DNA of 64,000 nt, taken from the NCBI RefSeq assembly GCF_029167625.1, contig NZ_CP119145.1, forward strand, positions 4,836,001 to 4,900,000. The letters run 5' to 3'. Each line of letters starts with the position of its first letter. Position 1 is the first letter of the stretch. The position numbers and the translations under genes were made by a program. This document shows, in pieces, positions 1-64,000 of this stretch. Below the pieces are notes generated by a model. It searched no databases and was not told the origin of the DNA. It saw only the letters and a program-made list of their open reading frames with translations. This DNA comes from Streptomyces sp. AM 4-1-1. GTDB lineage: Bacteria > Actinomycetota > Actinomycetes > Streptomycetales > Streptomycetaceae.

Positions 1-1202
1 CGGAACGACAGCACCGACAGCACCGGGCCGAAGATCTCGTCGCGGGCGATGGTGTGCGCCTGTGTGACACCGGTGAACAGGGTCGGCGCGAACCAGTAGC
101 CCGCCGACGGCAGTTCGCACGGAGCCGACCAGCGCTCCGCGCCCTCCGCCTCACCGGTCTCGGCGAGCGCGGTGATCCGGGACAGCTGCTCCGCCGAGTT
201 GATGGCGCCGATGTCCGTGTTCTTGTCCAGCGGGTCGCCGAGCCGGAGCGTGGTGAGCCGGCGCTTGAGCGCGTCCAGCAGCTCGTCCTGCACGGATTCC
301 TGTACGAGGAGACGTGAGCCCGCGCAGCAGACCTGGCCCTGGTTGAAGAAGATGCCCGTGACGACGCCCTCGACGGCCTGGTCGATCGGCGCGTCGTCGA
401 AGACGATGTTGGCGCCCTTGCCGCCGAGTTCGAGCGTGACGCGCTTGTCGGTGCCCGCGACCTGGCGGGCGATGGCCTTGCCGACGGCGGTCGAACCGGT
501 GAACGCGATCTTGTTCACGTCCGGGTGCTCCACGAGCGCGGCGCCCGCGTCGCCGTACCCCGTCAGGATGTTGACGACGCCCTTCGGCAGCCCCGCCTGG
601 CGGCAGACGTCCGCGAAGAACAGCGCGGAGAGCGGGGTGGTCTCGGCCGGCTTCAGCACCACGGTGTTGCCGGTGGCGAGGGCCGGGGCGATCTTCCACG
701 CCAGCATCAGGAGCGGGAAGTTCCACGGGATGATCTGCCCGGCGACACCCAGCGGACGCGGGTTCGCGCCGTAGCCCGCGTGGTCGAGCTTGTCGGCCCA
801 GCCCGCGTGGTAGAAGAAGTGCGCCGCGACCAGCGGGAGGTCCGCGTCACGGGTCTCCCTGATCGGCTTGCCGTTGTCCAGGGTTTCGAGGACGGCCAGC
901 TCGCGGGAGCGCTCCTGGATGATCCGGGCGATCCGGAACAGGTACTTGGCGCGCTCGGAACCGGGCAGCGCCGACCACTTCTCGAACGCCCTGCGGGCCG
1001 CCTTCACGGCCCGGTCGACGTCGGCGGCGCCCGCCCGGGCGACCTCGGACAGCACCTCCTCGGTCGAGGGGCTGACCGACTTGAACACCTGGCCGTCGGC
1101 CGCCTCGGTGAACTCGCCGTCGATGAACAGGCCGTACGACGGGGCGATGTCGACGACCGAACGCGACTCCGGAGCGGGCGCGTACTCGAACGCTGATGTC
1201 AT
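1..1202 (-). CDS. Aldehyde dehydrogenase, partial (C-terminus outside window)
   Basis: NAD(P)-dependent aldehyde dehydrogenase superfamily. The frame is open from ATG at 1202 to the window edge, giving the first 400 residues of a protein usually about 480 long. Visible signatures are PWNFPLLM, the glycine pair in FTGSTAVGK, the glutamate motif LELGGKGANIV and the catalytic cysteine in FFNQGQVCCAG, so it should be active. Its start lies 5 bp from the deoC stop on the same strand, so the two are probably co-transcribed. DeoC releases acetaldehyde, and oxidising it to acetate is the likely job here; that role is inference from context. The C-terminal cofactor/oligomer end cannot be seen. Confidence 0.9.
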   Translation of the reverse strand, partial: MTSAFEYAPAPESRSVVDIAPSYGLFIDGEFTEAADGQVFKSVSPSTEEVLSEVARAGAADVDRAVKAARRAFEKWSALPGSERAKYLFRIARIIQERSRELAVLETLDNGKPIRETRDADLPLVAAHFFYHAGWADKLDHAGYGANPRPLGVAGQIIPWNFPLLMLAWKIAPALATGNTVVLKPAETTPLSALFFADVCRQAGLPKGVVNILTGYGDAGAALVEHPDVNKIAFTGSTAVGKAIARQVAGTDKRVTLELGGKGANIVFDDAPIDQAVEGVVTGIFFNQGQVCCAGSRLLVQESVQDELLDALKRRLTTLRLGDPLDKNTDIGAINSAEQLSRITALAETGEAEGAERWSAPCELPSAGYWFAPTLFTGVTQAHTIARDEIFGPVLSVLSF

Positions 1203-1207
1203 GGGGA

Positions 1208-2158
1208 TCAGTCCACCGTCACGTAATCGGGGCCGGAGTACCGGCCGGTGCTGAGCTTCTGACGCTGCATCAGCAGGTCGTTCAACAGACTCGACGCGCC
1301 GAAGCGGAACCAGTGGTTGTCCAGCCAGTCCTCGCCCGCCGTCTCGTTGACCAGCACGAGGAACTTGATCGCGTCCTTCGCGGTCCGGATGCCGCCCGCG
1401 GGCTTCACCCCGACCCGCACCCCCGTACGGTCCCGGAAGTCGCGCACGGCCTCCAGCATCAACAGGGTGTTCGCGGGAGTGGCGTTGACCCCGACCTTGC
1501 CGGTCGACGTCTTGATGAAGTCCGCGCCCGCCAGCATCCCGAGCCAGGAGGCACGCCGGATGTTGTCGTACGTGGACAGCTCGCCGGTCTCGAAGATGAC
1601 CTTCAGCCGGGCCGTGCCGCACTCGGCCCGGACGGCGACGATCTCCTCGTACACCTTGAGGTAGCGGCCCGAGAGGAAGGCGCCGCGGTCGATCACCATG
1701 TCGATCTCGTCGGCCCCGGCCGCCACCGCGTCGCGGACGTCCGCGAGCTTGACGTCGAGCGCCGCGCGCCCGGCCGGGAAGGCGGTCGCGACGGACGCGA
1801 CCTTCACGCCGGACCCGGCCAGCGCGGCGACGGCCGTCGCCGCCATGTCGGGATAGACGCAGACCGCGGCGGTGCGCGGCGTCGTGCGGTCGGTCGGATC
1901 GGGATGGACGGCCTTGGCCGCGAGCGCCCGGACCTTGCCCGGGGTGTCCGCGCCTTCCAGCGTCGTCAGGTCGATCATCGAGATGGCCAGGTCGATCGCG
2001 TACGCCTTGGCCGTCGTCTTGATCGAACGGGTACCGAGGGACGCGGCGCGCGCTTCGAGGCCGACGGGGTCGACGCCGGGCAGCCCGTGCAGGAAGCTGC
2101 GCAGCGCACTGTCGGACGCGGTCGCGTCGGCGAATGCGTGTGCGTGGGTGGTGGGCAT
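1208..2158 (-). CDS. deoC: Deoxyribose-phosphate aldolase
   Basis: 316-aa class I aldolase that splits 2-deoxyribose-5-phosphate into acetaldehyde and glyceraldehyde-3-phosphate. The Schiff-base lysine motif ADFIKTSTGK and the second lysine motif VKPAGGIRT are both intact, and the aspartate region DEIDMVID is present. The ATG at 2158 is preferred because upstream sequence in the frame is repetitive and reads through the palindrome at 2178-2189. No good ribosome-binding site is seen before this ATG, so the start is less certain than the identity. The ALDH gene follows at once. The N-terminal ~50 residues are long compared with E. coli DeoC, as is usual in actinobacteria. Confidence 0.93.
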   Translation of the reverse strand: MPTTHAHAFADATASDSALRSFLHGLPGVDPVGLEARAASLGTRSIKTTAKAYAIDLAISMIDLTTLEGADTPGKVRALAAKAVHPDPTDRTTPRTAAVCVYPDMAATAVAALAGSGVKVASVATAFPAGRAALDVKLADVRDAVAAGADEIDMVIDRGAFLSGRYLKVYEEIVAVRAECGTARLKVIFETGELSTYDNIRRASWLGMLAGADFIKTSTGKVGVNATPANTLLMLEAVRDFRDRTGVRVGVKPAGGIRTAKDAIKFLVLVNETAGEDWLDNHWFRFGASSLLNDLLMQRQKLSTGRYSGPDYVTVD

Positions 2159-2177
2159 GGTCACCAGAGGAGCATAT

Positions 2178-2189
2178 CTACGCGCGTAG
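2178..2189. promoter_or_regulatory. Perfect 12-bp palindrome upstream of deoC (candidate operator)
   Basis: CTACGCGCGTAG lies 19 bp upstream of the deoC ATG. The identical 12-mer occurs at 6695-6706 upstream of the purine nucleoside phosphorylase gene. Sharing an exact palindrome between two genes of one catabolic pathway suggests a common repressor site. The regulator is unknown; the DeoR-type protein encoded at 9199 is a nearby candidate. Confidence 0.6.
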
Positions 2190-2408
2190 CGACCTGTACA
2201 GGGGGCCGATGCCACCACCGTGGCCGCGCTGCGACCGCAGCCGGCGCCACCGCGGTCGTTCGTGCTGTGCCGGCGGTCGGCGCCACGGCGGTGGCCGGTC
2301 GGCGCCATGGCGGTGGCCGTGCCGTGACCGAGGCCGCTTCCGACGTCGTGGCCGTGCTGTGACCGGCCGCACCGCCGTTCGCCGTCCGCGTCAGGCAGAA
2401 TCGGCCCC
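2190..2408. other. Divergent intergenic region between deoC and the PH-domain gene
   Basis: About 220 bp containing imperfect copies of short words such as GGCGCCA and GCGGTGGCCG. It must hold the promoters of deoC (leftward) and the PH-domain gene (rightward). I could not pick out convincing -35/-10 pairs. Confidence 0.4.
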
Positions 2409-3047
2409 ATGACGAGCCCCACTCCGCCCACCGAGCCGACCTACGCCGACCGGACCTTCCGGTCGCCCGCCGGGCTGGTCGGCGGTGGGCTGACACTTCT
2501 CCTCGTCGTCCTGGTCGGCGGCGACGCGCTGATCAGGGGCGACGGACGGGTTCCGTGGGTGGCACTGGCGGGACTGCTGTTCGCCGTACCGCTGATCGTC
2601 GCCTTCACCCTGCGCCCCGTGGTCTCCGCGGGGGCCGAGCGCATCCGCATCCGCAACCCGTTCCGCACGATCACGCTGCCGTGGACGGACGTCGCCGATG
2701 TGCGGGCCGGCTACTCCAGCGAGCTGTTCACGAACGACGGCGCCAAGTACCAGCTGTGGGCCGTCCCGGTCTCGCTGCGGCAGCGCAAGCGGGCCGCGCG
2801 GCGGGCGTCCCGGCAGTCCCAGGACGATCCGTACGGCAGGACGTCGGTGCACGCGGACATCCGCGACAAGGCCGCGCGCACCGCGGTCGCCGACCAGGCC
2901 GTGCTCGATCTGCGCGAACTCGCGGAGCGTGCGGGCCACACACCCGACGCGCCCCGCACGGAGGCGTCGGTCCGCTGGGCCTACGAGGTCATCGCACCGG
3001 CCGTCGCGGGCGCGGTGCTGCTCGTGGTGCTGCTCGCGATCGGCTGA
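2409..3047 (+). CDS. PH-domain (bPH type) membrane protein
   Basis: 212-aa protein. Two hydrophobic helices (about residues 23-40 and 50-68) are followed by a short beta-rich PH-like segment with the typical phrase IRIRNPFRTITLPWTDVADV. A basic/acidic linker (QRKRAARRA) and a final membrane helix (about 190-211) end it. Many Streptomyces genomes carry such a protein beside deoC. Its function is unknown; bacterial PH domains of this class are thought to act at the membrane. It is oriented opposite to its neighbours and is probably monocistronic. Confidence 0.8.
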   Translation: MTSPTPPTEPTYADRTFRSPAGLVGGGLTLLLVVLVGGDALIRGDGRVPWVALAGLLFAVPLIVAFTLRPVVSAGAERIRIRNPFRTITLPWTDVADVRAGYSSELFTNDGAKYQLWAVPVSLRQRKRAARRASRQSQDDPYGRTSVHADIRDKAARTAVADQAVLDLRELAERAGHTPDAPRTEASVRWAYEVIAPAVAGAVLLVVLLAIG

Positions 3048-3884
3048 TCCGGGCCCTGGCGGGCGCGGGAGCGGAGCCGGGTTCGGCTCGCGCGCCAGGC
3101 CCGCGCTTCCAGGCCCGCGCTTCCAGGCTCGCGCTTCCAGGCCCGGGTTCCGTGTCCGGTTTTCCGTCTCGCGCCCCGGCTCGCGCTCCTCACCCGCGCC
3201 CCGGACCCGCGCCTCCGGGCCCGGCTTCCCGGTCGGCGTCCCCGGCTCGCGCTTCCCGGCCCGCCTTCCGGCTCGTGTCTCCGGCCCGCGCTCCTCGCCC
3301 GCGCCCAGGCCCGCCGTTAGGTCCGGGTCCGGGTCCTCGGTCCCGGGTCCCCGGCTCGGCTTCCCGGCCCGCCTCTAGGCCCGGGGTTCCCGGTCCGGCT
3401 CCCCGGCTCGTGCCTCAGACCCGCGCACCTGGCGCTTCAGGCCCGCGCTCCTTGCCCTCGCACCTGGCGCCGCAGGTCCGCGCCCCCGGCACGGCTTTCT
3501 GCCCGCGCCCCCGGTCCCGCGCTTCCAGGCCCGGGTCTCCGGCCGGGTCAGGCCCGGCTTCCCGGCCCGCGCCCCACGGCCCGGGTCCCCTGGCACGGCT
3601 TTCGGCCCGCGCCCGTCGCCCGGGGCCCCGGCCGACGGGCGCGCCCCGGGGCGCCGTGCGTGGTGGGGCAGCGGCAGCCGTAAGAGGACAGGAGCACGCG
3701 CGTCGCGTCCCCCGGCTTCCGGCGGCCCCGGCTCCTCGGCTTACGGTGGCCCCGACTCCTCCGGTTTCCGGCGGCCCCGACTCCTCCGGCTTCCGGCGGC
3801 CCCGGCTCGTCCGGTTTCCGGCAGCCGCTTCCCCCGGTTTCCTGAAGCCGCGACCTCCCCCTGCTTCCGCGAGCCGCGGCTCCC
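3048..3884. repeat. Long low-complexity GC-rich intergenic stretch with degenerate repeats
   Basis: 837 bp between convergent genes with no supportable gene. The left part (about 3060-3600) is built from drifting copies of a word like CGCGCTTCCAGGCCCG. The right part (about 3715-3840) has four or so copies of a 30-36-bp word around TCCGGCGGCCCCGACTCCTC. Frames here are open only because the sequence lacks A/T-rich stops, and no ribosome-binding sites or domain signatures are present. Confidence 0.7.
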
Positions 3885-5534
3885 TCAGATTCCGGCAGCG
3901 GCCGCCAGGTCCCGCTTGAGCGCGGTGAGCAGTTCGTCGGCCTTCGCGCGGGCCGCGGGCAGTCCGGCCGCCGAGGTGACCGGGACCACCACTTCCAGGT
4001 AGCACTTCAGCTTGGGTTCGGTGCCGCTCGGGCGGACGATCACCCGGGCGCCCGTCAGCCGGTAGCGCAGGCCGTCCGTGGGCGGCAGGGACTCCGTGCC
4101 CTCGGCCAGGTCCTCGGCGGACGTGACGGCCAGACCCGCGAGCGTGGTCGGCGGGTGTGCGCGCAGCTTCCGCATGGCGTCCGCGATCAGCGACAGATCC
4201 GCCACCCGCACCGCCAGCTGCCCGGTGGCGTGCACGCCGTGCTCGACGGCGATGTCGTCGAGGAGTTCCAGGACCGTGCGGCCCCGCTCCTTCAGCGTGG
4301 ACGCCAGCTCGGCCATCACGAGCGCCGCCGTGATGCCGTCCTTGTCGCGCACCCCGTCCGGGTCGACGCAGTAGCCGAGCGCCTCTTCGTACCCGTACCG
4401 CAGCCCGTCGGCCCTGGCGATCCACTTGAACCCGGTCAGCGTCTCCTCGTACCCCAGACCGGCCTTCTCGGCGATCCGGCCGAGCAGCGACGACGACACG
4501 ATCGACTCGGCGAGCACACCGGTGGCGCCCCGGTCGACCAGATGGGTGGCGAGCAGCGCGCCCACCTCGTCGCCGCTGAGCATCCGCCAGTCCTCGTCGC
4601 CGTCAGGCACGGCGACGGCGCAGCGGTCGGCGTCCGGGTCGTTGGCGATGATCAGATCGGGCGCCGGATCGGCGCGGCGGGCGGTGGCGAACGCGAGGTC
4701 CATCGCGCCGGGCTCCTCCGGGTTCGGGAAGGCGACGGTGGGGAACTCGGGATCGGGTTCCGCCTGCTCGGCGACGAGCACCGGTGCGGGGAAGCCGGCC
4801 CGGGCGAAGGCGGCGGTCAGGACGGCCGTGCCGACGCCGTGCAGCGCGGTGTGGACGGTACGGGCGGTACGCGGCGAACCCTCGGCGAGCACGGCGTCCG
4901 TCCGGGCGAGGTACGCGGCCAGGACCTCGTCCCCGAGGACCTGCCAGCCGCTCTCCGGCCGGGGCACCTCGTCGAGCCGGCCGACCGAGGCGATGGCGTC
5001 GGCGATCCCGGCGTCGGCGGGGGGCACGATCTGCGAGCCGTCACCGAGATAGACCTTGTAACCGTTGTCGCGCGGCGGATTGTGGCTCGCGGTGACCTCG
5101 ACGCCCGCGACCGCGCCCAGGTGCCGGATGGCGTACGCCAGCACCGGGGTGGGCAGGGGGCGCGGCAGCACGGCCGCCCGCAGCCCGGCGCCGGTCATCA
5201 CGGCGGCGGTGTCGGACGCGAAGTCCGCGGACTTGTGACGGGCGTCGTAGCCGATGACCACGAGCCCGTCGCCCTGTCCGGTGGCCTTGAGGTAGGCGGC
5301 GAGTCCGGCGGCGGCCCGGATGACGACGGCCCGGTTCATCCGCATCGGCCCGGCCCCCAGCTCACCGCGGAGCCCGGCCGTACCGAACTGGAGCGTCCCG
5401 GCGAAACGCTCGCCGAGCGCGTCCCGGTCGCCGGACGCGATCAGCGCGCCCAGCTCGTCGCGGGTCTCGGGATCGGGGTCCTCGGCCTGCCAGGCCCTGG
5501 CCTGCGCGACGAGGTCGTCGTGATCGTGCTGCAC
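3885..5534 (-). CDS. Phosphosugar mutase (phosphomannomutase/phosphoglucomutase family)
   Basis: 549-aa alpha-D-phosphohexomutase family member. Visible: FGTAGLRGELG near the N-terminus, the phosphoserine loop TASHNPPRDNGYK, the metal loop DPDADRCAV, the sugar-binding loop EEALGYCV and the phosphate-binding RPSGTEPKLK close to the C-terminus. GTG 5534 is chosen because GAGAGG precedes it by about 8 nt and the family's conserved sequence starts soon after. It sits between the nucleoside phosphorylase gene and deoC, the place where a phosphopentomutase is needed. I infer that it converts (deoxy)ribose-1-phosphate to the 5-phosphate; phosphoglucomutase or phosphomannomutase activity remains possible. 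Confidence 0.88.
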   Translation of the reverse strand: MQHDHDDLVAQARAWQAEDPDPETRDELGALIASGDRDALGERFAGTLQFGTAGLRGELGAGPMRMNRAVVIRAAAGLAAYLKATGQGDGLVVIGYDARHKSADFASDTAAVMTGAGLRAAVLPRPLPTPVLAYAIRHLGAVAGVEVTASHNPPRDNGYKVYLGDGSQIVPPADAGIADAIASVGRLDEVPRPESGWQVLGDEVLAAYLARTDAVLAEGSPRTARTVHTALHGVGTAVLTAAFARAGFPAPVLVAEQAEPDPEFPTVAFPNPEEPGAMDLAFATARRADPAPDLIIANDPDADRCAVAVPDGDEDWRMLSGDEVGALLATHLVDRGATGVLAESIVSSSLLGRIAEKAGLGYEETLTGFKWIARADGLRYGYEEALGYCVDPDGVRDKDGITAALVMAELASTLKERGRTVLELLDDIAVEHGVHATGQLAVRVADLSLIADAMRKLRAHPPTTLAGLAVTSAEDLAEGTESLPPTDGLRYRLTGARVIVRPSGTEPKLKCYLEVVVPVTSAAGLPAARAKADELLTALKRDLAAAAGI

Positions 5535-5844
5535 GGTGTCCGCCTCTCGGGGGATGGGGTACGGGTGGAGTCGGGGGTACGGGCCCGGGTCCCTCGGCGC
5601 CCCGGGCCCGGCCCCGACCCGCCAGGGACCGCTCCGTCGGACGCGGCCGGACGCCGTCGGACGCGGACGATCGCTTCCGGACACGGTCAGGTACGGCCGG
5701 AAGCATCCGCAGCATCCGGAAGCATCCGGACGTGGACAGTCGCTTCCGGACGCTGCGGACGGACATGGCCGGGAAGCCCCAGGACGCGGTCGGACACGGC
5801 GTGGTCACGCGCGGTCGGGCACGGTCACGCGCGGTCGGGCGTGG
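5535..5844. repeat. Low-complexity spacer with short direct repeats
   Basis: 310 bp between the phosphorylase and mutase genes, which are both on the minus strand. It contains degenerate runs of GGACGCGG/CGGAAGCATCC. Near 5801-5845 there are two near-identical 19-bp copies of a word beginning GGTCACGCGCGGTCGGGC. No gene or clear promoter is seen. Confidence 0.5.
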
Positions 5845-6669
5845 TCAGATGCGGTCCAGCACGCGGGCCAGCAGCGACCCCATCCGGGCCGCCGAGTCGC
5901 GCCCCGCCTGGAGGACCTCCTCGTGGTTGAGGGGTTCGCCGGACAATCCGGCGGCCAGATTCGTCACCAGCGAGATGCCCAGCACCTCGGCGCCGGCCTC
6001 GCGGGCCGCGATGGCCTCCAGCACGGTGGACATGCCGACCAGGTCGCCGCCCATCGCCCTGACCATGCCGATCTCGGCCGGGGTCTCGTAGTGCGGGCCG
6101 GTGAACTGCACGTACACGCCCTCTTCGAGGCTGTCGTCGACCTCCCTGCACAGCGCGCGCAGCCGCGGCGAGTACAGGTCGGTCAGGTCGACGAAGTTGG
6201 CGCCGACGATCGGCGAGGTCGCCGTGAGGTTGATGTGGTCGCTGATCAGCACCGGCTGCCCGGGACGCATTCCCTCGCGCAGCCCGCCGCAGCCGTTGGT
6301 CAGCACGACGGTCCCGCAGCCCGCGGCCACGGCGGTGCGCACGCCGTGCGCGACGGCGGCCACCCCCCGGCCCTCGTAGTAGTGCGTGCGGCCGAGGAAG
6401 ACCAGGACGCGCTTGGAGCCGATCCGGTACGAGCGGATCAGCCCGACGTGCCCTTCGACGGCGGGCGGGGGGAAGCCCGGGAGCGCGGTCACCGGGAACT
6501 CGGCCTCCGGGGTGCCGAGCGCGTCGCCCGCGGGCGCCCAGCCGGAGCCCATCACGAGAGCGACGTCGTGGGTCTCGACACCGGTCAGCTCGCGCAGGCG
6601 GGCGGCGGCGTCGGTGGCGGCGGCAAGCGGGTCGCCCTGGATGTTGTCCGGAATAACAGATGCGTTCAC
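5845..6669 (-). CDS. Purine nucleoside phosphorylase
   Basis: 274-aa trimeric-type PNP (inosine/guanosine class). It phosphorolyses purine (deoxy)nucleosides to base plus (deoxy)ribose-1-phosphate. Signatures: [12 protein letters not shown] (phosphate loop), [10 protein letters not shown], the TNGCGGL stretch, [10 protein letters not shown] with the base-binding glutamate, and [12 protein letters not shown] followed by [11 protein letters not shown] 6669 is the first start that gives the usual family length. It heads the minus-strand run PNP, mutase, deoC, ALDH, although large spacers argue for more than one transcript. A palindrome 25 bp upstream probably governs it. Confidence 0.93.
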
Positions 6670-6694
6670 GCCGATGAGGGTAACCGCTGAAGCC

Positions 6695-6706
6695 CTACGC
6701 GCGTAG
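6695..6706. promoter_or_regulatory. Perfect 12-bp palindrome upstream of PNP (candidate operator)
   Basis: CTACGCGCGTAG, identical to the copy at 2178-2189 before deoC, lies 25 bp upstream of the PNP start. Placement close to the start codon fits a repressor overlapping the promoter or transcription start. Confidence 0.6.
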
Positions 6707-6841
6707 ATGTTCAGGAGCAGAGCCTGGCCGAACATGTTCGTGCTTTCGCACACATCGTTCGCGCACACCGTTCGCACACGTCGAGGACCGGCGTGGCCGC
6801 GCACCGGCCCTACGGGACGGGTGGGAGCAGGGCGCCGACGC

Positions 6842-7279
6842 TCAGCAGGGGCGCTTGCGCAGCTCCATCGCGTAGTCGTGGGGCGCGCCCGCCGACTCCG
6901 CCGCGTCCGCGATCTCGCCCAGGTAGCGGGCGGACGGCAGCCCTCCCTCGTACCCGTTGAGCACGTACATCCAGGCCGGTTCCTCACCGTCCAGGGTGTG
7001 CACGCGTACCCGCATCCGCCGGTAGATGTCGAGGCCGACGCCCTCCCAGCGGTCCATGGAGTCCTCGTCCATCGGCGCGAGGTCGTACAGCGCCACGAAG
7101 ACCTGTGAGCGGGGCGCCTCCACCACGGTGGCCAGCGCGCCTTCCCAGCCCATCTGCTCGCCCCCGAAGGTCAGCCGCCAGCCGTTGAGCCAGCCGGTGC
7201 CGCGCAGCGGGGAATGAGGGGCGCGGCGGGTCATCAGCCGCGCGTCGAGGTTGCCGGCGTACGCGGCGTAGAGCGACAT
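6842..7279 (-). CDS. Gamma-glutamylcyclotransferase-like protein
   Basis: 145-aa small protein starting [12 protein letters not shown]. The N-terminal pattern resembles the YxSN/L substrate loop of the gamma-glutamylcyclotransferase (AIG2/BtrG) fold. It continues with GWRLTFGG and the phrase [19 protein letters not shown], both typical of the family. The catalytic glutamate is probably within EDSMDRWEG, but I cannot assign it firmly. Substrate unknown. It lies upstream of PNP on the same strand, 170 bp away, and divergent from lpdA. Confidence 0.72.
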
Positions 7280-7574
7280 GAGGTCGAGAGTACGGGAGGC
7301 GGCCCCGGGAGTGCCGATTCCTTTACCGAAGCCCTGGGACGGGAGTGAATCGGCGGAAGTCAGGTGCGCGCGGGCGCACGCCCCGGTGAGGGTATGCGGA
7401 GGGCGGGGGTCCGCCGCGCGGGAGGGTCCGGCCCCGTATGGAGGGCCCCGGGGCGAAGCCCGTCGGCGGGTGCGGGACAATGGAGTACGTACTGCATTCC
7501 CCCCGGGGCGACCCCCCGGACCCCCGGCCGGGGCGGCAGACGGCCGCGGGATGACAAACCGAGGCGGACTTTTC

Positions 7575-9014
7575 GTGACCCGGATCGTGATCATCGGCGG
7601 CGGACCAGGCGGGTACGAGGCGGCATTGGTGGGCGCCCAGCTCGGCGCGGAGGTGACCGTCGTCGACTGCGACGGCCTCGGCGGCGCGTCCGTACTCACC
7701 GACTGCGTACCCTCGAAGACCCTGATCGCGACGGCGGAGGTGATGACCACCTTCGACTCCTCGTACGAGGAGCTGGGCATCATCGTCGCGGACGACACAC
7801 CCTCGATCGAGCAGGCGGCCCGGGTGGTCGGCGTCGACCTGGGCAAGGTCAACCGGCGGGTGAAGCGCCTGGCGCTCGCCCAGTCGCACGACATCACCGC
7901 GTCCGTCACCCGGGCCGGTGCCCGCGTGATGCGCGGTCGCGGCAGACTGTCCGGGCTCCAGGCGGCGGACGGCTCCCGCCAGGTCGTGGTGACCACGGCC
8001 GACGGTACGGAGGAGTCGCTGACCGCCGACGCGGTGCTCGTCGCGACCGGCGGGCACCCCAGGGAGATCCCCGACGCGCTCCCCGACGGCGAGCGCATCC
8101 TGAACTGGACCCAGGTCTACGACCTGGACGAGCTGCCCGAAGAGCTGATCGTGGTCGGTTCCGGTGTGACCGGCGCCGAGTTCGCCGGCGCGTACCAGGC
8201 GCTCGGGTCCCACGTCACCCTCGTCTCCTCCCGGGACCGGGTGCTGCCGGGCGAGGACCCGGACGCGGCGGCCGTGCTGGAGGACGTCTTCCGGCGTCGC
8301 GGCATGAACGTCATGGCCCGCTCCCGCGCCCAGTCCGCGAAGCGGGTCGGCGACCGGGTCGAGGTCACCCTCTCCGACGGCCGTGTCATCTCCGGCAGCC
8401 ACTGCCTGATGGCGGTCGGCGCCATCCCGAACACCGCGGACATGGGGTTGGAGGAGGCAGGGGTACGGCTCAAGGAGTCGGGCCACATCCGTACCGACAA
8501 GGTCTCCAGGACCAGCGCCCCCGGCATCTACGCGGCGGGTGACGTCACCGGCATCTTCGCGCTGGCCTCGGTCGCCGCGATGCAGGGCCGGATCGCGATG
8601 TACCACTTCCTCGGTGACGCGGTGGCCCCGCTGAACCTCAAGACGGTCTCCTCGAACGTCTTCACCGACCCGGAGATCGCCACCGTCGGCTACAGCCAGG
8701 CGGACGTCGACGCGGGCCGGATCGACGCCCGGGTGGTGAAGCTGCCGCTGCTGCGCAACCCGCGCGCCAAGATGCAGGGCATCCGGGACGGTTTCGTCAA
8801 GATCTTCTGCCGGCCCGGCACCGGCACCGTGGTCGGCGGCTGTGTCGTGGCGCCGCGGGCGAGCGAACTCATCCATCCGATCTCGATCGCGGTCGACAAC
8901 AGCCTGACGGTGGAACAGATCGCGAACGCCTTCACGGTGTACCCGTCCCTGTCGGGTTCGATCGCCGAAGTGGCACGGCAGTTGCACACCCGCAAGAGCG
9001 CCGACGAGGCCTAA
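7575..9014 (+). CDS. lpdA: LpdA-type NAD(P)H quinone reductase / dihydrolipoamide-dehydrogenase-like flavoprotein
   Basis: 479-aa two-dinucleotide-binding-domain flavoprotein. FAD motif GGGPGGYEAALVGAQLG starts at residue 7, NAD(P) motif GSGVTGAEFAGAYQ is in the middle, FAD-binding TSAPGIYAAGDVTG follows, and a dimerisation domain ends it. The disulphide motif reads GGASVLTDCVPSK, so the first redox cysteine of the CxxxxC pair is replaced and only the second remains. This is the hallmark of M. tuberculosis LpdA (Rv3303c), a quinone reductase that is not a true lipoamide dehydrogenase. GTG 7575 with GAGG 10 nt upstream is preferred; ATG 7551 is possible. A terminator follows. Confidence 0.85.
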   Translation: MTRIVIIGGGPGGYEAALVGAQLGAEVTVVDCDGLGGASVLTDCVPSKTLIATAEVMTTFDSSYEELGIIVADDTPSIEQAARVVGVDLGKVNRRVKRLALAQSHDITASVTRAGARVMRGRGRLSGLQAADGSRQVVVTTADGTEESLTADAVLVATGGHPREIPDALPDGERILNWTQVYDLDELPEELIVVGSGVTGAEFAGAYQALGSHVTLVSSRDRVLPGEDPDAAAVLEDVFRRRGMNVMARSRAQSAKRVGDRVEVTLSDGRVISGSHCLMAVGAIPNTADMGLEEAGVRLKESGHIRTDKVSRTSAPGIYAAGDVTGIFALASVAAMQGRIAMYHFLGDAVAPLNLKTVSSNVFTDPEIATVGYSQADVDAGRIDARVVKLPLLRNPRAKMQGIRDGFVKIFCRPGTGTVVGGCVVAPRASELIHPISIAVDNSLTVEQIANAFTVYPSLSGSIAEVARQLHTRKSADEA

Positions 9015-9098
9015 AAAGCCGCGAACCGGGACAAGGGCATCGCTCACCGTCAACTCCGGTGGGTGTTCGGTCCGTACGGAACACCTCTCGCCAACAAC

Positions 9099-9128
9099 GG
9101 GGCCGCCTATATCACTTGGCGGCCCCTT
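9099..9128 (+). terminator. Rho-independent-type hairpin after lpdA
   Basis: GGGGCCGCC (9099-9107) pairs with GGCGGCCCC (9118-9126) around a 10-nt A/T-rich loop, followed by TTGTGTG. It lies 85 bp after the lpdA stop and 70 bp before the DeoR gene. Confidence 0.75.
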
Positions 9129-9198
9129 GTGTGCACAACTTCTGTTATTCGGCGCAAACTGCTGAAAACTGTCGAGCGGTCAGGTTACTGTCAGTTCC

Positions 9199-10167
9199 GT
9201 GTTCGCTGCAGAACGTCGTCAGTTGATCCTTGAAATGGTGCGCGCCAACGGGGCGGTATCGCTCCGTGAGCTCGCCCGCGTCGTCCAGACCTCCGAAGTG
9301 ACCGTACGGCGGGACGTGCGGGCACTGGAGGCAGAAGGACTCCTCGACCGCCGGCACGGCGGTGCGGTCTTGCCGGGCGGTTTCACGCGGGAGTCCGGCT
9401 TCCCGCAGAAATCCCATCTCGCCACCGCGGAGAAGACGGCCATCGCCGATCTCGCCGCCGGTCTCGTCGAAGAGGGCGAGGCCATCGTGGTCGGCGCCGG
9501 TACGACCACGCAGGAGCTGGCCCGCCGGCTCGCGCGGGTCCCCGGTCTGACCGTCGTGACCAACTCGCTGCTGGTCGCCCAGGCGCTGGCCCACGCCAAC
9601 CGGGTGGAGGTGGTGATGACCGGCGGCACGCTGCGCGGCTCCAACTACGCCCTGGTGGGCAGCGGCGCCGAACAGTCCCTTCAGGGGCTGCGGGTCTCCC
9701 GGGCGTTCCTCTCCGGGAGCGGGCTCACCGCGGAACGCGGACTGTCCACCTCCAACATGCTCTCGGCGAGCGTCGACCGGGCGCTGGTGCAGGCCGCCGC
9801 GGAGGTGGTGGTCCTGGCGGACCACACCAAGCTCGGCTCCGACACGATGTTCCAGACCGTGCCCACGGATCTGATCACCCGGCTCGTGACGGACGAGCCG
9901 CCCGGTCACGACGAACGCGCCGCCACCGAACTCCAGGCCCTGGCGGACCAGGGGATTCAGATCACGGTGGCGGGCTCGGGGGCGGGGGCCCCGGGCGGGG
10001 ACACCGTCCCGCCGGGGAGGCCGCCCCGGCGCGAGATGCCGCTGCCGGGGCAGCGCCGCACCCATGGGGGTGGTGGTCCGGGCCCGCAGCTGCGCAGTGC
10101 GACCGCCTCCCTGGCGGACCAGATCCCGGCGGACCGCGCTCGGGTGGCCGACCTGCGCCGCCGCTGA
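9199..10167 (+). CDS. DeoR-family transcriptional regulator
   Basis: 322 aa, start GTG. The N-terminal DeoR helix-turn-helix (residues 1-57, AERRQLILEMV ... EVTVRRDVRALEAEGLLDRRHGGA) is followed by the sugar-phosphate-sensing DeoRC domain (about 75-240) with AIVVGAGTTTQELAR and VLADHTKLGS. A proline/glycine-rich tail of about 70 residues exceeds the usual 250-270 aa. By position it corresponds to the Streptomyces DeoR regulator that I recall as SdrA in S. avermitilis. It is a candidate reader of the deoC/PNP palindromes, but that link is inference. Confidence 0.88.
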   Translation: MFAAERRQLILEMVRANGAVSLRELARVVQTSEVTVRRDVRALEAEGLLDRRHGGAVLPGGFTRESGFPQKSHLATAEKTAIADLAAGLVEEGEAIVVGAGTTTQELARRLARVPGLTVVTNSLLVAQALAHANRVEVVMTGGTLRGSNYALVGSGAEQSLQGLRVSRAFLSGSGLTAERGLSTSNMLSASVDRALVQAAAEVVVLADHTKLGSDTMFQTVPTDLITRLVTDEPPGHDERAATELQALADQGIQITVAGSGAGAPGGDTVPPGRPPRREMPLPGQRRTHGGGGPGPQLRSATASLADQIPADRARVADLRRR

Positions 10168-10349
10168 CCTCGTCCTCGAAGCCACGTCCGACGGACACGG
10201 GAGCGGTCAGGTCCGCCGCTCCGGTCGGACAAATAGCTGGTGTCACCTCGTTCGTTGCCTCGTCCGGGTGAGGATTCCTCGACGCTCTGGCGGGTCCGGT
10301 GCCGGCCGTGCCATAAGGGAGAAAACACCCAAGAACGAAAGAGGCAATC

Positions 10350-10886
10350 GTGAACAGGTCGCGCATCCAGCGTCAGGTCGCCACGACGCTCGCCGCACTC
10401 GTGATCGCCGGTGCGGGGGCCCTGGCCGCCACACCGGCCGTCGCCTCCACCGCCCCTGACACCATGTCGGGCACGCGCACGGCCCCGCTGCCGCAGCCCG
10501 TGCAGCCGGCCCCGCTCCACCAGCTCCCGCTCCACCAGGCCCCGCACCCGGCCGCGGTCCACCAGGCACCGCACCTGGCCCCGCTGCACCAAGCGCCGCA
10601 GACGGCCCCGCGGCCCCAGTCGCCCCAGGCCCCGCAAGCGGACCCGTCCGCGGCGTACGCCAAGGGCAAGGTCATCTCGAAGATCCCGCTCAATGTCCAC
10701 TCGCGGCCGACCACCAGCTCCCCGGTCATCGGCACGATCCCTCCGGGCACGATCATCACCCTGGTCTGCAAGGTCCGTAGCGAGCGCGTCGACGGCAACG
10801 ACATCTGGTACAAGCTCGGCGGCAGCCGGACCGGCTGGGTCACGGCCCGGTACGTCGAGAACCTCTCGCCGGTTCCGTACTGCTAG
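10350..10886 (+). CDS. Secreted SH3-domain protein with His/Pro/Gln-rich linker
   Basis: 178 aa. Signal peptide about 1-32 (NRSRIQRQ then a hydrophobic stretch ending AVASTA). A linker at about 40-95 repeats short words such as PLHQAPH and VHQAPH. A bacterial SH3 (SH3b) domain at about 100-178 contains LNVHSRPTTSSPVIGTI, IWYKLGG and GWVTARYVE, and two cysteines. Such domains bind peptidoglycan or act as cell-wall-targeting modules; here no catalytic domain is attached. GTG 10350 is preceded by GAAAGAGGC. Monocistronic, about 180 bp after the DeoR gene. Confidence 0.85.
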   Translation: MNRSRIQRQVATTLAALVIAGAGALAATPAVASTAPDTMSGTRTAPLPQPVQPAPLHQLPLHQAPHPAAVHQAPHLAPLHQAPQTAPRPQSPQAPQADPSAAYAKGKVISKIPLNVHSRPTTSSPVIGTIPPGTIITLVCKVRSERVDGNDIWYKLGGSRTGWVTARYVENLSPVPYC

Positions 10887-11305
10887 TGCCGCTCCCGGCG
10901 GGCTTTGCCCTGTCGCGCCGCCCAGCACTTCCCCGAGCTCTCGGCTCCGCTCGACCAGGGGAGGCCCCATCCTCACCGCGTTGGTCAAAAGCTCTGGTAG
11001 CTCCTCCCCCAAGGTCCTGAGGATCAGGGGGGACCCCCTTCAGGACTGCCGGTCGCCTTGCGATCGCACACACCGGACGACGCTCCTTGACGGACAAACA
11101 GCGCCGGTCACGGCACTAGCGCCGGAAGCGGCCCTGGCGTCATGACCGGCGATGCCTGCCCGGAGCGGCACCGGTAACGCTCCTGGCAGGCCGTGCCGGT
11201 CCATGGAACGGAGCAGTCGCCACACCCCGGAGGGGCCATGAACACCATTCATGGCCCCTTCCGCCTGCCCGCGCAGTGCCGCAAGGACCGTCGATCCCGG
11301 AAGCA
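10887..11305. other. Intergenic region between convergent SH3 and TetR genes
   Basis: 419 bp with no supportable gene. It contains C/G-rich patches (AGGGGAGGCCCC, GGGGGGACCCCC) and the strong bidirectional hairpin at 11231-11259. The short open frames are not preceded by ribosome-binding sites. Confidence 0.5.
11231..11259. terminator. Bidirectional hairpin between SH3 and TetR genes
   Basis: AGGGGCCATGAA and TTCATGGCCCCT form a 12-bp perfect stem with a 5-nt loop (CACCA). It lies 46 bp beyond the TetR stop on the minus strand and can serve the plus-strand SH3 gene too. Confidence 0.75.
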
Positions 11306-11911
11306 CTACCCCGCCGTCGGCGCCGCCGAGCCGGTGCGGAGGCCGTGGAGGGTCAGGGAGAGCAACCGGGTCGCCAGGGCCGGGTCGGAGGGGGACTGTT
11401 CGGCGGCCAGGGCGATGGCGTTCGTGAGTTGCAGCAGGTCGTCGATGGAGACGTCCTGGCGCACCGAGCCGCCGGCCTGGGCTCGTGCCAGGAGTCTCGC
11501 GCCCGCTTCGCGCAGCGGGACGTTGCAGTTGACCAGTGCCGAATCGGTGTCCCCGCAGGCCGACATGAGCGCCTGGGCGAGTCCACGGTAGGCGCCCGCG
11601 TGGGTGACGATCGCGCCCAGCCACTCCACCAGCGCCCGGCACGGTCTGGGTGCTTCCGCCAGGTCGTGGGAGCGGACCAGCAGGGCCGCCAGGGCGTCCT
11701 GGAAGACCGCGTTCATCAACGTGTGCCGGTTCGGGAAGTGCCGGTACAGCGTGCCGATGCCCACGCCCGCGCGGCGCGCGATGTCCTCCAGCGAGGCGTC
11801 GGTGCCGTGTTCCGCGAAGGCGGTACGGGCCTCGGCGAGCAGTCGGTCGTAGTTGCGACGCGCGTCGGCGCGCATCGGCCGGGCCGGCGTCGGTGCCGTG
11901 CTGGTCGCCAT
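11306..11911 (-). CDS. TetR-family transcriptional regulator
   Basis: 201 aa. TetR N-terminal DNA-binding domain at about residues 18-65: RLLAEARTAFAEHGTDASLEDIARRAGVGIGTLYRHFPNR in two consecutive stretches, with the classic GVGxGTLYRHFP turn. The ligand-binding part resembles the C-terminal domain often called SbtR-like (EWLGAIVTHAGAYRGLA). The ligand and targets are unknown. It has no divergent partner gene; accA2 lies upstream on the same strand with its own terminator between. Confidence 0.9.
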   Translation of the reverse strand: MATSTAPTPARPMRADARRNYDRLLAEARTAFAEHGTDASLEDIARRAGVGIGTLYRHFPNRHTLMNAVFQDALAALLVRSHDLAEAPRPCRALVEWLGAIVTHAGAYRGLAQALMSACGDTDSALVNCNVPLREAGARLLARAQAGGSVRQDVSIDDLLQLTNAIALAAEQSPSDPALATRLLSLTLHGLRTGSAAPTAG

Positions 11912-12009
11912 CGCGCAGTCCTCCCTGTCTCCGTCCCCGGGCTCCAGGATGCCACCGGACGGGAGCGGGGGCGGACCACGCTGCTGAGGGAGGGGCGGAA
12001 CACGGACGG

Positions 12010-12051
12010 GGGCCCGCCGCCGGAGGTGGTGACACTTCCGGCGGCGGGCCC
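12010..12051 (-). terminator. Strong hairpin after accA2
   Basis: A 15-bp perfect stem: GGGCCCGCCGCCGGA (12010-12024) and its complement (12037-12051), with a 12-nt loop. It starts about 28 bp downstream of the accA2 stop on the minus strand. Confidence 0.8.
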
Positions 12052-12079
12052 TCGGCAGTACGAACTACGGGGAAGGAGG

Positions 12080-13834
12080 TCAGTCCTTGATCTCGCAGAT
12101 GACCGCGCCCGACGAGACGGAGCCGCCCACTTCGGCGGTGAGGCCCTTGACGGTGCCCGCGCGGTGGGCGTTGAGGGGCTGCTCCATCTTCATGGCTTCC
12201 AGGACGACGACGAGGTCGCCCTCCTGGACCTGCTGGCCCTCCTCGACGGCGATCTTGACGATGGTGCCCTGCATGGGGGAGGCCAGGGTGTCGCCGGAGA
12301 CCGCCGAGCCCGCCTTCTTCGCCGCGCGGCGCTTGGGCCTGGCACCGGCCGCGAGACCGGTGCGGGCCAGGGACATCCCCAGCGAGGAGGGCAGGGAGAC
12401 CTCAAGACGCTTGCCGCCGACCTCGACGATGACGGTCTCGCGGCCGGTCTCCTCGTCGCCGTCCGCGTCCGCGGGGGCGGCGAAGGGCTTGATGGTGTTG
12501 ACGAACTCGGTCTCGATCCACCGGGTGTGGATTCGGAACGGGTCGGCGGTGAACGCGGGGTCGACGACGACGGCCCGGTGGAAGGGGATGGCGGTGGCCA
12601 TGCCCTCGACCTGGAACTCCGCCAGTGCGCGGGCGGCGCGCTCCAGGGCCTGTCGGCGGGTGGCCCCGGTGACGACGAGCTTGGCGAGGAGGGAGTCCCA
12701 GGCGGGGCCGATGACGCTGCCCGACTCGACACCCGCGTCGAGACGGACGCCGGGGCCGCTGGGGGTACGGAAGGCGGTGACGGTGCCGGGGGCGGGCAGG
12801 AAGCCGCGCCCGGGGTCCTCGCCGTTGATGCGGAACTCGAAGGAGTGGCCGCGCACGGCGGGGTCGTCGTAGCCGAGTTCCTCGCCGTCGGCGATGCGGA
12901 ACATCTCGCGGACCAGGTCGATGCCGGTGACCTCTTCGGTGACCGGGTGTTCGACCTGGAGGCGGGTGTTGACCTCAAGGAAGGAGATGGTGCCGTCCAG
13001 GCCGACGAGGAATTCGACCGTGCCCGCGCCGACGTATCCGGCCTCCTTGAGGATGGCCTTGGACGCCGCGTACAGCTCGGCGTTCTGTTCCTGGGTCAGG
13101 AACGGGGCGGGGGCTTCCTCGACGAGCTTCTGGTGGCGGCGCTGGAGCGAGCAGTCGCGGGTGGAGACGACGACGACGTTGCCGTGGGTGTCGGCCAGGC
13201 ACTGCGTCTCGACGTGGCGCGGCTTGTCGAGGTAGCGCTCCACGAAGCACTCGCCGCGGCCGAAGGCGGCGACGGCCTCGCGGACCGCGGAGTCGTACAG
13301 CTCGGGGATCTCTTCGAGGGTACGGGCGACCTTCAGGCCGCGTCCGCCGCCGCCGAAGGCCGCCTTGATCGCGATCGGGAGGCCGTTCTGCTCGGCGAAC
13401 GCCACGACCTCCCCCGACCCGGAGACCGGGTCGGGCGTCCCCGCGACGAGCGGGGCGCCGGCGCGCTGGGCGATGTGGCGGGCCGCGACCTTGTCACCCA
13501 GGTCGCGGATGGCCTGGGGCGGCGGACCGATCCAGGTGAGTCCGGCGTCGATGACGGCCTGGGCGAACTCGGCGTTCTCGGAGAGAAAGCCGTAGCCGGG
13601 GTGGATGGCGTCGGCCCCCGAGTCCTTGGCCGCCTGGAGCACCTTGGCCATGTCCAGATAGCTGGCGGCCGGGGTGTCACCGCCCAGGGCGAACGCCTCG
13701 TCTGCCGCGCGGACGTGCAGGGCGTCCCGGTCCGGGTCGGCGTAGACGGCTACGCTCGCGATCCCGGCGTCCCGGCAGGCCCGGGCAACGCGGACAGCGA
13801 TTTCGCCACGGTTGGCGATGAGCACCTTGCGCAC
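12080..13834 (-). CDS. accA2: Acyl-CoA carboxylase alpha subunit: biotin carboxylase plus biotin carrier
   Basis: 584 aa. Biotin carboxylase domains occupy about 1-450 (start [22 protein letters not shown]-grasp glycine loop [39 protein letters not shown]). A linker leads to the biotin carrier domain with EAMKMEQP, where Lys549 is biotinylated by BirA. It makes carboxybiotin for several beta subunits, including PccB encoded at 15638. GTG 13834 has AAGGAGG about 8 nt upstream. Malonyl- and methylmalonyl-CoA produced this way feed fatty-acid and polyketide synthesis. Confidence 0.96.
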
Positions 13835-14290
13835 GATGGCTCCCTCCTTGGAACAAGCTGAGTTTAGGGACTGTCGACACGGCCCTACGACCCGTCCCCA
13901 GAGGTGAGCTTGCCCACACGGAGCGTGATTCGAGGCCCGCTCAAGTCGCAAAATCCTTGTCGCACCACGGTACGTCGGGATCTCTGACCGCACAGTAGCC
14001 ACAAGGTGTGGCTCAGATCTCTGTGAATACGGGCAGTCGCTTCCGCCGATTCTTTGTGGGGTTCCTATGAACCGGCGAGCGATTCTTTGCCCGCCGGGCG
14101 CCCGGCCGGGAAGGGGCGCGCCCGGAGCACGGGTCCGCCGCGCCTCCGACGGGCGTCCGGAGGCCGCACGCGGGGTTCGGGTGCGGGTCCCGACGTTCGC
14201 GCGCGGGGGTCCCACGCCAGGTCCGCCGCGTGCGGGAGAGGACCGGCCGAGGGGCTCTCGGCCCGGCAGCCCGGCGGAACTCTCAGCCCC
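13835..14290. other. Intergenic region upstream of accA2
   Basis: 456 bp with no supportable gene. The half nearest accA2 is less GC-rich and is the likely promoter zone. It contains a 7-bp inverted repeat AGCCACA-AGG-TGTGGCT at 13997-14013 and a direct repeat CGATTCTTTG at 14047-14056 and 14080-14089. The half nearest maf is low-complexity GC-rich sequence. Confidence 0.45.
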
Positions 14291-14893
14291 TCAGACCCAC
14301 AGGTCCGTCACGGAGATCTCCAGCTCGCCCAGCAGGCGGCGCAGCAGCGGCAACGAGAGCCCGATGACGTTTCCGTGGTCGCCCTCGATGGAGTCGACGA
14401 ACGGGGCCGAGCGGCCGTCCAGCGTGAACGCGCCCGCGACGTGCAGAGGTTCGCCCGAGGCGACGTAGGCGGCGATCTCGGCGTCCGTCGGCTCGCCGAA
14501 GTGGACCGTGGTGGACGCGGTCGCGGAGGCGGTGCGCCCGTCGGCGGTGTCGATCAGGCTGTGGCCGGTGCGCAGCACTCCGGCCCGGCCGCGCATGGAC
14601 GTCCAGCGGGCGGTGGCCTCCTGGGCGTCGGCGGGCTTGCCGAGCGCTTCCCCGTCGAGCTCCAGGACCGAGTCGCAGCCGATGACGAGCGCGCCCGCGG
14701 CCTCGGGGCGCGCGGCGACCGCGGCGGCCTTGGCACGGGCCAGCACGAGGGCCAGTTCGGTGGGGTTGGCGGCGGACAGCGCGTCCTCGTCCACTCCGCT
14801 GACGATCACCTCGGGGGCGAGGCCGGCCTGGCGCAGCAGACCGAGACGGGCGGGGGAGGCGGAGGCGAGCACGAGACGCCGCTGATCAGTCAT
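14291..14893 (-). CDS. maf: Maf nucleotide pyrophosphatase
   Basis: 200-aa Maf/HAM1-like house-cleaning NTP pyrophosphatase that hydrolyses non-canonical or excess pyrimidine nucleotides. Signatures: [16 protein letters not shown] at the N-terminus, [18 protein letters not shown] with the catalytic aspartate, RTGHSLI, and the C-terminal [16 protein letters not shown]. The start is uncertain: ATG 14893 (MTDQRR) fits the family, but in-frame ATGs at 14902 and 14914 exist and none has a clear ribosome-binding site. It lies downstream of the carboxylase genes pccB-accE on the same strand, an arrangement I recall from other Streptomyces. Confidence 0.93.
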
Positions 14894-15136
14894 GCGGGCC
14901 ATCGTAGAAGGCATCCGGGGGACCGGTGGGCGCGCGGTGGCACGGGCAGCCGGACGGATGGCTCGGGCCGGACAGACGGTCGGGCCGGACAGACGGTCGG
15001 GCCGGGCGGCCGACGGACCGGAGGCCGAGGAGCGGTCCGCTCAGCGGAGTCCCGGGGCCGGGCTGCCCGGTGGGGCCTCAGGGGAGTCCGCTCGGCCGGG
15101 CCCAGCGGGAGCGTTCGGCCGGGCCCCAGGGGGTGC

Positions 15137-15265
15137 TCAGCGGAGCCCCAGGACGAACATCGCGATCACCATGGCGAGCGCGAGCAGCGACCCCGCGCGC
15201 CGCAGCATGTCCTCGGCGTCGCGCAGTTCCTTCGGCGGCTTGTTCTCGGGATCGGACCACAGCAT
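15137..15265 (-). CDS. mmpB: Small membrane protein, MmpB-like
   Basis: 42 aa, beginning MLWSDPENKPPKELRDAEDM and ending with one hydrophobic helix, SLLALAMVIAMFVLGLR. The short amphipathic N-terminus plus single membrane helix, and the position between accE and maf, match a tiny conserved Streptomyces protein that I recall being named morphogenic membrane protein MmpB. Identity is by recall of sequence style and not by search. The function in this organism is not shown. Confidence 0.68.
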   Translation of the reverse strand: MLWSDPENKPPKELRDAEDMLRRAGSLLALAMVIAMFVLGLR

Positions 15266-15416
15266 GTTTCCGATGGTGCGGCGACGGACCGCCGTACGCC
15301 TGAGTACGGGTACTCAGGAGTACGGGGCCCTTCGCGTTCCCCTGTTCGAGCCGACGATCGTCATGCGACATCAGTGCGATGAACGGTCCCGGAACGTCCC
15401 TCGGAAGGGGCGCCGG

Positions 15417-15623
15417 TCATCCGGGCCAGTACGTCCGGGCCCACGCCCGTGGGCCCGGACGCGGGCGGCCCGCGCGGGCGATCCGGGCCGGGTCGGACCA
15501 CTGCTCGGCGGGGGCCGGTGCGCCGGACGACACGGCGGCCGTCGCCGCGGCGCGCGCCCGGACCACCGCCAGCGCGGCGGCCAGCTCCTCCGGGGTCGGG
15601 TTGCCCCGTACGACCTTGATCAT
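15417..15623 (-). CDS. accE: Acyl-CoA carboxylase epsilon subunit
   Basis: 68 aa. It starts MIKVVRGNPTPEELAAALAVV, the conserved core of AccE/PccE epsilon subunits, and continues into an alanine/proline-rich tail ending TYWPG. Epsilon subunits bind the alpha-beta carboxylase complex and raise its activity in Streptomyces. It starts 14 bp after the pccB stop, so the two are an operon. Confidence 0.92.
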   Translation of the reverse strand: MIKVVRGNPTPEELAAALAVVRARAAATAAVSSGAPAPAEQWSDPARIARAGRPRPGPRAWARTYWPG

Positions 15624-15637
15624 GGCCAACGCCCTTT

Positions 15638-17230
15638 CTAGAGGGGGATGTTGCCGTGCTTCTTCGGGGGCAGCGACTCGCGCTTCGTACGCAGCTGGCG
15701 CAGGCCCTTGACCAGGTGGGCCCGGGTGTCGGACGGCATGATCACCGCGTCGACGTATCCGCGCTCGGCCGCCACGTACGGATTGAGCAGCGTCTTCTCG
15801 TAGTCGTCGATCAGCTCGGCGCGGGTGGCCTCGGCCTCGTCCGGGTCGGCGACCGCGGCGATCGTGCGGCGGTGCAGGATGTTCACCGCTCCCTGCGCCC
15901 CCATCACCGCGATCTGCGCGGTCGGCCACGCCAGGTTGATGTCCGCGCCGAGGTGCTTGGAGCCCATGACGTCGTACGCGCCGCCGAACGCCTTGCGGGT
16001 GATCACCGTGATCAGCGGGACGGTCGCCTCCGCGTACGCGAAGATCAGCTTGGCGCCTCGCCGGATGATGCCGCCGTACTCCTGGTCCACGCCCGGCAGG
16101 AAGCCCGGCACGTCGACGAAGGTCAGCACCGGGATGTTGAACGCGTCGCAGGTGCGGACGAAACGCGCCGCCTTCTCCGACGCGTTGATGTCCAGACAAC
16201 CGGCGAACTGGAGGGGCTGGTTGGCGACGATGCCGACCGGGTAGCCCTCGACCCGGCCGAAGCCGGTGAGGATGTTCGGCGCGAACAGGGCCTGGGTCTC
16301 CAGGAATTCGCCGTCGTCCAGCACGTGTTCGATGGCTGTGTGCATGTCGTACGGCTGGTTCGCCGAGTCCGGGATGAGGCTGTCGAGCGCGCGGTCCTCG
16401 TCGGTCGCCGTCAGGTCCGACTCCTCCGGGAACGCGGGTGCCTCGGAGAGGTTGTTCGAAGGGAGGTACGACAGCAGCGACTTGACGTACTCGATGGCGT
16501 CCTTCTCGTCCCCCGCCATGTGGTGCGCGACGCCGGACGTGGTGTTGTGCGTACGGGCTCCGCCCAGCTCCTCGAAGCCGACGTCCTCGCCGGTCACCGT
16601 CTTGATGACGTCGGGACCCGTGATGAACATGTGCGAGGTCTGGTCGACCATCACCGTGAAGTCGGTGATCGCGGGGGAGTAGACCGCGCCGCCCGCGCAC
16701 GGTCCGACGATCAGCGAGATCTGCGGCACGACACCCGAGGCGTGCACATTGCGGCGGAAGATCTCCGCGAACAGGCCGAGCGCGACCACACCCTCCTGGA
16801 TGCGGGCGCCGCCGCCGTCGTTGATGCCGATGATCGGGCAGCCGGTCTTCAGCGCGAAGTCCATCACCTTGACGATCTTCTCGCCGTAGACCTCGCCGAG
16901 CGAGCCGCCGAAGATGGTGAAGTCCTGCGAGTACACGCAGACGGGACGGCCGTCGACCGTGCCGTAGCCGGTCACGACACCGTCCCCGTACGGGCGGTTC
17001 TTCTCGATGCCGAAGTTGGTGGAGCGGTGCCGGGCGAATTCGTCCAGCTCCACGAAGGAATCCTCGTCGAGCAGCAGACCGATCCGTTCCCGGGCGGTCA
17101 ACTTGCCCTTGGCGTGCTGCTTTTCGATGGCGCGTGCGGAACCCGCGTGGGTCGCCTCGTCGATCCGGCGTCGCAGGTCCGCGAGCTTTCCGGCGGTGGT
17201 GCGGGTGTCGATCTCTTCCGGCTCGGACAT
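15638..17230 (-). CDS. pccB: Propionyl/acyl-CoA carboxylase beta subunit (carboxyltransferase)
   Basis: 530 aa, the full PccB length. The N-terminal crotonase-like half contains [10 protein letters not shown] and the oxyanion glycines [13 protein letters not shown]. The C-terminal half contains the second oxyanion segment [14 protein letters not shown]. The aspartate in AYDVM (residue 420 here) corresponds to the residue, Asp422 in S. coelicolor PccB, that favours propionyl-CoA over acetyl-CoA. It transfers the carboxyl from AccA2 biotin to propionyl-CoA, giving methylmalonyl-CoA. Operon with accE; divergent from birA. Confidence 0.95.
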
Positions 17231-17512
17231 CGGGTGGCGGCTCCCTGCCTGGTCACGGGGACGACTGAGCACTCTGTGCTCGGAGGGCTGCCGAGACGGC
17301 GGTCGCGCGGCCCTGACGTCCGAGCGGCCGCGGAAACGGCTACTGATCCGTAGGGTATCGGCGCCGATACCGTTCGGCAGTGCGTCGTTGGCCACACCCA
17401 GGACCCCTCATCCGGATCACACCGGGCTCGCGGGGCCGGGCACCGCTCCTGATCCGGGTCGCTCCGATTCCCTGGTCCGGGCCGCTCCGGGCGGAGACCT
17501 AGGGTGGTTCGC

Positions 17513-18376
17513 ATGACGCCTCCGGACGCATCCCACAACCGCTGGTCGGACCTGGACCGGCCGCCCCTCGACGTGCCCGCGCTGCGGCGCGGCCTGCTGC
17601 GGCCCGGCTCTCTGTGGACCTCGCTCGACGTGGTCGGAACGACCGGCTCCACCAACTCCGACCTCGTGGCGCGGGCCGACGCGCTCGGCGAGGGGGCCGT
17701 GCTGGTCGCGGAGGAGCAGACCGCCGGCCGGGGCCGACTGGACCGGGCCTGGTCGGCGCCGCCGCGCTCGGGCCTGTTCTTCTCCGTCCATCTGGTCCCG
17801 GACGGCGTCCCGGCCGAGCGCTGGGGCTGGCTGCCGCTGCTCGCCGGGGTCGCCACCGCGACCGGGCTGGCCAGGGCGGCGGGCGTGGACACCGCCCTGA
17901 AGTGGCCCAACGACCTGCTGGTCACGGTGGACGGGGTGGAGCGCAAGGCGGGCGGGATGCTCGCCGAACGGGCCGGGGACGGGGTGGTCGTCGGCATCGG
18001 CATCAACGTGTCCCTCCGCGAGGACGAGCTGCCCGTGCCGACCGCCGCCTCACTGGCACTCGCCGGGGCGGTCTCCACCGACCGCCTGACGCTGCTGCGG
18101 GGCGTGCTGCGGTCCCTGGAGCACTGGTACGGGAAGTGGCGCGACGCGGCGGGGGACGCCACGGCCTCCGGACTCCAGGAGGCGTACACGGCGGGCTGCG
18201 CGACGCTGGGGCGGCGGGTACGGGCGGAGCTGCCCGGTGACCGCGCGCTCGTCGGCGAGGCGGTCGCGATCGACGGCGACGGACGGCTCGTCCTCTCGAC
18301 GGACGACGGACTCAGGGCACCGATCTCGGCGGGCGACATCGTGCATCTGCGGGGCGCGGCGGGCGGCCTGAGCTGA
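17513..18376 (+). CDS. birA: Biotin-protein ligase (biotin-[acetyl-CoA-carboxylase] ligase)
   Basis: 287 aa. Single-domain BirA without an N-terminal DNA-binding domain. Signatures: TGSTNSDLVARA, the biotin/AMP loop QTAGRGRLDRAW, LKWPNDLL, KAGGMLAER and GIGINV; a small SH3-like C-terminal domain ends it. It attaches biotin to Lys549 of AccA2, whose gene is nearby. ATG 17513 is chosen with AGGGTGG 6 nt upstream; GTG 17504 is in frame. Divergently transcribed from pccB with a 282-bp shared promoter region. Confidence 0.93.
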   Translation: MTPPDASHNRWSDLDRPPLDVPALRRGLLRPGSLWTSLDVVGTTGSTNSDLVARADALGEGAVLVAEEQTAGRGRLDRAWSAPPRSGLFFSVHLVPDGVPAERWGWLPLLAGVATATGLARAAGVDTALKWPNDLLVTVDGVERKAGGMLAERAGDGVVVGIGINVSLREDELPVPTAASLALAGAVSTDRLTLLRGVLRSLEHWYGKWRDAAGDATASGLQEAYTAGCATLGRRVRAELPGDRALVGEAVAIDGDGRLVLSTDDGLRAPISAGDIVHLRGAAGGLS

Positions 18377-19129
18377 GCGTTCCGGCGGCTGGGACGGGCG
18401 GTCCGAGCTGAGCGTTCCGCAGGGTGACGGGCGGTCTGGGCGGAGAGTTCCCGGGGTGTGACGCGGGGCCCGGACCGGGCGTGTCCGCGGGTGTGACGGG
18501 CGGGCCCGGGGGTGGGGCGCGTCCGCGTGCGTCGCGGAGGTCCGGGGCACGTGTGTCGGGCGGTCCGGGCGGAGTGTGCCGGCGGTGCGTCGGGCGGGCC
18601 AGGGGTGGCATGCGTCCGCGTGCGTCGCGGAGGTCCGGGGCACGTGTGTCGGGCGGTCCGGGCGGAGTGTGCCGGCGGTGCGTCGGGCGGGCCAGGGGTG
18701 GCATGCGTCCGTGTGCGTCGCATGAGGTCCGGGGCACGTGTGTCGGGCGGTCCGGGCGGAGTGCGCCGGCGGTGCGTCGGGCGGGCCAGGGGCGGCATGG
18801 GTCCGCGTGCGTCGCGGAGGTCCGGGGCACGTGTGTCGGGCGGTCCGGGGCGGCGGGCCGGCGCCCGGCGGGGGAGCCGCACCGGTCCCGGCCGCGTTCC
18901 CGTACGCCGTGCTCGCGCGGGAACCGCATCGAGCCTGCGGGTATTGCCGTACGCCGTCCTCCCGGTACCGCACCGCGCCCGGCGACGCTCCCGTACGCCG
19001 CGCGACCGGGTGGTGCGCGAAGGCGCCGGTTGACCGAGGACGTGAGCCAGGGCACACCTGCCGTATCGTTGAGGCGATCCAGCGACAGATCGGCAGGGCA
19101 GTGCGCAGGGAACGGGCAGGAGGCGGCTG
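18377..19129. other. Intergenic region between birA and cya
   Basis: 753 bp without a supportable gene. Its middle is the 93-bp tandem array described separately. The last ~200 bp, before cya, is less repetitive and contains several CGTACGCCG words and a CAGGAGG ribosome-binding site just before the cya GTG. Long minus-strand frames with 31-residue repeats exist only because the repeat unit is divisible by three. Confidence 0.6.
18519..18853. repeat. 93-bp tandem repeat, about 3.6 copies
   Basis: Copies begin at 18519, 18612, 18705 and 18799 (last one partial, to 18853). Copies 1 and 2 are almost identical; copy 3 is 94 bp with a CATGAGG variant. Each unit starts GCGTCCGCGTGCGTCGCGG and contains GGGGCACGTGTGTCGGGCGG. 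No spacer sequence separates the units, so it is a minisatellite and not a CRISPR array. Confidence 0.85.
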
Positions 19130-20332
19130 GTGACCGTCGACGACACGACGTCCGGCGCGGGCGAACAGCCCCCGTCCGACCCCTCGGTCCACTCCACGCC
19201 GCATCACGAAGTCGATCACACGGCGGAGCCCACCGACGACCCCCTCGCCATCCGGCTGGAACAGCTGATCCTGGGGGCCGACCGCCGCTACACGCCGTTC
19301 CAGGCCGCCCGCACGGCCGGGGTCTCGATGGACCTGGCGTCGCGGTTCTGGCGGGCCATGGGCTTCGCCGACATCGGCCAGGCCAAGGCGCTCACCGAGG
19401 CGGACGTCCTGGCGCTGCGGCGCCTGGCCGGGCTGGTCGAGGCCGGGCTGCTCAGCGAGCCGATGGCGATCCAGGTCGCCCGGTCCACCGGGCAGACCAC
19501 CGCCCGGCTGGCGGAGTGGCAGATCGATTCCTTCCTGGCGGGGCTGACCGAGCCGCCCGAGCCGGGCATGACACGCACCGAGGTCACGTACCCGCTGGTC
19601 GAGCTGTTGCTGCCGGAGCTCCAGGAGTTCCTGGTGTATGTGTGGCGGCGGCAGCTCGCCGCCGCGACCGGCCGGGTCGTGCAGGCGGCGGACGACGAGG
19701 AGATGGTCGACCGCAGGCTCGCCGTCGGCTTCGCCGATCTGGTCGGCTTCACCCGGCTGACCAGGCGGCTTGAGGAGGAGGAGCTGGGCGAGCTGGTCGA
19801 GTCGTTCGAGACGACCTGCGCCGATCTGGTCGCCGCGCACGGCGGCCGGCTGATCAAGACGCTCGGCGACGAGGTCCTGTTCGCCGCCGACGACGCGGGC
19901 ACCGCCGCCGAGATCGCGCTGCGGCTGATCGAGGCGATGGCCCAGGACGACATGATGCCCGAGCTGCGCGTCGGCATCGCGTTCGGCACGGTCACGACCC
20001 GGATGGGCGATGTCTTCGGTACGACGGTGAACCTCGCCAGCCGGCTCACCTCCATAGCGCCGAAGGACGCGGTGCTGGTGGACGGCGCGTTCGCCGAGGA
20101 GCTGACCCGGACCGGAGACGCCCCGGCCTCCGAGGCGCAGGCGGCGGAGGCCGCCGCGGCGGCCAGGAAGGCCCGGGAGGCGAGAGAGGCCGGGCTCACC
20201 GACGGCCAGGAGGGTGACGTACCGGCGCCCGAGCCCCGGTACCGGTACGGCTTGCAGCCGATGTGGCAGCGGCCGGTGCGCGGGCTGGGCGTCGTGGAGC
20301 CCTGGCTCCTGGCCCGCCGGGTCACGCCGTAG
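19130..20332 (+). CDS. cya: Class III adenylate cyclase
   Basis: 400 aa. The N-terminal ~150 residues form a helical regulatory region (PFQAARTAGVSMDLASRFWRAMG resembles a MerR/HTH-like element of actinobacterial cyclases). The catalytic domain at about 185-355 shows FADLVGFTRLTRRL with the metal aspartate, the loop GRLIKTLGDEVLF with the substrate lysine and second aspartate, and GDVFGTTVNLASRL with the transition-state asparagine/arginine. It makes cAMP from ATP; in Streptomyces this influences spore germination. GTG 19130 has AGGAGG about 6 nt upstream. A variable acidic tail precedes the conserved VVEPWLLARRV end. Confidence 0.94.
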   Translation: MTVDDTTSGAGEQPPSDPSVHSTPHHEVDHTAEPTDDPLAIRLEQLILGADRRYTPFQAARTAGVSMDLASRFWRAMGFADIGQAKALTEADVLALRRLAGLVEAGLLSEPMAIQVARSTGQTTARLAEWQIDSFLAGLTEPPEPGMTRTEVTYPLVELLLPELQEFLVYVWRRQLAAATGRVVQAADDEEMVDRRLAVGFADLVGFTRLTRRLEEEELGELVESFETTCADLVAAHGGRLIKTLGDEVLFAADDAGTAAEIALRLIEAMAQDDMMPELRVGIAFGTVTTRMGDVFGTTVNLASRLTSIAPKDAVLVDGAFAEELTRTGDAPASEAQAAEAAAAARKAREAREAGLTDGQEGDVPAPEPRYRYGLQPMWQRPVRGLGVVEPWLLARRVTP

Positions 20333-20645
20333 GGCCTGTATCGAAAAGGGTGGCTCACCCGCACGGATTCCGGCGGCCGGTATCTCTCCGAAGATCGACG
20401 CCATGAGCTGTCGCCGGAAATCTGGATCAACAGGCACGCACCCCTTTTGGACATTCTGAGCCGGGAGCCATTTCGCCCCTTGCATGCGGTAAGGGGCGGC
20501 TGCCAGACTTCAGCCGTGAAACCGGTCTGACGTCCCTTGCCGCAGGGTTGTTGCACATCACCGAACGGCGGAGAATTTCCCCCACGGATTCTTCGCAACG
20601 TTATGGGCGGAAGCGTCTGCCCTCACCGTGCAGCTTGGATCTCTC
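20333..20645. other. Intergenic region upstream of the GNAT-diiron-methyltransferase operon
   Basis: About 300 bp, noticeably richer in A/T than the flanks (for example around 20560-20610). It should hold the operon promoter. No confident -35/-10 pair or terminator is assigned. Confidence 0.4.
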
Positions 20646-21236
20646 ATGCGCATCATGCCAGATCTCCATATTCGCTTTCTCGATGCGAGCGTGCCACCGT
20701 CCTGGCTGGAAGAACTACGGCAGTTCCGTGCGCGGGTCCTCTGGGAGGACGGTCGGAGACCGGAATTCCGGGATGCCGGCGATCGATTCGTGGACGCCGA
20801 TCCGCACGACCTGACCGCGTACCACTTCATCATGCGCGATCAGTCGGACCGAATGGTTGGGTGTCTGCGCCTCGCACTGCTGGAAAGAATTCTCGCCACC
20901 AGCCAGAGCCTCTACATCGATCCTTGTACAGGTGAACTGACCATGGAACGCTACGGCTGTTCCCCTGGGCAGGTGTACGAGTTGGGCCGTTTCGTCATGG
21001 ACCCCGCCTGGCAGCGGAAAGGTCTGGGAGGAGTCCTCCTCCGGGCTGCGGCAGCCCTGGGGCACGAGACCGAACGCCGACTCATATGGGCAATCGCCGG
21101 AACCCGGGACGGGCAGGAAAGGGTCTTTCGGCGCTGCGGCTGGGAACGCGTCACGGAAAAGCCGACCACGATACCCCGGTACGACGACGAAGTGCATCTG
21201 GTCGCCACTTCCACCCGGCCCCGGCACCAGATCTGA
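20646..21236 (+). CDS. GNAT-fold acyltransferase, autoinducer-synthase-like
   Basis: 196 aa from ATG 20646 (202 from GTG 20628; neither has a good ribosome-binding site). The first half has the layout FRARVLWEDG ... RFVDADPHD ... GCLRLALL, then VYELGRFVMDP. That order resembles acyl-homoserine-lactone synthases (R-x-F, E-x-D, V-x-E-L-x-R-F). The acetyl-CoA binding loop is QRKGLGGVLL (about residue 123 on), typical of ordinary GNATs. It probably transfers an acyl group to a small amine; donor and acceptor are unknown. First gene of a tight three-gene operon, 43 bp before the diiron gene. Confidence 0.72.
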   Translation: MRIMPDLHIRFLDASVPPSWLEELRQFRARVLWEDGRRPEFRDAGDRFVDADPHDLTAYHFIMRDQSDRMVGCLRLALLERILATSQSLYIDPCTGELTMERYGCSPGQVYELGRFVMDPAWQRKGLGGVLLRAAAALGHETERRLIWAIAGTRDGQERVFRRCGWERVTEKPTTIPRYDDEVHLVATSTRPRHQI

Positions 21237-21279
21237 TCGAACACCGACCGAAACCAAGGAACAAGGAAGGGAAACAGTC

Positions 21280-22059
21280 GTGACCACAGCAGAGGAATCA
21301 GCCGTGACCAAGGAAGAACTCGTGACCAAGGGGGAACTGTTCGAACGCTACGAGATCGCCCTGGCCGCGACCCGCACGGAGTTCGAGAACAGCCCGGACA
21401 TCAAGTTCCTCCTCGACCCCTCGACCCCGGACGACCTGTTCCACCTGTGGAACCTGCGCTGGACCGCGCACGGCGTCCGGATGACGGAACAGGTCGAGTC
21501 CTGGATCGCCCTGGCCGGGCGGCGCTCCACCGACGTCGGACTCCCCGAACTCGGCCGGGCGCTGGCCGCACACGCCAGGGCCGAGGCTGGGCACGAAAAG
21601 CTGATGATGGAGGACGCCCGCGCCCTGGCCGAGAAGTGGAACGAGCGTGCCAAGGTCCCGATCGACGTCGAGCGGCTGATCGCCAGTGGACCCCTGTATT
21701 CCACCCGGAAATACATCGCCATGCACGAAGAGGTCATCGGCGGTGTCAGGCCCTACCTCCAGATCGGCATAGAGTACGAGATCGAAAGGTTCTCGGTCGT
21801 GGTCCTCCCCGGAATCCTCGAACGCTGCCGGAAGGCCCTGGGGGAGAACGGCTTCACCTTCATCGCCGAGCACGTGGAGATCGACCAGGGGCACACCGCG
21901 TTCAATGAACGGCAGCTCACCAATCTCCTCACGCTCGCCGACGCGAACCTCGTCCCGCTCGTCGAGACCGGACGCTGGGCCCTGCGCTCCTACTACCCGT
22001 TCATCTCCGAATGTCTGCAATTGGCGAAGCGTGACCTGGAGCGCGAGAAGAACGCGTAA
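21280..22059 (+). CDS. Haem-oxygenase-like diiron oxidase/oxygenase (HDO-type, TenA/PqqC-like fold)
   Basis: 259-aa all-helical protein. Candidate iron ligands occur in the order expected for HDO enzymes: Glu102-x2-His105 in RAEAGHEK, a glutamate in IGIEYEIE (Glu165 or 167), and His198-x3-Asp202-x2-His205 in AEHVEIDQGHTAFNE. Characterised HDOs include UndA, BesC and the SznF central domain; they perform decarboxylation, C-C cleavage or N-oxygenation. The substrate here is unknown. GTG 21280 has GGAAGGGAAA upstream. The stop is 2 bp from the methyltransferase start, implying translational coupling. Confidence 0.75.
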   Translation: MTTAEESAVTKEELVTKGELFERYEIALAATRTEFENSPDIKFLLDPSTPDDLFHLWNLRWTAHGVRMTEQVESWIALAGRRSTDVGLPELGRALAAHARAEAGHEKLMMEDARALAEKWNERAKVPIDVERLIASGPLYSTRKYIAMHEEVIGGVRPYLQIGIEYEIERFSVVVLPGILERCRKALGENGFTFIAEHVEIDQGHTAFNERQLTNLLTLADANLVPLVETGRWALRSYYPFISECLQLAKRDLEREKNA

Positions 22060-22061
22060 CC

Positions 22062-22943
22062 GTGCGCGCGTTATGGCGGCTGCCGGGCATCATCCTGCGT
22101 GAAAGGCTCACTCCTGCGGGGAAACGCGCCCGTTTGCCGGAACCCATGGTCATGGACGACCCCGAGTCGGTCAGCCAGTATGACCAGGGCGGCGCCACGG
22201 GGCACTACTTCCGCGCGGTCTACGACCTCAATGCCCGTGCGCTCAGCGCGCTGCTCCCGCCGGGAGGGAGCCTGCTCGATTTCGGGACAGGATCGGGGCG
22301 GGCCCTGCAACACCTCCTGCGGGGCAGACCGGACATCAAGGTCACCGGAATCGATCTCTCCCCGGTCATGCTGGCGGCGGCGCGGGCCACCGGTGCGGGG
22401 GATTCCTCCTTCTCCTCCTTCGGTTCGGTCGAATTCGTCGAGGCCGACATCACCAGCCTTCCGCCCGACATCGTCGACCGGCCGTGGGACGCCGTGTCGT
22501 GCTTATGGACTCTTCACCAACTGCCCGGTACCGACATGCTCGTCTCCGCACTGAGGCAGATGGAGAGGGTGCGTCGGCACTGCGGGGCCGCGCTGTGGAT
22601 TCTCGATTTTCAGCGGCTGAGAAATCCCGCCACCATGCCCGCGCTCCTCGACACCCTGGAACCCGTCTATCCGCCCCGGCTTCGCGCGGACGGCATCGCC
22701 AGCGAAGCCGCCGCCTTCCGGCACAGCGAACTCCGTGCGGCGCTCACCACCGCGGGACTCGCCGATATGCGCTCCAGTACCTCTCGTCCCCTTCCGCATC
22801 TCCAGTCGTTCTGGGCGCCGCCCGCACCGCCTTTCCCGAGCGACCGGAAGGCGCAGCGGTGGCAGTTGGAAGACCTCACCGGTAGGGCGCGTACCGACGC
22901 CCGGCTCCTGCACCGGCGCTTCGGTCACCCCGGAACCCTCTGA
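22062..22943 (+). CDS. SAM-dependent class I methyltransferase with two TTA codons
   Basis: 293 aa. Motif I LLDFGTGSGRALQHLL (about residue 70), acidic motif II VTGIDLSPVM, motif III FVEADITSLP and post-motif WDAVSCLWTLHQL are all present. Codon 4 (22071-22073) and codon 148 (22503-22505) are TTA, read in Streptomyces only by the bldA tRNA, so translation should be developmentally delayed. GTG 22062 begins 2 bp after the diiron gene stop. An internal ATG at 22146 would avoid the first TTA but not the second. Substrate unknown; probably acts on the product of the preceding two enzymes. Confidence 0.85.
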   Translation: MRALWRLPGIILRERLTPAGKRARLPEPMVMDDPESVSQYDQGGATGHYFRAVYDLNARALSALLPPGGSLLDFGTGSGRALQHLLRGRPDIKVTGIDLSPVMLAAARATGAGDSSFSSFGSVEFVEADITSLPPDIVDRPWDAVSCLWTLHQLPGTDMLVSALRQMERVRRHCGAALWILDFQRLRNPATMPALLDTLEPVYPPRLRADGIASEAAAFRHSELRAALTTAGLADMRSSTSRPLPHLQSFWAPPAPPFPSDRKAQRWQLEDLTGRARTDARLLHRRFGHPGTL

Positions 22944-23154
22944 ACGACCCTCTGAACAGCGCGGACGCCGGGACCGGCACGGAGCGGAAGCACCGTGCCC
23001 GGCCCCGGCGTCCGCGTGTCCGCCGTCCGCGCGTTTGGCCTCGGCGTTCCGCGTGTCCGGTCCCCTCGGACGTGTCCGCGCCTTCCGCTCCGGCGTGAGT
23101 CGGCGAGACCGTCCCTTCCGCCCCCGGTGGGGCCACCCCCTACGATCCCTCCAG

Positions 23155-23166
23155 TAACGCTCGTTA
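23155..23166. promoter_or_regulatory. Imperfect palindrome TAACG-CT-CGTTA before the enoyl-CoA hydratase gene
   Basis: TAACGCTCGTTA lies 25 bp upstream of the ATG, just before the GGAGG ribosome-binding site. TetR-type regulators of fatty-acid genes use operators of this style, but no specific match is claimed. Confidence 0.4.
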
Positions 23167-23191
23167 ACTCGTCAACCGGAGGGGTCCCACC

Positions 23192-24010
23192 ATGACGGTC
23201 ACGTCGGAGCAGAGGTTCGGGGAATTCGTCGTCGTACGGCGGCACGACGACGCCGGACTGGAGCACGTCGCCGAACTGGTGCTCGACCGGCCCGGGGCGA
23301 TGAACGCCGTGTCCACCGAGATGGCCCGTTCCATCGCCGCCGCCTGCGACGCGCTCGCCGCGGACTCCGGTGTACGGGTCACCGTCCTGACCTCCACGCA
23401 TGAGCGGGCCTTCTGCGTGGGCGCCGACCTGAAGGAGCGCAACTCCTTCAGCGACGCCGATCTGGAGCGTCAGCGGCCGGTCGCCCGTGCCGCCTACGCC
23501 GGCGTGCTCGAACTGCCGATGCCCACGATCGCCGCCGTGCACGGCTTCGCGCTCGGCGGCGGTTACGAGCTGGCGCTCGCCTGCGATCTGATCGTCGCCG
23601 ACCACACGGCCGTCGTCGGGCTGCCCGAGGTGTCGGTCGGTGTCATCCCGGGCGGCGGCGGTACGCAACTGCTGCCGCGCCGGGTCGGCGCGGCACGCGC
23701 CGCCGAGCTGGTGTTCTCCGCGCGCCGGGTGGAGGGACCCGAGGCATGGCGGCTGGGGATGGTGGACACGCTGGCGGAGAAGGGCCAGGACCGGGCCGAG
23801 GCGCTGGCCCTGGCGCGCGGTATCGCCGCCAACTCACCGGTCGGTCTGCGGGCCGCCAAGCGCGCCATGCGGTCGGCGTACGGGACGGATCTGCGGGCAG
23901 GACTCGAAGTGGAGGACGCGGCCTGGCGCTCGGTCGCCTTCTCCCGGGACCGGGCCGAGGGCGTCGCCGCGTTCAACGAGAAGCGGAAGCCGCAGTGGCC
24001 CGGCGAGTGA
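23192..24010 (+). CDS. Enoyl-CoA hydratase/isomerase family protein
   Basis: 272-aa crotonase. Oxyanion-hole segments FCVGADLKER and HGFALGGGYELALACDLIVA are present. The catalytic glutamate positions fall in GLPEVSVGVIPGGGGTQ, which retains both expected acidic/gly features of a hydratase. It acts on CoA thioesters in fatty-acid or branched-chain catabolism; the exact substrate is open. ATG 23192 has CCGGAGGGG 9 nt upstream. Core gene flanking the accessory operon. Confidence 0.92.
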   Translation: MTVTSEQRFGEFVVVRRHDDAGLEHVAELVLDRPGAMNAVSTEMARSIAAACDALAADSGVRVTVLTSTHERAFCVGADLKERNSFSDADLERQRPVARAAYAGVLELPMPTIAAVHGFALGGGYELALACDLIVADHTAVVGLPEVSVGVIPGGGGTQLLPRRVGAARAAELVFSARRVEGPEAWRLGMVDTLAEKGQDRAEALALARGIAANSPVGLRAAKRAMRSAYGTDLRAGLEVEDAAWRSVAFSRDRAEGVAAFNEKRKPQWPGE

Positions 24011-24107
24011 CAACGGGGCGGGTCCATGTGTGGTGAAACCACCGAGCCAGATCACCGAGCAGGTCCATTAATTGATCAAATACGACAAACCTACTTAAGC
24101 TGTGCCG

Positions 24108-25277
24108 ATGGGTGGTGAAGAGGCTCGGCTCCAGGCCGTGGTGTCGCTGGCACAGGCGATGGCCGCGGCCCAGACGCCGCGCGACTGTTGGCGGGCCGCC
24201 GCGCTGGGAGCCCGTGATGCCCTGGGTGGCAGCTTCGCCGCGCTCTCCGTGTGGGAACGGGAGCGGGGCAGGCTGCGGGTCCTGGTCAACGCGGGGGAGC
24301 GGGCCGAGGGGGAGGAGGAGTTCCCCGAGTCGGAGACGTATCCGGTCCATGAGTTCCCCGAGATCGCCCAGTTCCTGCACGAGCGCTGGGCGGGGGGCGG
24401 TGAACCGGACGCCTGGGTGGAGACCGCGGACGGGGCCGAGCGGGACGCGGCGGGCACCCGTCCCGCGCACGGCTCGCGCCCGTACTGCCACCAGCGGGTC
24501 ACCGCCCTGCGTCGGCGTGGGCGCGGCTGCTGTGTGGTCGCGCCGGTCGTGCTGCACGGGCGGGCCTGGGGCGAGCTGTACGTGGCCCGGCCGGTGGGCG
24601 CGCCCGTGTTCGGGAGGGCGGACGCCGACTTCGCGACGGTGCTGGCCGCCGTCGTCGCGGCCGGGGTCATCCAGACGCGGCGCCTGGAGGAGGTCCGCAA
24701 GCTCGCCTTCACCGACCCGCTGACCGGCCTCGCGAACCGCCGGGCCGTCGACGCCCGGCTCGACGAGGCGGTGGAGGCCCACCGGGCCGACGGCACGGTG
24801 GTCAGCCTGATGGTCTGCGACCTCAACGGCCTGAAGCGGGTCAACGACACCCACGGCCATGAGGTGGGCGACCGTCTGCTGGAACGTTTCGGCTCGGTGC
24901 TCTCGCTGTGCGGGGCGATACTGCCCGACACCCTCGTGGCACGACTGGGCGGCGACGAGTTCTGTCTGCTCGCGGTCGGCCCGGAGGCGGACGCGGTGGT
25001 CCGGGTGGCCACGGAGGTCTGCGCCCGCGCGGCCGGTCTTGAGTTCGGCGACGGGGTCGCCTGCGGGGTCGCGTCGACCGGTGACCCGATCGGCCCCGTG
25101 CACTCCGCGCGCCGGCTGTTCCGGCTCGCGGACGCCGCCCAGTACCGGGCGAAGGCGTCGCGCTCCACCCGCCCGGTGATCGCGGGGCGGGACGGCGAGG
25201 TCGTCCGCCTGGCGGATTCCCCGCCGAAGTCCGCCCACGACCGCCGCCGGCTGCGGGGCAACCGTCCGAAGCGCTGA
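24108..25277 (+). CDS. GAF-GGDEF diguanylate cyclase
   Basis: 389 aa. An N-terminal GAF-like sensor occupies about 1-190. The GGDEF domain at about 205-370 shows DPLTGLANRR, DLNGLKRVNDTHGHEVGD and an intact active site RLGGDEFCLL, so it should synthesise c-di-GMP, the signal that with BldD blocks sporulation. No EAL domain. ATG 24108 follows GTG 24102 closely and there is no ribosome-binding site. Upstream lies A/T-rich TACTTAAGC, so a leaderless or very short-leader transcript is likely. Position matches the S. coelicolor GGDEF protein I recall as SCO4931. Confidence 0.9.
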   Translation: MGGEEARLQAVVSLAQAMAAAQTPRDCWRAAALGARDALGGSFAALSVWERERGRLRVLVNAGERAEGEEEFPESETYPVHEFPEIAQFLHERWAGGGEPDAWVETADGAERDAAGTRPAHGSRPYCHQRVTALRRRGRGCCVVAPVVLHGRAWGELYVARPVGAPVFGRADADFATVLAAVVAAGVIQTRRLEEVRKLAFTDPLTGLANRRAVDARLDEAVEAHRADGTVVSLMVCDLNGLKRVNDTHGHEVGDRLLERFGSVLSLCGAILPDTLVARLGGDEFCLLAVGPEADAVVRVATEVCARAAGLEFGDGVACGVASTGDPIGPVHSARRLFRLADAAQYRAKASRSTRPVIAGRDGEVVRLADSPPKSAHDRRRLRGNRPKR

Positions 25278-25502
25278 GCGGCCGTCCGGCCCGGTGCGGC
25301 GACGGGGGCCGGACCGCCCGGTCATCGGCCGTGGGCCCCAGCCTCCGGCCGTGGGTCCCAGCCTCCGGCCGGAGCCTCCGGATTCAGCCGTGAGCCTCAG
25401 GTTCCGGCCGCCGGTTTCACGCTCCCGCCGATGCCGGTGAGTCCGGTTGTCCTACTGTGATCGGCGGGTCACTGGCCCGTCGGCCGGGTTCGAGGGGGTC
25501 AT

Positions 25503-26402
25503 ATGCGGTTCGAGTCGGTCAGCCTGCGGTACACGCGTCGGGGCCCGTACGTGCTCGACGGCATCGGGCTCGACCTGGCGCCCGGCACGATCACCGCGGT
25601 GGTGGGCGGCAACGGCTGCGGCAAGTCGTCCCTTCTGAAGGTGGCCGCCGGCCTGGTCCGGCCGACGGCGGGCAGCGTCCGGCACCGGCCGCCCAGGATC
25701 GGTTACGTACCCGAACGCCTGCCGTCGACCATGCGGCTCTCCGCCCGCGCCTACCTCCTCCACATGGGGCGCGTCCAAGGGCTGGGGACCCGGGCGGCGG
25801 ACCGCCGCGGCGGCGAACTCCTGGACCGGCTGCGCGTCGAAGGCGACATCGACGCACCGATCAGCACCCTGTCCAAGGGCAATGCCCAGAAGGTGGCCCT
25901 CGCGCAGGCGATGCTCGCCGATCCGCGCCTCCTGGTCCTCGACGAACCGTGGTCGGGCCTGGACACTCCGACCCACCGGATTCTCATGGAGTGCCTGTCC
26001 GAACAGCGGGCGGCGGGCGTGACCGTCCTGCTCACCGAACACCGGCCGGGCACGGTCGCCGCGAGTGCGGACGCCGTCCACCGCCTGCACCGAGGCCGGC
26101 TCATCGAGCAGCGCCCCGTACCGGCCGACCCGGACGGTTTCGACCTCACCCTCGGTACGCCCCCGACCGCCGAGGATTCACGGGCGACCGAGGACGCGCT
26201 CGGCCGCCTGCCCGGCGTCAGCCGCGTACACGCCGACCGGGGGCGCGTCCGCCTGCGTACCACCGAGACCCACCGTGACGCGGTTCTCCTCACGGTCCTG
26301 CGACAGGGGTACACCGTGCTCACCGTCCATGCCGCCCCGCCCGGCGAAGCACAGGCGGGGGACGCGGACGCGGTGGCCGACCCGCCGGGGGAGTCCCGGT
26401 GA
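25503..26402 (+). CDS. ABC transporter ATP-binding protein
   Basis: 299 aa. Walker A GGNGCGKSS, Q-loop region GYVPERLPSTM, signature LSKGN (a degenerate LSGGQ), Walker B LLVLDEPWSGLD and H-loop LLTEHRPG. A C-terminal extension of about 80 residues after residue 215 (GVSRVHADRGRVRLRTTETH) resembles the regulatory tail of exporter ATPases. It overlaps the next gene by 4 bp and forms a two-gene exporter. Substrate unknown. Confidence 0.9.
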   Translation: MRFESVSLRYTRRGPYVLDGIGLDLAPGTITAVVGGNGCGKSSLLKVAAGLVRPTAGSVRHRPPRIGYVPERLPSTMRLSARAYLLHMGRVQGLGTRAADRRGGELLDRLRVEGDIDAPISTLSKGNAQKVALAQAMLADPRLLVLDEPWSGLDTPTHRILMECLSEQRAAGVTVLLTEHRPGTVAASADAVHRLHRGRLIEQRPVPADPDGFDLTLGTPPTAEDSRATEDALGRLPGVSRVHADRGRVRLRTTETHRDAVLLTVLRQGYTVLTVHAAPPGEAQAGDADAVADPPGESR

Positions 26403-27049
26403 CCGCCGTCGCCCGCTACGCGCTCGCGGACTATCTGCGCTCCCAGCGGTTCCTGCCCCCACTGGTGACCTACCTCGCCTTCCTCGCGATCTTCTACGCG
26501 TTCGAGGGCCCGGTCCTGCCCGGTTACGGCGCGGGGGCGGCGACCCTGCTCCCGGTCGCCGTGTGGCTGACCCTCGGCCTGCACAACACCGAGGACCGCC
26601 TCCAGGCCCTGGTCACCGCGGTGAACGCGGGCGGTCACCGGCGCGCGCTGTTCGGCAAGACGTACGCCGCCCTCGTCTGTGTGCTCGTCCTGACCGCCGT
26701 CGCCCTCCTCTGGCCCGCCCTCTCCGCCGCCCACCTGCCCGCACCCGCCGACCTGGCCGTCGGCGTCTGCGCCCATCTGATCTGTGGGCTGACGGGCATC
26801 GCCCTCGGCACCTGCTGTGTCCGCCCGCTCGTCGAACGGCAGGGATACGCCTTCGCCGCGGCCGCGCTTCTCAGCCTGATCGCCCTGGTCGGCCGATGGG
26901 TCACTCCCGTCAACGAGACCGTCCGTGTGCTCAGCGACGCCCCGCCGCGTCCGCCCGCCGCCGAACTGCTCCTGTTGGCGGCCTGGGCGGTGGCCATGCT
27001 CCTGGGCCTGACACTCCTGACCGCACGCCTGGGACAGCGGCGCCGCTGA
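26399..27049 (+). CDS. ABC transporter membrane subunit
   Basis: 216 aa with about six hydrophobic helices (starting about residues 20, 45, 85, 118, 145 and 190). It begins GTG at 26399, overlapping the ATPase stop, so it is translationally coupled. The size and arrangement fit a reduced ABC-2-type permease. The charged stretch LGLHNTEDRLQALVTAVNAGG between helices 2 and 3 is typical of cytoplasmic coupling loops. Confidence 0.8.
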   Translation: MTAVARYALADYLRSQRFLPPLVTYLAFLAIFYAFEGPVLPGYGAGAATLLPVAVWLTLGLHNTEDRLQALVTAVNAGGHRRALFGKTYAALVCVLVLTAVALLWPALSAAHLPAPADLAVGVCAHLICGLTGIALGTCCVRPLVERQGYAFAAAALLSLIALVGRWVTPVNETVRVLSDAPPRPPAAELLLLAAWAVAMLLGLTLLTARLGQRRR

Positions 27050-27141
27050 GACCCGGCCCGCTTCCGCACGTCCGGGCCGGTAAGGGGTCCGGACCGAAGT
27101 CAGTGGTGACATGTGGAGATTCAGTCCGTACGCTTCTGAAT

Positions 27142-28692
27142 ATGGATATGCATACAGTCGTGGTGGGGACGTCCGGTACCACCGCCGAGGACGTCATCGC
27201 CGTGGCCCGGGGCAACGCCCGCGTCGAGCTCTCAGAAGCCGCCGTGCGGGCGCTCGCCGCCGCCCGGGAGATCGTGGACGCGCTCGCCGCCAAGCCCGAA
27301 CCGGTCTACGGCGTCTCCACCGGCTTCGGTGCCCTCGCCAGCCGCCACATCAGCCCCGACCTGCGGGCCCAGCTCCAGCGCAACATCGTGCGCTCGCACG
27401 CCGCGGGCATGGGCCCGCACGTCGAGCGCGAGGTCGTCCGCGCCCTGATGTTCCTGCGCCTGAAGACCGTCGCGTCCGGCCACACCGGCGTACGCCCCGA
27501 GGTCGCGCAGACCATGGCCGACGTGCTCAACGCGGGCATCACCCCCGTCGTGCACGAGTACGGTTCGCTCGGCTGCTCCGGCGACCTCGCCCCGCTCAGC
27601 CACTGCGCCCTGACCCTGATGGGCGAGGGCGACGCCGAGGGCCCCGACGGCACGGTCCGCCCGGCCGGCGAACTGCTCGCCGCCCACGGCATCACCCCCG
27701 TCGAACTGCGCGAGAAGGAGGGCCTGGCCCTCCTCAACGGCACCGACGGGATGCTCGGGATGCTCGTCATGGCCCTCGCCGACCTGCGCAACCTCTACAC
27801 CTCCGCCGACATCACCGCCGCCCTCTCGCTGGAGGCGCTGCTCGGCACCGAGAAGGTCCTCGCCCCCGAGCTGCACGCCATCCGCCCCCACCCCGGCCAG
27901 GGCGTCAGCGCCGACAACATGCTGCGGGTGCTCGCCGGATCGGGCCTCACCGGTCACCTCCAGGACGACGAACCCCGCGTCCAGGACGCGTACTCGGTGC
28001 GCTGCGCCCCGCAGGTCGCGGGCGCCGGACGGGACACCCTCGCGCACGCCCGGCTCGTCGCGGACCGCGAGCTGGCCGCCGCCGTCGACAACCCGGTGGT
28101 CCTCCCGGACGGCCGGGTCGAGTCGAACGGCAACTTCCACGGCGCGCCCGTCGCGTACGTGCTCGACTTCCTGGCGATCGTCGCCGCCGACCTCGGCTCG
28201 ATCACCGAACGCCGCACCGACCGGCTCCTCGACAAGAACCGCTCGCACGGGCTGCCGCCGTTCCTCGCCGACGACGCCGGGGTCGACTCCGGTCTGATGA
28301 TCGCCCAGTACACGCAGGCCGCGCTGGTCAGCGAGATGAAGCGGCTCGCGGTCCCGGCGTCGGCCGACTCCATCCCGTCCTCCGCGATGCAGGAGGACCA
28401 CGTGTCCATGGGCTGGTCGGCCGCGCGCAAGCTGCGCACCGCCGTCACCGGCCTCGCCCGGATCATCGCCGTCGAGCTGTACGCGTCGACCCGCGCCATC
28501 GAACTCCGCGCCGCCCAGGGCCTCACCCCGGCGCCCGCCTCGCTGGCCGCCATCGAGGCGTTGCGCGCGGCCGGTGTGGAGGGACCGGGCCCCGACCGCT
28601 TCCTCTCGCCGGACCTGGCCGCCGCCGACGCCTTCGTACGGGAAGGGAAGCTGGTCGCGGCCGTCGAGCCGGTGACCGGGCCACTGGGCTGA
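27142..28692 (+). CDS. hutH: Histidine ammonia-lyase
   Basis: 516 aa. It deaminates histidine to urocanate, first step of the Hut pathway. The MIO prosthetic group forms from Cys145-Ser146-Gly147 within GSLGCSGDLAPLSH; Streptomyces enzymes have Cys where Pseudomonas has Ala. Other signatures: YGVSTGFG, LNGTDGMLG, QDAYSVRCAPQV and SSAMQEDHVSMGW. ATG 27142 gives MDMHTVVVGTSG, as I recall for S. griseus HutH; no strong ribosome-binding site precedes it. The rest of the pathway is not adjacent, as is usual in Streptomyces. Confidence 0.96.
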   Translation: MDMHTVVVGTSGTTAEDVIAVARGNARVELSEAAVRALAAAREIVDALAAKPEPVYGVSTGFGALASRHISPDLRAQLQRNIVRSHAAGMGPHVEREVVRALMFLRLKTVASGHTGVRPEVAQTMADVLNAGITPVVHEYGSLGCSGDLAPLSHCALTLMGEGDAEGPDGTVRPAGELLAAHGITPVELREKEGLALLNGTDGMLGMLVMALADLRNLYTSADITAALSLEALLGTEKVLAPELHAIRPHPGQGVSADNMLRVLAGSGLTGHLQDDEPRVQDAYSVRCAPQVAGAGRDTLAHARLVADRELAAAVDNPVVLPDGRVESNGNFHGAPVAYVLDFLAIVAADLGSITERRTDRLLDKNRSHGLPPFLADDAGVDSGLMIAQYTQAALVSEMKRLAVPASADSIPSSAMQEDHVSMGWSAARKLRTAVTGLARIIAVELYASTRAIELRAAQGLTPAPASLAAIEALRAAGVEGPGPDRFLSPDLAAADAFVREGKLVAAVEPVTGPLG

Positions 28693-28723
28693 CCGCTGGA
28701 CCGGGCCCCGGGTGACCTGAGAG

Positions 28724-28744
28724 GACGCCCGGGGGGCGGGCGTC
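28724..28744. terminator. Hairpin between hutH and the resolvase-like gene
   Basis: GACGCCC (28724-28730) and GGGCGTC (28738-28744) with a 7-nt G-rich loop. An outer arm CCGGGTGAC/GTCACCCGG (28708-28716, 28742-28750) offers an alternative fold. It overlaps the stop codon of the minus-strand gene. Confidence 0.65.
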
Positions 28745-29138
28745 ACCCGGCCGGAGGCCGCGCGGTGGCGCACGCCGGGCAGGCCGCATCGGGACGGTCC
28801 TGATCCTCGTCGACGGCGTGCACCTCCGTACCGAAGGAGGTTTCGAGCCGTTCGAGCAGTATTTCCCGTACGACCCGGTTCTCGGCGAGGTGGCGCAGGG
28901 ACGGTACGAGCACGACGCGCGTCCCCGTACGCCGGACCGCCTCCGTCAGCTCCTCGAACGCGTCCAGTGAGCCGGTCACGAACTCGTGGTAGATCGCGGT
29001 GAGTTGAAGTCCGCGCGCCTCGGCGAAGCGCTTCATGTCCTGCTCCAGCGCGTACGCCCGGCGGTCCTCCGCCTCGGAGAGGACGCGGAGGTATCCGAAG
29101 GCCAGCGGCTGTCGGCGGGGGTCCGTACCGTCGTTCAT
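28743..29138 (-). CDS. Resolvase N-terminal-like small protein
   Basis: 131 aa. The opening LAFGYLRVLSEAEDRRAYALEQDMKRFAEARG resembles, across two stretches, the serine-recombinase fold (GYxRVS ... Q/E-xx-x-L). The middle has TGTRVVLVPSLRHLAEN, like the DxLxRLxR catalytic region. The classical RVS catalytic context is altered to RVLSEAED and no DNA-binding domain follows, so recombinase activity is doubtful. Its ATG overlaps the stop of the upstream ATPase gene (ATGA), implying coupled translation with a WhiJ-locus component. Function unknown. Confidence 0.7.
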   Translation of the reverse strand: MNDGTDPRRQPLAFGYLRVLSEAEDRRAYALEQDMKRFAEARGLQLTAIYHEFVTGSLDAFEELTEAVRRTGTRVVLVPSLRHLAENRVVREILLERLETSFGTEVHAVDEDQDRPDAACPACATARPPAG

Positions 29139-29575
29139 GGCCTGTCTCCGGTAAGGGGGGCGTCCACGGGGACGGAACCGAGCCGCATCTCGAACCACAC
29201 GTCCTTGCCGATGACCCGCCGGACCACGCCCCAGCGGTGCGACAGCGCGGCGACCAGGGCGAGGCCGCGGCCGCCTTCGGACAGCTCGTCGAACGGGGCG
29301 GCGGCGGGCAGGCGCGGTATTCCGGTGGCCGAGTCACGCACCTCCACCCGCAAGCGCCCGTCGTACAGGCGGTAGGTCACCCGGACGCGGCTCCCTCGGC
29401 CGGCCCGGCCGTGGATCACGGCATTGCTCACCAACTCGGACACCGCCGACTCCACGGAGTCCGTTACCTCGGGCAGTCCCCACTCGTTGGACAACTCCCG
29501 AGCTCTGGCGCGGGCGGCTTTTACGGCGGGGCGGTAGCGGCGGTAGTGCACCTGTTCCATTCTGCGAACAGCCAT
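29135..29575 (-). CDS. Histidine-kinase-type ATPase, anti-sigma-factor-like (WhiJ locus 1)
   Basis: 146 aa. HATPase_c fold of the RsbW/SpoIIAB type: N-box ESAVSELVSNAVIHG, G1 box VEVRDSATGIP, and G2 EGGRGLALVAALS. No phosphoacceptor histidine or sensor domain. Start ATG 29575 with AGGGGG 7 nt upstream. Divergent from the XRE/DUF397 genes, as in WhiJ-like loci of Streptomyces development, where such ATPases accompany a DNA-binding protein and a small DUF397 protein. Confidence 0.88.
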   Translation of the reverse strand: MAVRRMEQVHYRRYRPAVKAARARARELSNEWGLPEVTDSVESAVSELVSNAVIHGRAGRGSRVRVTYRLYDGRLRVEVRDSATGIPRLPAAAPFDELSEGGRGLALVAALSHRWGVVRRVIGKDVWFEMRLGSVPVDAPLTGDRP

Positions 29576-29784
29576 GCGTGCCCCCTTAGTTCGGGTGGGT
29601 GTGGCCATGCCGTGCACCATGCTTACTGAGGTCTGAGTCACACGTTGTCACGGTAGGTACTATCCACCGTAGATAACCCACAGTGTCAAGTCCCCACTAT
29701 GAGTGTGATGAAAGGCTTGTTGCTCTCGTAGGTGGGGACCGGCACACTTGACCTGCGAGAAGCAGGTAGGAAGGCGGCGCGAGC

Positions 29785-30645
29785 GTGCCCATCAACAGCA
29801 ATCCGACGATCCGTCAGCGACGGCTGGCGCGGCGGCTTCGCGAGCTGCGGACAGCTGCCGGACTGACGCACGCCGACGCCGCGCAGGTGCTCGGCTCGGC
29901 CGAATCGAAGGTCGGACGTATCGAGAACGGGCAGTCGGGCATCAGGCTGCCCGACCTCCGCGCGCTCATGGACGCCTACGGCGTGACCATCCCCGCCACG
30001 CGGAAGGAGATCGAACAGCTCTCGCGCGAGGCGAAGCAGAAGGGCTGGTGGTCGCACTACACCAACGCGGTCGACTCGGCATATGCCGCGTATGTCGCCG
30101 TCGAATGGGACGCGGCCGAACTCTACGACGTGGAGACCAGCTTGGTGCCGGGGCTGTTGCAGACGCCTGCATACACCAGGGCGTTGATCGAGTTGCAAGC
30201 ACCCGATTCCACCACGGAGCACGTCGAGACGCAGATCAATGTGCGGTCCGAGCGCCGGAAGATTCTGACGCGTGAGAATCCGCTTCAGCTGTGGGTCATC
30301 CTGGCGGAAAGTGCACTCCACCATCGGGTCGGTAGTTCCAAAGTGATGAAGGCGCAGCTGGAGGCGTTGATCGAGGACAGTCGGCAGCCGAACGTCCAGC
30401 TCCAGGTGCTGCCTCGGGAAGACCCCATGAACGCGTGCCTGTTCGGCCCCTTCGTCATCATGAGCTTCCCGACCTCGGTGGAGACCGACATCATCTACAC
30501 GGAATCGCCCACCAGCACCGTGTATTACGAGGAGGCGGCCGACGTGGAGACGTACACGACGTTGTTCCGACGCCTCAACATGGCCGCAGCAAACGTCAGT
30601 AAATCGCGGGCGCTCATCATGGACGCCATAAAGGAAGTGGAATAG
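29785..30645 (+). CDS. XRE helix-turn-helix regulator with DUF5753, WhiJ-like (locus 1)
   Basis: 286 aa. N-terminal XRE HTH at residues 10-65 (LARRLRELRTAAGLTHADAAQVLG and SAESKVGRIENGQ). The rest is the DUF5753 ligand/partner domain common in WhiJ/Scr1-type proteins (GWWSHYTNAVD, ETSLVPGLLQTPAYTRAL, QLQVLP). Such proteins pair with a DUF397 partner and modulate development and antibiotic production. GTG 29785. Base composition is less GC-rich than neighbours, as for many of these loci. The stop is 3 bp from the DUF397 start. Confidence 0.9.
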   Translation: MPINSNPTIRQRRLARRLRELRTAAGLTHADAAQVLGSAESKVGRIENGQSGIRLPDLRALMDAYGVTIPATRKEIEQLSREAKQKGWWSHYTNAVDSAYAAYVAVEWDAAELYDVETSLVPGLLQTPAYTRALIELQAPDSTTEHVETQINVRSERRKILTRENPLQLWVILAESALHHRVGSSKVMKAQLEALIEDSRQPNVQLQVLPREDPMNACLFGPFVIMSFPTSVETDIIYTESPTSTVYYEEAADVETYTTLFRRLNMAAANVSKSRALIMDAIKEVE

Positions 30646-30648
30646 GCG

Positions 30649-30864
30649 ATGAAGCCGTACATCGAGTCCGCATCGGCCGCTGGGCTGGAATGGGTCAAGT
30701 CCTCGTACTCAGGAAACAACGGCAACTGCACCGAAGTGGCCGCGCTGCCCGACGGTGACCGTGCCGTACGCGACAGCAAGCGCCCCGAAGGCCCCGTGCT
30801 GAGGTTCGGTTCCGCCGGGTTCCGGGCGTTCCTGGACGGTGTGGTGGACGGCTCGTTCCGCTGA
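30649..30864 (+). CDS. DUF397 small protein, BldB-like partner (locus 1)
   Basis: 71 aa. Core DUF397 signature WVKSSYSGNNGNCTEVAALPDG ... VRDSKRPEGPVLRF in separate stretches. DUF397/BldB-type proteins are small partners, sometimes described as toxin-antitoxin-like, of the XRE/DUF5753 regulators. It starts 3 bp after the regulator stop, so the pair is an operon and probably translationally coupled. Confidence 0.9.
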   Translation: MKPYIESASAAGLEWVKSSYSGNNGNCTEVAALPDGDRAVRDSKRPEGPVLRFGSAGFRAFLDGVVDGSFR

Positions 30865-30958
30865 CGGTGGACCGTGGTCCGGTCGGGCGGCTCGGCGGGT
30901 CAGGAGGGGCGTTCGGCGCGTGGTCCGCGTCGGGCGCCCCTCCTTGTTCCGCCTGCGC

Positions 30959-31102
30959 TCAGGTGGCGTCCACCTGAGCGATCACTGGCTCCGAAACGCC
31001 GCTCTGCTCGTCCGTCGCGTTCGCCGAGGGGACGAACCAGAGGGCACAGAGCAGGATGGCCGCGGCAGTCGCGGTCAGCAGCGGGCGACGGGCGACAGAC
31101 AC
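30959..31102 (-). CDS. Small secreted or membrane-anchored peptide
   Basis: 47 aa from GTG 31102, with AAGGGG 10-15 nt upstream. The N-terminal basic segment (SVARRPLLT) precedes a hydrophobic core (ATAAAILLCALWFVPSANA) with a plausible signal-peptidase site after ANA. The mature remainder would be only about 16 residues (TDEQSGVSEPVIAQVD). No family recognised. Convergent to the DUF397 gene, whose stop is 95 bp away. Confidence 0.5.
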   Translation of the reverse strand: MSVARRPLLTATAAAILLCALWFVPSANATDEQSGVSEPVIAQVDAT

Positions 31103-31601
31103 AGATTCGATCCCCTTGTGACAACCGTGAGTTAGCCGTGTTGGGGCGATGCTAGGCAACGCGGTGGGCTGGTGGAAAGTCGCGGGGACGAGGAGCTTGC
31201 CCATTCACGCACGGGCACTTCGGAGACGTAATCGTTTGTCCACCTTTCGGGCGATATGAAACCGAGGTTCGCCGGTCCCTCGCGGCCCTCGCGCACCACC
31301 ACCCCCGGAGGGCACCGGCCGGGATCGAGGACAATGGGGGAAGGACGGCGTGAGCGGAACGTGGAGCGGCGGCCGGGCCCGGTCTTCGGGCAGGTCGGGG
31401 CAGGTATGTCATATACGTGTCCAGCGGCCGGAACCGCAGCCGCTTCCGTCGCGTCGATGAGTGGTGTTCCCCACATCTTGGACGGAAGTGGAACGGCGCA
31501 CCCCCTACGGGTGTTCTTGGAACATTGAGAGGTTCTTCACCGTCGAGGTGAAGTCTCCCTCGGGGATTTTCGGGGATTCGGCAATGATGGAGAAGCGTGT
31601 G
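31103..31601. other. Intergenic region between the small secreted peptide and the L,D-transpeptidase
   Basis: About 500 bp with divergent promoters at its ends. The right end holds the ECF-type promoter described at 31519-31544. The middle (31200-31500) has no recognisable gene despite short open frames, and no hairpin I would call a terminator. Confidence 0.5.
31519..31544 (+). promoter_or_regulatory. ECF sigma-type promoter (SigE-like) before the L,D-transpeptidase gene
   Basis: GGAAC at 31519-31523, a 17-bp spacer, then CGTC at 31541-31544. This spacing and both elements fit the general ECF/SigE consensus of Streptomyces, and cell-envelope enzymes such as L,D-transpeptidases are typical SigE targets. 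The predicted start near 31550 gives a leader of about 50 nt. Confidence 0.5.
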
Positions 31602-32849
31602 ATGACGGACAGCAAGCGGCGCCGGGGCCTGATGGCCGCGTCCGCACTGCTCGGCGGCGTGCTGGTGCTTTCGGCCTGTAGCGACGACGGCGGCTCGGGC
31701 GGTGCCGGTGACAGCTCGAAGAAGTCGCAGGCGCAGGTGGACAAGGCGGCGGCCAAGGACACCTCTGAGGCTCAGATAACCATCGCGCCGAAGAAGGGCG
31801 CCACCAACGCGAGCATCAACAACGACGCCAAGGTGACCGTCAGTAAAGGCAAGCTGACGGAGGTCGTCATGACGACCTCGGACGGCAAGTCCGTCAAGGG
31901 CACCCTGGCCGCCGACGGCACGAGCTGGAAGCCGGACGGGGCGCTGGAGCGTTCGACGACGTACAAGATCACCGCCACGGCGAAGGACTCCGAGGGCCGC
32001 CAGGCCCACGAGAACAGTTCCTTCACCACCGTCTCGCCCGCCAACAGCTTCATCGGGAACTTCACCCCCGAGGACGGCTCCACGGTCGGCGTCGGCATGC
32101 CCGTGTCGATCAACTTCAACAAGGCGATCACGAACAAGAAGGCCGTCCAGGACGCCATCACCGTGACGTCCAGCAGCGGTCAGCAGGTCGCCGGCCACTG
32201 GTTCAACTCGCAGCGCCTCGACCTGCGCCCCGAGCAGTACTGGCAGGGCGGCTCCACCGTCACGCTGAAGCTCTCCCTGGACGGCGTCGAAGGCGCGGAC
32301 GGTGTCCTCGGTGTGCAGCAGAAGACGGTCACCTTCAAGGTGGGCCGCAACCAGGTCTCCACCGTCGACGCGAAGACCCACACGATGACCGTCACCCGGG
32401 ACGGGAAGACGATCAAGACCATCCCGATCTCGGCCGGCTCGTCCAGCAACCCGACGTACAACGGCCAGATGGTGATCTCCGAGAAGTTCAAGGAGACCCG
32501 GATGGACGGTGCGACGGTCGGCTTCACCGACGACGACGGCAAGGGCGAGTACGACATCAAGGACGTGCCGCACGCCATGCGGCTCTCCCAGTCGGGCACC
32601 TTCATCCACGGCAACTACTGGGGCGGCTCGGCCTTCGGCAACGTCAACACCAGCCACGGCTGTGTGGGCCTCGCCGACGCCAAGGGTGCGAACGACCCCG
32701 GCACCCCGGGCGCGTGGTTCTACAACAACTCCCTGGTCGGCGACGTGGTCATCGTCAAGAACTCCCCCGACAAGACCATCAAGCCGGACAACGGCCTCAA
32801 CGGCTGGAACATGAGCTGGGCCGAGTGGCAGGCGAGCCCCGCCGCCTGA
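31602..32849 (+). CDS. L,D-transpeptidase lipoprotein (YkuD domain, Ig-like N-terminal domains)
   Basis: 415 aa. Lipoprotein signal with lipobox LSAC, so Cys26 is lipidated. Two Ig-like beta domains (about 50-145, 150-245) precede the catalytic YkuD domain (about 250-375) with HGNYWGG and SHGCVGL; Cys354 is the nucleophile. It makes 3-3 peptidoglycan cross-links outside the membrane. ATG 31602 is chosen for GGAGAAG 6 nt upstream; ATG 31584 is in frame. A strong terminator follows. Confidence 0.92.
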   Translation: MTDSKRRRGLMAASALLGGVLVLSACSDDGGSGGAGDSSKKSQAQVDKAAAKDTSEAQITIAPKKGATNASINNDAKVTVSKGKLTEVVMTTSDGKSVKGTLAADGTSWKPDGALERSTTYKITATAKDSEGRQAHENSSFTTVSPANSFIGNFTPEDGSTVGVGMPVSINFNKAITNKKAVQDAITVTSSSGQQVAGHWFNSQRLDLRPEQYWQGGSTVTLKLSLDGVEGADGVLGVQQKTVTFKVGRNQVSTVDAKTHTMTVTRDGKTIKTIPISAGSSSNPTYNGQMVISEKFKETRMDGATVGFTDDDGKGEYDIKDVPHAMRLSQSGTFIHGNYWGGSAFGNVNTSHGCVGLADAKGANDPGTPGAWFYNNSLVGDVVIVKNSPDKTIKPDNGLNGWNMSWAEWQASPAA

Positions 32850-32900
32850 CCCGGACCACATCACCGCAGGACCCCGAACCACCCCCTGCCCGTACGTACG

Positions 32901-32946
32901 AAGGCGGCGGCACCCGGATCGCACCGATCCGATGTGCCGCCGCCTT
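32901..32946 (+). terminator. Strong hairpin after the L,D-transpeptidase gene
   Basis: AAGGCGGCGGCAC (32901-32913) pairs perfectly with GTGCCGCCGCCTT (32934-32946). The loop contains an inner 6-bp stem CGGATC/GATCCG. Confidence 0.82.
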
Positions 32947-32981
32947 CGGCGTTCGCACCGGTTTCCGTGCCCTCGCACGGT

Positions 32982-32998
32982 TCTCATGCCGCTCTCAC
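32982..32998 (+). promoter_or_regulatory. TCTCA direct repeat, 11-bp period, before MacB-like permease
   Basis: TCTCAT (32982-32987) and TCTCAC (32993-32998) are spaced 11 bp start to start, the pattern bound by OmpR-family response regulators. They lie 45-60 bp before the permease ATG. No two-component genes are in the window, so the regulator is unknown. Confidence 0.35.
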
Positions 32999-33042
32999 CG
33001 GGGCCTTATCCCACCATCACGCCCGCTGCCTACCTTCACGGC

Positions 33043-34521
33043 ATGTTCTTCACCTATCTCCGGCGCGAGCTGCGCCGTCGCAGAAAGGCGGCGCTGGTCG
33101 TCGCCTCCGGGCTCGCGCTCGGCATCGCGCTCGTCATCATCGTCAGCTCGGTCTCCGCCGGAATGAGCAAGGCCCAGGACAAGGTCCTGGAATCGCTGTA
33201 CGGACTCGGTACGGACATGACGGTCACCAAGGCCGCCGCGGCGCCGGGCTCCGGCAGCGAACGCCCCAAGTTCAAGTTCGACGCCAAGGACAGCGACGAC
33301 GACACGACCCAGAGCACGGACCGGGTCATGGTGCAGGGCTTCCAGACCCTCGCCGCCACCACCGTCGGCCAGGTCGGCAAGCAGGAGGGCGTCGCCGACG
33401 CCGTCGGCGGACTGAGCCTGACCGTCATGAAGGTGGACGGGCAGTTCAAGCGCGGCGAGTTCCGGCAGCGCGAGGGGACGAGCGGGGGAGGACAGGGCGG
33501 CCCCGGCGGTGGCTCCGGTGACGGCGGCGGGCCGCAGGGCGAGGTCCGGGGCGGCGGCGCCTCGTTCGACGTCAACTCCTTCACCGTGTACGGCACCGAC
33601 GTCACCAAGCAGGACCTCGGGCCGCTGACCTCCTCGAAGATCACCTCGGGCCGTACGTTCAAGACCACCGAGACCGACGGAGCGGTCGCGGTCGTCGACG
33701 CCGCGTACGCCAAGGAGAAGAAGCTCACCACGGGCAGGACCGTGACGATCTCCGGCACCGCCTTCACGGTCATCGGCGTCTCGACCGCCGACAGCGGCGA
33801 CGCCGCGGCCGACGTCTACCTTCCGCTGACCCGGGCGCAGACCCTCGCCGACGCGAAGGACAAGATCACCACGGTCTACGTCAAGGCGACCGGTTCGCAG
33901 CAGATCGACGGCGTCAAGTCCGCCATCCAGAAGAACATCCCGGGCACCACGGTCACCACGTCGGCCGACCTCGCGGACACCGTGTCCGGCTCCCTCTCCA
34001 CCGCGTCCGACCTCGCCTCCAGCGTGGGCAAGTGGCTGTCGATCGCGGTCCTCGTCGCCGCGTTCCTCGTCGCGGGCCTCCTCACCTCGTCGGCGGTCAG
34101 CCGTCGCGTACGGGAGTTCGGCACCCTCAAGGCCCTCGGCTGGAAGAGCGGCCGTGTCACCCGCCAGGTCATCGGCGAAGCCCTCGTCAACGGGCTCATG
34201 GGCGGTGTGCTCGGCATCGCGGTGGGACTCGCGGGCGCGTACATCGTCACCGCCATCAGCCCCACACTCACCGCACAGCTCGGCTCCTCGGGCGGCGGAC
34301 GGAACGGCGGCATGGGCGGAGGCCCGGGTGGCGGCATGGGCGGTCCCGGCCGGCAGACCGCGTCGAAGGCCCTCGACATCGCGCTGACCGCGCCCGTGGC
34401 CCTGTCCACGATCCTGCTGGCCGTCGGACTGGCGGTCGCGGGCGGGCTCGTCGCGGGCGCCTTCGGTGGCTGGCGCGCCTCCCGGCTGCGCCCCGCCGAC
34501 GCACTGCGCCGCGTCGAATAG
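33043..34521 (+). CDS. MacB/FtsX-type ABC transporter permease
   Basis: 492 aa. One N-terminal membrane helix (about 18-38), a large extracytoplasmic domain with a glycine-rich insertion (about 148-175), then three C-terminal helices (about 333-355, 380-405, 455-478) with the FtsX motif SRRVREFGTLKALGWKSGRV. It ends RASRLRPADALRRVE, as MacB-type permeases do. A second glycine/methionine-rich insertion (about 415-440) sits between the last helices. ATG 33043 lacks a ribosome-binding site, so the leader is probably short. Works with the ATPase 170 bp downstream. Confidence 0.9.
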   Translation: MFFTYLRRELRRRRKAALVVASGLALGIALVIIVSSVSAGMSKAQDKVLESLYGLGTDMTVTKAAAAPGSGSERPKFKFDAKDSDDDTTQSTDRVMVQGFQTLAATTVGQVGKQEGVADAVGGLSLTVMKVDGQFKRGEFRQREGTSGGGQGGPGGGSGDGGGPQGEVRGGGASFDVNSFTVYGTDVTKQDLGPLTSSKITSGRTFKTTETDGAVAVVDAAYAKEKKLTTGRTVTISGTAFTVIGVSTADSGDAAADVYLPLTRAQTLADAKDKITTVYVKATGSQQIDGVKSAIQKNIPGTTVTTSADLADTVSGSLSTASDLASSVGKWLSIAVLVAAFLVAGLLTSSAVSRRVREFGTLKALGWKSGRVTRQVIGEALVNGLMGGVLGIAVGLAGAYIVTAISPTLTAQLGSSGGGRNGGMGGGPGGGMGGPGRQTASKALDIALTAPVALSTILLAVGLAVAGGLVAGAFGGWRASRLRPADALRRVE

Positions 34522-34692
34522 CCCCCAGCCCCCGCCCAGGCGCCCCTGGCCCGTACCGGCTCCCGGCCCGCACCGGCCCCAGGCGCCCCCCGGCCCGTAC
34601 CGGCCACAGGTCCCGGGTCCCGGCCCGCACCGGCGCACCGCCCCCGCCCGGGGCCCGAACCATCCCCGTACCAGCAGGAGTTGACCACGACC
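34522..34692. repeat. Proline-codon-like C-rich spacer with imperfect repeats
   Basis: A spacer of about 170 bp made of drifting copies of CCCGGCCCGTACCGG. It separates the permease and ATPase genes. The ATPase ribosome-binding site (CAGGAG, 34675-34680) is at its end. Confidence 0.45.
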
Positions 34693-35376
34693 ATGTACGA
34701 ACTCAGAGGCGTCACCAAGCGCTACACCCGAGGCAAGACCGCCGTCGACGCGCTCGCGGGCGTCGACCTGACCATCGAGGACGGCGGCCGACTGGTCATC
34801 CAGGGCCCCACCGGAGGCGGCAAGTCCACCCTGCTCCAGATGCTCGGCGGGCTCGACCGGCCGACGTCCGGAAGCGTCGAACTCGACGGCGTCGACCTCG
34901 CGAAGCTCGGCGAGGGCAAGCTCACCCAGGTGCGCGCGCAGAACATCGGCTTCGTCTTCCAGAGCTTCAACCTCATCCCCACCCTCACCGCCCAGGAGAA
35001 CGTCGAAACGGCCCTCGTACCGCTCGGCGGCAAGGCCGCGCAGCGGCGGGCCAGGGCCGCCGAGGCACTGGACTCGGTGGGCCTCGGCGAACGGCTCGGT
35101 CATCTCCCCGGCGAGATGTCCGGCGGCCAGCAGCAGCGGGTGGCGATCGCCCGCGCCCTGGTCAAGCAGCCGAAGGTGCTCCTGGCCGACGAACCCACCG
35201 GCAACCTCGACGAGTCCATGCGCGACGAGGTGATGGAGGTGCTGGACGCGATGTGGAAGGAGCACGGACTGACCTTCATCATGGTCACCCACGACACCGC
35301 GCTCGCCCGCAAGGCGCCGCGCGTGGCCACCATCCGCAAGGGCCGCGTGACGGTGAAGGAGAACACCCCGGCCTGA
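34693..35376 (+). CDS. MacB-like ABC transporter ATP-binding protein
   Basis: 227 aa. Walker A GPTGGGKST, Q-loop FVFQSFNLIPTLT, signature MSGGQQQRVAIARAL, Walker B VLLADEPTGNLD and H-loop MVTHDT: the LolD/MacB subclass, which matches the FtsX-type permease before it. ATG 34693; TTG 34681 just after AGGAG would add four residues. Together they form a mechanotransmission-type transporter. Substrate unknown, possibly an envelope-active compound given the L,D-transpeptidase next door (inference). Confidence 0.93.
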   Translation: MYELRGVTKRYTRGKTAVDALAGVDLTIEDGGRLVIQGPTGGGKSTLLQMLGGLDRPTSGSVELDGVDLAKLGEGKLTQVRAQNIGFVFQSFNLIPTLTAQENVETALVPLGGKAAQRRARAAEALDSVGLGERLGHLPGEMSGGQQQRVAIARALVKQPKVLLADEPTGNLDESMRDEVMEVLDAMWKEHGLTFIMVTHDTALARKAPRVATIRKGRVTVKENTPA

Positions 35377-35388
35377 CCGGGGCGGGCG

Positions 35389-35424
35389 GGGGCAGGACTC
35401 CGAGATCTTCCGGGGTCCTGCCCC
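35389..35424 (+). terminator. Hairpin after the MacB-like ATPase gene
   Basis: GGGGCAGGAC (35389-35398) pairs with GTCCTGCCCC (35415-35424), with extra weak pairing inside the 16-nt loop. It lies 13 bp after the stop. Confidence 0.8.
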
Positions 35425-35653
35425 GCCTCCCTGCCCGTCCCGTACCACGGCACCACCGGGGTGTAATGGGCTACACCCCACTTCGGGGTGACCGCTCCCT
35501 CCCGCCCGCCCCCGGCGCCCGCGAGAGTGGAACCACGGGCCCGCCGAGGCCACCGGCCCATCCCCCGGCCGTCCCGGCGGGCCCCACCACGAACATCCGC
35601 TCCCGGGACGAACCGATCCGAACCGATCCGTCCCGGACGAAGGAGGAAACCCC

Positions 35654-35824
35654 GTGAAGGCTCTGCTTTGGCTCGTTCTCCTCATGGCGGTCGTCGCGAA
35701 CGTCTCGCTCAGCTTCGGCGTCGCCGACGGCGGCCTGTGCGTCGCGCTCAGCGCGATCAGCGGACTGGTGGTGCTGGCCTCGGGGATCGCCCTGTGGACG
35801 CTGCGCGAACCGCGTGAGTCCTGA
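35654..35824 (+). CDS. Small two-helix membrane protein
   Basis: 56 aa, start GTG with an excellent AAGGAGG 9-10 nt upstream. Helix 1 is LLWLVLLMAVVANVSLSFG, helix 2 is ALSAISGLVVLASGIALWTL, and the tail is REPRES. Too short to have been detected by length filters. No family recognised; the strong ribosome-binding site makes it a credible gene. Direct repeats of CGAACCGATC lie just upstream (about 35607-35630). Confidence 0.75.
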   Translation: MKALLWLVLLMAVVANVSLSFGVADGGLCVALSAISGLVVLASGIALWTLREPRES

Positions 35825-37553
<1,729 letters not shown>

Positions 37554-37584
37554 CCCGGCCCTGAACGAGCCGCGTCACGCACAC

Positions 37585-37626
37585 CGGACGGCCGCCCCTC
37601 CCGTACACCGGAGGAGCGGCCGTCCG
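37585..37626 (+). terminator. Hairpin after gdhA
   Basis: CGGACGGCCGC (37585-37595) pairs with GCGGCCGTCCG (37616-37626), with additional CCTCC/GGAGG pairing inside. It lies 32 bp after the gdhA stop and may also serve the convergent ATPase gene. Confidence 0.75.
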
Positions 37627-37713
37627 TCCGTGAGGACGGGGGCCGCGTCCCCTGTCGGGCGTGCGGCACGACGGCGATGTCGTTGCCGACGTTCTCGTTG
37701 TGGGGGCCGACGG

Positions 37714-38253
37714 CTATTCGGTGGAAGATCCGCGATCCGCCGACACGGGATCGGAAGCGGCCGTTCCATCGAGGACGAAGGGGACGGCGGCCCACACCGA
37801 CCGGCCTTCGAAGGGGTCCGGAACGATGCCCCATTCCTGAGCGAGTGATTCGACAAGCAGCAGGCCCCGGCCGTGCTCGTCGTCCGCCCCGGCGGTCCGG
37901 ACCCGAGGGCCGACGAGCCGAGCGCCCTGGTCACGGACCTCGACGTGGAGAACGTCGGCAACCACCCAGAGGTGGCAGGTGATCCACGTACTTTCGGTGT
38001 GGACCACCGCATTGGTGACCAGCTCGGAAATGATCAGTACCAGGCTCTCGCCGGCGTCGCCGACATCAAAGTTGTCCAGCCAGATCCGGGCATAGCGCCG
38101 CGCTGCGGAGACCGACTGTTCTTCAGCGCGGATACGGAAGTTGGTACGCGCGCTGTCGCCCCAACCAGGTGGGACGAGGCGCCGGGTGTCCTGTTCATCG
38201 AGGTGCAGGGCGGTTCCGGCCTGGTGGTTGCGGGATGCGCGGCTTTGCGGCAT
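37714..38253 (-). CDS. Histidine-kinase-type ATPase, anti-sigma-factor-like (WhiJ locus 2)
   Basis: 179 aa. HATPase_c with N-box LVLIISELVTNAVVHT, G1 VEVRDQGARL and G2 DDEHGRGLLLVESLA. An N-terminal extension of about 55 residues is longer than in locus 1. ATG 38253 has GGGAG about 10 nt upstream. Divergent from the XRE regulator, exactly as in locus 1. Confidence 0.86.
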   Translation of the reverse strand: MPQSRASRNHQAGTALHLDEQDTRRLVPPGWGDSARTNFRIRAEEQSVSAARRYARIWLDNFDVGDAGESLVLIISELVTNAVVHTESTWITCHLWVVADVLHVEVRDQGARLVGPRVRTAGADDEHGRGLLLVESLAQEWGIVPDPFEGRSVWAAVPFVLDGTAASDPVSADRGSSTE

Positions 38254-38474
38254 GAGGTTCAGCTCCCGTCGTCGTGGTGGCACGAGTGGGCACTGCGCCT
38301 GGCAGCCAAGCGCAGCCCCGATCCAACGGTGGGCACCGAGTTCCGTCACCCACCGTGGCGACAGAGTTGCAGAAAACGAGTTGGTGAATCTGCGAATTCG
38401 CAGAACTCAACCTAAATGGTGGAGGGGACCAGGCAGACTGTGTGCCCCAGGGAGTCGAAGGGAGATCACTCGCC

Positions 38475-39344
38475 ATGGCGCCGACTAGTCCGCCAACCTT
38501 CCGCAGGCGTCGCCTCGGTGGCGCGCTGCGGCGTATGCGTGAGGAACACGGGCTGACGCAGCAGGAGGTGGCCGACCGGATCGGCTACCGGATCGATCGC
38601 GTCAGCCGCATCGAGACCGGGCGCACGAAGGTGGATGTGCCCGCTCTGAGAGCGATGCTTGACGTGTACGGCGTCGATGACCTCGCGCTGCGAGCAGCCA
38701 TGGAGGACATGGCTCGAAATGTCTCGCAGCGGGGCTGGTGGCACAGCTACGCATCATTCCTGCATCTTGCGTTCCAGGACTTCCTGGGCCTGGAAAGCGA
38801 TGCCTCGGAGCTCTGCCTCTGGGAATCGCTCCTGGTTCCCGGTCTGCTCCAGACGGAGGAGTACACCCGTGGGCTCCTGGCCGCGGGTGTAGGCGTGGTT
38901 CACAGCTCGTCCGAGCGGATCGACAAGCTCGTGTCCGTACGTCTTGAGCGGCAGCAAGTGCTGGAAAAGGCGAATCCACTCCAGCTGTGCACAGTCATCG
39001 GCGAAGCGGCTCTGCGTAACCCCATCGGTGACACAGGCGTCATGCGACGACAACTTGAGCACATACTGCACGTGTCCCGACTGGAGAACGCTCATATCCA
39101 GATCCTCCCCCTGGACTGTGGTGCTCACCTGGGGCTTGATGGGACGTTCGCCCTCTTCGAGTTCCCGGACGGGGGCCGACTCGCGAGCCTGGAATCGCTC
39201 GTGAACAGCTTCTACCTGGAGGACGACGAGTCGGTTCAAGCGTATTCCCACGCTTTCCAGCAGATCCGTGAGAGCGCTCTCGGAGAGGAGGAGACGCGTC
39301 GGCGTCTCGTCGAGCTCGGCCGAGATCTTCAAGACTGTGAGTAG
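38475..39344 (+). CDS. XRE helix-turn-helix regulator with DUF5753, WhiJ-like (locus 2)
   Basis: 289 aa. HTH at about residues 14-68 (LGGALRRMREEHGLTQQEV and DRIGYRIDRVSRIETGRT), then DUF5753 with GWWHSYASF, ESLLVPGLLQTEEYTRGLL and IQILPLDCG. Same architecture as the protein at 29785 but clearly divergent in sequence, so not a recent duplication. ATG 38475 with GGGAG 10 nt upstream. It precedes its DUF397 partner by 9 bp. Confidence 0.9.
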   Translation: MAPTSPPTFRRRRLGGALRRMREEHGLTQQEVADRIGYRIDRVSRIETGRTKVDVPALRAMLDVYGVDDLALRAAMEDMARNVSQRGWWHSYASFLHLAFQDFLGLESDASELCLWESLLVPGLLQTEEYTRGLLAAGVGVVHSSSERIDKLVSVRLERQQVLEKANPLQLCTVIGEAALRNPIGDTGVMRRQLEHILHVSRLENAHIQILPLDCGAHLGLDGTFALFEFPDGGRLASLESLVNSFYLEDDESVQAYSHAFQQIRESALGEEETRRRLVELGRDLQDCE

Positions 39345-39353
39345 AGGAGCAAC

Positions 39354-39584
39354 ATGACTCGCGACACATCATCTGTCTTCACCGCGCCACGGCAGTGGAC
39401 GCGGAGCAGCTACAGCGGTCAGCAGGGCAACTGTGTCGAGTGGCGGCAGAGCCCTGATGGAGGTCACGTTCACGTGCGCGACTCCAAGGATTCCGACAGC
39501 CCGATACTGCGGGTAGGCCCTGACGCGTGGGGCGCGGCGGTCGGATTTGCGCGGACTCGCGGAGCCCGGGAGTTCAAGCTGTGA
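39354..39584 (+). CDS. DUF397 small protein (locus 2)
   Basis: 76 aa. DUF397 core WTRSSYSGQQGNCVEWRQ and VHVRDSKDSDSPILRVG. Ribosome-binding site GAGGAG 5 nt before ATG 39354. Operon with the WhiJ-like regulator. Partner-type protein; whether it acts as toxin, antitoxin or co-regulator is unresolved. Confidence 0.9.
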   Translation: MTRDTSSVFTAPRQWTRSSYSGQQGNCVEWRQSPDGGHVHVRDSKDSDSPILRVGPDAWGAAVGFARTRGAREFKL

Positions 39585-39680
39585 CTTCCGCTTGATGGCG
39601 GTGTTTCGCGTTCTCGATCTGCTCTGCCCCGTCCGACCACCGCCCGGGGCGGAGCAGCTTGGGACCGGAGAGCCTGGGCG

Positions 39681-40214
39681 TCACACCTCCGTGACATGTG
39701 GCTCGTCATCGACGAAGCCGAGCCGTCGGTTCATGGCGATGGCGGATGCGTTGGCAGGGTGGTGAAAGGCCCGCAGCCAGTGCATGTGGTTCGCACGCGC
39801 GAAACGGATGGCCAGAAGCTTCATGGCCAACGAGATTCCCTTTCCGCGGTGACTGGGCAGCAACCCCGTCATCTCGCTGAGCGCGTGTCCTTCGGCGCCG
39901 AGTGATGTCGCCGCCATACCGACCCATGAGCCGCCGTCCAAGGTCAGAACGACACCCTCGGGGGCGTAGGTGGGAGTCTCGATGCGCTGAGCGAGGTATT
40001 CGTCGAACGTGTAGAACTCGCCCCGCTCCGGGATGTCGGCGGAACACGTCCTGTTCAGCTCGTACAGCGCACGGCGATGTCGGTCCGTGTCACCGACGGC
40101 TGCCATGGTCGTGAACTCGATACCAGCCTGTCGGCACCTTCGCAGGTAGGGCTCGAACCGGGCATCCTCGAACGCGTCCAGGTCGAGTGTGAGCCGAACC
40201 CACTCGACGGCCAT
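39681..40214 (-). CDS. GNAT-family N-acetyltransferase
   Basis: 177 aa. The acetyl-CoA loop SHRGKGISLAMKLLAIRFAR (Q/R-x-x-G-x-G/A) is at about residue 118. The end ANASAIAMNRRLGFVDD is the standard GNAT C-terminal signature. ATG 40214 has GGAGG 8 nt upstream. Substrate unknown. It follows WhiJ locus 2 convergently. Confidence 0.87.
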   Translation of the reverse strand: MAVEWVRLTLDLDAFEDARFEPYLRRCRQAGIEFTTMAAVGDTDRHRRALYELNRTCSADIPERGEFYTFDEYLAQRIETPTYAPEGVVLTLDGGSWVGMAATSLGAEGHALSEMTGLLPSHRGKGISLAMKLLAIRFARANHMHWLRAFHHPANASAIAMNRRLGFVDDEPHVTEV

Positions 40215-40397
40215 GTGGAAACCTCCGGTGTGTCAGTGGGCGACCCACGTTTCTGAAGCCTGTCCAGCGGGTCGGTGAAGAGCGGTTGCGCTGCCGTCCT
40301 TGCTCAGGCCGAGCATGTGGGGGGCAGCGCTACCGAGGCACGCACGTCCGTCGCGAAGGCCGGTCAGCACTCGGTGCCTGGCAGCCGTCGGTCCTGG

Positions 40398-41066
40398 TCA
40401 GCCGTTCGTCCTGGCGATGCCGATCGGGCAGCTCACGCCCGTGCCGCCGATCCCGCAGTAGCCCGCCGGGTTCTTGTCCAGGTACTGCTGGTGCGGGGCC
40501 TCGGCCGGCCAGAAGTGGCGGGGGGCGGCGGGGGCGATCTCCGTGGTGATCTCGCCGAGGCCGGAGTCCGTCAGGACGCGCTGGTACGCGTCCCGGGAGG
40601 CGGTCGCCGCCGCTGCCTGTTCGGGGGAGTGGGTGTAGACCGCCGAGCGGTACTGCGTGCCCACGTCGTTGCCCTGGCGGAAGCCCTGGGTCGGGTCGTG
40701 CGACTCCCAGAACACCTTCAGGAGGTCGTCGTACGAGATGATCTTCGGGTCGTAGACCACGCGTACCGCTTCCGTGTGACCCGTCAGGCCCGAGCAGACC
40801 TCCTCGTACAGCGGGTTCTCGGTGGTCCCGCCCTGGTAGCCGACCAGCGTCGTCCAGACGCCGTCCGTCTGCCAGAAGACGCGCTCGGCGCCCCAGAAGC
40901 AGCCCATCGCGAAGTCGGCGGTCTCCAGGCCCTCCGGGTACGGGCCGAGCAGGGAGTTGCCCAGGACCGTGTGGCGCTCCGGGACCGTGAAGGCGGGGGT
41001 GGGACGGCCGCGCAGGGCCTCCTCGGGGGTGGGGAGCTGCGGCGTGCGGCGGTTCAGGAACATCAT
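40398..41066 (-). CDS. msrA: Peptide methionine-S-sulfoxide reductase A
   Basis: 222 aa. Catalytic Cys56 in GCFWGAE, substrate motif GYQGG, and EAVRVVYDP typical of MsrA. Resolving cysteines are in [16 protein letters not shown] near the C-terminus. It repairs S-epimers of oxidised methionine in proteins. Two adjacent ATG codons (41066, 41063) can start it. Confidence 0.95.
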
Positions 41067-41160
41067 GGGCGGGGCTCCTCGCGGGATCGGGGTCCGGTAT
41101 GTACAACACGGCCGGGGCGCCGGGGATTCCGGGGGTTTCGGGCCGGTGGTGGGGTGCCTC

Positions 41161-41304
41161 TCACGGCTTGTCGTCGGGCGCGGGTGGCGGGGTCGTCGCG
41201 TTCCTCCGCTCGATCGACCGCACGTACGCGTTCGTGCGGCGTCGCGCCCTCAGCAGGAAGTAGACGGCCAGCGCGATCAGGACCAGCGGAATCAGTCGGG
41301 CCAT
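41161..41304 (-). CDS. Small single-helix membrane protein
   Basis: 47 aa: [18 protein letters not shown] is a membrane helix, followed by a basic region ([16 protein letters not shown]) and a proline-rich end ([10 protein letters not shown]). An in-frame ATG at 41325 would add MDWTGVP; neither start has a clear ribosome-binding site. It follows the TPR-like gene by 57 bp on the same strand and is probably co-transcribed. No family recognised. Confidence 0.62.
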
Positions 41305-41361
41305 GGGAACACCGGTCCAATCCATCGATGAAACGGGTGAGGGCGAGGGGAAGGGCGAGGG

Positions 41362-42465
41362 TCAGTGGGGGAGCGTGGCCGGGTTGCCGCCGTTGGCCTC
41401 GTAGCCGGCGACCGCGAGCGCCCGGTACACGGCGTACTCCGCCGCCGGGTCCGAGCTCTGCGTCCACGGCAGCGCGCCCACGTGCCCGTCGATGTGGACG
41501 AGCTGGTGCACCGCCTCGGACCAGCGTTCCATCCGGACCAGGAACATCACCAGCAGATGCCGGACGTGCGCGAGCATCGGATCGTCCGCGCGGGCCGCGT
41601 GCACCGCGAACAGCGCGCCCTCCACGGCGTTGCGCACCGTCAGACTCTCGTAGAAGCCCCGCACCAGATTGACCTCGGGCAGGTGCTCGTACACCGCGAA
41701 CAGCGGCAGCGCCGCCAGCAGTGAGCCCCGCGGGGCGCGCGCCGCGGCCGTGGTGGCGAAGCGCTCCGCCTCCTTGAGGGAACCGTGCCACTTCTCGCAC
41801 CAGAAGTGCAGGGCCGCGAGATGCGCGCCCAGATGCGCCGGAGCCCGGTCGATGATCTTCGCCCAGAGCAGGTCGAACTCCTCGTGCGAATAACCGAGCC
41901 CACGGGCGGCAGCCAGCTCCACGATGTACGGGACGGGGTCGCCCGGCGCCAGCAGGGCCGCCTCGCCGCAGACCGTGCGGGCCTCCTCCAGGATGATCCG
42001 GAAGTCGTCCGCCGCCGCCGTGGACGACCGCCACGCCTGCTGCACCAGGAACTCCGCGTGCACCGCGGCACCTCCCGCGTCCTTCGGGGCCTCGGCCCGC
42101 CAGCTCCGCAGCCAGGAACCGCCGGCCCCCGGCCGCCCGGCCAGCTCCAGCGAGGCCGCCCCGGCGAACGCCTGGACGCGCTGCCAGCGCACCTCGCCCT
42201 CCTTCGGCGTGCCCGCGAGCAGTTGCGACGCCGCCCGCCAGTCCTGCGAACGCTGTACGACCTCCAGCACATCGAGCAGGTCCTGGTCCGGGCCCGGCAG
42301 CCGGATGTCCAGTTCCTCCTGGCGTACGAAGCCGTACGCGTCCGGGTCGGCCGCGTCCGGGGAGCCGGGCGCGACCTGACGGATACCGCCGCGGCGGCGC
42401 AGCGCGAACGGGCCGACGACCGCTGCCAGCATGCACAGCGCGATCAGGAACCAGAGAATCTCCAT
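41362..42465 (-). CDS. Membrane-anchored helical-repeat (TPR-like) protein
   Basis: 367 aa. One N-terminal membrane helix (EILWFLIALCMLAAVVGPFAL) followed by a cytosolic helical region rich in alternating helix pairs (for example DVLEVVQRSQDWRAASQLLAG, AKIIDRAPAHLGAHLAALHFW) reminiscent of TPR repeats without perfect consensus. Conserved in Streptomyces to my recollection; function unknown. Divergent from the cystathionine gamma-synthase gene. Confidence 0.78.
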   Translation of the reverse strand: MEILWFLIALCMLAAVVGPFALRRRGGIRQVAPGSPDAADPDAYGFVRQEELDIRLPGPDQDLLDVLEVVQRSQDWRAASQLLAGTPKEGEVRWQRVQAFAGAASLELAGRPGAGGSWLRSWRAEAPKDAGGAAVHAEFLVQQAWRSSTAAADDFRIILEEARTVCGEAALLAPGDPVPYIVELAAARGLGYSHEEFDLLWAKIIDRAPAHLGAHLAALHFWCEKWHGSLKEAERFATTAAARAPRGSLLAALPLFAVYEHLPEVNLVRGFYESLTVRNAVEGALFAVHAARADDPMLAHVRHLLVMFLVRMERWSEAVHQLVHIDGHVGALPWTQSSDPAAEYAVYRALAVAGYEANGGNPATLPH

Positions 42466-42520
42466 ACACCCATTGTCCCCGGACGGCCCGGTGACCCGGA
42501 GCCGCGGGTCCGGCGCCCCG

Positions 42521-42678
42521 GAGTCACGGACGCGGTGACCCCGGTCGTGGAGATGGTGGCCACGAGTCACGGAGGCGGTGACCCCGGTCGTGGAGATGGT
42601 GGCCGCGAGTCACGGAGGCGGTGACTCCGAGCCATGGACGCGGTGGCCCCGAGCCATGGAGGCGGTGACCCCGAGCCA
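42521..42678. repeat. 43-bp/21-bp compound tandem repeat
   Basis: A 43-bp unit beginning GAGTCACGGA occurs at 42521 and 42564, with a half copy at 42607. The rest to 42678 is made of 21-22-bp half-units of the type GAGCCATGGAGGCGGTGACC. It fills the divergent region before the cystathionine gamma-synthase gene. Confidence 0.75.
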
Positions 42679-42739
42679 CAGGGCGGGTGCCCCCGCGCCA
42701 CGGGTCCGCCCACCGTCCCGGACGAACTACGCTCGCCCC

Positions 42740-43885
42740 ATGAGCGACCAGCACAGCTTCGAAACACTTGCGATCCACGCGGGCAACACCGCCGACCCCC
42801 TCACCGGCGCCGTCGTCCCGCCCATCTACCAGGTGTCCACGTACAAGCAGGACGGTGTGGGCGGGCTCCGCGGCGGTTACGAGTACAGCCGCAGCGCCAA
42901 CCCGACGCGCACCGCCCTGGAGGAGAACCTCGCGGCGCTTGAGGGCGGGCGCCGCGGTCTCGCCTTCGCGTCCGGGCTGGCCGCCGAGGACTGCCTGCTC
43001 CGCACGCTCCTGTCACCCGGCGACCACGTGGTCATTCCGAACGACGCGTACGGCGGCACGTTCCGGCTGTTCGCGAAGGTCGTCTCGCGCTGGGGCGTGG
43101 AGTTCTCCGTCGCGGACACCTCGGACGTGGCGGCGGTGCGGGCCGCGATCACCCCGCGCACCAAGGTGGTCTGGGTGGAGACCCCGTCCAACCCGCTGCT
43201 CGGCATCACCGACATCGCGGCGGTGGCCGGGGTGGCCCGTCAGGCGGGTGCGCGGCTGGTCGTCGACAACACCTTCGCCAGTCCGTACCTCCAGCAGCCG
43301 CTCGCCCTGGGCGCCGACGTCGTCGTGCACTCCACCACCAAGTACATGGGCGGCCACTCCGACGTCGTCGGTGGCGCGCTGATCGTCGAGGACACGGACC
43401 TGGCCGAGGAGCTGGCGTACCACCAGAACGCCATGGGCGCGGTCGCCGGGCCGTTCGACGCGTGGCTGGTGCTGCGTGGCATCAAGACCCTCGCGGTCCG
43501 CATGGACCGGCACAGCGAGAACGCCACCCGGGTCGCCGAGCTGCTGACCCGGCACCCGAAGGTCACCCAGGTCCTCTACCCGGGGCTGCCCGGACACCCG
43601 GGCCACGAGATCGCCGCCAAGCAGATGAAGGCGTTCGGCGGGATGGTGTCCTTCCGGGTCGCGGGCGGCGAGGAGGCGGCGGTCGCGGTCTGCGACCGGG
43701 CGAAGCTCTTCACGCTCGGGGAATCCCTCGGCGGCGTCGAGTCGCTGCTGGAGCACCCCGGCCGGATGACGCACGCCTCCGCCGCCGGCTCCCCGCTGGA
43801 GGTGCCCGCCGACCTCGTCCGGCTGTCCGTCGGCATCGAGAACGGCGACGACCTGCTGGCCGACCTGACGCAGGCGCTCGGCTGA
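42740..43885 (+). CDS. metB: Cystathionine gamma-synthase / Cys-Met metabolism PLP enzyme
   Basis: 381 aa. PLP lysine Lys201 in HSTTKYMGGHSD; YEYSRSANPTR, VVWVETPSNPLL and DNTFASPYL are family hallmarks. It could be cystathionine gamma-synthase (O-succinyl- or O-acetylhomoserine plus cysteine) or cystathionine gamma-lyase; these are hard to separate by sequence. ATG 42740 lies just after CGCTCGCCCC with no good ribosome-binding site. A terminator follows. Confidence 0.9.
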   Translation: MSDQHSFETLAIHAGNTADPLTGAVVPPIYQVSTYKQDGVGGLRGGYEYSRSANPTRTALEENLAALEGGRRGLAFASGLAAEDCLLRTLLSPGDHVVIPNDAYGGTFRLFAKVVSRWGVEFSVADTSDVAAVRAAITPRTKVVWVETPSNPLLGITDIAAVAGVARQAGARLVVDNTFASPYLQQPLALGADVVVHSTTKYMGGHSDVVGGALIVEDTDLAEELAYHQNAMGAVAGPFDAWLVLRGIKTLAVRMDRHSENATRVAELLTRHPKVTQVLYPGLPGHPGHEIAAKQMKAFGGMVSFRVAGGEEAAVAVCDRAKLFTLGESLGGVESLLEHPGRMTHASAAGSPLEVPADLVRLSVGIENGDDLLADLTQALG

Positions 43886-43979
43886 CCCCCGTACCGCCGC
43901 TGACACCCGTACCACCGCACGTGCCCGGCGCCGGCGTCCTCAGGGAATTCCGGCGCGTGCGGTGGCCCGCCCGTCCGGG

Positions 43980-44008
43980 GCCTGTCCGGAACCGGGCTCC
44001 GGACAGGC
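43980..44008. terminator. Bidirectional hairpin between metB and marR genes
   Basis: GCCTGTCCGGA (43980-43990) and TCCGGACAGGC (43998-44008) form an 11-bp perfect stem with a 7-nt loop. It sits between two convergent genes. Confidence 0.82.
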
Positions 44009-44016
44009 GCCCGCCG

Positions 44017-44568
44017 TCAGGTGGCGGCGTCGGCCTCGCGCTCGGCCGCCTGGCGTGCCGCCTGCCGGTCGGCCAGGGTGCCGTTGAAACGGGTGAGCAG
44101 CGCGGTGAACACGTCCCGCTCCTGCGGGGTCCACTCCTGCGTCACCTGGGCCATCAGCTCGCGGCGCGACGCCCGTACCTCCTCCAGCCTGCTCCTGCCG
44201 CGCGGCGAGAGGTCGAGCACCACGGCCCGCCCGTCGTCCGGGTGCGAGGTCCGCTTGACCAGACCCGTGTCGACCAGCGGTGCGACCTGCCGGGTCACCG
44301 TCGACGAGTCGATGCCCATGCCCGCGGCGAGCGCCTTGACGCCCATCGGGCCTTCCCGGTCGAGCCGGTTGAGCAGCAGATACGCGGCCCGGTCCATCGA
44401 GTTCCGTACGTGACCGACACCGCCGAGACGATTCTGCTCGGCGCGGCGGGCGAAAACCGCCACCTGGTGCTGAAGGGTGTCGAGCAACGGGTCGGGACCC
44501 GGAAGGTCGGGGGCGGCACCGTCGCCCTCGGAAGGAGACGCAGCTGTCGTCATGTCCTGTGGGGGCAT
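44017..44568 (-). CDS. MarR-family transcriptional regulator
   Basis: 183 aa. Winged helix at about residues 65-125: LLNRLDREGPMGVKALAAGMGIDSSTVTRQVAPLV in consecutive stretches, and wing HPDDGRAVVLDLSPRG. The start could be ATG 44568 (MPPQDMTT) or 44553. Divergent from ilvA with a 181-bp intergenic region, so it may regulate itself and ilvA; ligand unknown. Confidence 0.9.
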   Translation of the reverse strand: MPPQDMTTAASPSEGDGAAPDLPGPDPLLDTLQHQVAVFARRAEQNRLGGVGHVRNSMDRAAYLLLNRLDREGPMGVKALAAGMGIDSSTVTRQVAPLVDTGLVKRTSHPDDGRAVVLDLSPRGRSRLEEVRASRRELMAQVTQEWTPQERDVFTALLTRFNGTLADRQAARQAAEREADAAT

Positions 44569-44749
44569 GGCCGGGGGCTCTCTTCGTGCGTTGTTCGGAT
44601 GGGTGGGGGACAGAGTACGCGGCCCCGGGGCAACACGTACCGGCGCTGCGCGAACCCGTGCACGGCGACGCTCCAGGGACCCCGGCGCCCGCGTCGCGCA
44701 CCGGGAATCGCGAGCGCCGCACCTCCCGGGAGCTGCCAGACTTGACGGT

Positions 44750-45988
44750 ATGAACCTCGCCGCCGCAGGACGCCTCCGCCCACTGATCCTCGACGACATC
44801 CGCGGCGCGCAGAAGATGCTGTCCGGGGTCTCCAGGGTCACCGCCATGGAAGGCAGCCGGCACCTCACCGAACAGGTCGGCGCACCGGTCCTCCTCAAGT
44901 GCGAGAACCTCCAGCGCACCGGATCGTTCAAGCTGCGCGGCGCGTACGTGCGGATCGCGGGGCTCTCCCCGGAGGAACGGGCGGCCGGGGTGGTCGCCGC
45001 CAGCGCCGGGAACCACGCCCAGGGCGTCGCCCTCGCCTCCGCCCTGCTGGGCGTACGGTCCACGGTCTTCATGCCGGTCGGGGCGCCCCTGCCGAAGGTC
45101 GCCGCCACCCGCGAGTACGGGGCCGAGGTGCGGCTGCACGGCGCCGTCGTCGACGAGACCCTGGCCGCCGCCCAGGACCACGCGTACCGCACCGGGGCCG
45201 TCTTCATCCACCCCTTCGACCACCCGGACATCATCGCCGGACAGGGAACCGTCGGGCTGGAGATCCTCGAACAGTGCCCCGAGGTCCGCACCGTCGTCGT
45301 CGGCATAGGCGGTGGCGGGCTCGCCGCCGGCATAGCGGTCGCGGTGAAGGCAGTGCGCCCCGACATCCGGATCGTCGGCGTCCAGGCGGCCGGCGCGGCG
45401 GCCTACCCGCCCTCACTGGCCGCCGGGCACCCCGTCGCGATCGACGTGCAGAACACCATGGCGGACGGCATCAAGGTGGGCCGCCCCGGCGACGTACCCT
45501 TCGCGCTCGTCCAGGAACTCGTCGACGAGATCCGTACGGTCTCCGAGGACGAACTCTCCAGCGCCCTGCTGCTCTGCCTCGAACGCGCCAAGATGGTCGT
45601 CGAACCGGCCGGAGCCAGCCCCGTCGCCGCCCTCCTCAGCGACCCCGGGTCGTTCCGCGGCCCGGTCGTCGCGGTGCTTTCGGGCGGCAACGTCGACCCC
45701 CTGCTGATGCAGCGCATACTGACCCACGGCATGGCCGCCGCCGGCCGCTACCTCAGCCTCCGGCTGCGCCTCACCGACCGCCCCGGCGCGCTGGCCGCCC
45801 TCCTCGCCACCCTGACCGTCGTCGACGCCAACGTCCTCGACGTCAGCCACGCCCGTACCGACCCCCGGCTGGGACTCACCGAGGCCGAGGTCGAACTGCA
45901 CCTGGAGACCAAGGGTCCGGCGCACTGCGAGGAGGTCGCCTCGGCGCTGCGCGCGGCCGGGTATCTCGTCATGGGTGACCTGAAGTGA
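44750..45988 (+). CDS. ilvA: Threonine ammonia-lyase with ACT domain
   Basis: 412 aa. PLP Lys61 in RTGSFKLRGAY, the serine/asparagine loop AASAGNHAQGVA, and the phosphate glycine loop GIGGGGLAAG. A single ACT-type domain (about 337-412, RLTDRPGALAALLATLTVVDANVLDV) ends it. It converts threonine to 2-oxobutyrate plus ammonia, precursor of isoleucine and of propionyl-CoA. One ACT domain fits the shorter, often catabolic or less feedback-sensitive class. No strong ribosome-binding site before ATG 44750. Confidence 0.94.
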   Translation: MNLAAAGRLRPLILDDIRGAQKMLSGVSRVTAMEGSRHLTEQVGAPVLLKCENLQRTGSFKLRGAYVRIAGLSPEERAAGVVAASAGNHAQGVALASALLGVRSTVFMPVGAPLPKVAATREYGAEVRLHGAVVDETLAAAQDHAYRTGAVFIHPFDHPDIIAGQGTVGLEILEQCPEVRTVVVGIGGGGLAAGIAVAVKAVRPDIRIVGVQAAGAAAYPPSLAAGHPVAIDVQNTMADGIKVGRPGDVPFALVQELVDEIRTVSEDELSSALLLCLERAKMVVEPAGASPVAALLSDPGSFRGPVVAVLSGGNVDPLLMQRILTHGMAAAGRYLSLRLRLTDRPGALAALLATLTVVDANVLDVSHARTDPRLGLTEAEVELHLETKGPAHCEEVASALRAAGYLVMGDLK

Positions 45989-46151
45989 CGTGAAGTGTCC
46001 GGGGAGGGGACGCGGACGCCGGTGGGAGGGGCCGATGGGGGGCTGTTGTCGCCCCGGACGGTGGAGAAAACGGATTCACCGGGCGTCAGCCGGTGCGGAA
46101 ATCTAGGATCTGGTAGGCAAGTCACCCAAAAGCAACTTGGGGGAACCCCAC

Positions 46152-47198
46152 ATGCCAGGTGCCATCCACGCCGAAGGTCTGGTGAAGACCTTCGGTGACG
46201 TACGGGCGCTGGACGGCGTCGACATCGACGTCCCGGAAGGGACCGTCCTCGGTCTGCTCGGCCCCAACGGCGCGGGCAAGACGACCGCGGTACGGGTGCT
46301 CACCACACTGCTGCGCCCCGACAGCGGCACAGCGGTCGTCGCGGGCATCGACGTGCTGAAGAGTCCCAACGAGGTACGCCGGTCGATCGGGCTCTCCGGG
46401 CAGTTCGCCGCCGTCGACGAATACCTGACCGGTCACGAGAACCTGCGAATGGTCGGACAGCTCTACCAGATGAGCGCCCGCGACGCGAAGAAACGGGCCG
46501 GTGAACTGCTGGAGCGGTTCCATCTCGCCGACGCCGCCGACCGCCCGGCGAAGACCTACTCCGGCGGGATGCGCCGCCGCCTCGACCTGGCGGCGGCGCT
46601 CGTCGTCTCACCGCCCGTGATGTTCATGGACGAGCCGACGACCGGGCTCGACCCGCGCAACCGGCAGGAACTGTGGGAGGTCATCCAGGAACTCGTCGCG
46701 GGCGGTACGACCCTCCTGCTGACCACGCAGTACCTGGAGGAGGCCGACCACCTCGCCCACGACATCTGCGTCATCGACCACGGCAAGGTCATCGCCCGCG
46801 GCACCTCCGACCAGCTCAAGGCCCGCACGGGCGGCGAGCGCGTCGAGGTCGTCGTGCACGAGTCGGCCCAGATCGGCCCGGCCCGCGACGCGCTCGCCCG
46901 CCTCGGCAAGGGCGAGGTCGCCGTCGCCACCCACACCCGCCGGCTGACTGTCCCGGTCAGCGGCGGCGCCAGGCTTCTCGCCGAGGTCATCCGCGATCTC
47001 GACGCCCTCGGGGTCGAGATCGACGACATCGGGCTGCGCCGCCCCACCCTCGACGACGTGTTCATCTCGCTCACCGGCCATGCCGCCGCGCTGGAGGAAG
47101 AGGAGGCCGACACGACCGGCGGCCGAGGTGGCGAAGGCGGCGTGACGGGCGGTCGCTCCGGACGGTCCGGTCGCTCAGGAAAGGAGGCGGCGAAGTGA
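46152..47198 (+). CDS. DrrA-type daunorubicin-resistance-like ABC ATPase
   Basis: 348 aa. Walker A GPNGAGKTT, signature YSGGMRRRLDLAAAL, Walker B VMFMDEPTTGLDPRNR, H-loop LLTTQYLEEAD, and the DrrA C-terminal domain ending RRPTLDDVFISLTG. A glycine/serine/arginine tail of about 30 residues (TGGRGGEGG ... RSGRSG) is an odd extension. Start ATG 46152 with GGGGGA about 8 nt upstream. It overlaps the permease start by 3 bp (GTGA). Confidence 0.93.
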   Translation: MPGAIHAEGLVKTFGDVRALDGVDIDVPEGTVLGLLGPNGAGKTTAVRVLTTLLRPDSGTAVVAGIDVLKSPNEVRRSIGLSGQFAAVDEYLTGHENLRMVGQLYQMSARDAKKRAGELLERFHLADAADRPAKTYSGGMRRRLDLAAALVVSPPVMFMDEPTTGLDPRNRQELWEVIQELVAGGTTLLLTTQYLEEADHLAHDICVIDHGKVIARGTSDQLKARTGGERVEVVVHESAQIGPARDALARLGKGEVAVATHTRRLTVPVSGGARLLAEVIRDLDALGVEIDDIGLRRPTLDDVFISLTGHAAALEEEEADTTGGRGGEGGVTGGRSGRSGRSGKEAAK

Positions 47199-48046
47199 CG
47201 GTCACACCGAACACCTCCCAGCTCGCGGCGCCCAAGCCGCGTGGTGGCATCATCCAGTCGCTCACCGACTCGCTGGTCATCGCCCGGCGCAATCTGATCC
47301 GGATGACCAGGATTCCGGAAATGGTCATTTTCGGACTGATTCAGCCCATCATGTTCGTGGTGCTGTTCAGCTATGTGTTCGGCGGCTCACTCAGCATCGG
47401 CGGCTCGACCAATCCCGCCAAGTACCGCGAGTTCCTGATGGCCGGGATCTTCGCCCAGACCGTCACCTTCGCGACGGCGGGCGCGGGCGCCGGGATCGCC
47501 GACGACATGCACAAGGGCCTCATCGACCGGTTCCGGTCGCTGCCGATGACCCGGGGCGCGGTGCTCACCGGTCGTACGTTCGCCGACCTCGTACAGACCG
47601 CTCTGACCGTCATCGTCCTCGCCGTCGTCGCCCTGCTCGTCGGCTGGCGCATCCACGAGGGCCTGCCCAAGGCGCTCGGCGCGTTCGGGCTGCTGCTGTT
47701 CCTCGGGTACGCGTTCTCCTGGATCGGCGCGCTCATCGGGCTCACCGTGCGCACCCCGGAGGCGGCCACCTCCGGCGGGCTGATCTGGCTGTTCCCGGTG
47801 ACGTTCATCTCGAACGCCTTCGTCGACTCCAGCCAGATGGCGTCCTGGCTCCGGCCCATCGCCGACTGGAACCCGTTCAGCGCCACCGTGCAGGCCTGCC
47901 GCGAACTCTTCGGCAACCCGGGCGTCTCGCAGTCCGACGCCTGGCCGATGCAGCACCCGGTCTGGGCGTCGCTGCTCTGGTCCGCCGTGATCATCGTGGT
48001 CTTCCGGACCCTCGCCGTGCGGAAGTACCGCTCGGCGACCGTCTGA
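47195..48046 (+). CDS. DrrB-type ABC-2 transporter permease
   Basis: 283 aa with six membrane helices (starting about 42, 78, 123, 155, 188 and 255). Hallmarks of the family are RNLIRMTRIPEMVIFGLIQPIMFVVLF at the N-terminus, in consecutive stretches, and EAATSGGLIWLFPVTFISNAFV. Operon with the ATPase through a GTGA overlap. Exports a hydrophobic drug-like compound; substrate unknown. Confidence 0.92.
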   Translation: MTVTPNTSQLAAPKPRGGIIQSLTDSLVIARRNLIRMTRIPEMVIFGLIQPIMFVVLFSYVFGGSLSIGGSTNPAKYREFLMAGIFAQTVTFATAGAGAGIADDMHKGLIDRFRSLPMTRGAVLTGRTFADLVQTALTVIVLAVVALLVGWRIHEGLPKALGAFGLLLFLGYAFSWIGALIGLTVRTPEAATSGGLIWLFPVTFISNAFVDSSQMASWLRPIADWNPFSATVQACRELFGNPGVSQSDAWPMQHPVWASLLWSAVIIVVFRTLAVRKYRSATV

Positions 48047-48061
48047 CCCGCAGACCTGCGG

Positions 48062-48093
48062 AGCCCGGCCGCGTGGGAACGCGGCCGGGCTTC
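48062..48093. terminator. Hairpin between the ABC exporter and greA
   Basis: GCCCGGCCGCG (48063-48073) and CGCGGCCGGGC (48080-48090) with a 6-nt loop, followed by TTC. It can terminate both convergent operons. Confidence 0.82.
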
Positions 48094-48116
48094 CGGTGTC
48101 CGGGGGTGTCGGCGGC

Positions 48117-48614
48117 TCAGCCCTTGTAGGGCTTCGCCGCGAGGATCTTCACCGAGGCCGTCTTGCCGTTCGGCAGTTCGTACGCGGCGACTTCACCGAC
48201 CTTCTTGCCGTGCACGCCGATGCCGAGCGGCGACTGCGGGGAGTACGTCTCCACATCCGCGCTGGCGTATTCGCGCGAGGCCATCAGGAACGTCATGGTG
48301 TCGTCGTCATCGCCGTCGAAGGCGATCGTCACGACCATGCCGGGCTCGACCACACCGTCGTCGGCGGGCGCCTCGCCCACCTTCGCGGTGTCCAGGAGCT
48401 GGGTCAGCTGGCGCACACGGAGCTCCTGCTTGCCCTGCTCCTCCTTGGCGGCGTGGTACCCGCCGTTCTCACGCAGGTCGCCCTCCTCACGGGCCGCCTC
48501 GATCTTCTTGGCGATCTCCGTGCGCGCGGGACCAGACAGGTACTCCAACTCAGCCTTGAGCTGGTTGTACGCCTCCTGCGTGAGCCAGGTAACGTTTTCG
48601 CTTGTCTGGGTCAC
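48117..48614 (-). CDS. greA: Transcription elongation factor GreA
   Basis: 165 aa. N-terminal coiled coil with tip residues in EEGDLRENGGYHAAKEEQ (acidic tip Asp-Glu conserved) and C-terminal FKBP-like domain (SPLGIGVHGKKVGEV). It rescues backtracked RNA polymerase by stimulating transcript cleavage. GTG 48614 has GAGGAG 6 nt upstream. Confidence 0.95.
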   Translation of the reverse strand: MTQTSENVTWLTQEAYNQLKAELEYLSGPARTEIAKKIEAAREEGDLRENGGYHAAKEEQGKQELRVRQLTQLLDTAKVGEAPADDGVVEPGMVVTIAFDGDDDDTMTFLMASREYASADVETYSPQSPLGIGVHGKKVGEVAAYELPNGKTASVKILAAKPYKG

Positions 48615-48797
48615 AGGTGCTCCTCGTCGGTACTGGGAATACAAAGCATCGCCCTACCCAGAAGCATGTGCTGCCACGGGTGGGCGAAACCACGAGCCTA
48701 ACAATTCCGCAGGAAAAGGGGGAGAAGGTAAACCGCCGGGACCGCAGAAGCCCAGCTCAGAGGAGGATAAACGCAGGTCGCGCCCCGTGCGCCCCCG

Positions 48798-49214
48798 TCA
48801 ACGCGACGCACCGTCGTCAGCCGTACAGCCCACCAGCTCCACGCTCGTCGCCCGCGACGTCGTCCGCAACCGGAGCACCCGGTCGATGCGGTCCGAACGG
48901 TCGTCGAAGCGGAAGTCCTTACGGGCGACCTCGGTGCCGTCCTCGCCCAGGGACCGGAGCGTGCAGTAGCCGCCGGCGTCCTCGTCCTTGCGCACCTCCA
49001 GGTGCACATCGGCCCGCTCGTCGGAGACCACCTTGAACTTGATGATCTCGCCACTGAGGCCCTGACCGGCCACGTAGTCGTAACCGATCCAGCCGACGAC
49101 CCCGAGCAGGACCACTCCGAGCACCGAACCGACGATCTTCAGCCTGCGGTCCGCGCGCTGATCCGCGGAGCGGCCGTAACGGCCATCGGGGAGCGCTTCG
49201 CGTACCGCCGTCAT
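48798..49214 (-). CDS. DUF4307 family membrane protein
   Basis: 138 aa. One N-terminal membrane helix (IVGSVLGVVLLGVVGWIGYDYVA) and an extracytoplasmic beta domain with IIKFKVVSDERADVHLEVRKD and two cysteines (YCTLRS, ELVGCTA). DUF4307 proteins occur between greA and mca in Streptomyces and Mycobacterium relatives. Function unknown; the gene context hints at mycothiol or envelope stress. Divergent from mca. Confidence 0.85.
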   Translation of the reverse strand: MTAVREALPDGRYGRSADQRADRRLKIVGSVLGVVLLGVVGWIGYDYVAGQGLSGEIIKFKVVSDERADVHLEVRKDEDAGGYCTLRSLGEDGTEVARKDFRFDDRSDRIDRVLRLRTTSRATSVELVGCTADDGASR

Positions 49215-49332
49215 GTTCGTCCCTCCCGGACCGGGGATCGAGGAATTTTCCGCCCCCCGGTTCGGTCACTATAGAAGTCTCCCTCCTACTGCCCGTCCAC
49301 CACCCCGCAACGAATTCACTGAGGATCGAGTC

Positions 49333-50214
49333 TTGACTGAGCAGCTTCGACTGATGGCCGTTCACGCCCACCCCGACGACGAGTCGAGCAAGGGCGCGGC
49401 CACCATGGCCAAGTACGTGTCCGAGGGGGTGGACGTGCTCGTCGTGACCTGCACGGGAGGCGAGCGCGGCTCCATCCTCAACCCGAAGCTCCTGGGTGAC
49501 GCGTACATCGAGAAGAACATCCACGAAGTACGCCGCAAGGAGATGGACGAGGCCCGGGAGATCCTGGGCGTCAAGCAGGAATGGCTCGGCTTCGTCGACT
49601 CCGGGCTGCCCGAGGGCGACCCGCTGCCGCCGCTGCCGGAGGGCTGCTTCGCGCTGGAGGACGACGAGACGGCGGCGGGCCGGCTCGTGGCGCAGATCCG
49701 CGCGTTCCGGCCGCAGGTCATCACCACGTACGACGAGAACGGCGGGTACCCGCACCCCGACCACATCAAGACCCACACCATCTCGATGATCGCCTTCGAG
49801 GCCGCGGCGGACACCGAGAGATTCCCCGAGGCGGAGTTCGGGCCCGCCTGGCAGCCGCAGAAGCTGTACTACAACCAGGGCTTCAACCGGCCCCGCACGG
49901 TCGCCCTCCACGAGGCCCTGCTCGCCCGCGGACTCGAATCCCCGTACGGCGACTGGCTGAAGCGGTGGAAGGAGTTCGAGCGCGCCGAACGCACGCTGAC
50001 CACCCACGTCCCGTGCGCGGACTTCTTCGAGATCCGGGACAAGGCGCTGATGGCGCACGCCACCCAGATCGACCCGGACGGCGGCTGGTTCCGCGTTCCG
50101 ATGGACGTCCAGCGGGAGGTCTGGCCGACCGAGGAGTACGAGCTGGCGAAGTCCCTCGTCGATACGTCCCTCCCCGAGAGCGACCTCTTCGCGGGCATCC
50201 GCGACAATGCCTGA
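49333..50214 (+). CDS. mca: Mycothiol S-conjugate amidase
   Basis: 293 aa. Zinc-binding motifs HAHPDDESS (residues 11-19) and YPHPDHIKTH are intact: the MshB/Mca LmbE-like fold. It cleaves mycothiol conjugates of electrophiles into a mercapturate and GlcN-inositol. The start is TTG 49333, with GAGGA 7 nt upstream; there is no in-frame ATG or GTG nearby, and the family N-terminus begins TEQLRLMAVHAHPDD. Mycothiol enzymes mark the organism as an actinobacterium. Confidence 0.96.
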   Translation: MTEQLRLMAVHAHPDDESSKGAATMAKYVSEGVDVLVVTCTGGERGSILNPKLLGDAYIEKNIHEVRRKEMDEAREILGVKQEWLGFVDSGLPEGDPLPPLPEGCFALEDDETAAGRLVAQIRAFRPQVITTYDENGGYPHPDHIKTHTISMIAFEAAADTERFPEAEFGPAWQPQKLYYNQGFNRPRTVALHEALLARGLESPYGDWLKRWKEFERAERTLTTHVPCADFFEIRDKALMAHATQIDPDGGWFRVPMDVQREVWPTEEYELAKSLVDTSLPESDLFAGIRDNA

Positions 50215-50473
50215 TATGTACGCGACTCAGGCACTGACGCACCTCGTCCCTCTCGCTGAAGAGCTCGACAAGAACAAGGTCACTCCCGGCGTCCTCGGCT
50301 TCCTCGTCTTCGCGGTGCTCGCCGCCGGTACGTGGATGCTGATGAAGTCGATGAACCGGCACATGGGAAAGATCGACTTCGTCGAGGCCCCGGAGGCGGG
50401 GGCGGGCGGGGTGCCCTCGGCCGCTCCTGCCGCCTCTGGTTCCGGGGATGACTCGAAGGGGCGCGGGGAGTAA
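50207..50473 (+). CDS. Small membrane protein downstream of mca
   Basis: 88 aa. One membrane helix (VLGFLVFAVLAAGTWMLM) followed by NRHMGKIDF and a disordered, glycine/alanine-rich tail. Its ATG 50207 overlaps the mca stop (alternative ATG 50216, 1 bp after it), so it is translationally coupled to mca. Conserved in this position in Streptomyces by my recollection. Function unknown. Confidence 0.85.
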   Translation: MPDMYATQALTHLVPLAEELDKNKVTPGVLGFLVFAVLAAGTWMLMKSMNRHMGKIDFVEAPEAGAGGVPSAAPAASGSGDDSKGRGE

Positions 50474-51280
50474 GTAAGGGGGAGGTAAGTAGGGCGAAGG
50501 AGCAGGGCGCGGGGGGTACGGGGCCGGGCGGGTGCCGTGGTGTACGTGCGGGTCTGCGTGGTGCCGTGGTGTACGTGCGGGTCTGCGTGGTGCCGTGGTG
50601 TACGTGCGGGTCTGCGTGGTGCCGTGGTGTACGTGCGGGTCTGCGTGGTGCCGTGGTGTACGTGCGGGTCTGCGTGGTGCCGTGGTGTACGTGCGGGTCT
50701 GCGTGGTGCCGTGGTGTACGTGCGGGTCTGCGTGGTGCCGTGGTGTACGTGCGGGTCTGCGTGGTGCCGTGGTGTACGTGCGGGTCTGCGTGGTGCCGTG
50801 GTGTACGTGCGGGTCTGCGTGGTGTACGTGCGGGTTTGGGCGGGTGCTGTGGTGCAACGCGGGGTTCTGGGCGGGTGCCTGCCGTGCGGTGGCGGGGTTC
50901 CTTCCGCCGGGGTGCGCAGCGGCCGTCTGTGGGTGGGGTGGGGCCCCTCCGGAGCGTCTCCTCGGGCCGGGCGCGGCACCCGGGTCCGCAAGGGGGACCG
51001 GGTCGTACGCCCGACCCTGCGGGGACGCTCCTGCACGGCCCCACCCCGGGCGGTGGGGCGGCCGCGGGCCGGTGGGTGTCACCACCGGGCGCGGGGGTGG
51101 CTCGCAGTGCGGGTGGGCGATGTGCCGGGCAGGCTGCGGGTGGCTTCCTACCGGAGTGGGGCTGATGCCACGGCCGTGAAGGCCGCGAGTCGTAAGCAGG
51201 CTTTCCGGCTCTCGTGCCGATCGGATCACCAGGGCGCGGTGGTCGTGCCATGCTCGGTGAACCGACAGAGGGGGATATCT
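50474..51280. other. Repeat-bearing intergenic region before the STAND gene pair
   Basis: 807 bp. It contains ten exact 29-bp tandem repeats (listed separately) followed by about 440 bp of low-complexity GC-rich sequence with no supportable gene. The end (51265-51280) carries the GAGGGGG ribosome-binding site of the next gene. The open frames on both strands are by-products of a stop-free repeat. Confidence 0.7.
50533..50822. repeat. 29-bp tandem repeat, ten exact copies
   Basis: Ten head-to-tail identical copies start at 50533 and every 29 bp to 50794. Each unit begins TGCCGTGGTGTACGTGCGG and ends TCTGCGTGG. A degenerate partial copy (TGTACGTGCGGGTTTGGG) follows to about 50843. There are no spacers between units. 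Complete identity implies recent expansion or active homogenisation. Confidence 0.95.
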
Positions 51281-51679
51281 GTGGACGCCTTGACCGTCGC
51301 CAACGACGTGGTGCCGTACGTCACTGCCGCCGTCACCGCCTACGGGAGCGCCGTGGTCACCCGGACCACTGATGCGGCCGCGGACGCGACGGCGTCCCTG
51401 GGCCGGCGCATCGTGCAGCGGTTGTGGAGCCGGGAGGAGCACCGGGGCGGGCTGCGACAGGCCATCGACGAGGTCGCCGAGGACCCGCAGGACGACGACG
51501 CCCAGGCGGCCCTGCGCGTCCAGGTGCGCCGCATTCTGCGGCAGGACGCCGAGCTGACCGCGGAGCTGGCCCGGCTCCTGCCCGCCCGCTCCTTCACCGC
51601 CTCCGGCGACGGCGCCGTCGCGGTGGAGACGAACCACGGTGTCATCAGCACCGGCGACGGCGCCACCATCCAGCGGTGA
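51281..51679 (+). CDS. Small helical partner of STAND ATPase with C-terminal beta-rich motif
   Basis: 132 aa from GTG 51281, with GAGGGGG about 7 nt upstream. N-terminal hydrophobic-helical part (residues 1-30, VVPYVTAAVTAYGSAVV), then charged helices (EEHRGGLRQAIDEVAED and ALRVQVRRILRQDAEL). The C-terminal motif at 107-132 reads ASGDGAVAV, TNHGVISTGDGATIQR. An almost identical motif opens the next protein. The stop overlaps the next start (GTGA), so translation is coupled. Resembles adaptor or effector-associated modules of actinobacterial STAND conflict systems (inference). The frame is also open upstream through the repeats, but there is no reason to start there. Confidence 0.78.
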   Translation: MDALTVANDVVPYVTAAVTAYGSAVVTRTTDAAADATASLGRRIVQRLWSREEHRGGLRQAIDEVAEDPQDDDAQAALRVQVRRILRQDAELTAELARLLPARSFTASGDGAVAVETNHGVISTGDGATIQR

Positions 51680-53673
51680 ACGAGCGGCCGTGTGTCGAGG
51701 CATCCGGCGAGCAGGCGGTGGCCGTCGGCACCAACAGCGGCATCATCTCCACCGGCGGCCACGCCACGATCGACGCCCGCACCGTCCATCTGCCGGCCGC
51801 AGCCGTACGGCAGCCCGCCGAGGTGCCGGCCCCCCGGGGGACCACCAACCTGCCCGCCCCGCCCAACCCCGACTTCGTCGACCGCGTCGAACCGCTGGCC
51901 CGCCTGGAGGCGGCACTGGACGAAGCCGGTCCGGCGGTGCCGCCGATCGTGTACGGCTTGGGCGGAACGGGCAAGAGCGCCTTGGCCCTGCAACTCGCCC
52001 ATCGGCATCGCCACCGGCTCAACCCGGTGTGGTGGCTCAGCGCGGATTCCGCCTCGGGTCTCGCCCACGGGCTCGCCGACCTCGCCGCCCGGCTCGCCCC
52101 CTACCAGCACCTGGCCGCCGCGACCAGCACCGAGCGCGCCGAGTGGGCCCTGAGTTGGCTGCGGGCCCACCGGGACTGGCTCCTGGTGCTGGACGACGCC
52201 GCGTCCCCGCACGACCTGGCCCCCGTACTGGGTCTGACCACGGGACGGTGCGTCATCACCAGCCGGCGGGCCACCGGATGGCGCCGCCTGGCCCAGCCCC
52301 TCCCGCTGGACCCCCTGCCCTCCGATGCCGCGGTGGAGCTGCTCATGCGCCTCGTCGAGCCGGACGGACCGGACGACGAGCAGGTCCTGGCCGACCTCGC
52401 CGACGAGCTGGGGCACCTGCCCCTCGCCCTGGAGCAGGCCGCCGCCTACATCGAGGCCACCGCCATCAGCCCGGCCGCCTACCTCGACCGCCTCCGTCGT
52501 CACCCGGGCCGCATGTTCGCCGCCACGGCGGGCGGTCAGGAGGCCGACGACCAGCGCACCGTCGCCCGGGTCTGGCACCTGTCCCTCCGGGCGATCACCG
52601 CCCAGCAGCCCCTGGCCGGAGACCTGCTACGACTGTTCGCCTGGTTCGCTCCCGCCCCGCTGCCGCGCGACGTCCTCGAAGACCTGTCCGAAAACCTGGG
52701 GGAGGACTCGTACGCCGTCGACGAGGCCCTGGCCCTCCTCCACGGCTACAGCATGATCACCCTGACCCGGCGGACCGTGACCGTCCACCGCCTGGTCCAA
52801 GCCGTCGCCCGCGTCCCCGACCCCGCCGACCCCCACCGCACCGTCCAGGCCATCACCACCGCCCGCGAACGAGCCGCCCTGCTGCTGGAACAGGTACTGC
52901 CGGAGAACCCGCTGTTCAACGTCCCCGGCTGGCCCCGATGGCGCCTGCTCCTGCCGCACCTGCTGGCCCTGACCGACCGGACCCCGGCGGAGGAGGCGGA
53001 CCCGCACACCGCCGGTCTGCTCGTGGCCGCCTCCGGATACCTCCAGGGCGACGGCCACACCGGCACCGCCATCACCTGCGCCCGGCGCGCGGTGGAGATC
53101 CGCACCCGGCTTCAGGGCTCCGACCACCCGGCCACACTCGCCGCGCGCAGCTTCCTCGCCAGCGCCCACCGGGCCGCCGGGGACCTGGACACCGCCACCC
53201 CTCTGCACCAGCGGAACCTGGCCGACCACGAGCGTGTCCACGGCCCGGACCACCCCGACACCCTCGTCTCCCGCGCCAACCTCGCCCACCTCTACGCCCT
53301 GCGGGGCGAGCCGGCGCGAGCGCGGGATCTGCACCAGCAGAACCTGACGGACATGCGGCGCCTCCACGGCCCCGACCACCCGCACACCCTCAACGCCCGC
53401 GCCAACCTGGCGAGCGCCTACCGCGACATGGGCGACCTGGACACGGCCATCGACCTCCACCGTCAGGCCGTCACCGACTACGAACGGGTCCACGGGCCGG
53501 ACCACTCCGAGACCGCCACCGCCCGCAGCAACCTCGCCTACGCCCACAAGCTGGCCGGTGACATGGATGCGGCCGGCACCCTCTTCGCGAGGGTGCTGGC
53601 CGACCGGGAACGCCTCTACGGCCCCGACCACCCCCTCACCGAACTCGCCCGCCAGTTCCTTGAGGACTGCTGA
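51676..53673 (+). CDS. STAND (NB-ARC-like) ATPase with C-terminal kinesin-light-chain TPRs
   Basis: 665 aa. Residues 7-35 carry the beta-rich motif ASGEQAVAV, TNSGIISTGGHATI also found in the partner. Then NB-ARC: Walker A GLGGTGKS (94-101), Walker B LLVLDD (169-174), sensor VITSR (192-196), GLPL-type GHLPLALE (246-253) and a winged helix with VHRLVQ (370-375) in place of MHD. From about residue 445 there are five 42-residue TPRs, each with a GPDHPxT loop. Such proteins oligomerise when the TPRs sense a ligand; here defence or signalling is inferred. No fused toxin domain is visible, so the partner may be the effector. Confidence 0.88.
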   Translation: MNERPCVEASGEQAVAVGTNSGIISTGGHATIDARTVHLPAAAVRQPAEVPAPRGTTNLPAPPNPDFVDRVEPLARLEAALDEAGPAVPPIVYGLGGTGKSALALQLAHRHRHRLNPVWWLSADSASGLAHGLADLAARLAPYQHLAAATSTERAEWALSWLRAHRDWLLVLDDAASPHDLAPVLGLTTGRCVITSRRATGWRRLAQPLPLDPLPSDAAVELLMRLVEPDGPDDEQVLADLADELGHLPLALEQAAAYIEATAISPAAYLDRLRRHPGRMFAATAGGQEADDQRTVARVWHLSLRAITAQQPLAGDLLRLFAWFAPAPLPRDVLEDLSENLGEDSYAVDEALALLHGYSMITLTRRTVTVHRLVQAVARVPDPADPHRTVQAITTARERAALLLEQVLPENPLFNVPGWPRWRLLLPHLLALTDRTPAEEADPHTAGLLVAASGYLQGDGHTGTAITCARRAVEIRTRLQGSDHPATLAARSFLASAHRAAGDLDTATPLHQRNLADHERVHGPDHPDTLVSRANLAHLYALRGEPARARDLHQQNLTDMRRLHGPDHPHTLNARANLASAYRDMGDLDTAIDLHRQAVTDYERVHGPDHSETATARSNLAYAHKLAGDMDAAGTLFARVLADRERLYGPDHPLTELARQFLEDC

Positions 53674-53677
53674 CGGA

Positions 53678-54200
53678 TCAGCCGGTGAGTCCGGTGGTGA
53701 CGGAGGTGAACTCCCGGGTGGTCCGTCCCGGTTGACGGGCCGGAAGGAGAGCCGGCGGATGTGGTGGGAGTCGGCCCAGCCGCGGATCTGGGTCCAGATC
53801 TGGGGAGTGGTGACCTCGTCGGCGTCGCTGCTGTTGTTCATGCCGGAGATGCCGACGTGAGCGTAGGCCTCCGCGTCGGTCCAGCCGAAGAGGGAGGTGA
53901 GCTTGTTCTTCAGGTCCTCGCGGGGCCGTCCAGGCTGACGTCAACGGCGTTGTACGTGCCCTGGCTGTACCGGCCGTGCAGATGGATCTCGGCGGTGCTC
54001 CGGGACGCGCCGGTGATGAAGGAGAGAGTCAGCTGTTTCCAACCGGAGGCTGAGGGCGTCCAGGCGAACGTGCCACCGTTCACGCCGAGATGCACGTAGT
54101 TCCCGCGCATCCATGCGGACGGGGTAAGGCGGTGTCCGGCCCGACGGAGACCGTCTGCGCGGTGTGGTCAATGCGCTGATGCTGTCGGGTGCGGCGGCGC
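53678..54200 (-). pseudogene. Eroded GH18 chitinase (carbohydrate-binding part plus C-terminal tail)
   Basis: Minus-strand fragments in different frames. Near 54160-54110: TVSVGPDTA, then SAWMRGNYVHLGVNGG, WTPSASGWKQLTLSF and YNAVDVSLDGPA (carbohydrate-binding module of Streptomyces chitinases), with frame changes. After a jump at about 53925: KLTSLFGWTDAEAYAHVGISGMN, EVTTPQIWTQIRGWA, RRLSFRPVNRD (C-terminal part of a GH18 domain) and, in another frame, EFTSVTTGLTG then stop at 53678. The catalytic DxxDxDxE centre is missing. Its stop lies 4 bp from the STAND gene stop. Confidence 0.75.
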
Positions 54201-54322
54201 TCACGCAGGCGAGAACGCGGTGTCGGGTTCTCGCGGTGATCTCCCGGTGCGGAGTCGGAAAACCGGTGTGCCGGGGGAGGCCGGGGCCCGCCCCGAGTGG
54301 GCGGGCGCCGGCCCGGTCGTGA

Positions 54323-55045
54323 TCAGCAGGCTCCGAGGTCTTCCCAGACGCCCCACTCGCCGGTGGTCCCGGGCTTGTCGCCCGACACCCACCACTTGGC
54401 GCGCCAGGTGTGTCCGTCGTGGGACACGGTGTCACCGCCGGTGTAGGTGTTGCCGGCGGACCAGAGCGGCGCGGCGCAGTCGTCCGGCTGACCGTCACCG
54501 CCGCCGTTGCCCCCGCCACCGTTTCCGCCACCACCGATGTTGACGTCGATGCAGGAGTAGAAGGCGTTGCCGGTGTCCGCCACGTTCCAGACGGCGAGCA
54601 GCTTCTGACGGCCGGTGAAGCCGTTGAAGTTGACCTGGTGGCTGACGTCGGCGGGAGGCTGCGCGCGATTGCCGTCGAACTCGGCGATCTTCGTGTTGCC
54701 GATGAAGTACTGCCAGTTGGCGGTGGAGTGCCGTGCCGTGTGGTGCCAGGTGAACGTCTGCGTCGAGGCGACCGGCGTGACCTTCCAGCCCTTGCTGTCG
54801 TCGTCGAGCTCGGCGAACTGCGCGTTTCCGCCGCTGCAACTGCGCAGGCCCTTCGGTCCCTCGACGCTCTGCGGCTCGTACTTGATCTGGCCGCAGGCGA
54901 CGGTGCCCGCAGCGCACTGGTCCTGCCGACTGCCGGGCGAGGTCACCCAGCCGTGGGCGCTGGCCGTGCCCGCCGGGATGGTGACGGCGAGCAGGGGAGC
55001 GATCAGCGCTCCGATCGCGAACGCGGTCTGTCTCTTCGTGTTCAT
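54323..55045 (-). CDS. Chitin-active lytic polysaccharide monooxygenase (AA10) with CBM5/12
   Basis: 240 aa. Signal peptide 1-30 ends ASA, leaving His31 as the mature N-terminus (HGWVTSPGSR), the first copper ligand; His106 in TARHSTANWQYFIG is the second. The AA10 domain runs to about 175. A glycine/asparagine linker (GGGGNGGGGNGGG) follows, then a CBM5/12 chitin-binding domain (WSAGNTYTGGDTVSHDG ... WGVWEDLGAC). It oxidatively cleaves crystalline chitin outside the cell, assisting chitinases. The partner chitinase next to it is broken. Paired operators lie about 200 bp upstream. Confidence 0.94.
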   Translation of the reverse strand: MNTKRQTAFAIGALIAPLLAVTIPAGTASAHGWVTSPGSRQDQCAAGTVACGQIKYEPQSVEGPKGLRSCSGGNAQFAELDDDSKGWKVTPVASTQTFTWHHTARHSTANWQYFIGNTKIAEFDGNRAQPPADVSHQVNFNGFTGRQKLLAVWNVADTGNAFYSCIDVNIGGGGNGGGGNGGGDGQPDDCAAPLWSAGNTYTGGDTVSHDGHTWRAKWWVSGDKPGTTGEWGVWEDLGAC

Positions 55046-55624
55046 GTCATGTCGCTTTCTTCAGTGTTGTCGAGGCGGTCGCGCGGCAGTACTGATCAGG
55101 TGGGGTGCACGCGCTGTGCCGTCGTGCCGCCACGCCGGTCGGGGTGAGGACGTGCGGAGGCGCCGTGGCGCCCTGGGCGTGGTCGTCCACCCACCACGCC
55201 GTCACGCGCACGGAACCGGCCGTTCAAGCGCCAACTCAGCTAAGGTCTAGACCTCAATCTAGGTCTAGACCTTAGCGATTGGCTGAATCCGGTCAAGAGG
55301 TTGGACACAGCGAACTGCCGCGTGGGCGGGTGGACTTCGGGTTCACGCTCAGAGCCGGAGCATCGCCGCCGTAGCGCCCTCGCACCCTGGACGCTGCGAT
55401 GAAGCCCCCACGTGGCGTGCGCAGTACCTGTCCGGTCCTGCGGCAGGCGGTGTCCCCCGCCGTGCGCGATAACGGGAACGGTTGGCCGACAACGTCGTCA
55501 CCGGCTAGGCGTCCACCGGCTGGTCAGCTCCACGATCTCGATCCCGGCGTGTCCTGTGGTCCCGAAAGGTCCGCCCCTGTGAGGTCCCCATGCCGACGCG
55601 GGGCGTTGTGAGAGGCTGGCTCGC
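55046..55624. other. Divergent intergenic region between LPMO and DUF255 genes
   Basis: 579 bp. Holds the paired 12-bp operators (55243-55272) with an A/T-richer neighbourhood that is the probable LPMO promoter, giving a 5' leader of about 190 nt. The stretch 55280-55620 shows no gene; short frames there lack ribosome-binding sites. Confidence 0.5.
55243..55272. promoter_or_regulatory. Paired 12-bp chitinase/DasR-type operators
   Basis: AGGTCTAGACCT occurs twice (55243-55254 and 55261-55272) as exact direct repeats, each itself a palindrome, and the pair together forms a larger palindrome (TAAGGTCTAGACCT mirrored). The core GGTCTAGACC is the core of the DasR-responsive element and also resembles the 12-bp direct repeats known from Streptomyces chitinase promoters. 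The site lies 198-227 bp upstream of the LPMO start. Confidence 0.85.
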
Positions 55625-57664
55625 ATGAACCGGTTGGCTGGTGTGACCTCGCCGTATCTGCTTCAGCATGCTGACAATCCGGTCGACTGGTGGCCCTGGT
55701 CGCCCGAGGCGTTCGAGGAGGCGCGGCGACGGGAGGTGCCCGTTCTGCTGTCGGTCGGTTACTCCTCCTGCCACTGGTGTCACGTCATGGCCCACGAGAG
55801 CTTCGAGGACGCCGGGACCGCCGCGTTCATGAACGAGCACTTCGTCAGCGTCAAGGTCGACCGCGAGGAGCGGCCGGATGTCGACGCCGTCTACATGGAG
55901 GCCGTGCAGGCGGCCACCGGGCAGGGCGGCTGGCCCATGTCCGTCTTCATGACGCCCGACGGGGAACCGTTCTACTTCGGTACGTACTTCCCGCCCGAGC
56001 CCCGGCACGGCATGCCCTCCTTCCGGCAGGTGCTCGAAGGGGTGGTGGCCGCGTGGACGGACCGGCGTGGTGAGGTCTCCGAGGTCGCCGGGCGGATCGT
56101 CGGTGATCTCGCCGGGCGCACGCTCGCGCACGGCGGCGACGGGGTGCCGGGGGAGTCGGAGCTGGCCCAGGCGTTGCTCGGGCTCACCCGGGACTACGAC
56201 GAGAAGCACGGTGGTTTCGGCGGTGCGCCGAAGTTCCCGCCGTCCATGACCGTCGAGTTCCTGCTGCGCCACCACGCCCGCACGGGCGCCGAGGGCGCGC
56301 TCCAGATGGCCGCCGACACCTGTGAGGCGATGGCCAGGGGCGGCATCTACGACCAGTTGGGCGGCGGCTTCGCCCGGTACTCGGTGGACCGTGAGTGGGT
56401 GGTCCCGCACTTCGAGAAGATGCTGTACGACAACGCGCTGCTGTGCCGGGTCTACGCGCGGCTGTGGCGGGCGACGGGGTCCGGGGCGGCGCGCCGGATC
56501 GCCCTGGAGACCGCGGACTTCATGGTGCGGGAGCTGCGTACCGCCGAGGGCGGGTTCGCGTCCGCGCTGGACGCCGACAGCGAGGACGGCGAGGGCAGGC
56601 ACGTCGAGGGCGCGTACTACGTCTGGACGCCCGGACAGCTGCGCGAGGTCCTGGGCGAGGAGGACGCGGAGTTCGCCGCCGGGTACTTCGGGGTGACCGA
56701 GGAGGGCACCTTCGAGGAGGGGGCGTCCGTGCTCCGGCTGCCCCGGTCGGCGGGGCCGGCGGACGCGGCGCGGGTCGCGGACGTCCGGGCCCGGCTGCTG
56801 GCGGCGCGGGACCGGCGCGCGCGCCCGGGGCGGGACGACAAGGTGGTGTCGGCCTGGAACGGTCTGGCGATCGCCGCCCTCGCGGAGACCGGTGCCTACT
56901 TCGACCGCCCGGACCTGGTCGAGCGGGCGACCGAGGCGGCCGATCTGCTGGTACGGCTCCACATGGGCGACACCGCCCGGCTCTGCCGTACCTCGAAGGA
57001 CGGCCGCGCGGGGGCCAACGCCGGGGTGCTGGAGGACTACGGCGATGTGGCCGAGGGCTTCCTCGCGCTCGCCTCGGTCACCGGGGAGGGTGCCTGGCTG
57101 GACTTCGCGGGCTTCCTGCTGGACATCGTGCTGGAGCGCTTCACCGGTGAGGGCGGCCAGCTGTACGACACCGCCGACGACGCCGAGCGGCTGATCCGCC
57201 GGCCCCAGGACCCGACCGACTCCGCGACCCCGGCGGGCTGGACGGCCGCGGCCGGTGCGCTGCTCTCGTACGCCGCGCACACCGGCTCGGAGGCCCACCG
57301 CACGGCGGCCGAGGGGGCCCTGGGGGTGGTGAAGGCGCTGGGGCCGCGCGCCCCCCGGTTCATCGGCTGGGGTCTCGCCACGGCCGAGGCGCTGCTGGAC
57401 GGGCCGCGCGAGGTGGCCGTCGCCGGGCCGGTGGGCGGCGAGCTGCACCGTACGGCTCTGCTGGGTCCGGCGCCCGGCGCGGTGGTCGCGGTGGGGGCTC
57501 CGGACGGCGGGACGGAGTTCCCGCTGCTGGTGGACCGGCCGCTGATGGGCGGGGAGCCGACCGCGTACGTCTGCCGTCACTTCGTCTGCGAGGCGCCGAC
57601 GACCGACCCGGCGGAGCTGGCCCGCAAGCTCGGTGGCGGCGGCCGGGGCGTGCCGGCCGTGTGA
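55625..57664 (+). CDS. DUF255 thioredoxin-like / AGE-superfamily protein (YyaL type)
   Basis: 679 aa. N-terminal thioredoxin-fold DUF255 domain with the conserved [14 protein letters not shown] (Cys49, Cys52) and [10 protein letters not shown]. The remainder is an (alpha/alpha)6-barrel-like region with [17 protein letters not shown] and [13 protein letters not shown], as in N-acylglucosamine-2-epimerase relatives. Widely conserved (human SPATA20 family), but its reaction is not established. ATG 55625. Probably monocistronic. Confidence 0.92.
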
Positions 57665-57827
57665 CGGCACGTCCGAGGCCGGTCCTCGCGGACGGCGGGA
57701 CGGGCGATCCGCGCGGGTGGCGGGACGGCGGCGGCGCCCTGCCCGGAGTTGTGGGGAGTGTGTAACGATGTGCTGTGGGTAGGCGCACAATCCGTGATCA
57801 AGCACGGGCGTGCGGAGGGAGGCCCAT

Positions 57828-58169
57828 ATGCGGGGCATCGTTCAGGGGGGCGCGGCCGTCGTGGCGGCGCTCTGTGTGGCGGGATATCTGATGGGTGGCG
57901 AGGCCGCGGTGCTGGGGGTGGTGGCCGCCGCCGTCGCGGTCCTGGCCTGGCGGGTGGCCGCGGCTTCGAGGCCACGGCCGCCGCGCGGGAAGCTGCGGGT
58001 CAGACGCAGGGGCAGACGCGAGGACGCGCGCCGGGGCGGACGGATCAGGGTGCGGTGGGGCGGCTCAGGCGTGCTGGTAGGCCACCAGCGAGATGCCGAC
58101 GTAGTGCACGGCGAAGGCGGCCAGCGTCAGGGAGTGGAAGACCTCATGGAAACCGAACCACCGCGGTGA
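57828..58169 (+). CDS. Small two-helix membrane protein overlapping a convergent gene
   Basis: 113 aa from ATG 57828, which has a strong GGAGGGAGG about 6 nt upstream. Two hydrophobic segments (VQGGAAVVAALCVAGYLMG, AAVLGVVAAAVAVLAW), then an Arg-rich part (KLRVRRRGRREDARRGGR). The last ~35 codons overlap the 3' end of the minus-strand PAQR gene by 105 bp, which is unusual; a sequencing slip or recent stop loss could explain it. No family recognised. Confidence 0.6.
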   Translation: MRGIVQGGAAVVAALCVAGYLMGGEAAVLGVVAAAVAVLAWRVAAASRPRPPRGKLRVRRRGRREDARRGGRIRVRWGGSGVLVGHQRDADVVHGEGGQRQGVEDLMETEPPR

Positions 58170-58751
58170 CGGGTTGGGCCGCTTGATGCCGTAGACGACG
58201 CCGCCGACGCTGTAGAGCACCCCGCCGACGACGACGCAGACGAGCACGGCGATTCCGCCCGCGTGCATGAAGTCGGGCAGGAAGAACACGGCGGCCCAGC
58301 CCATCGCGATGTAACAGGGCGTGTAGAGCCAGCGCGGGGCACCCACCCAGAGGACCCGGAACGCTATGCCGGCCAGGGCCGCGGCCCACACCGCCCACAG
58401 GAGTGTCCGGCCGGTCGCGTCGGGCAGCAGGAGCAGCGTCAGCGGGGTGTAGGTGCCCGCGATGATCAGGAAGATGTTGGCGTGGTCGAGCCTGCGGAGC
58501 ACGGCCTCGCCCCGGGGCCCCCAGTCGCCTCGGTGGTAGAGCGCGCTCACACCGAACAGCAGGCACGCGGTCAGGACGTAGATCCCGCAGGCGATACGGC
58601 CCCGGGGACTGTCGGCGAGCGCGGTGAGCACGAGGCCCGCGATCAGTACGGCGGGGAACATTCCGGCGTGCAGCCAGCCGCGCAGCCGCGGCTTCACCGG
58701 TACGGGGTCGGGGTCGGTCGCCTCGGGCGCGGCGGCAGCGGCAGCAGTCAT
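58065..58751 (-). CDS. Haemolysin III / PAQR-family membrane protein
   Basis: 228 aa with seven hydrophobic helices. Metal-site motifs of the family are visible: SALYHRGDW after helix 2, RRLDHANIFLIIAGTYTPL, and FHEVFHSLTLAAFAVHYV near the end (His residues for zinc). YqfA/PAQR proteins resemble ceramidase-like hydrolases and affect membrane homeostasis; the haemolysin name is historical. Divergent from pckA. Confidence 0.92.
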   Translation of the reverse strand: MTAAAAAAPEATDPDPVPVKPRLRGWLHAGMFPAVLIAGLVLTALADSPRGRIACGIYVLTACLLFGVSALYHRGDWGPRGEAVLRRLDHANIFLIIAGTYTPLTLLLLPDATGRTLLWAVWAAALAGIAFRVLWVGAPRWLYTPCYIAMGWAAVFFLPDFMHAGGIAVLVCVVVGGVLYSVGGVVYGIKRPNPSPRWFGFHEVFHSLTLAAFAVHYVGISLVAYQHA

Positions 58752-58959
58752 GTCGGCATGTTACCTACGCCACCGTAGGTTGTGGATATGAGTGGCAATG
58801 CTCACGTGTGCGGCCCTCTGGACATATGGGCGCGAGGGTCGGATGATCAAATGAGTGCGGTCGGCACCGGATGAGCGCCATGGTGGATCGAAAGGTAGAA
58901 GCGTCCGGGTCGCGGCCCCCACGGGGCGACAAACCAACAACCCTCACCAAGGAGCGATC

Positions 58960-60804
58960 GTGGCGCGCGACATCGCGACTCCCCCCACTGTTCCCACCAA
59001 CCACCAGGAGCTCATCGCCTGGGTCGACGAGATCGCGGCCCTCACCCAGCCGGACCAGGTGGTCTGGTGCGACGGTTCCGAGGCCGAGTACGAGCGCCTG
59101 TGCGGGGAGCTCATGGCCAAGGGGACCTTCACCCGGCTCGACCCGGCCAAGCGCCCGAACTCGTACTACGCGGCGTCGGACCCGAGCGACGTCGCCCGGG
59201 TCGAGGACCGTACGTTCATCTGCTCCGCGAAGGAGGAGGACGCCGGCCCGACCAACCACTGGAAGGACCCCGCCGAGATGCGGGAGATCTTCACGGGTGA
59301 GCGGGGCGTCTTCCGCGGTTCGATGCGCGGCCGCACGATGTACGTCGTGCCGTTCTGCATGGGTCCGGTCGGGTCGCCGCTCTCCGCGATCGGCGTCGAG
59401 ATCACCGACTCCGCCTACGTCGCGGTCTCCATGCGCACCATGACCCGGATGGGCAAGGCGGTCCTGGACGAGCTGGGCACCGACGGCTTCTTCGTGAAGG
59501 CCGTCCACACGCTCGGCGCCCCGCTCGCCGAGGGCGAGGCCGACGTCCCGTGGCCGTGCAACTCCACGAAGTACATCTCGCACTTCCCCGAGGACCGCGA
59601 GATCTGGTCGTACGGCTCCGGCTACGGCGGCAACGCCCTGCTCGGCAAGAAGTGCTACGCGCTCCGCATCGCCTCCGTCATGGCCCGCGACGAGGGCTGG
59701 CTCGCCGAGCACATGCTGATCCTCAAGCTGACCCCGCCGCAGGGCGAGGGTGTGGAGCCCAAGTACATCGCCGCCGCCTTCCCCAGCGCCTGCGGCAAGA
59801 CCAACCTCGCCATGCTGGAGCCGACGATCCCCGGCTGGACCGTCGAGACCATCGGCGACGACATCGCCTGGATGCGGTTCGGGGACGACGGCCGTCTCTA
59901 CGCGATCAACCCCGAGGCGGGCTTCTTCGGCGTCGCCCCCGGCACCGGTGAGCACACCAACGCCAACGCCATGAAGACCATGTGGGGCAACTCCGTCTTC
60001 ACGAACGTCGCGCTCACCGACGACGGCGACGTGTGGTGGGAGGGCATGACCGAGGAGCCCCCGGCCCACCTCACGGACTGGAAGGGCAACGACTGGACCC
60101 CCGCGTCCGGCGTCCCCGCCGCCCACCCCAACGCCCGCTTCACCGTGCCCGCCGGCCAGTGCCCGATCATCGCGCCCGAGTGGGAGGACCCCAAGGGCGT
60201 GCCGATCTCGGCCATCCTTTTCGGTGGCCGTCGCGCCACCGCCGTACCGCTGGTCACCGAGTCCCTGAGCTGGCAGCACGGCGTCTTCCTCGGAGCCAAC
60301 GTCGCCTCCGAGAAGACCGCCGCCGCCGAGGGCAAGGTCGGCGAACTGCGCCGCGACCCGTTCGCCATGCTGCCGTTCTGCGGCTACAACATGGGCGACT
60401 ACATGGGTCACTGGGTCGAGGTCGGCAGCGACAAGGCGCGCGGCGGGAACACCGCGCACCTGCCGAAGATCTACTACGTGAACTGGTTCCGCAAGAACGA
60501 CGAGGGCGCGTTCGTCTGGCCCGGTTTCGGCGAGAACAGCCGCGTCCTGAAGTGGATCGTCGAGCGCATCGACGGCAGGGCCGAGGGCGTCGAGACCCCG
60601 ATCGGTGTGGTGCCCGCCAAGGGCTCCCTCGACACGGACGGTCTCGACCTCTCCGAGAGCGACCTCGACTTCCTGCTCTCGGTCGACCAGGACGCCTGGC
60701 GCGAGGAGGCTGCGCTGATCCCCGACCACCTGAAGACCTTCGGCGACCACGCGCCGAAGGAGCTGTGGGACGAGTACCACGCGCTGGTGCGGCGCCTGGG
60801 CTGA
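58960..60804 (+). CDS. pckA: Phosphoenolpyruvate carboxykinase (GTP)
   Basis: 614 aa. GTP-type enzyme: P-loop PSACGKTN with the reactive Cys278, GDDIAWMRF, and the guanine/active-site stretch [18 protein letters not shown]. It converts oxaloacetate plus GTP to phosphoenolpyruvate, the entry of gluconeogenesis. GTG 58960 has AAGGAG 5 nt upstream, and the conserved N-terminus begins ARDIATPP. A strong terminator follows. Confidence 0.96.
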
Positions 60805-60911
60805 GCCGGTGGGCGGGGTGCGCCTGCCGGGCGCGCCCCCGTACGGACCCCGCGGCCGGGTCTCGTCCGACATCCGCCCTGACCTGTGGGGTCAACGGCC
60901 CGCCGCGGTAC

Positions 60912-60947
60912 GGCCCCGGAACCCCCTCAGGTTCCGGGGCCGCCCTC
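60912..60947 (+). terminator. Hairpin after pckA
   Basis: GGCCCCGGAACC (60912-60923) and GGTTCCGGGGCC (60930-60941), a 12-bp perfect stem with 6-nt loop, followed by a short C/T tract. Confidence 0.85.
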
Positions 60948-61045
60948 TTTCCGGCGTCCCTTGCCGCCGCCGTCCTCGCGCGGGGGCCGTGCGTGGGTGG
61001 TGGGCACCCGGTCCACGCGCCTCGGCGGCCCGTGGACCGGGGCCG

Positions 61046-61435
61046 TCAGGGGGCGCCGACCAGTTGCGGCGAGGCGGTGGCCGCGGCGTGGGCGTCCATC
61101 CGCTCGGCCGCCAGGATCGCGGCGGACGTGTCGGCGCGGGACGCCGCCACCACCAGCGCCCGGCCCGCCAGGGCGTGGGCGCGGCGGTGGAGTGCGGCCA
61201 CGGGTGCGTCGGCCGATCCCGCGTGACGGGCCGGCGGTGCGCCGCGCAGCCGTGCGACCTGGGCGGCGATGAGATCTCCCGCCTCGCCGAGCCCCAGCTC
61301 GTCGGTGACGGCGAGCAGGGCGCCGAGGTGTCCGGCGAGCTGGATGTCCAGCTCCTCCTCGCGCGAGCGGTGCGGGAAGTCGGCGTCGTACCCGGTCGTG
61401 GAATGGACCGATTTGGTACGGATCGGCTCGTACAT
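61046..61435 (-). CDS. Conserved hypothetical protein, helical
   Basis: 129 aa. Mostly helical and alanine-rich: HRSREEELDIQLAGHLGALLAVTDELG, then GDLIAAQVARLRG and AHALAGRALVVAASRAD. ATG 61435 has CAGGAGG 6 nt upstream, so the start is firm. Probably conserved near pckA in Streptomyces; no function recognised. The promoter zone upstream (about 61460-61500) is unusually A/T-rich. Confidence 0.72.
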   Translation of the reverse strand: MYEPIRTKSVHSTTGYDADFPHRSREEELDIQLAGHLGALLAVTDELGLGEAGDLIAAQVARLRGAPPARHAGSADAPVAALHRRAHALAGRALVVAASRADTSAAILAAERMDAHAAATASPQLVGAP

Positions 61436-61591
61436 GGGTGGCCTCCTGCGTATCGCTGTTCGACCACTCTACATTGGATTCAGTCTAAAGTTGTCAGAGG
61501 TCCGGAACTGATCTCGGTCAGCGCGAGAGGTGGTACGAGGAGCGGTACGGAGAGGGGTACGGGGGCGGTGGGACGTGCTCGGGCGGTCCGG

Positions 61592-62803
61592 TCAGTGCTG
61601 GCCGTAGCCGTCCAGGAAGGTGCCGATCCGGCCCACGGCGTCCGTCAGGTCCTTCGCCGAGGGCAGGGTCACGACCCGGAAGTGGTCCGGTTCCGGCCAG
61701 TTGAAGCCCGTACCGTGCACGACCATGATCTTCTCGGCCCGCAGCAGGTCGAGGACCATCTGCCGGTCGTCCTTGATCCTGTAGACCTTCGGGTCCAGCC
61801 GGGGGAAGAGGTACAGCGCGCCCTTCGGCTTCACGCACGTCACCCCCGGGATCTGCGTCAGCAGGTCGTACGCCACGTCCCGCTGCTCCAGGATGCGGCC
61901 GCCCGGCAGCACGAGCTCGTCGATCGACTGGCGTCCGCCGAGCGCGGTGGCGACGGCGTGCTGCGAGGGCATGTTGGCGCACAGCCGCATGTTGGCCAGG
62001 ATCGTCAGCCCCTCGATGTACGAGGTGGCGTGCGTTTTCGGACCGCAGACCGCCATCCAGCCCGAGCGGTATCCGGCCACCCGGTAGTTCTTCGAGAGCC
62101 CGTTGAACGTCAGCACCATCAGATCGGGCGCGACGGCGGCGGTCGGGGTGTGGGTCGCGCCGTCGTACAGGATGCGGTCGTAGATCTCGTCGGAGCAGAC
62201 GATCAGGCTGTGCCGCCGGGCGATCTCCGTCAGCGCGCGCAGCATCTCGTCGTCGTACACCGCGCCCGTCGGGTTGTTGGGGTTGATGACGACGATCGCC
62301 TTGGTGCGGTCGGTGATCTTCCGTTCGATGTCGTCGAGGTCCGGCATCCAGTCGGCCTGCTCGTCGCACCGGTAGTGCACGGCCGTGCCCCCGGCCAGTG
62401 ACACGGAAGCGGTCCACAGCGGATAGTCCGGGGCCGGGACCAGCACCTCGTCGCCGTCGTCGAGCAGCGCCTGCATGGACATCTGGATCAGCTCGGAGAC
62501 GCCGTTGCCCAGGTAGACGTCCTCGACGTCCAGCTCGACGCCCTTGGTCTGGTAGTGCTGCACGACCGCGCGCCGCGCCGACAGCAGGCCCTTCGCGTCG
62601 CCGTAGCCGTGTGCCCCGGCCAGATTGCGGAGGATGTCCTCCAGGATCTCCGGCGGGCACTCGAAGCCGAAGGCGGCCGGGTTCCCGGTGTTGAGCTTGA
62701 GGATGCGGTGGCCCGCCGCCTCCAGCCGCATCGCCTCCTCAAGGACGGGACCCCGGATTTCGTAACAGACGTTGGCGAGCTTCGTGGACTGGATCACCTG
62801 CAT
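61592..62803 (-). CDS. Alanine-type pyridoxal aminotransferase (AlaA/AspC-like class I)
   Basis: 403 aa. Fold-type I aminotransferase: LKLNTGNPAAFGF, GNGVSELIQMSMQALL, PDYPLWTASVSL, VINPNNPTGAVY, and the PLP lysine in NGLSKNYRVAGYRSGW. The opening phrase IQSTKLANVCYEIRGPV is typical of AlaA-type enzymes that interconvert alanine/pyruvate with glutamate/2-oxoglutarate. ATG 62803. The 3' end is about 155 bp from the start of the hypothetical gene at 61435. Confidence 0.93.
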   Translation of the reverse strand: MQVIQSTKLANVCYEIRGPVLEEAMRLEAAGHRILKLNTGNPAAFGFECPPEILEDILRNLAGAHGYGDAKGLLSARRAVVQHYQTKGVELDVEDVYLGNGVSELIQMSMQALLDDGDEVLVPAPDYPLWTASVSLAGGTAVHYRCDEQADWMPDLDDIERKITDRTKAIVVINPNNPTGAVYDDEMLRALTEIARRHSLIVCSDEIYDRILYDGATHTPTAAVAPDLMVLTFNGLSKNYRVAGYRSGWMAVCGPKTHATSYIEGLTILANMRLCANMPSQHAVATALGGRQSIDELVLPGGRILEQRDVAYDLLTQIPGVTCVKPKGALYLFPRLDPKVYRIKDDRQMVLDLLRAEKIMVVHGTGFNWPEPDHFRVVTLPSAKDLTDAVGRIGTFLDGYGQH

Positions 62804-63080
62804 GTCAGTGAGCTTACGACCGGGTCCCGCGGGCGGCGCGGGCGTGCTCCGCCGGTTGCTCCCTCCGGGTGGGCGGGCCGGTACGCCCCGGCTTCCATCG
62901 GAATGCGCCCACCGTTCACCACCGTCGGAACGGCCGGTCGCGGCGGGTCCGGGGCTTGGAATGCGGGCGTGAGCGATCGGACGGGTGAGATGCGCCACGC
63001 GCTCGTACGCGCCGCTGGGTCGTGCGGGTCGTGCGGGGCGGCTTGAAATCGCCCCTTGCTGGGTCCCTGCCCATACGAAA

Positions 63081-63092
63081 ACATGCGCATGT
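63081..63092. promoter_or_regulatory. 12-bp palindrome upstream of the serine protease gene
   Basis: ACATGCGCATGT, perfect palindrome, 48 bp before the protease ATG in an A-rich patch. Could be an operator or chance. Confidence 0.3.
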
Positions 63093-63140
63093 CAAAAACC
63101 GGAGGAACTCCGGTCACGACATCACTGGAGGGGACCCCCC

Positions 63141-64000
63141 ATGAAGAAGCCTCTCGTCGGCGCGCTCTTCGCCGTCCTGCTCATCGGAGGAGGCGCGGCT
63201 CCCGCGACCGCGGCCACAAGCCACGACGCGACAGCGCCCGCATCCGCCACCACGACCGCCCAGCGGTCCACGGGCGTGGCCCAGGCCCCGGTCACGGCCC
63301 CCGTCAAGGCGAAGGCGGTGAACTTCGCCGGGACCGTCGCGCTCAGCAACTGTTCCGGCTCCGTCGTCCGCACCCCCAGCTCACAGCCGGGCGACCCCGC
63401 CCTCGTGCTGTCCAACGGGCACTGTCTGGAGGCCGGGTTCCCCGGGCCCGGCGAAGTGGTCCTCAACCAGCCGTCCAGCCGCAGCTTCACCCTGCTGAAC
63501 TCGGCGGGCAGCGGCGTCGGCACCCTGCGCGCGAACCGGATCGCGTACGGGACGATGACCGACACCGACATATCCCTCTACCAGCTCACCAGCACCTACA
63601 GCCAGATCGAGAGCCGCTACGGCATCAAGGCGCTGGAGCTGAACACCGCGCACCCCGTGCGGGGCACCGCGATCACCGTCGTGTCCGGCTACTGGAAGCG
63701 CACGTACGGCTGCAACGTCGACGGGTTCGTCCACCTGCTCAAGGAGGGCGCCTGGACCTGGAAGGACTCGGTCCGCTACACCGCCGCCTGCCAGACCATC
63801 GGCGGCACGTCGGGCTCCCCGGTGATCGACAACGCGACCGGAAAGGTGGTCGCCGTCAACAACACCGGTAACGAGGACGGTCAGCGGTGCACCGAGAACA
63901 ACCCGTGCGAGGTGGACGAGGCCGGTCAGGTGACGGTGCGCAAGGGCATCAACTACGCCCAGGAGACGTACGGCATCGTCCCGTGCGTCGGGCCCGGCAA
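63141..64000 (+). CDS. Secreted trypsin-like serine protease, partial (3' end outside window)
   Basis: First 286 residues; no stop before the window ends. Signal peptide 1-25 (KKPLVGALFAVLLIGGGAAPATAA). The chymotrypsin-fold triad is visible: His94 in LSNGHCLEAG, Asp143 in DTDISLYQL, Ser224 in GGTSGSPVID. A disulphide is likely around Cys71/Cys95. It resembles extracellular trypsin-like peptidases of Streptomyces without an obvious propeptide. ATG 63141 has GGAGGGG 7 nt upstream. Confidence 0.9.
   Translation, partial: MKKPLVGALFAVLLIGGGAAPATAATSHDATAPASATTTAQRSTGVAQAPVTAPVKAKAVNFAGTVALSNCSGSVVRTPSSQPGDPALVLSNGHCLEAGFPGPGEVVLNQPSSRSFTLLNSAGSGVGTLRANRIAYGTMTDTDISLYQLTSTYSQIESRYGIKALELNTAHPVRGTAITVVSGYWKRTYGCNVDGFVHLLKEGAWTWKDSVRYTAACQTIGGTSGSPVIDNATGKVVAVNNTGNEDGQRCTENNPCEVDEAGQVTVRKGINYAQETYGIVPCVGPG

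Follow-up and report, generated by a model that had tools for sequence, protein, structure and literature searches.

The locus studied here raises the question of what three tightly packed genes, lying between two core genes of a 7.47 Mb Streptomyces genome, might produce together. The genes were found in a window of 64,000 nucleotides, by which we mean the whole stretch of DNA that was analysed, and encode an acyltransferase of the GNAT type, an oxidase and a methyltransferase (Table 1). Because the first two enzymes stay paired, and are sometimes fused, in five phyla, the pair points to an undescribed small-molecule pathway. All three ORFs are on the plus strand, with gaps of 43 bp (genes 1 and 2) and 2 bp (genes 2 and 3). 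They are flanked by an adenylate cyclase gene on the left (PF00211, 49.5 bits) and an enoyl-CoA hydratase gene on the right (PF00378, 189 bits), so both the ORFs and the Pfam matches of the flanks agree with the arrangement described in an earlier note on this DNA.

Table 1. Features of the cassette, in positions of the window
Feature	Positions	Strand	Description
GNAT, gene 1	20646..21236	+	196 aa; AHL-synthase/FeeM-like N-acyltransferase; proposed N-acyl amino acid synthase
Oxidase, gene 2	21280..22059	+	259 aa; haem-oxygenase-like dimetal oxidase; ligands E102, H105, E169, H198, D202, H205
Methyltransferase, gene 3	22062..22943	+	293 aa; class I, SAM-dependent; PF13649 52.7 bits; TTA at codons 4 and 148
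Inverted repeat, 18-nt arms	22960..23016	.	directly 3' of the last stop; possible transcription terminator (by position and repeat)

Gene 1 might also begin upstream, at an in-frame GTG at 20628. The start of gene 2 is uncertain, its GTGACCA occurring again at 21304 and 21322, and so is that of gene 3, for which a near-identical database entry has 263 aa; the long form of gene 3 is backed by many relatives of ~290 aa whose alignments cover 98% of its length. Farther out from the cassette lie biotin ligase, GGDEF and ABC transporter genes, five flanking genes having been scanned in all. In the region between biotin ligase and adenylate cyclase, a GC-rich unit of 93 bp is repeated in tandem (18490-18849; 3.8 copies, 94% matches).

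The cassette has the appearance of an insert acquired between core genes, because the cyclase and hydratase genes are adjacent in some related genomes and the GC content of the cassette is lower. Thirty loci were fetched around the cyclase gene, one of which was the window's own. Among the other 29, cyclase and hydratase lie within ~175 bp in about 11 (some estimates are rough and come from a one-orientation script) and are separated by ~0.7-1.1 kb in 16; in the remaining two, the locus ends within the hydratase match (L080) or the hydratase was not found (L076). No tblastn match to any cassette gene was detected in these 29 loci within a flank of ~1.5 kb. The insertion that had been proposed from the letters alone is thus supported by a cyclase-hydratase site that is empty in related loci. 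The GC content of the three cassette genes is 63-68%, versus 73-76% in five flanking genes. The methyltransferase gene contains two TTA codons, which are linked to bldA control, while the seven other genes examined contain none. At E up to 1e-15, three of the 394 genomes searched in the class had the oxidase, the window's own included; five of 100 relatives (E up to 1e-3) gave a match, which was again the window's own in one case and weak and partial in three. It had no match among plasmids, and a scan of genome contigs with the single oxidase protein yielded no relative.

The pairing of GNAT and oxidase is more than chance, since 27 of 57 oxidase loci have relatives of both genes either next to each other or fused. 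These loci were obtained from a profile scan with one genome per species and, like all fetched loci, are labelled by L-numbers. The GNAT family profile, which was seeded from the oxidase neighbours and is hence partly circular, gave matches in 27 of the loci, in every case in an ORF that adjoins the oxidase on the same strand or is fused to it; with filters off, its next-best ORF was another GNAT in L002 (E 0.047). Meanwhile, phmmer with the window GNAT alone retrieved 17 loci besides the window's, in each of which the matching ORF is beside or fused to the oxidase, and all 17 fall among the 27. The paired loci belong to Actinomycetota (8), Pseudomonadota (8), Cyanobacteriota (6), Acidobacteriota (4) and Bdellovibrionota (1), counting one locus with a weak oxidase relative (L058, 24%) and two with the oxidase split over two ORFs (L047 and L056). 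Outside Myxococcota, the pair is present in 27 of 32 loci. The 30 unpaired loci comprise 25 from Myxococcota together with L044, L046, L052, L054 and L057, and the oxidase runs into the contig end in L046, L054 and L057. No GNAT was detected in the short flanks of L060, an oxidase locus that was found separately.

Clean one-ORF fusions, with the oxidase N-terminal, occur at six loci. A Rhodoblastus locus (L048) also carries a fusion. When a fusion was used as query against the database, 29 of the 31 matches covered at least 82% of it, one match being the query itself. Depending on the branch of the oxidase tree, the GNAT precedes the oxidase, follows it or is fused to it; gene order has thus been altered, but the two have remained together. 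Chance neighbours, or a decaying remnant without joint function, would be in keeping with the rarity of the oxidase in the class and with a methyltransferase that came from elsewhere, but the pairing in five phyla, the fusions, the intact ligands and the tight spacing make this explanation extremely improbable. Among the papers listed in the literature searched, where subscription journals were thinly covered, none was found that describes a haem-oxygenase-like oxidase paired with or fused to such an acyltransferase. A paper on lyngbyapeptin B (PMC10127204) mentions both a diiron enzyme and a GNAT; according to its available part, LynB7 is PtmU3-like and the GNAT is a polyketide loading domain, so it was set aside as not being this pair.

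One cluster of ORFs is represented in all 21 Myxococcaceae loci; where seen, its members are ~760 aa long and lie just upstream of the oxidase. The member of this cluster in L014 (5698-7974) has a PilZ domain, as does a neighbour in L011, and the C-terminal half of the L014 protein, the one tested, had no Pfam match. A profile comparison for a GNAT in these PilZ proteins was negative, with only ~2 effective sequences. In Nannocystis, where gene calls are in mixed frames, an ORF lies downstream of the oxidase, and that of L024 had no Pfam match. On an Oligoflexales contig, a PilZ-FeeM fusion (L058:6361-7791) precedes the oxidase relative.

The conserved unit is the GNAT-oxidase pair and not the triad. 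The earlier note had correctly read gene 3 as a SAM methyltransferase (it is a class I enzyme with Methyltransf_25 and Methyltransf_11 matches in Pfam) but had also named, as evidence against its reading, a survey in which the three genes are not kept together, and this is what the neighbourhood survey gave: the pair is kept, while an orthologue of gene 3 was found in none of the other paired loci. With phmmer (E 1e-3), gene 3 had no match in any other oxidase locus fetched. In a search that scored 7998 candidates, its relatives among the matches listed (best 120 of 251, E up to 1e-20) were 50-57% identical, bar one near-copy, and several of those listed are named from Mycobacterium or Mycolicibacterium. 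Across 296 genomes of the class (E up to 1e-25), gene 3 was detected in the window's own genome and in four genomes of one other genus; neither GNAT nor oxidase lies within 13-14 kb of the relative in the three of these four that were fetched. A triad inherited as a unit was therefore rejected. In L002, L023, L028, L034 and L044, as in the window, a methyltransferase lies no more than 4 kb from the oxidase, a count of relatives of four queries only that would miss other families. Those of L002, L023, L028 and L034 are different from gene 3, the one in L002 sharing 26% over 139 residues with it. This locus, from Streptomyces flavofungini, combines GNAT and oxidase with a UbiG-type methyltransferase and a Rieske oxygenase.

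Judged by its predicted fold and its sequence, gene 2 is a haem-oxygenase-like dimetal oxidase with a full ligand set, for which metal binding and O2 activation are predicted. The predicted structure displays the seven-helix haem-oxygenase fold, and the motif E102-x2-H105 ... E169 ... H198-x3-D202-x2-H205 agrees with the superfamily ligand motif E-H-E-H-(D/E)-H (PMC11363339, in part), E169 having been picked as ligand from the alignment to CADD. Across 35 aligned relatives, five of the ligand columns are invariant and H205 is present in 34. The haem-oxygenase-like diiron enzyme that had been anticipated is thereby supported. The Pfam family PF14518 scored 25.8 bits versus a gathering score of 28.9, and the database entry of the same protein bears PF14518. 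A PDB sequence search with the single oxidase returned no meaningful match. In the oxidase tree, the window oxidase is sister to that of S. flavofungini (100/98).

UndA, BesC, AetD, HrmI, PolF and CADD are like gene 2 in fold and in their E-H-E-H-D/E-H ligands, but share only ~9-16% identity with it in structural alignments. None of them is described as paired with or fused to a GNAT in the available text of a 2026 review of these oxidases, where the word 'fusion' is absent and 'acyl' occurs once (PMC13108848). The same text counts more than 10,000 sequences of haem-oxygenase-like oxidases, of which only about a dozen have a validated function. Residue E73, on a helix that our reading of the alignment places as the site of the SznF-type extra glutamate, is kept in only 28 of the 35 relatives, which would fit an open Fe1 site taking the substrate carboxylate, as described for AetD (PMC11611611, in part).

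Gene 1 matches Acetyltransf_5, Acetyltransf_1 and Acetyltransf_7 above cut-off, contains the stretch VYELGRF, and scores below cut-off with the FeeM profile (PF21926, 23.9 vs 27), which the partner GNATs of L042 (67.1) and L058 (49.2) pass. Foldseek placed AHL synthases at ranks 1-9 for its structural model, which has the LuxI fold, and together with the stretch and the domains these ranks bear out the AHL-synthase-like GNAT that had been suggested. With a second aligner, FeeM and ordinary GNATs were in a near-tie with AHL synthases. LuxI-type AHL synthases (TofI, LasI, BjaI, RpaI) and FeeM are thus the best or near-best structural matches; FeeM and BjaI, both among them, are also the closest structures to TyzA (PMC10404671, in part). 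In contrast to the LuxI-type enzymes, gene 1 had no match to Autoind_synth (PF00765) at E up to 10, a setting in which HMMER filters drop most weak matches, and a G-x-R-P-x-F signature was seen in 14 of 14 members of a chosen set of close partner GNATs. A true SAM-using synthase of AHL-type signals, with the other two genes modifying the signal, would account for the Foldseek ranks and for the partner GNAT of L040, which passes the Autoind_synth cut-off (40.1 vs 24). We consider it very improbable, as the window GNAT itself lacks this match, no LuxR-type receptor was found among the five flanking genes scanned, and amino acids are used by FeeM and TyzA-type enzymes, which have the same fold. 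In a wider GNAT set that includes cyanobacterial, acidimicrobial and L040 members there is no invariant column, so not all GNAT partners need catalyse the same reaction.

The best clue to function is the pairing of this GNAT subfamily with ThiF and with ThiF-nitroreductase fusions. The GNAT profile was run against 394 genomes of the class with seven candidates per genome scored, so weaker relatives may be missing; matches occurred in 10 genomes (E up to 1e-8), and seven were strong (at least 135 bits), in six genomes. Two of the seven are linked to the oxidase (the window and G315:C326), two are fused to ThiF (L097 and L098), two lie beside ThiF-nitroreductase fusions (L104 and L105) and one lies beside a methyltransferase (L099/L103). 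The nitroreductase scored 29.8 in L105 and 23.4 in L104, just under the cut-off of 23.5. Scores of 122-155 bits with the family profile were obtained for the GNATs of L097, L098, L100 and L105, and in the GNAT tree those of L097/L098 join the oxidase-partnered ones of L003/L005 with support of 80/96. GNAT-ThiF fusion genes (L101:5067-8289 and L102:7921-10835) adjoin a homologue of beta-ketoacyl-ACP synthase III, one neighbour having been scanned in each case; this homologue is a possible acyl supplier.

In the TyzABC and OxzAB systems, an acyltransferase puts an N-acyl group on an amino acid, a flavin oxidase then desaturates the product with O2 and ThiF cyclises it (PMC10404671, in part); TrzAS has the same set-up, an N-acyl amino acid being desaturated with O2 and cyclised (PMC12856293, in part). 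The window cassette would resemble these systems in joining an AHL-synthase-like N-acyltransferase to an O2-dependent oxidase acting on a small acyl amino acid, and among the relatives of its GNAT some form one protein with ThiF and others adjoin a ThiF-nitroreductase fusion, a kinship that runs through these ThiF-partnered GNATs. It differs from them in having a diiron haem-oxygenase-like oxidase instead of a flavin oxidase, no adjacent ThiF, and a methyltransferase. Neither a ThiF cyclase nor a flavin oxidase was present among the five flanking genes scanned; with no ThiF there, no oxazolone is expected. The clusters for stieleriacines, thalassotalic acids and kyonggic acids (N-acyl dehydrotyrosines) also follow the logic of an N-acyl amino acid synthase plus an oxidase, but with nitroreductase and ThiF in place of the haem-oxygenase-like oxidase. 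Producers of stieleriacines carry NAS, ThiF, nitroreductase and, like the window cassette, a methyltransferase (PMC12479983, in part).

From these comparisons we propose, giving it an even chance, that the cassette is an acquired mini-pathway in which an amino acid would be acylated, then oxidised at carbon by the diiron enzyme, and then methylated. Most likely, by analogy, the diiron oxidase takes the place of the flavin oxidase and acts on an N-acyl amino acid, because the same GNAT subfamily partners ThiF and ThiF-nitroreductase as in tyz, oxz and trz. With acyl-CoA or acyl-ACP as donor, the GNAT would acylate an amino acid at its amino group. The oxidase would act after it, binding the N-acyl amino acid at Fe1 via the carboxylate, and O2-dependent C-H cleavage might yield an N-acyl-alpha,beta-dehydroamino acid or, if CO2 is also lost, an enamide. 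The methyltransferase may then cap the product by O-methylation of a carboxylate or phenol. Several findings count against this explanation: the FeeM score of gene 1, the lack of ThiF among the five flanking genes, the P450 and aldoxime-dehydratase-like genes of L003 described below, the 25 Myxococcota oxidase loci without a recognisable GNAT, and the 80/96 support on which the grouping of ThiF-partnered and oxidase-partnered GNATs rests.

The order of the first two steps could also be reversed, with the oxidase turning an amino acid into an unusual amine or an unsaturated or cyclised amino acid (in the style of BesC or PolF) and the GNAT merely acylating it. The tight fusions with an N-terminal oxidase are compatible with either order; elsewhere, however, the GNAT subfamily works with enzyme families that act after acylation (PMC10404671, in part), and we regard the reversed order as quite unlikely.

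The main rival to acylation followed by oxidation is N-oxygenation, in which the oxidase would hydroxylate an amine nitrogen as HrmI does, the GNAT would acylate the hydroxylamine to a hydroxamate, or an oxime or nitrile would be made, and the methyltransferase would O-methylate. Such chemistry is suggested by an operon of Microbispora (L003:7959-11848) that contains oxidase, GNAT, a P450 and an aldoxime-dehydratase-like protein, which suggests an oxime or nitrile product and N-oxidised intermediates, and by the closeness of gene 2 to HrmI. CADD and UndA, whose chemistry is different, are equally close, however, and the dehydratase was seen in the L003 locus only, the gene at the matching place in L005 being different. 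ThiF and nitroreductase, the partners with which the oxidase is swapped, are of families whose substrates are N-acyl amino acids. On balance, we judge N-oxygenation unlikely.

Returning to acylation followed by oxidation at carbon, a wider proposal is possible, if somewhat doubtful: that in five phyla a haem-oxygenase-like diiron oxidase replaces the flavin oxidase as the dedicated, often fused, partner of N-acyl amino acid synthases, leading to undescribed N-acyl enamides or dehydroamino acids, and that in Nostoc and its relatives the acyl group would be a cinnamoyl supplied by a neighbouring phenylalanine ammonia-lyase (PAL) and CoA ligase. If this is true, diiron and flavin enzymes can replace one another in the oxidation of N-acyl amino acids, and the cinnamoyl supply gives PALs of the Nostoc type a role in the pathway. 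A dedicated, often fused acyltransferase partner also tells which class of substrates to try with the oxidase, so an orphan oxidase branch becomes testable with two small proteins.

In all six cyanobacterial loci (L023, L026, L028, L034, L035 and L038), genes for PAL, CoA ligase, GNAT and oxidase follow one another in an unchanged order. In L023 (operon 3796-10076), the lyase scored 940 bits to a solved cyanobacterial enzyme of the PAL type and the CoA ligase is closest to fatty-acyl-/feruloyl-CoA synthetase. The three Nostoc loci (L023, L028 and L034) also carry an O-methyltransferase. The operon is possibly a native pathway for its PAL. We do not claim that the operonic lyase is the orthologue of AvPAL or NpPAL; it is a close homologue, and paralogues are possible, the genome of L023 giving three matches of 80-100%. 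In Amazonocrinis nigriterrae, the GNAT is followed by two oxidase ORFs in tandem (L035:6681-8385), which have equal lengths and scores.
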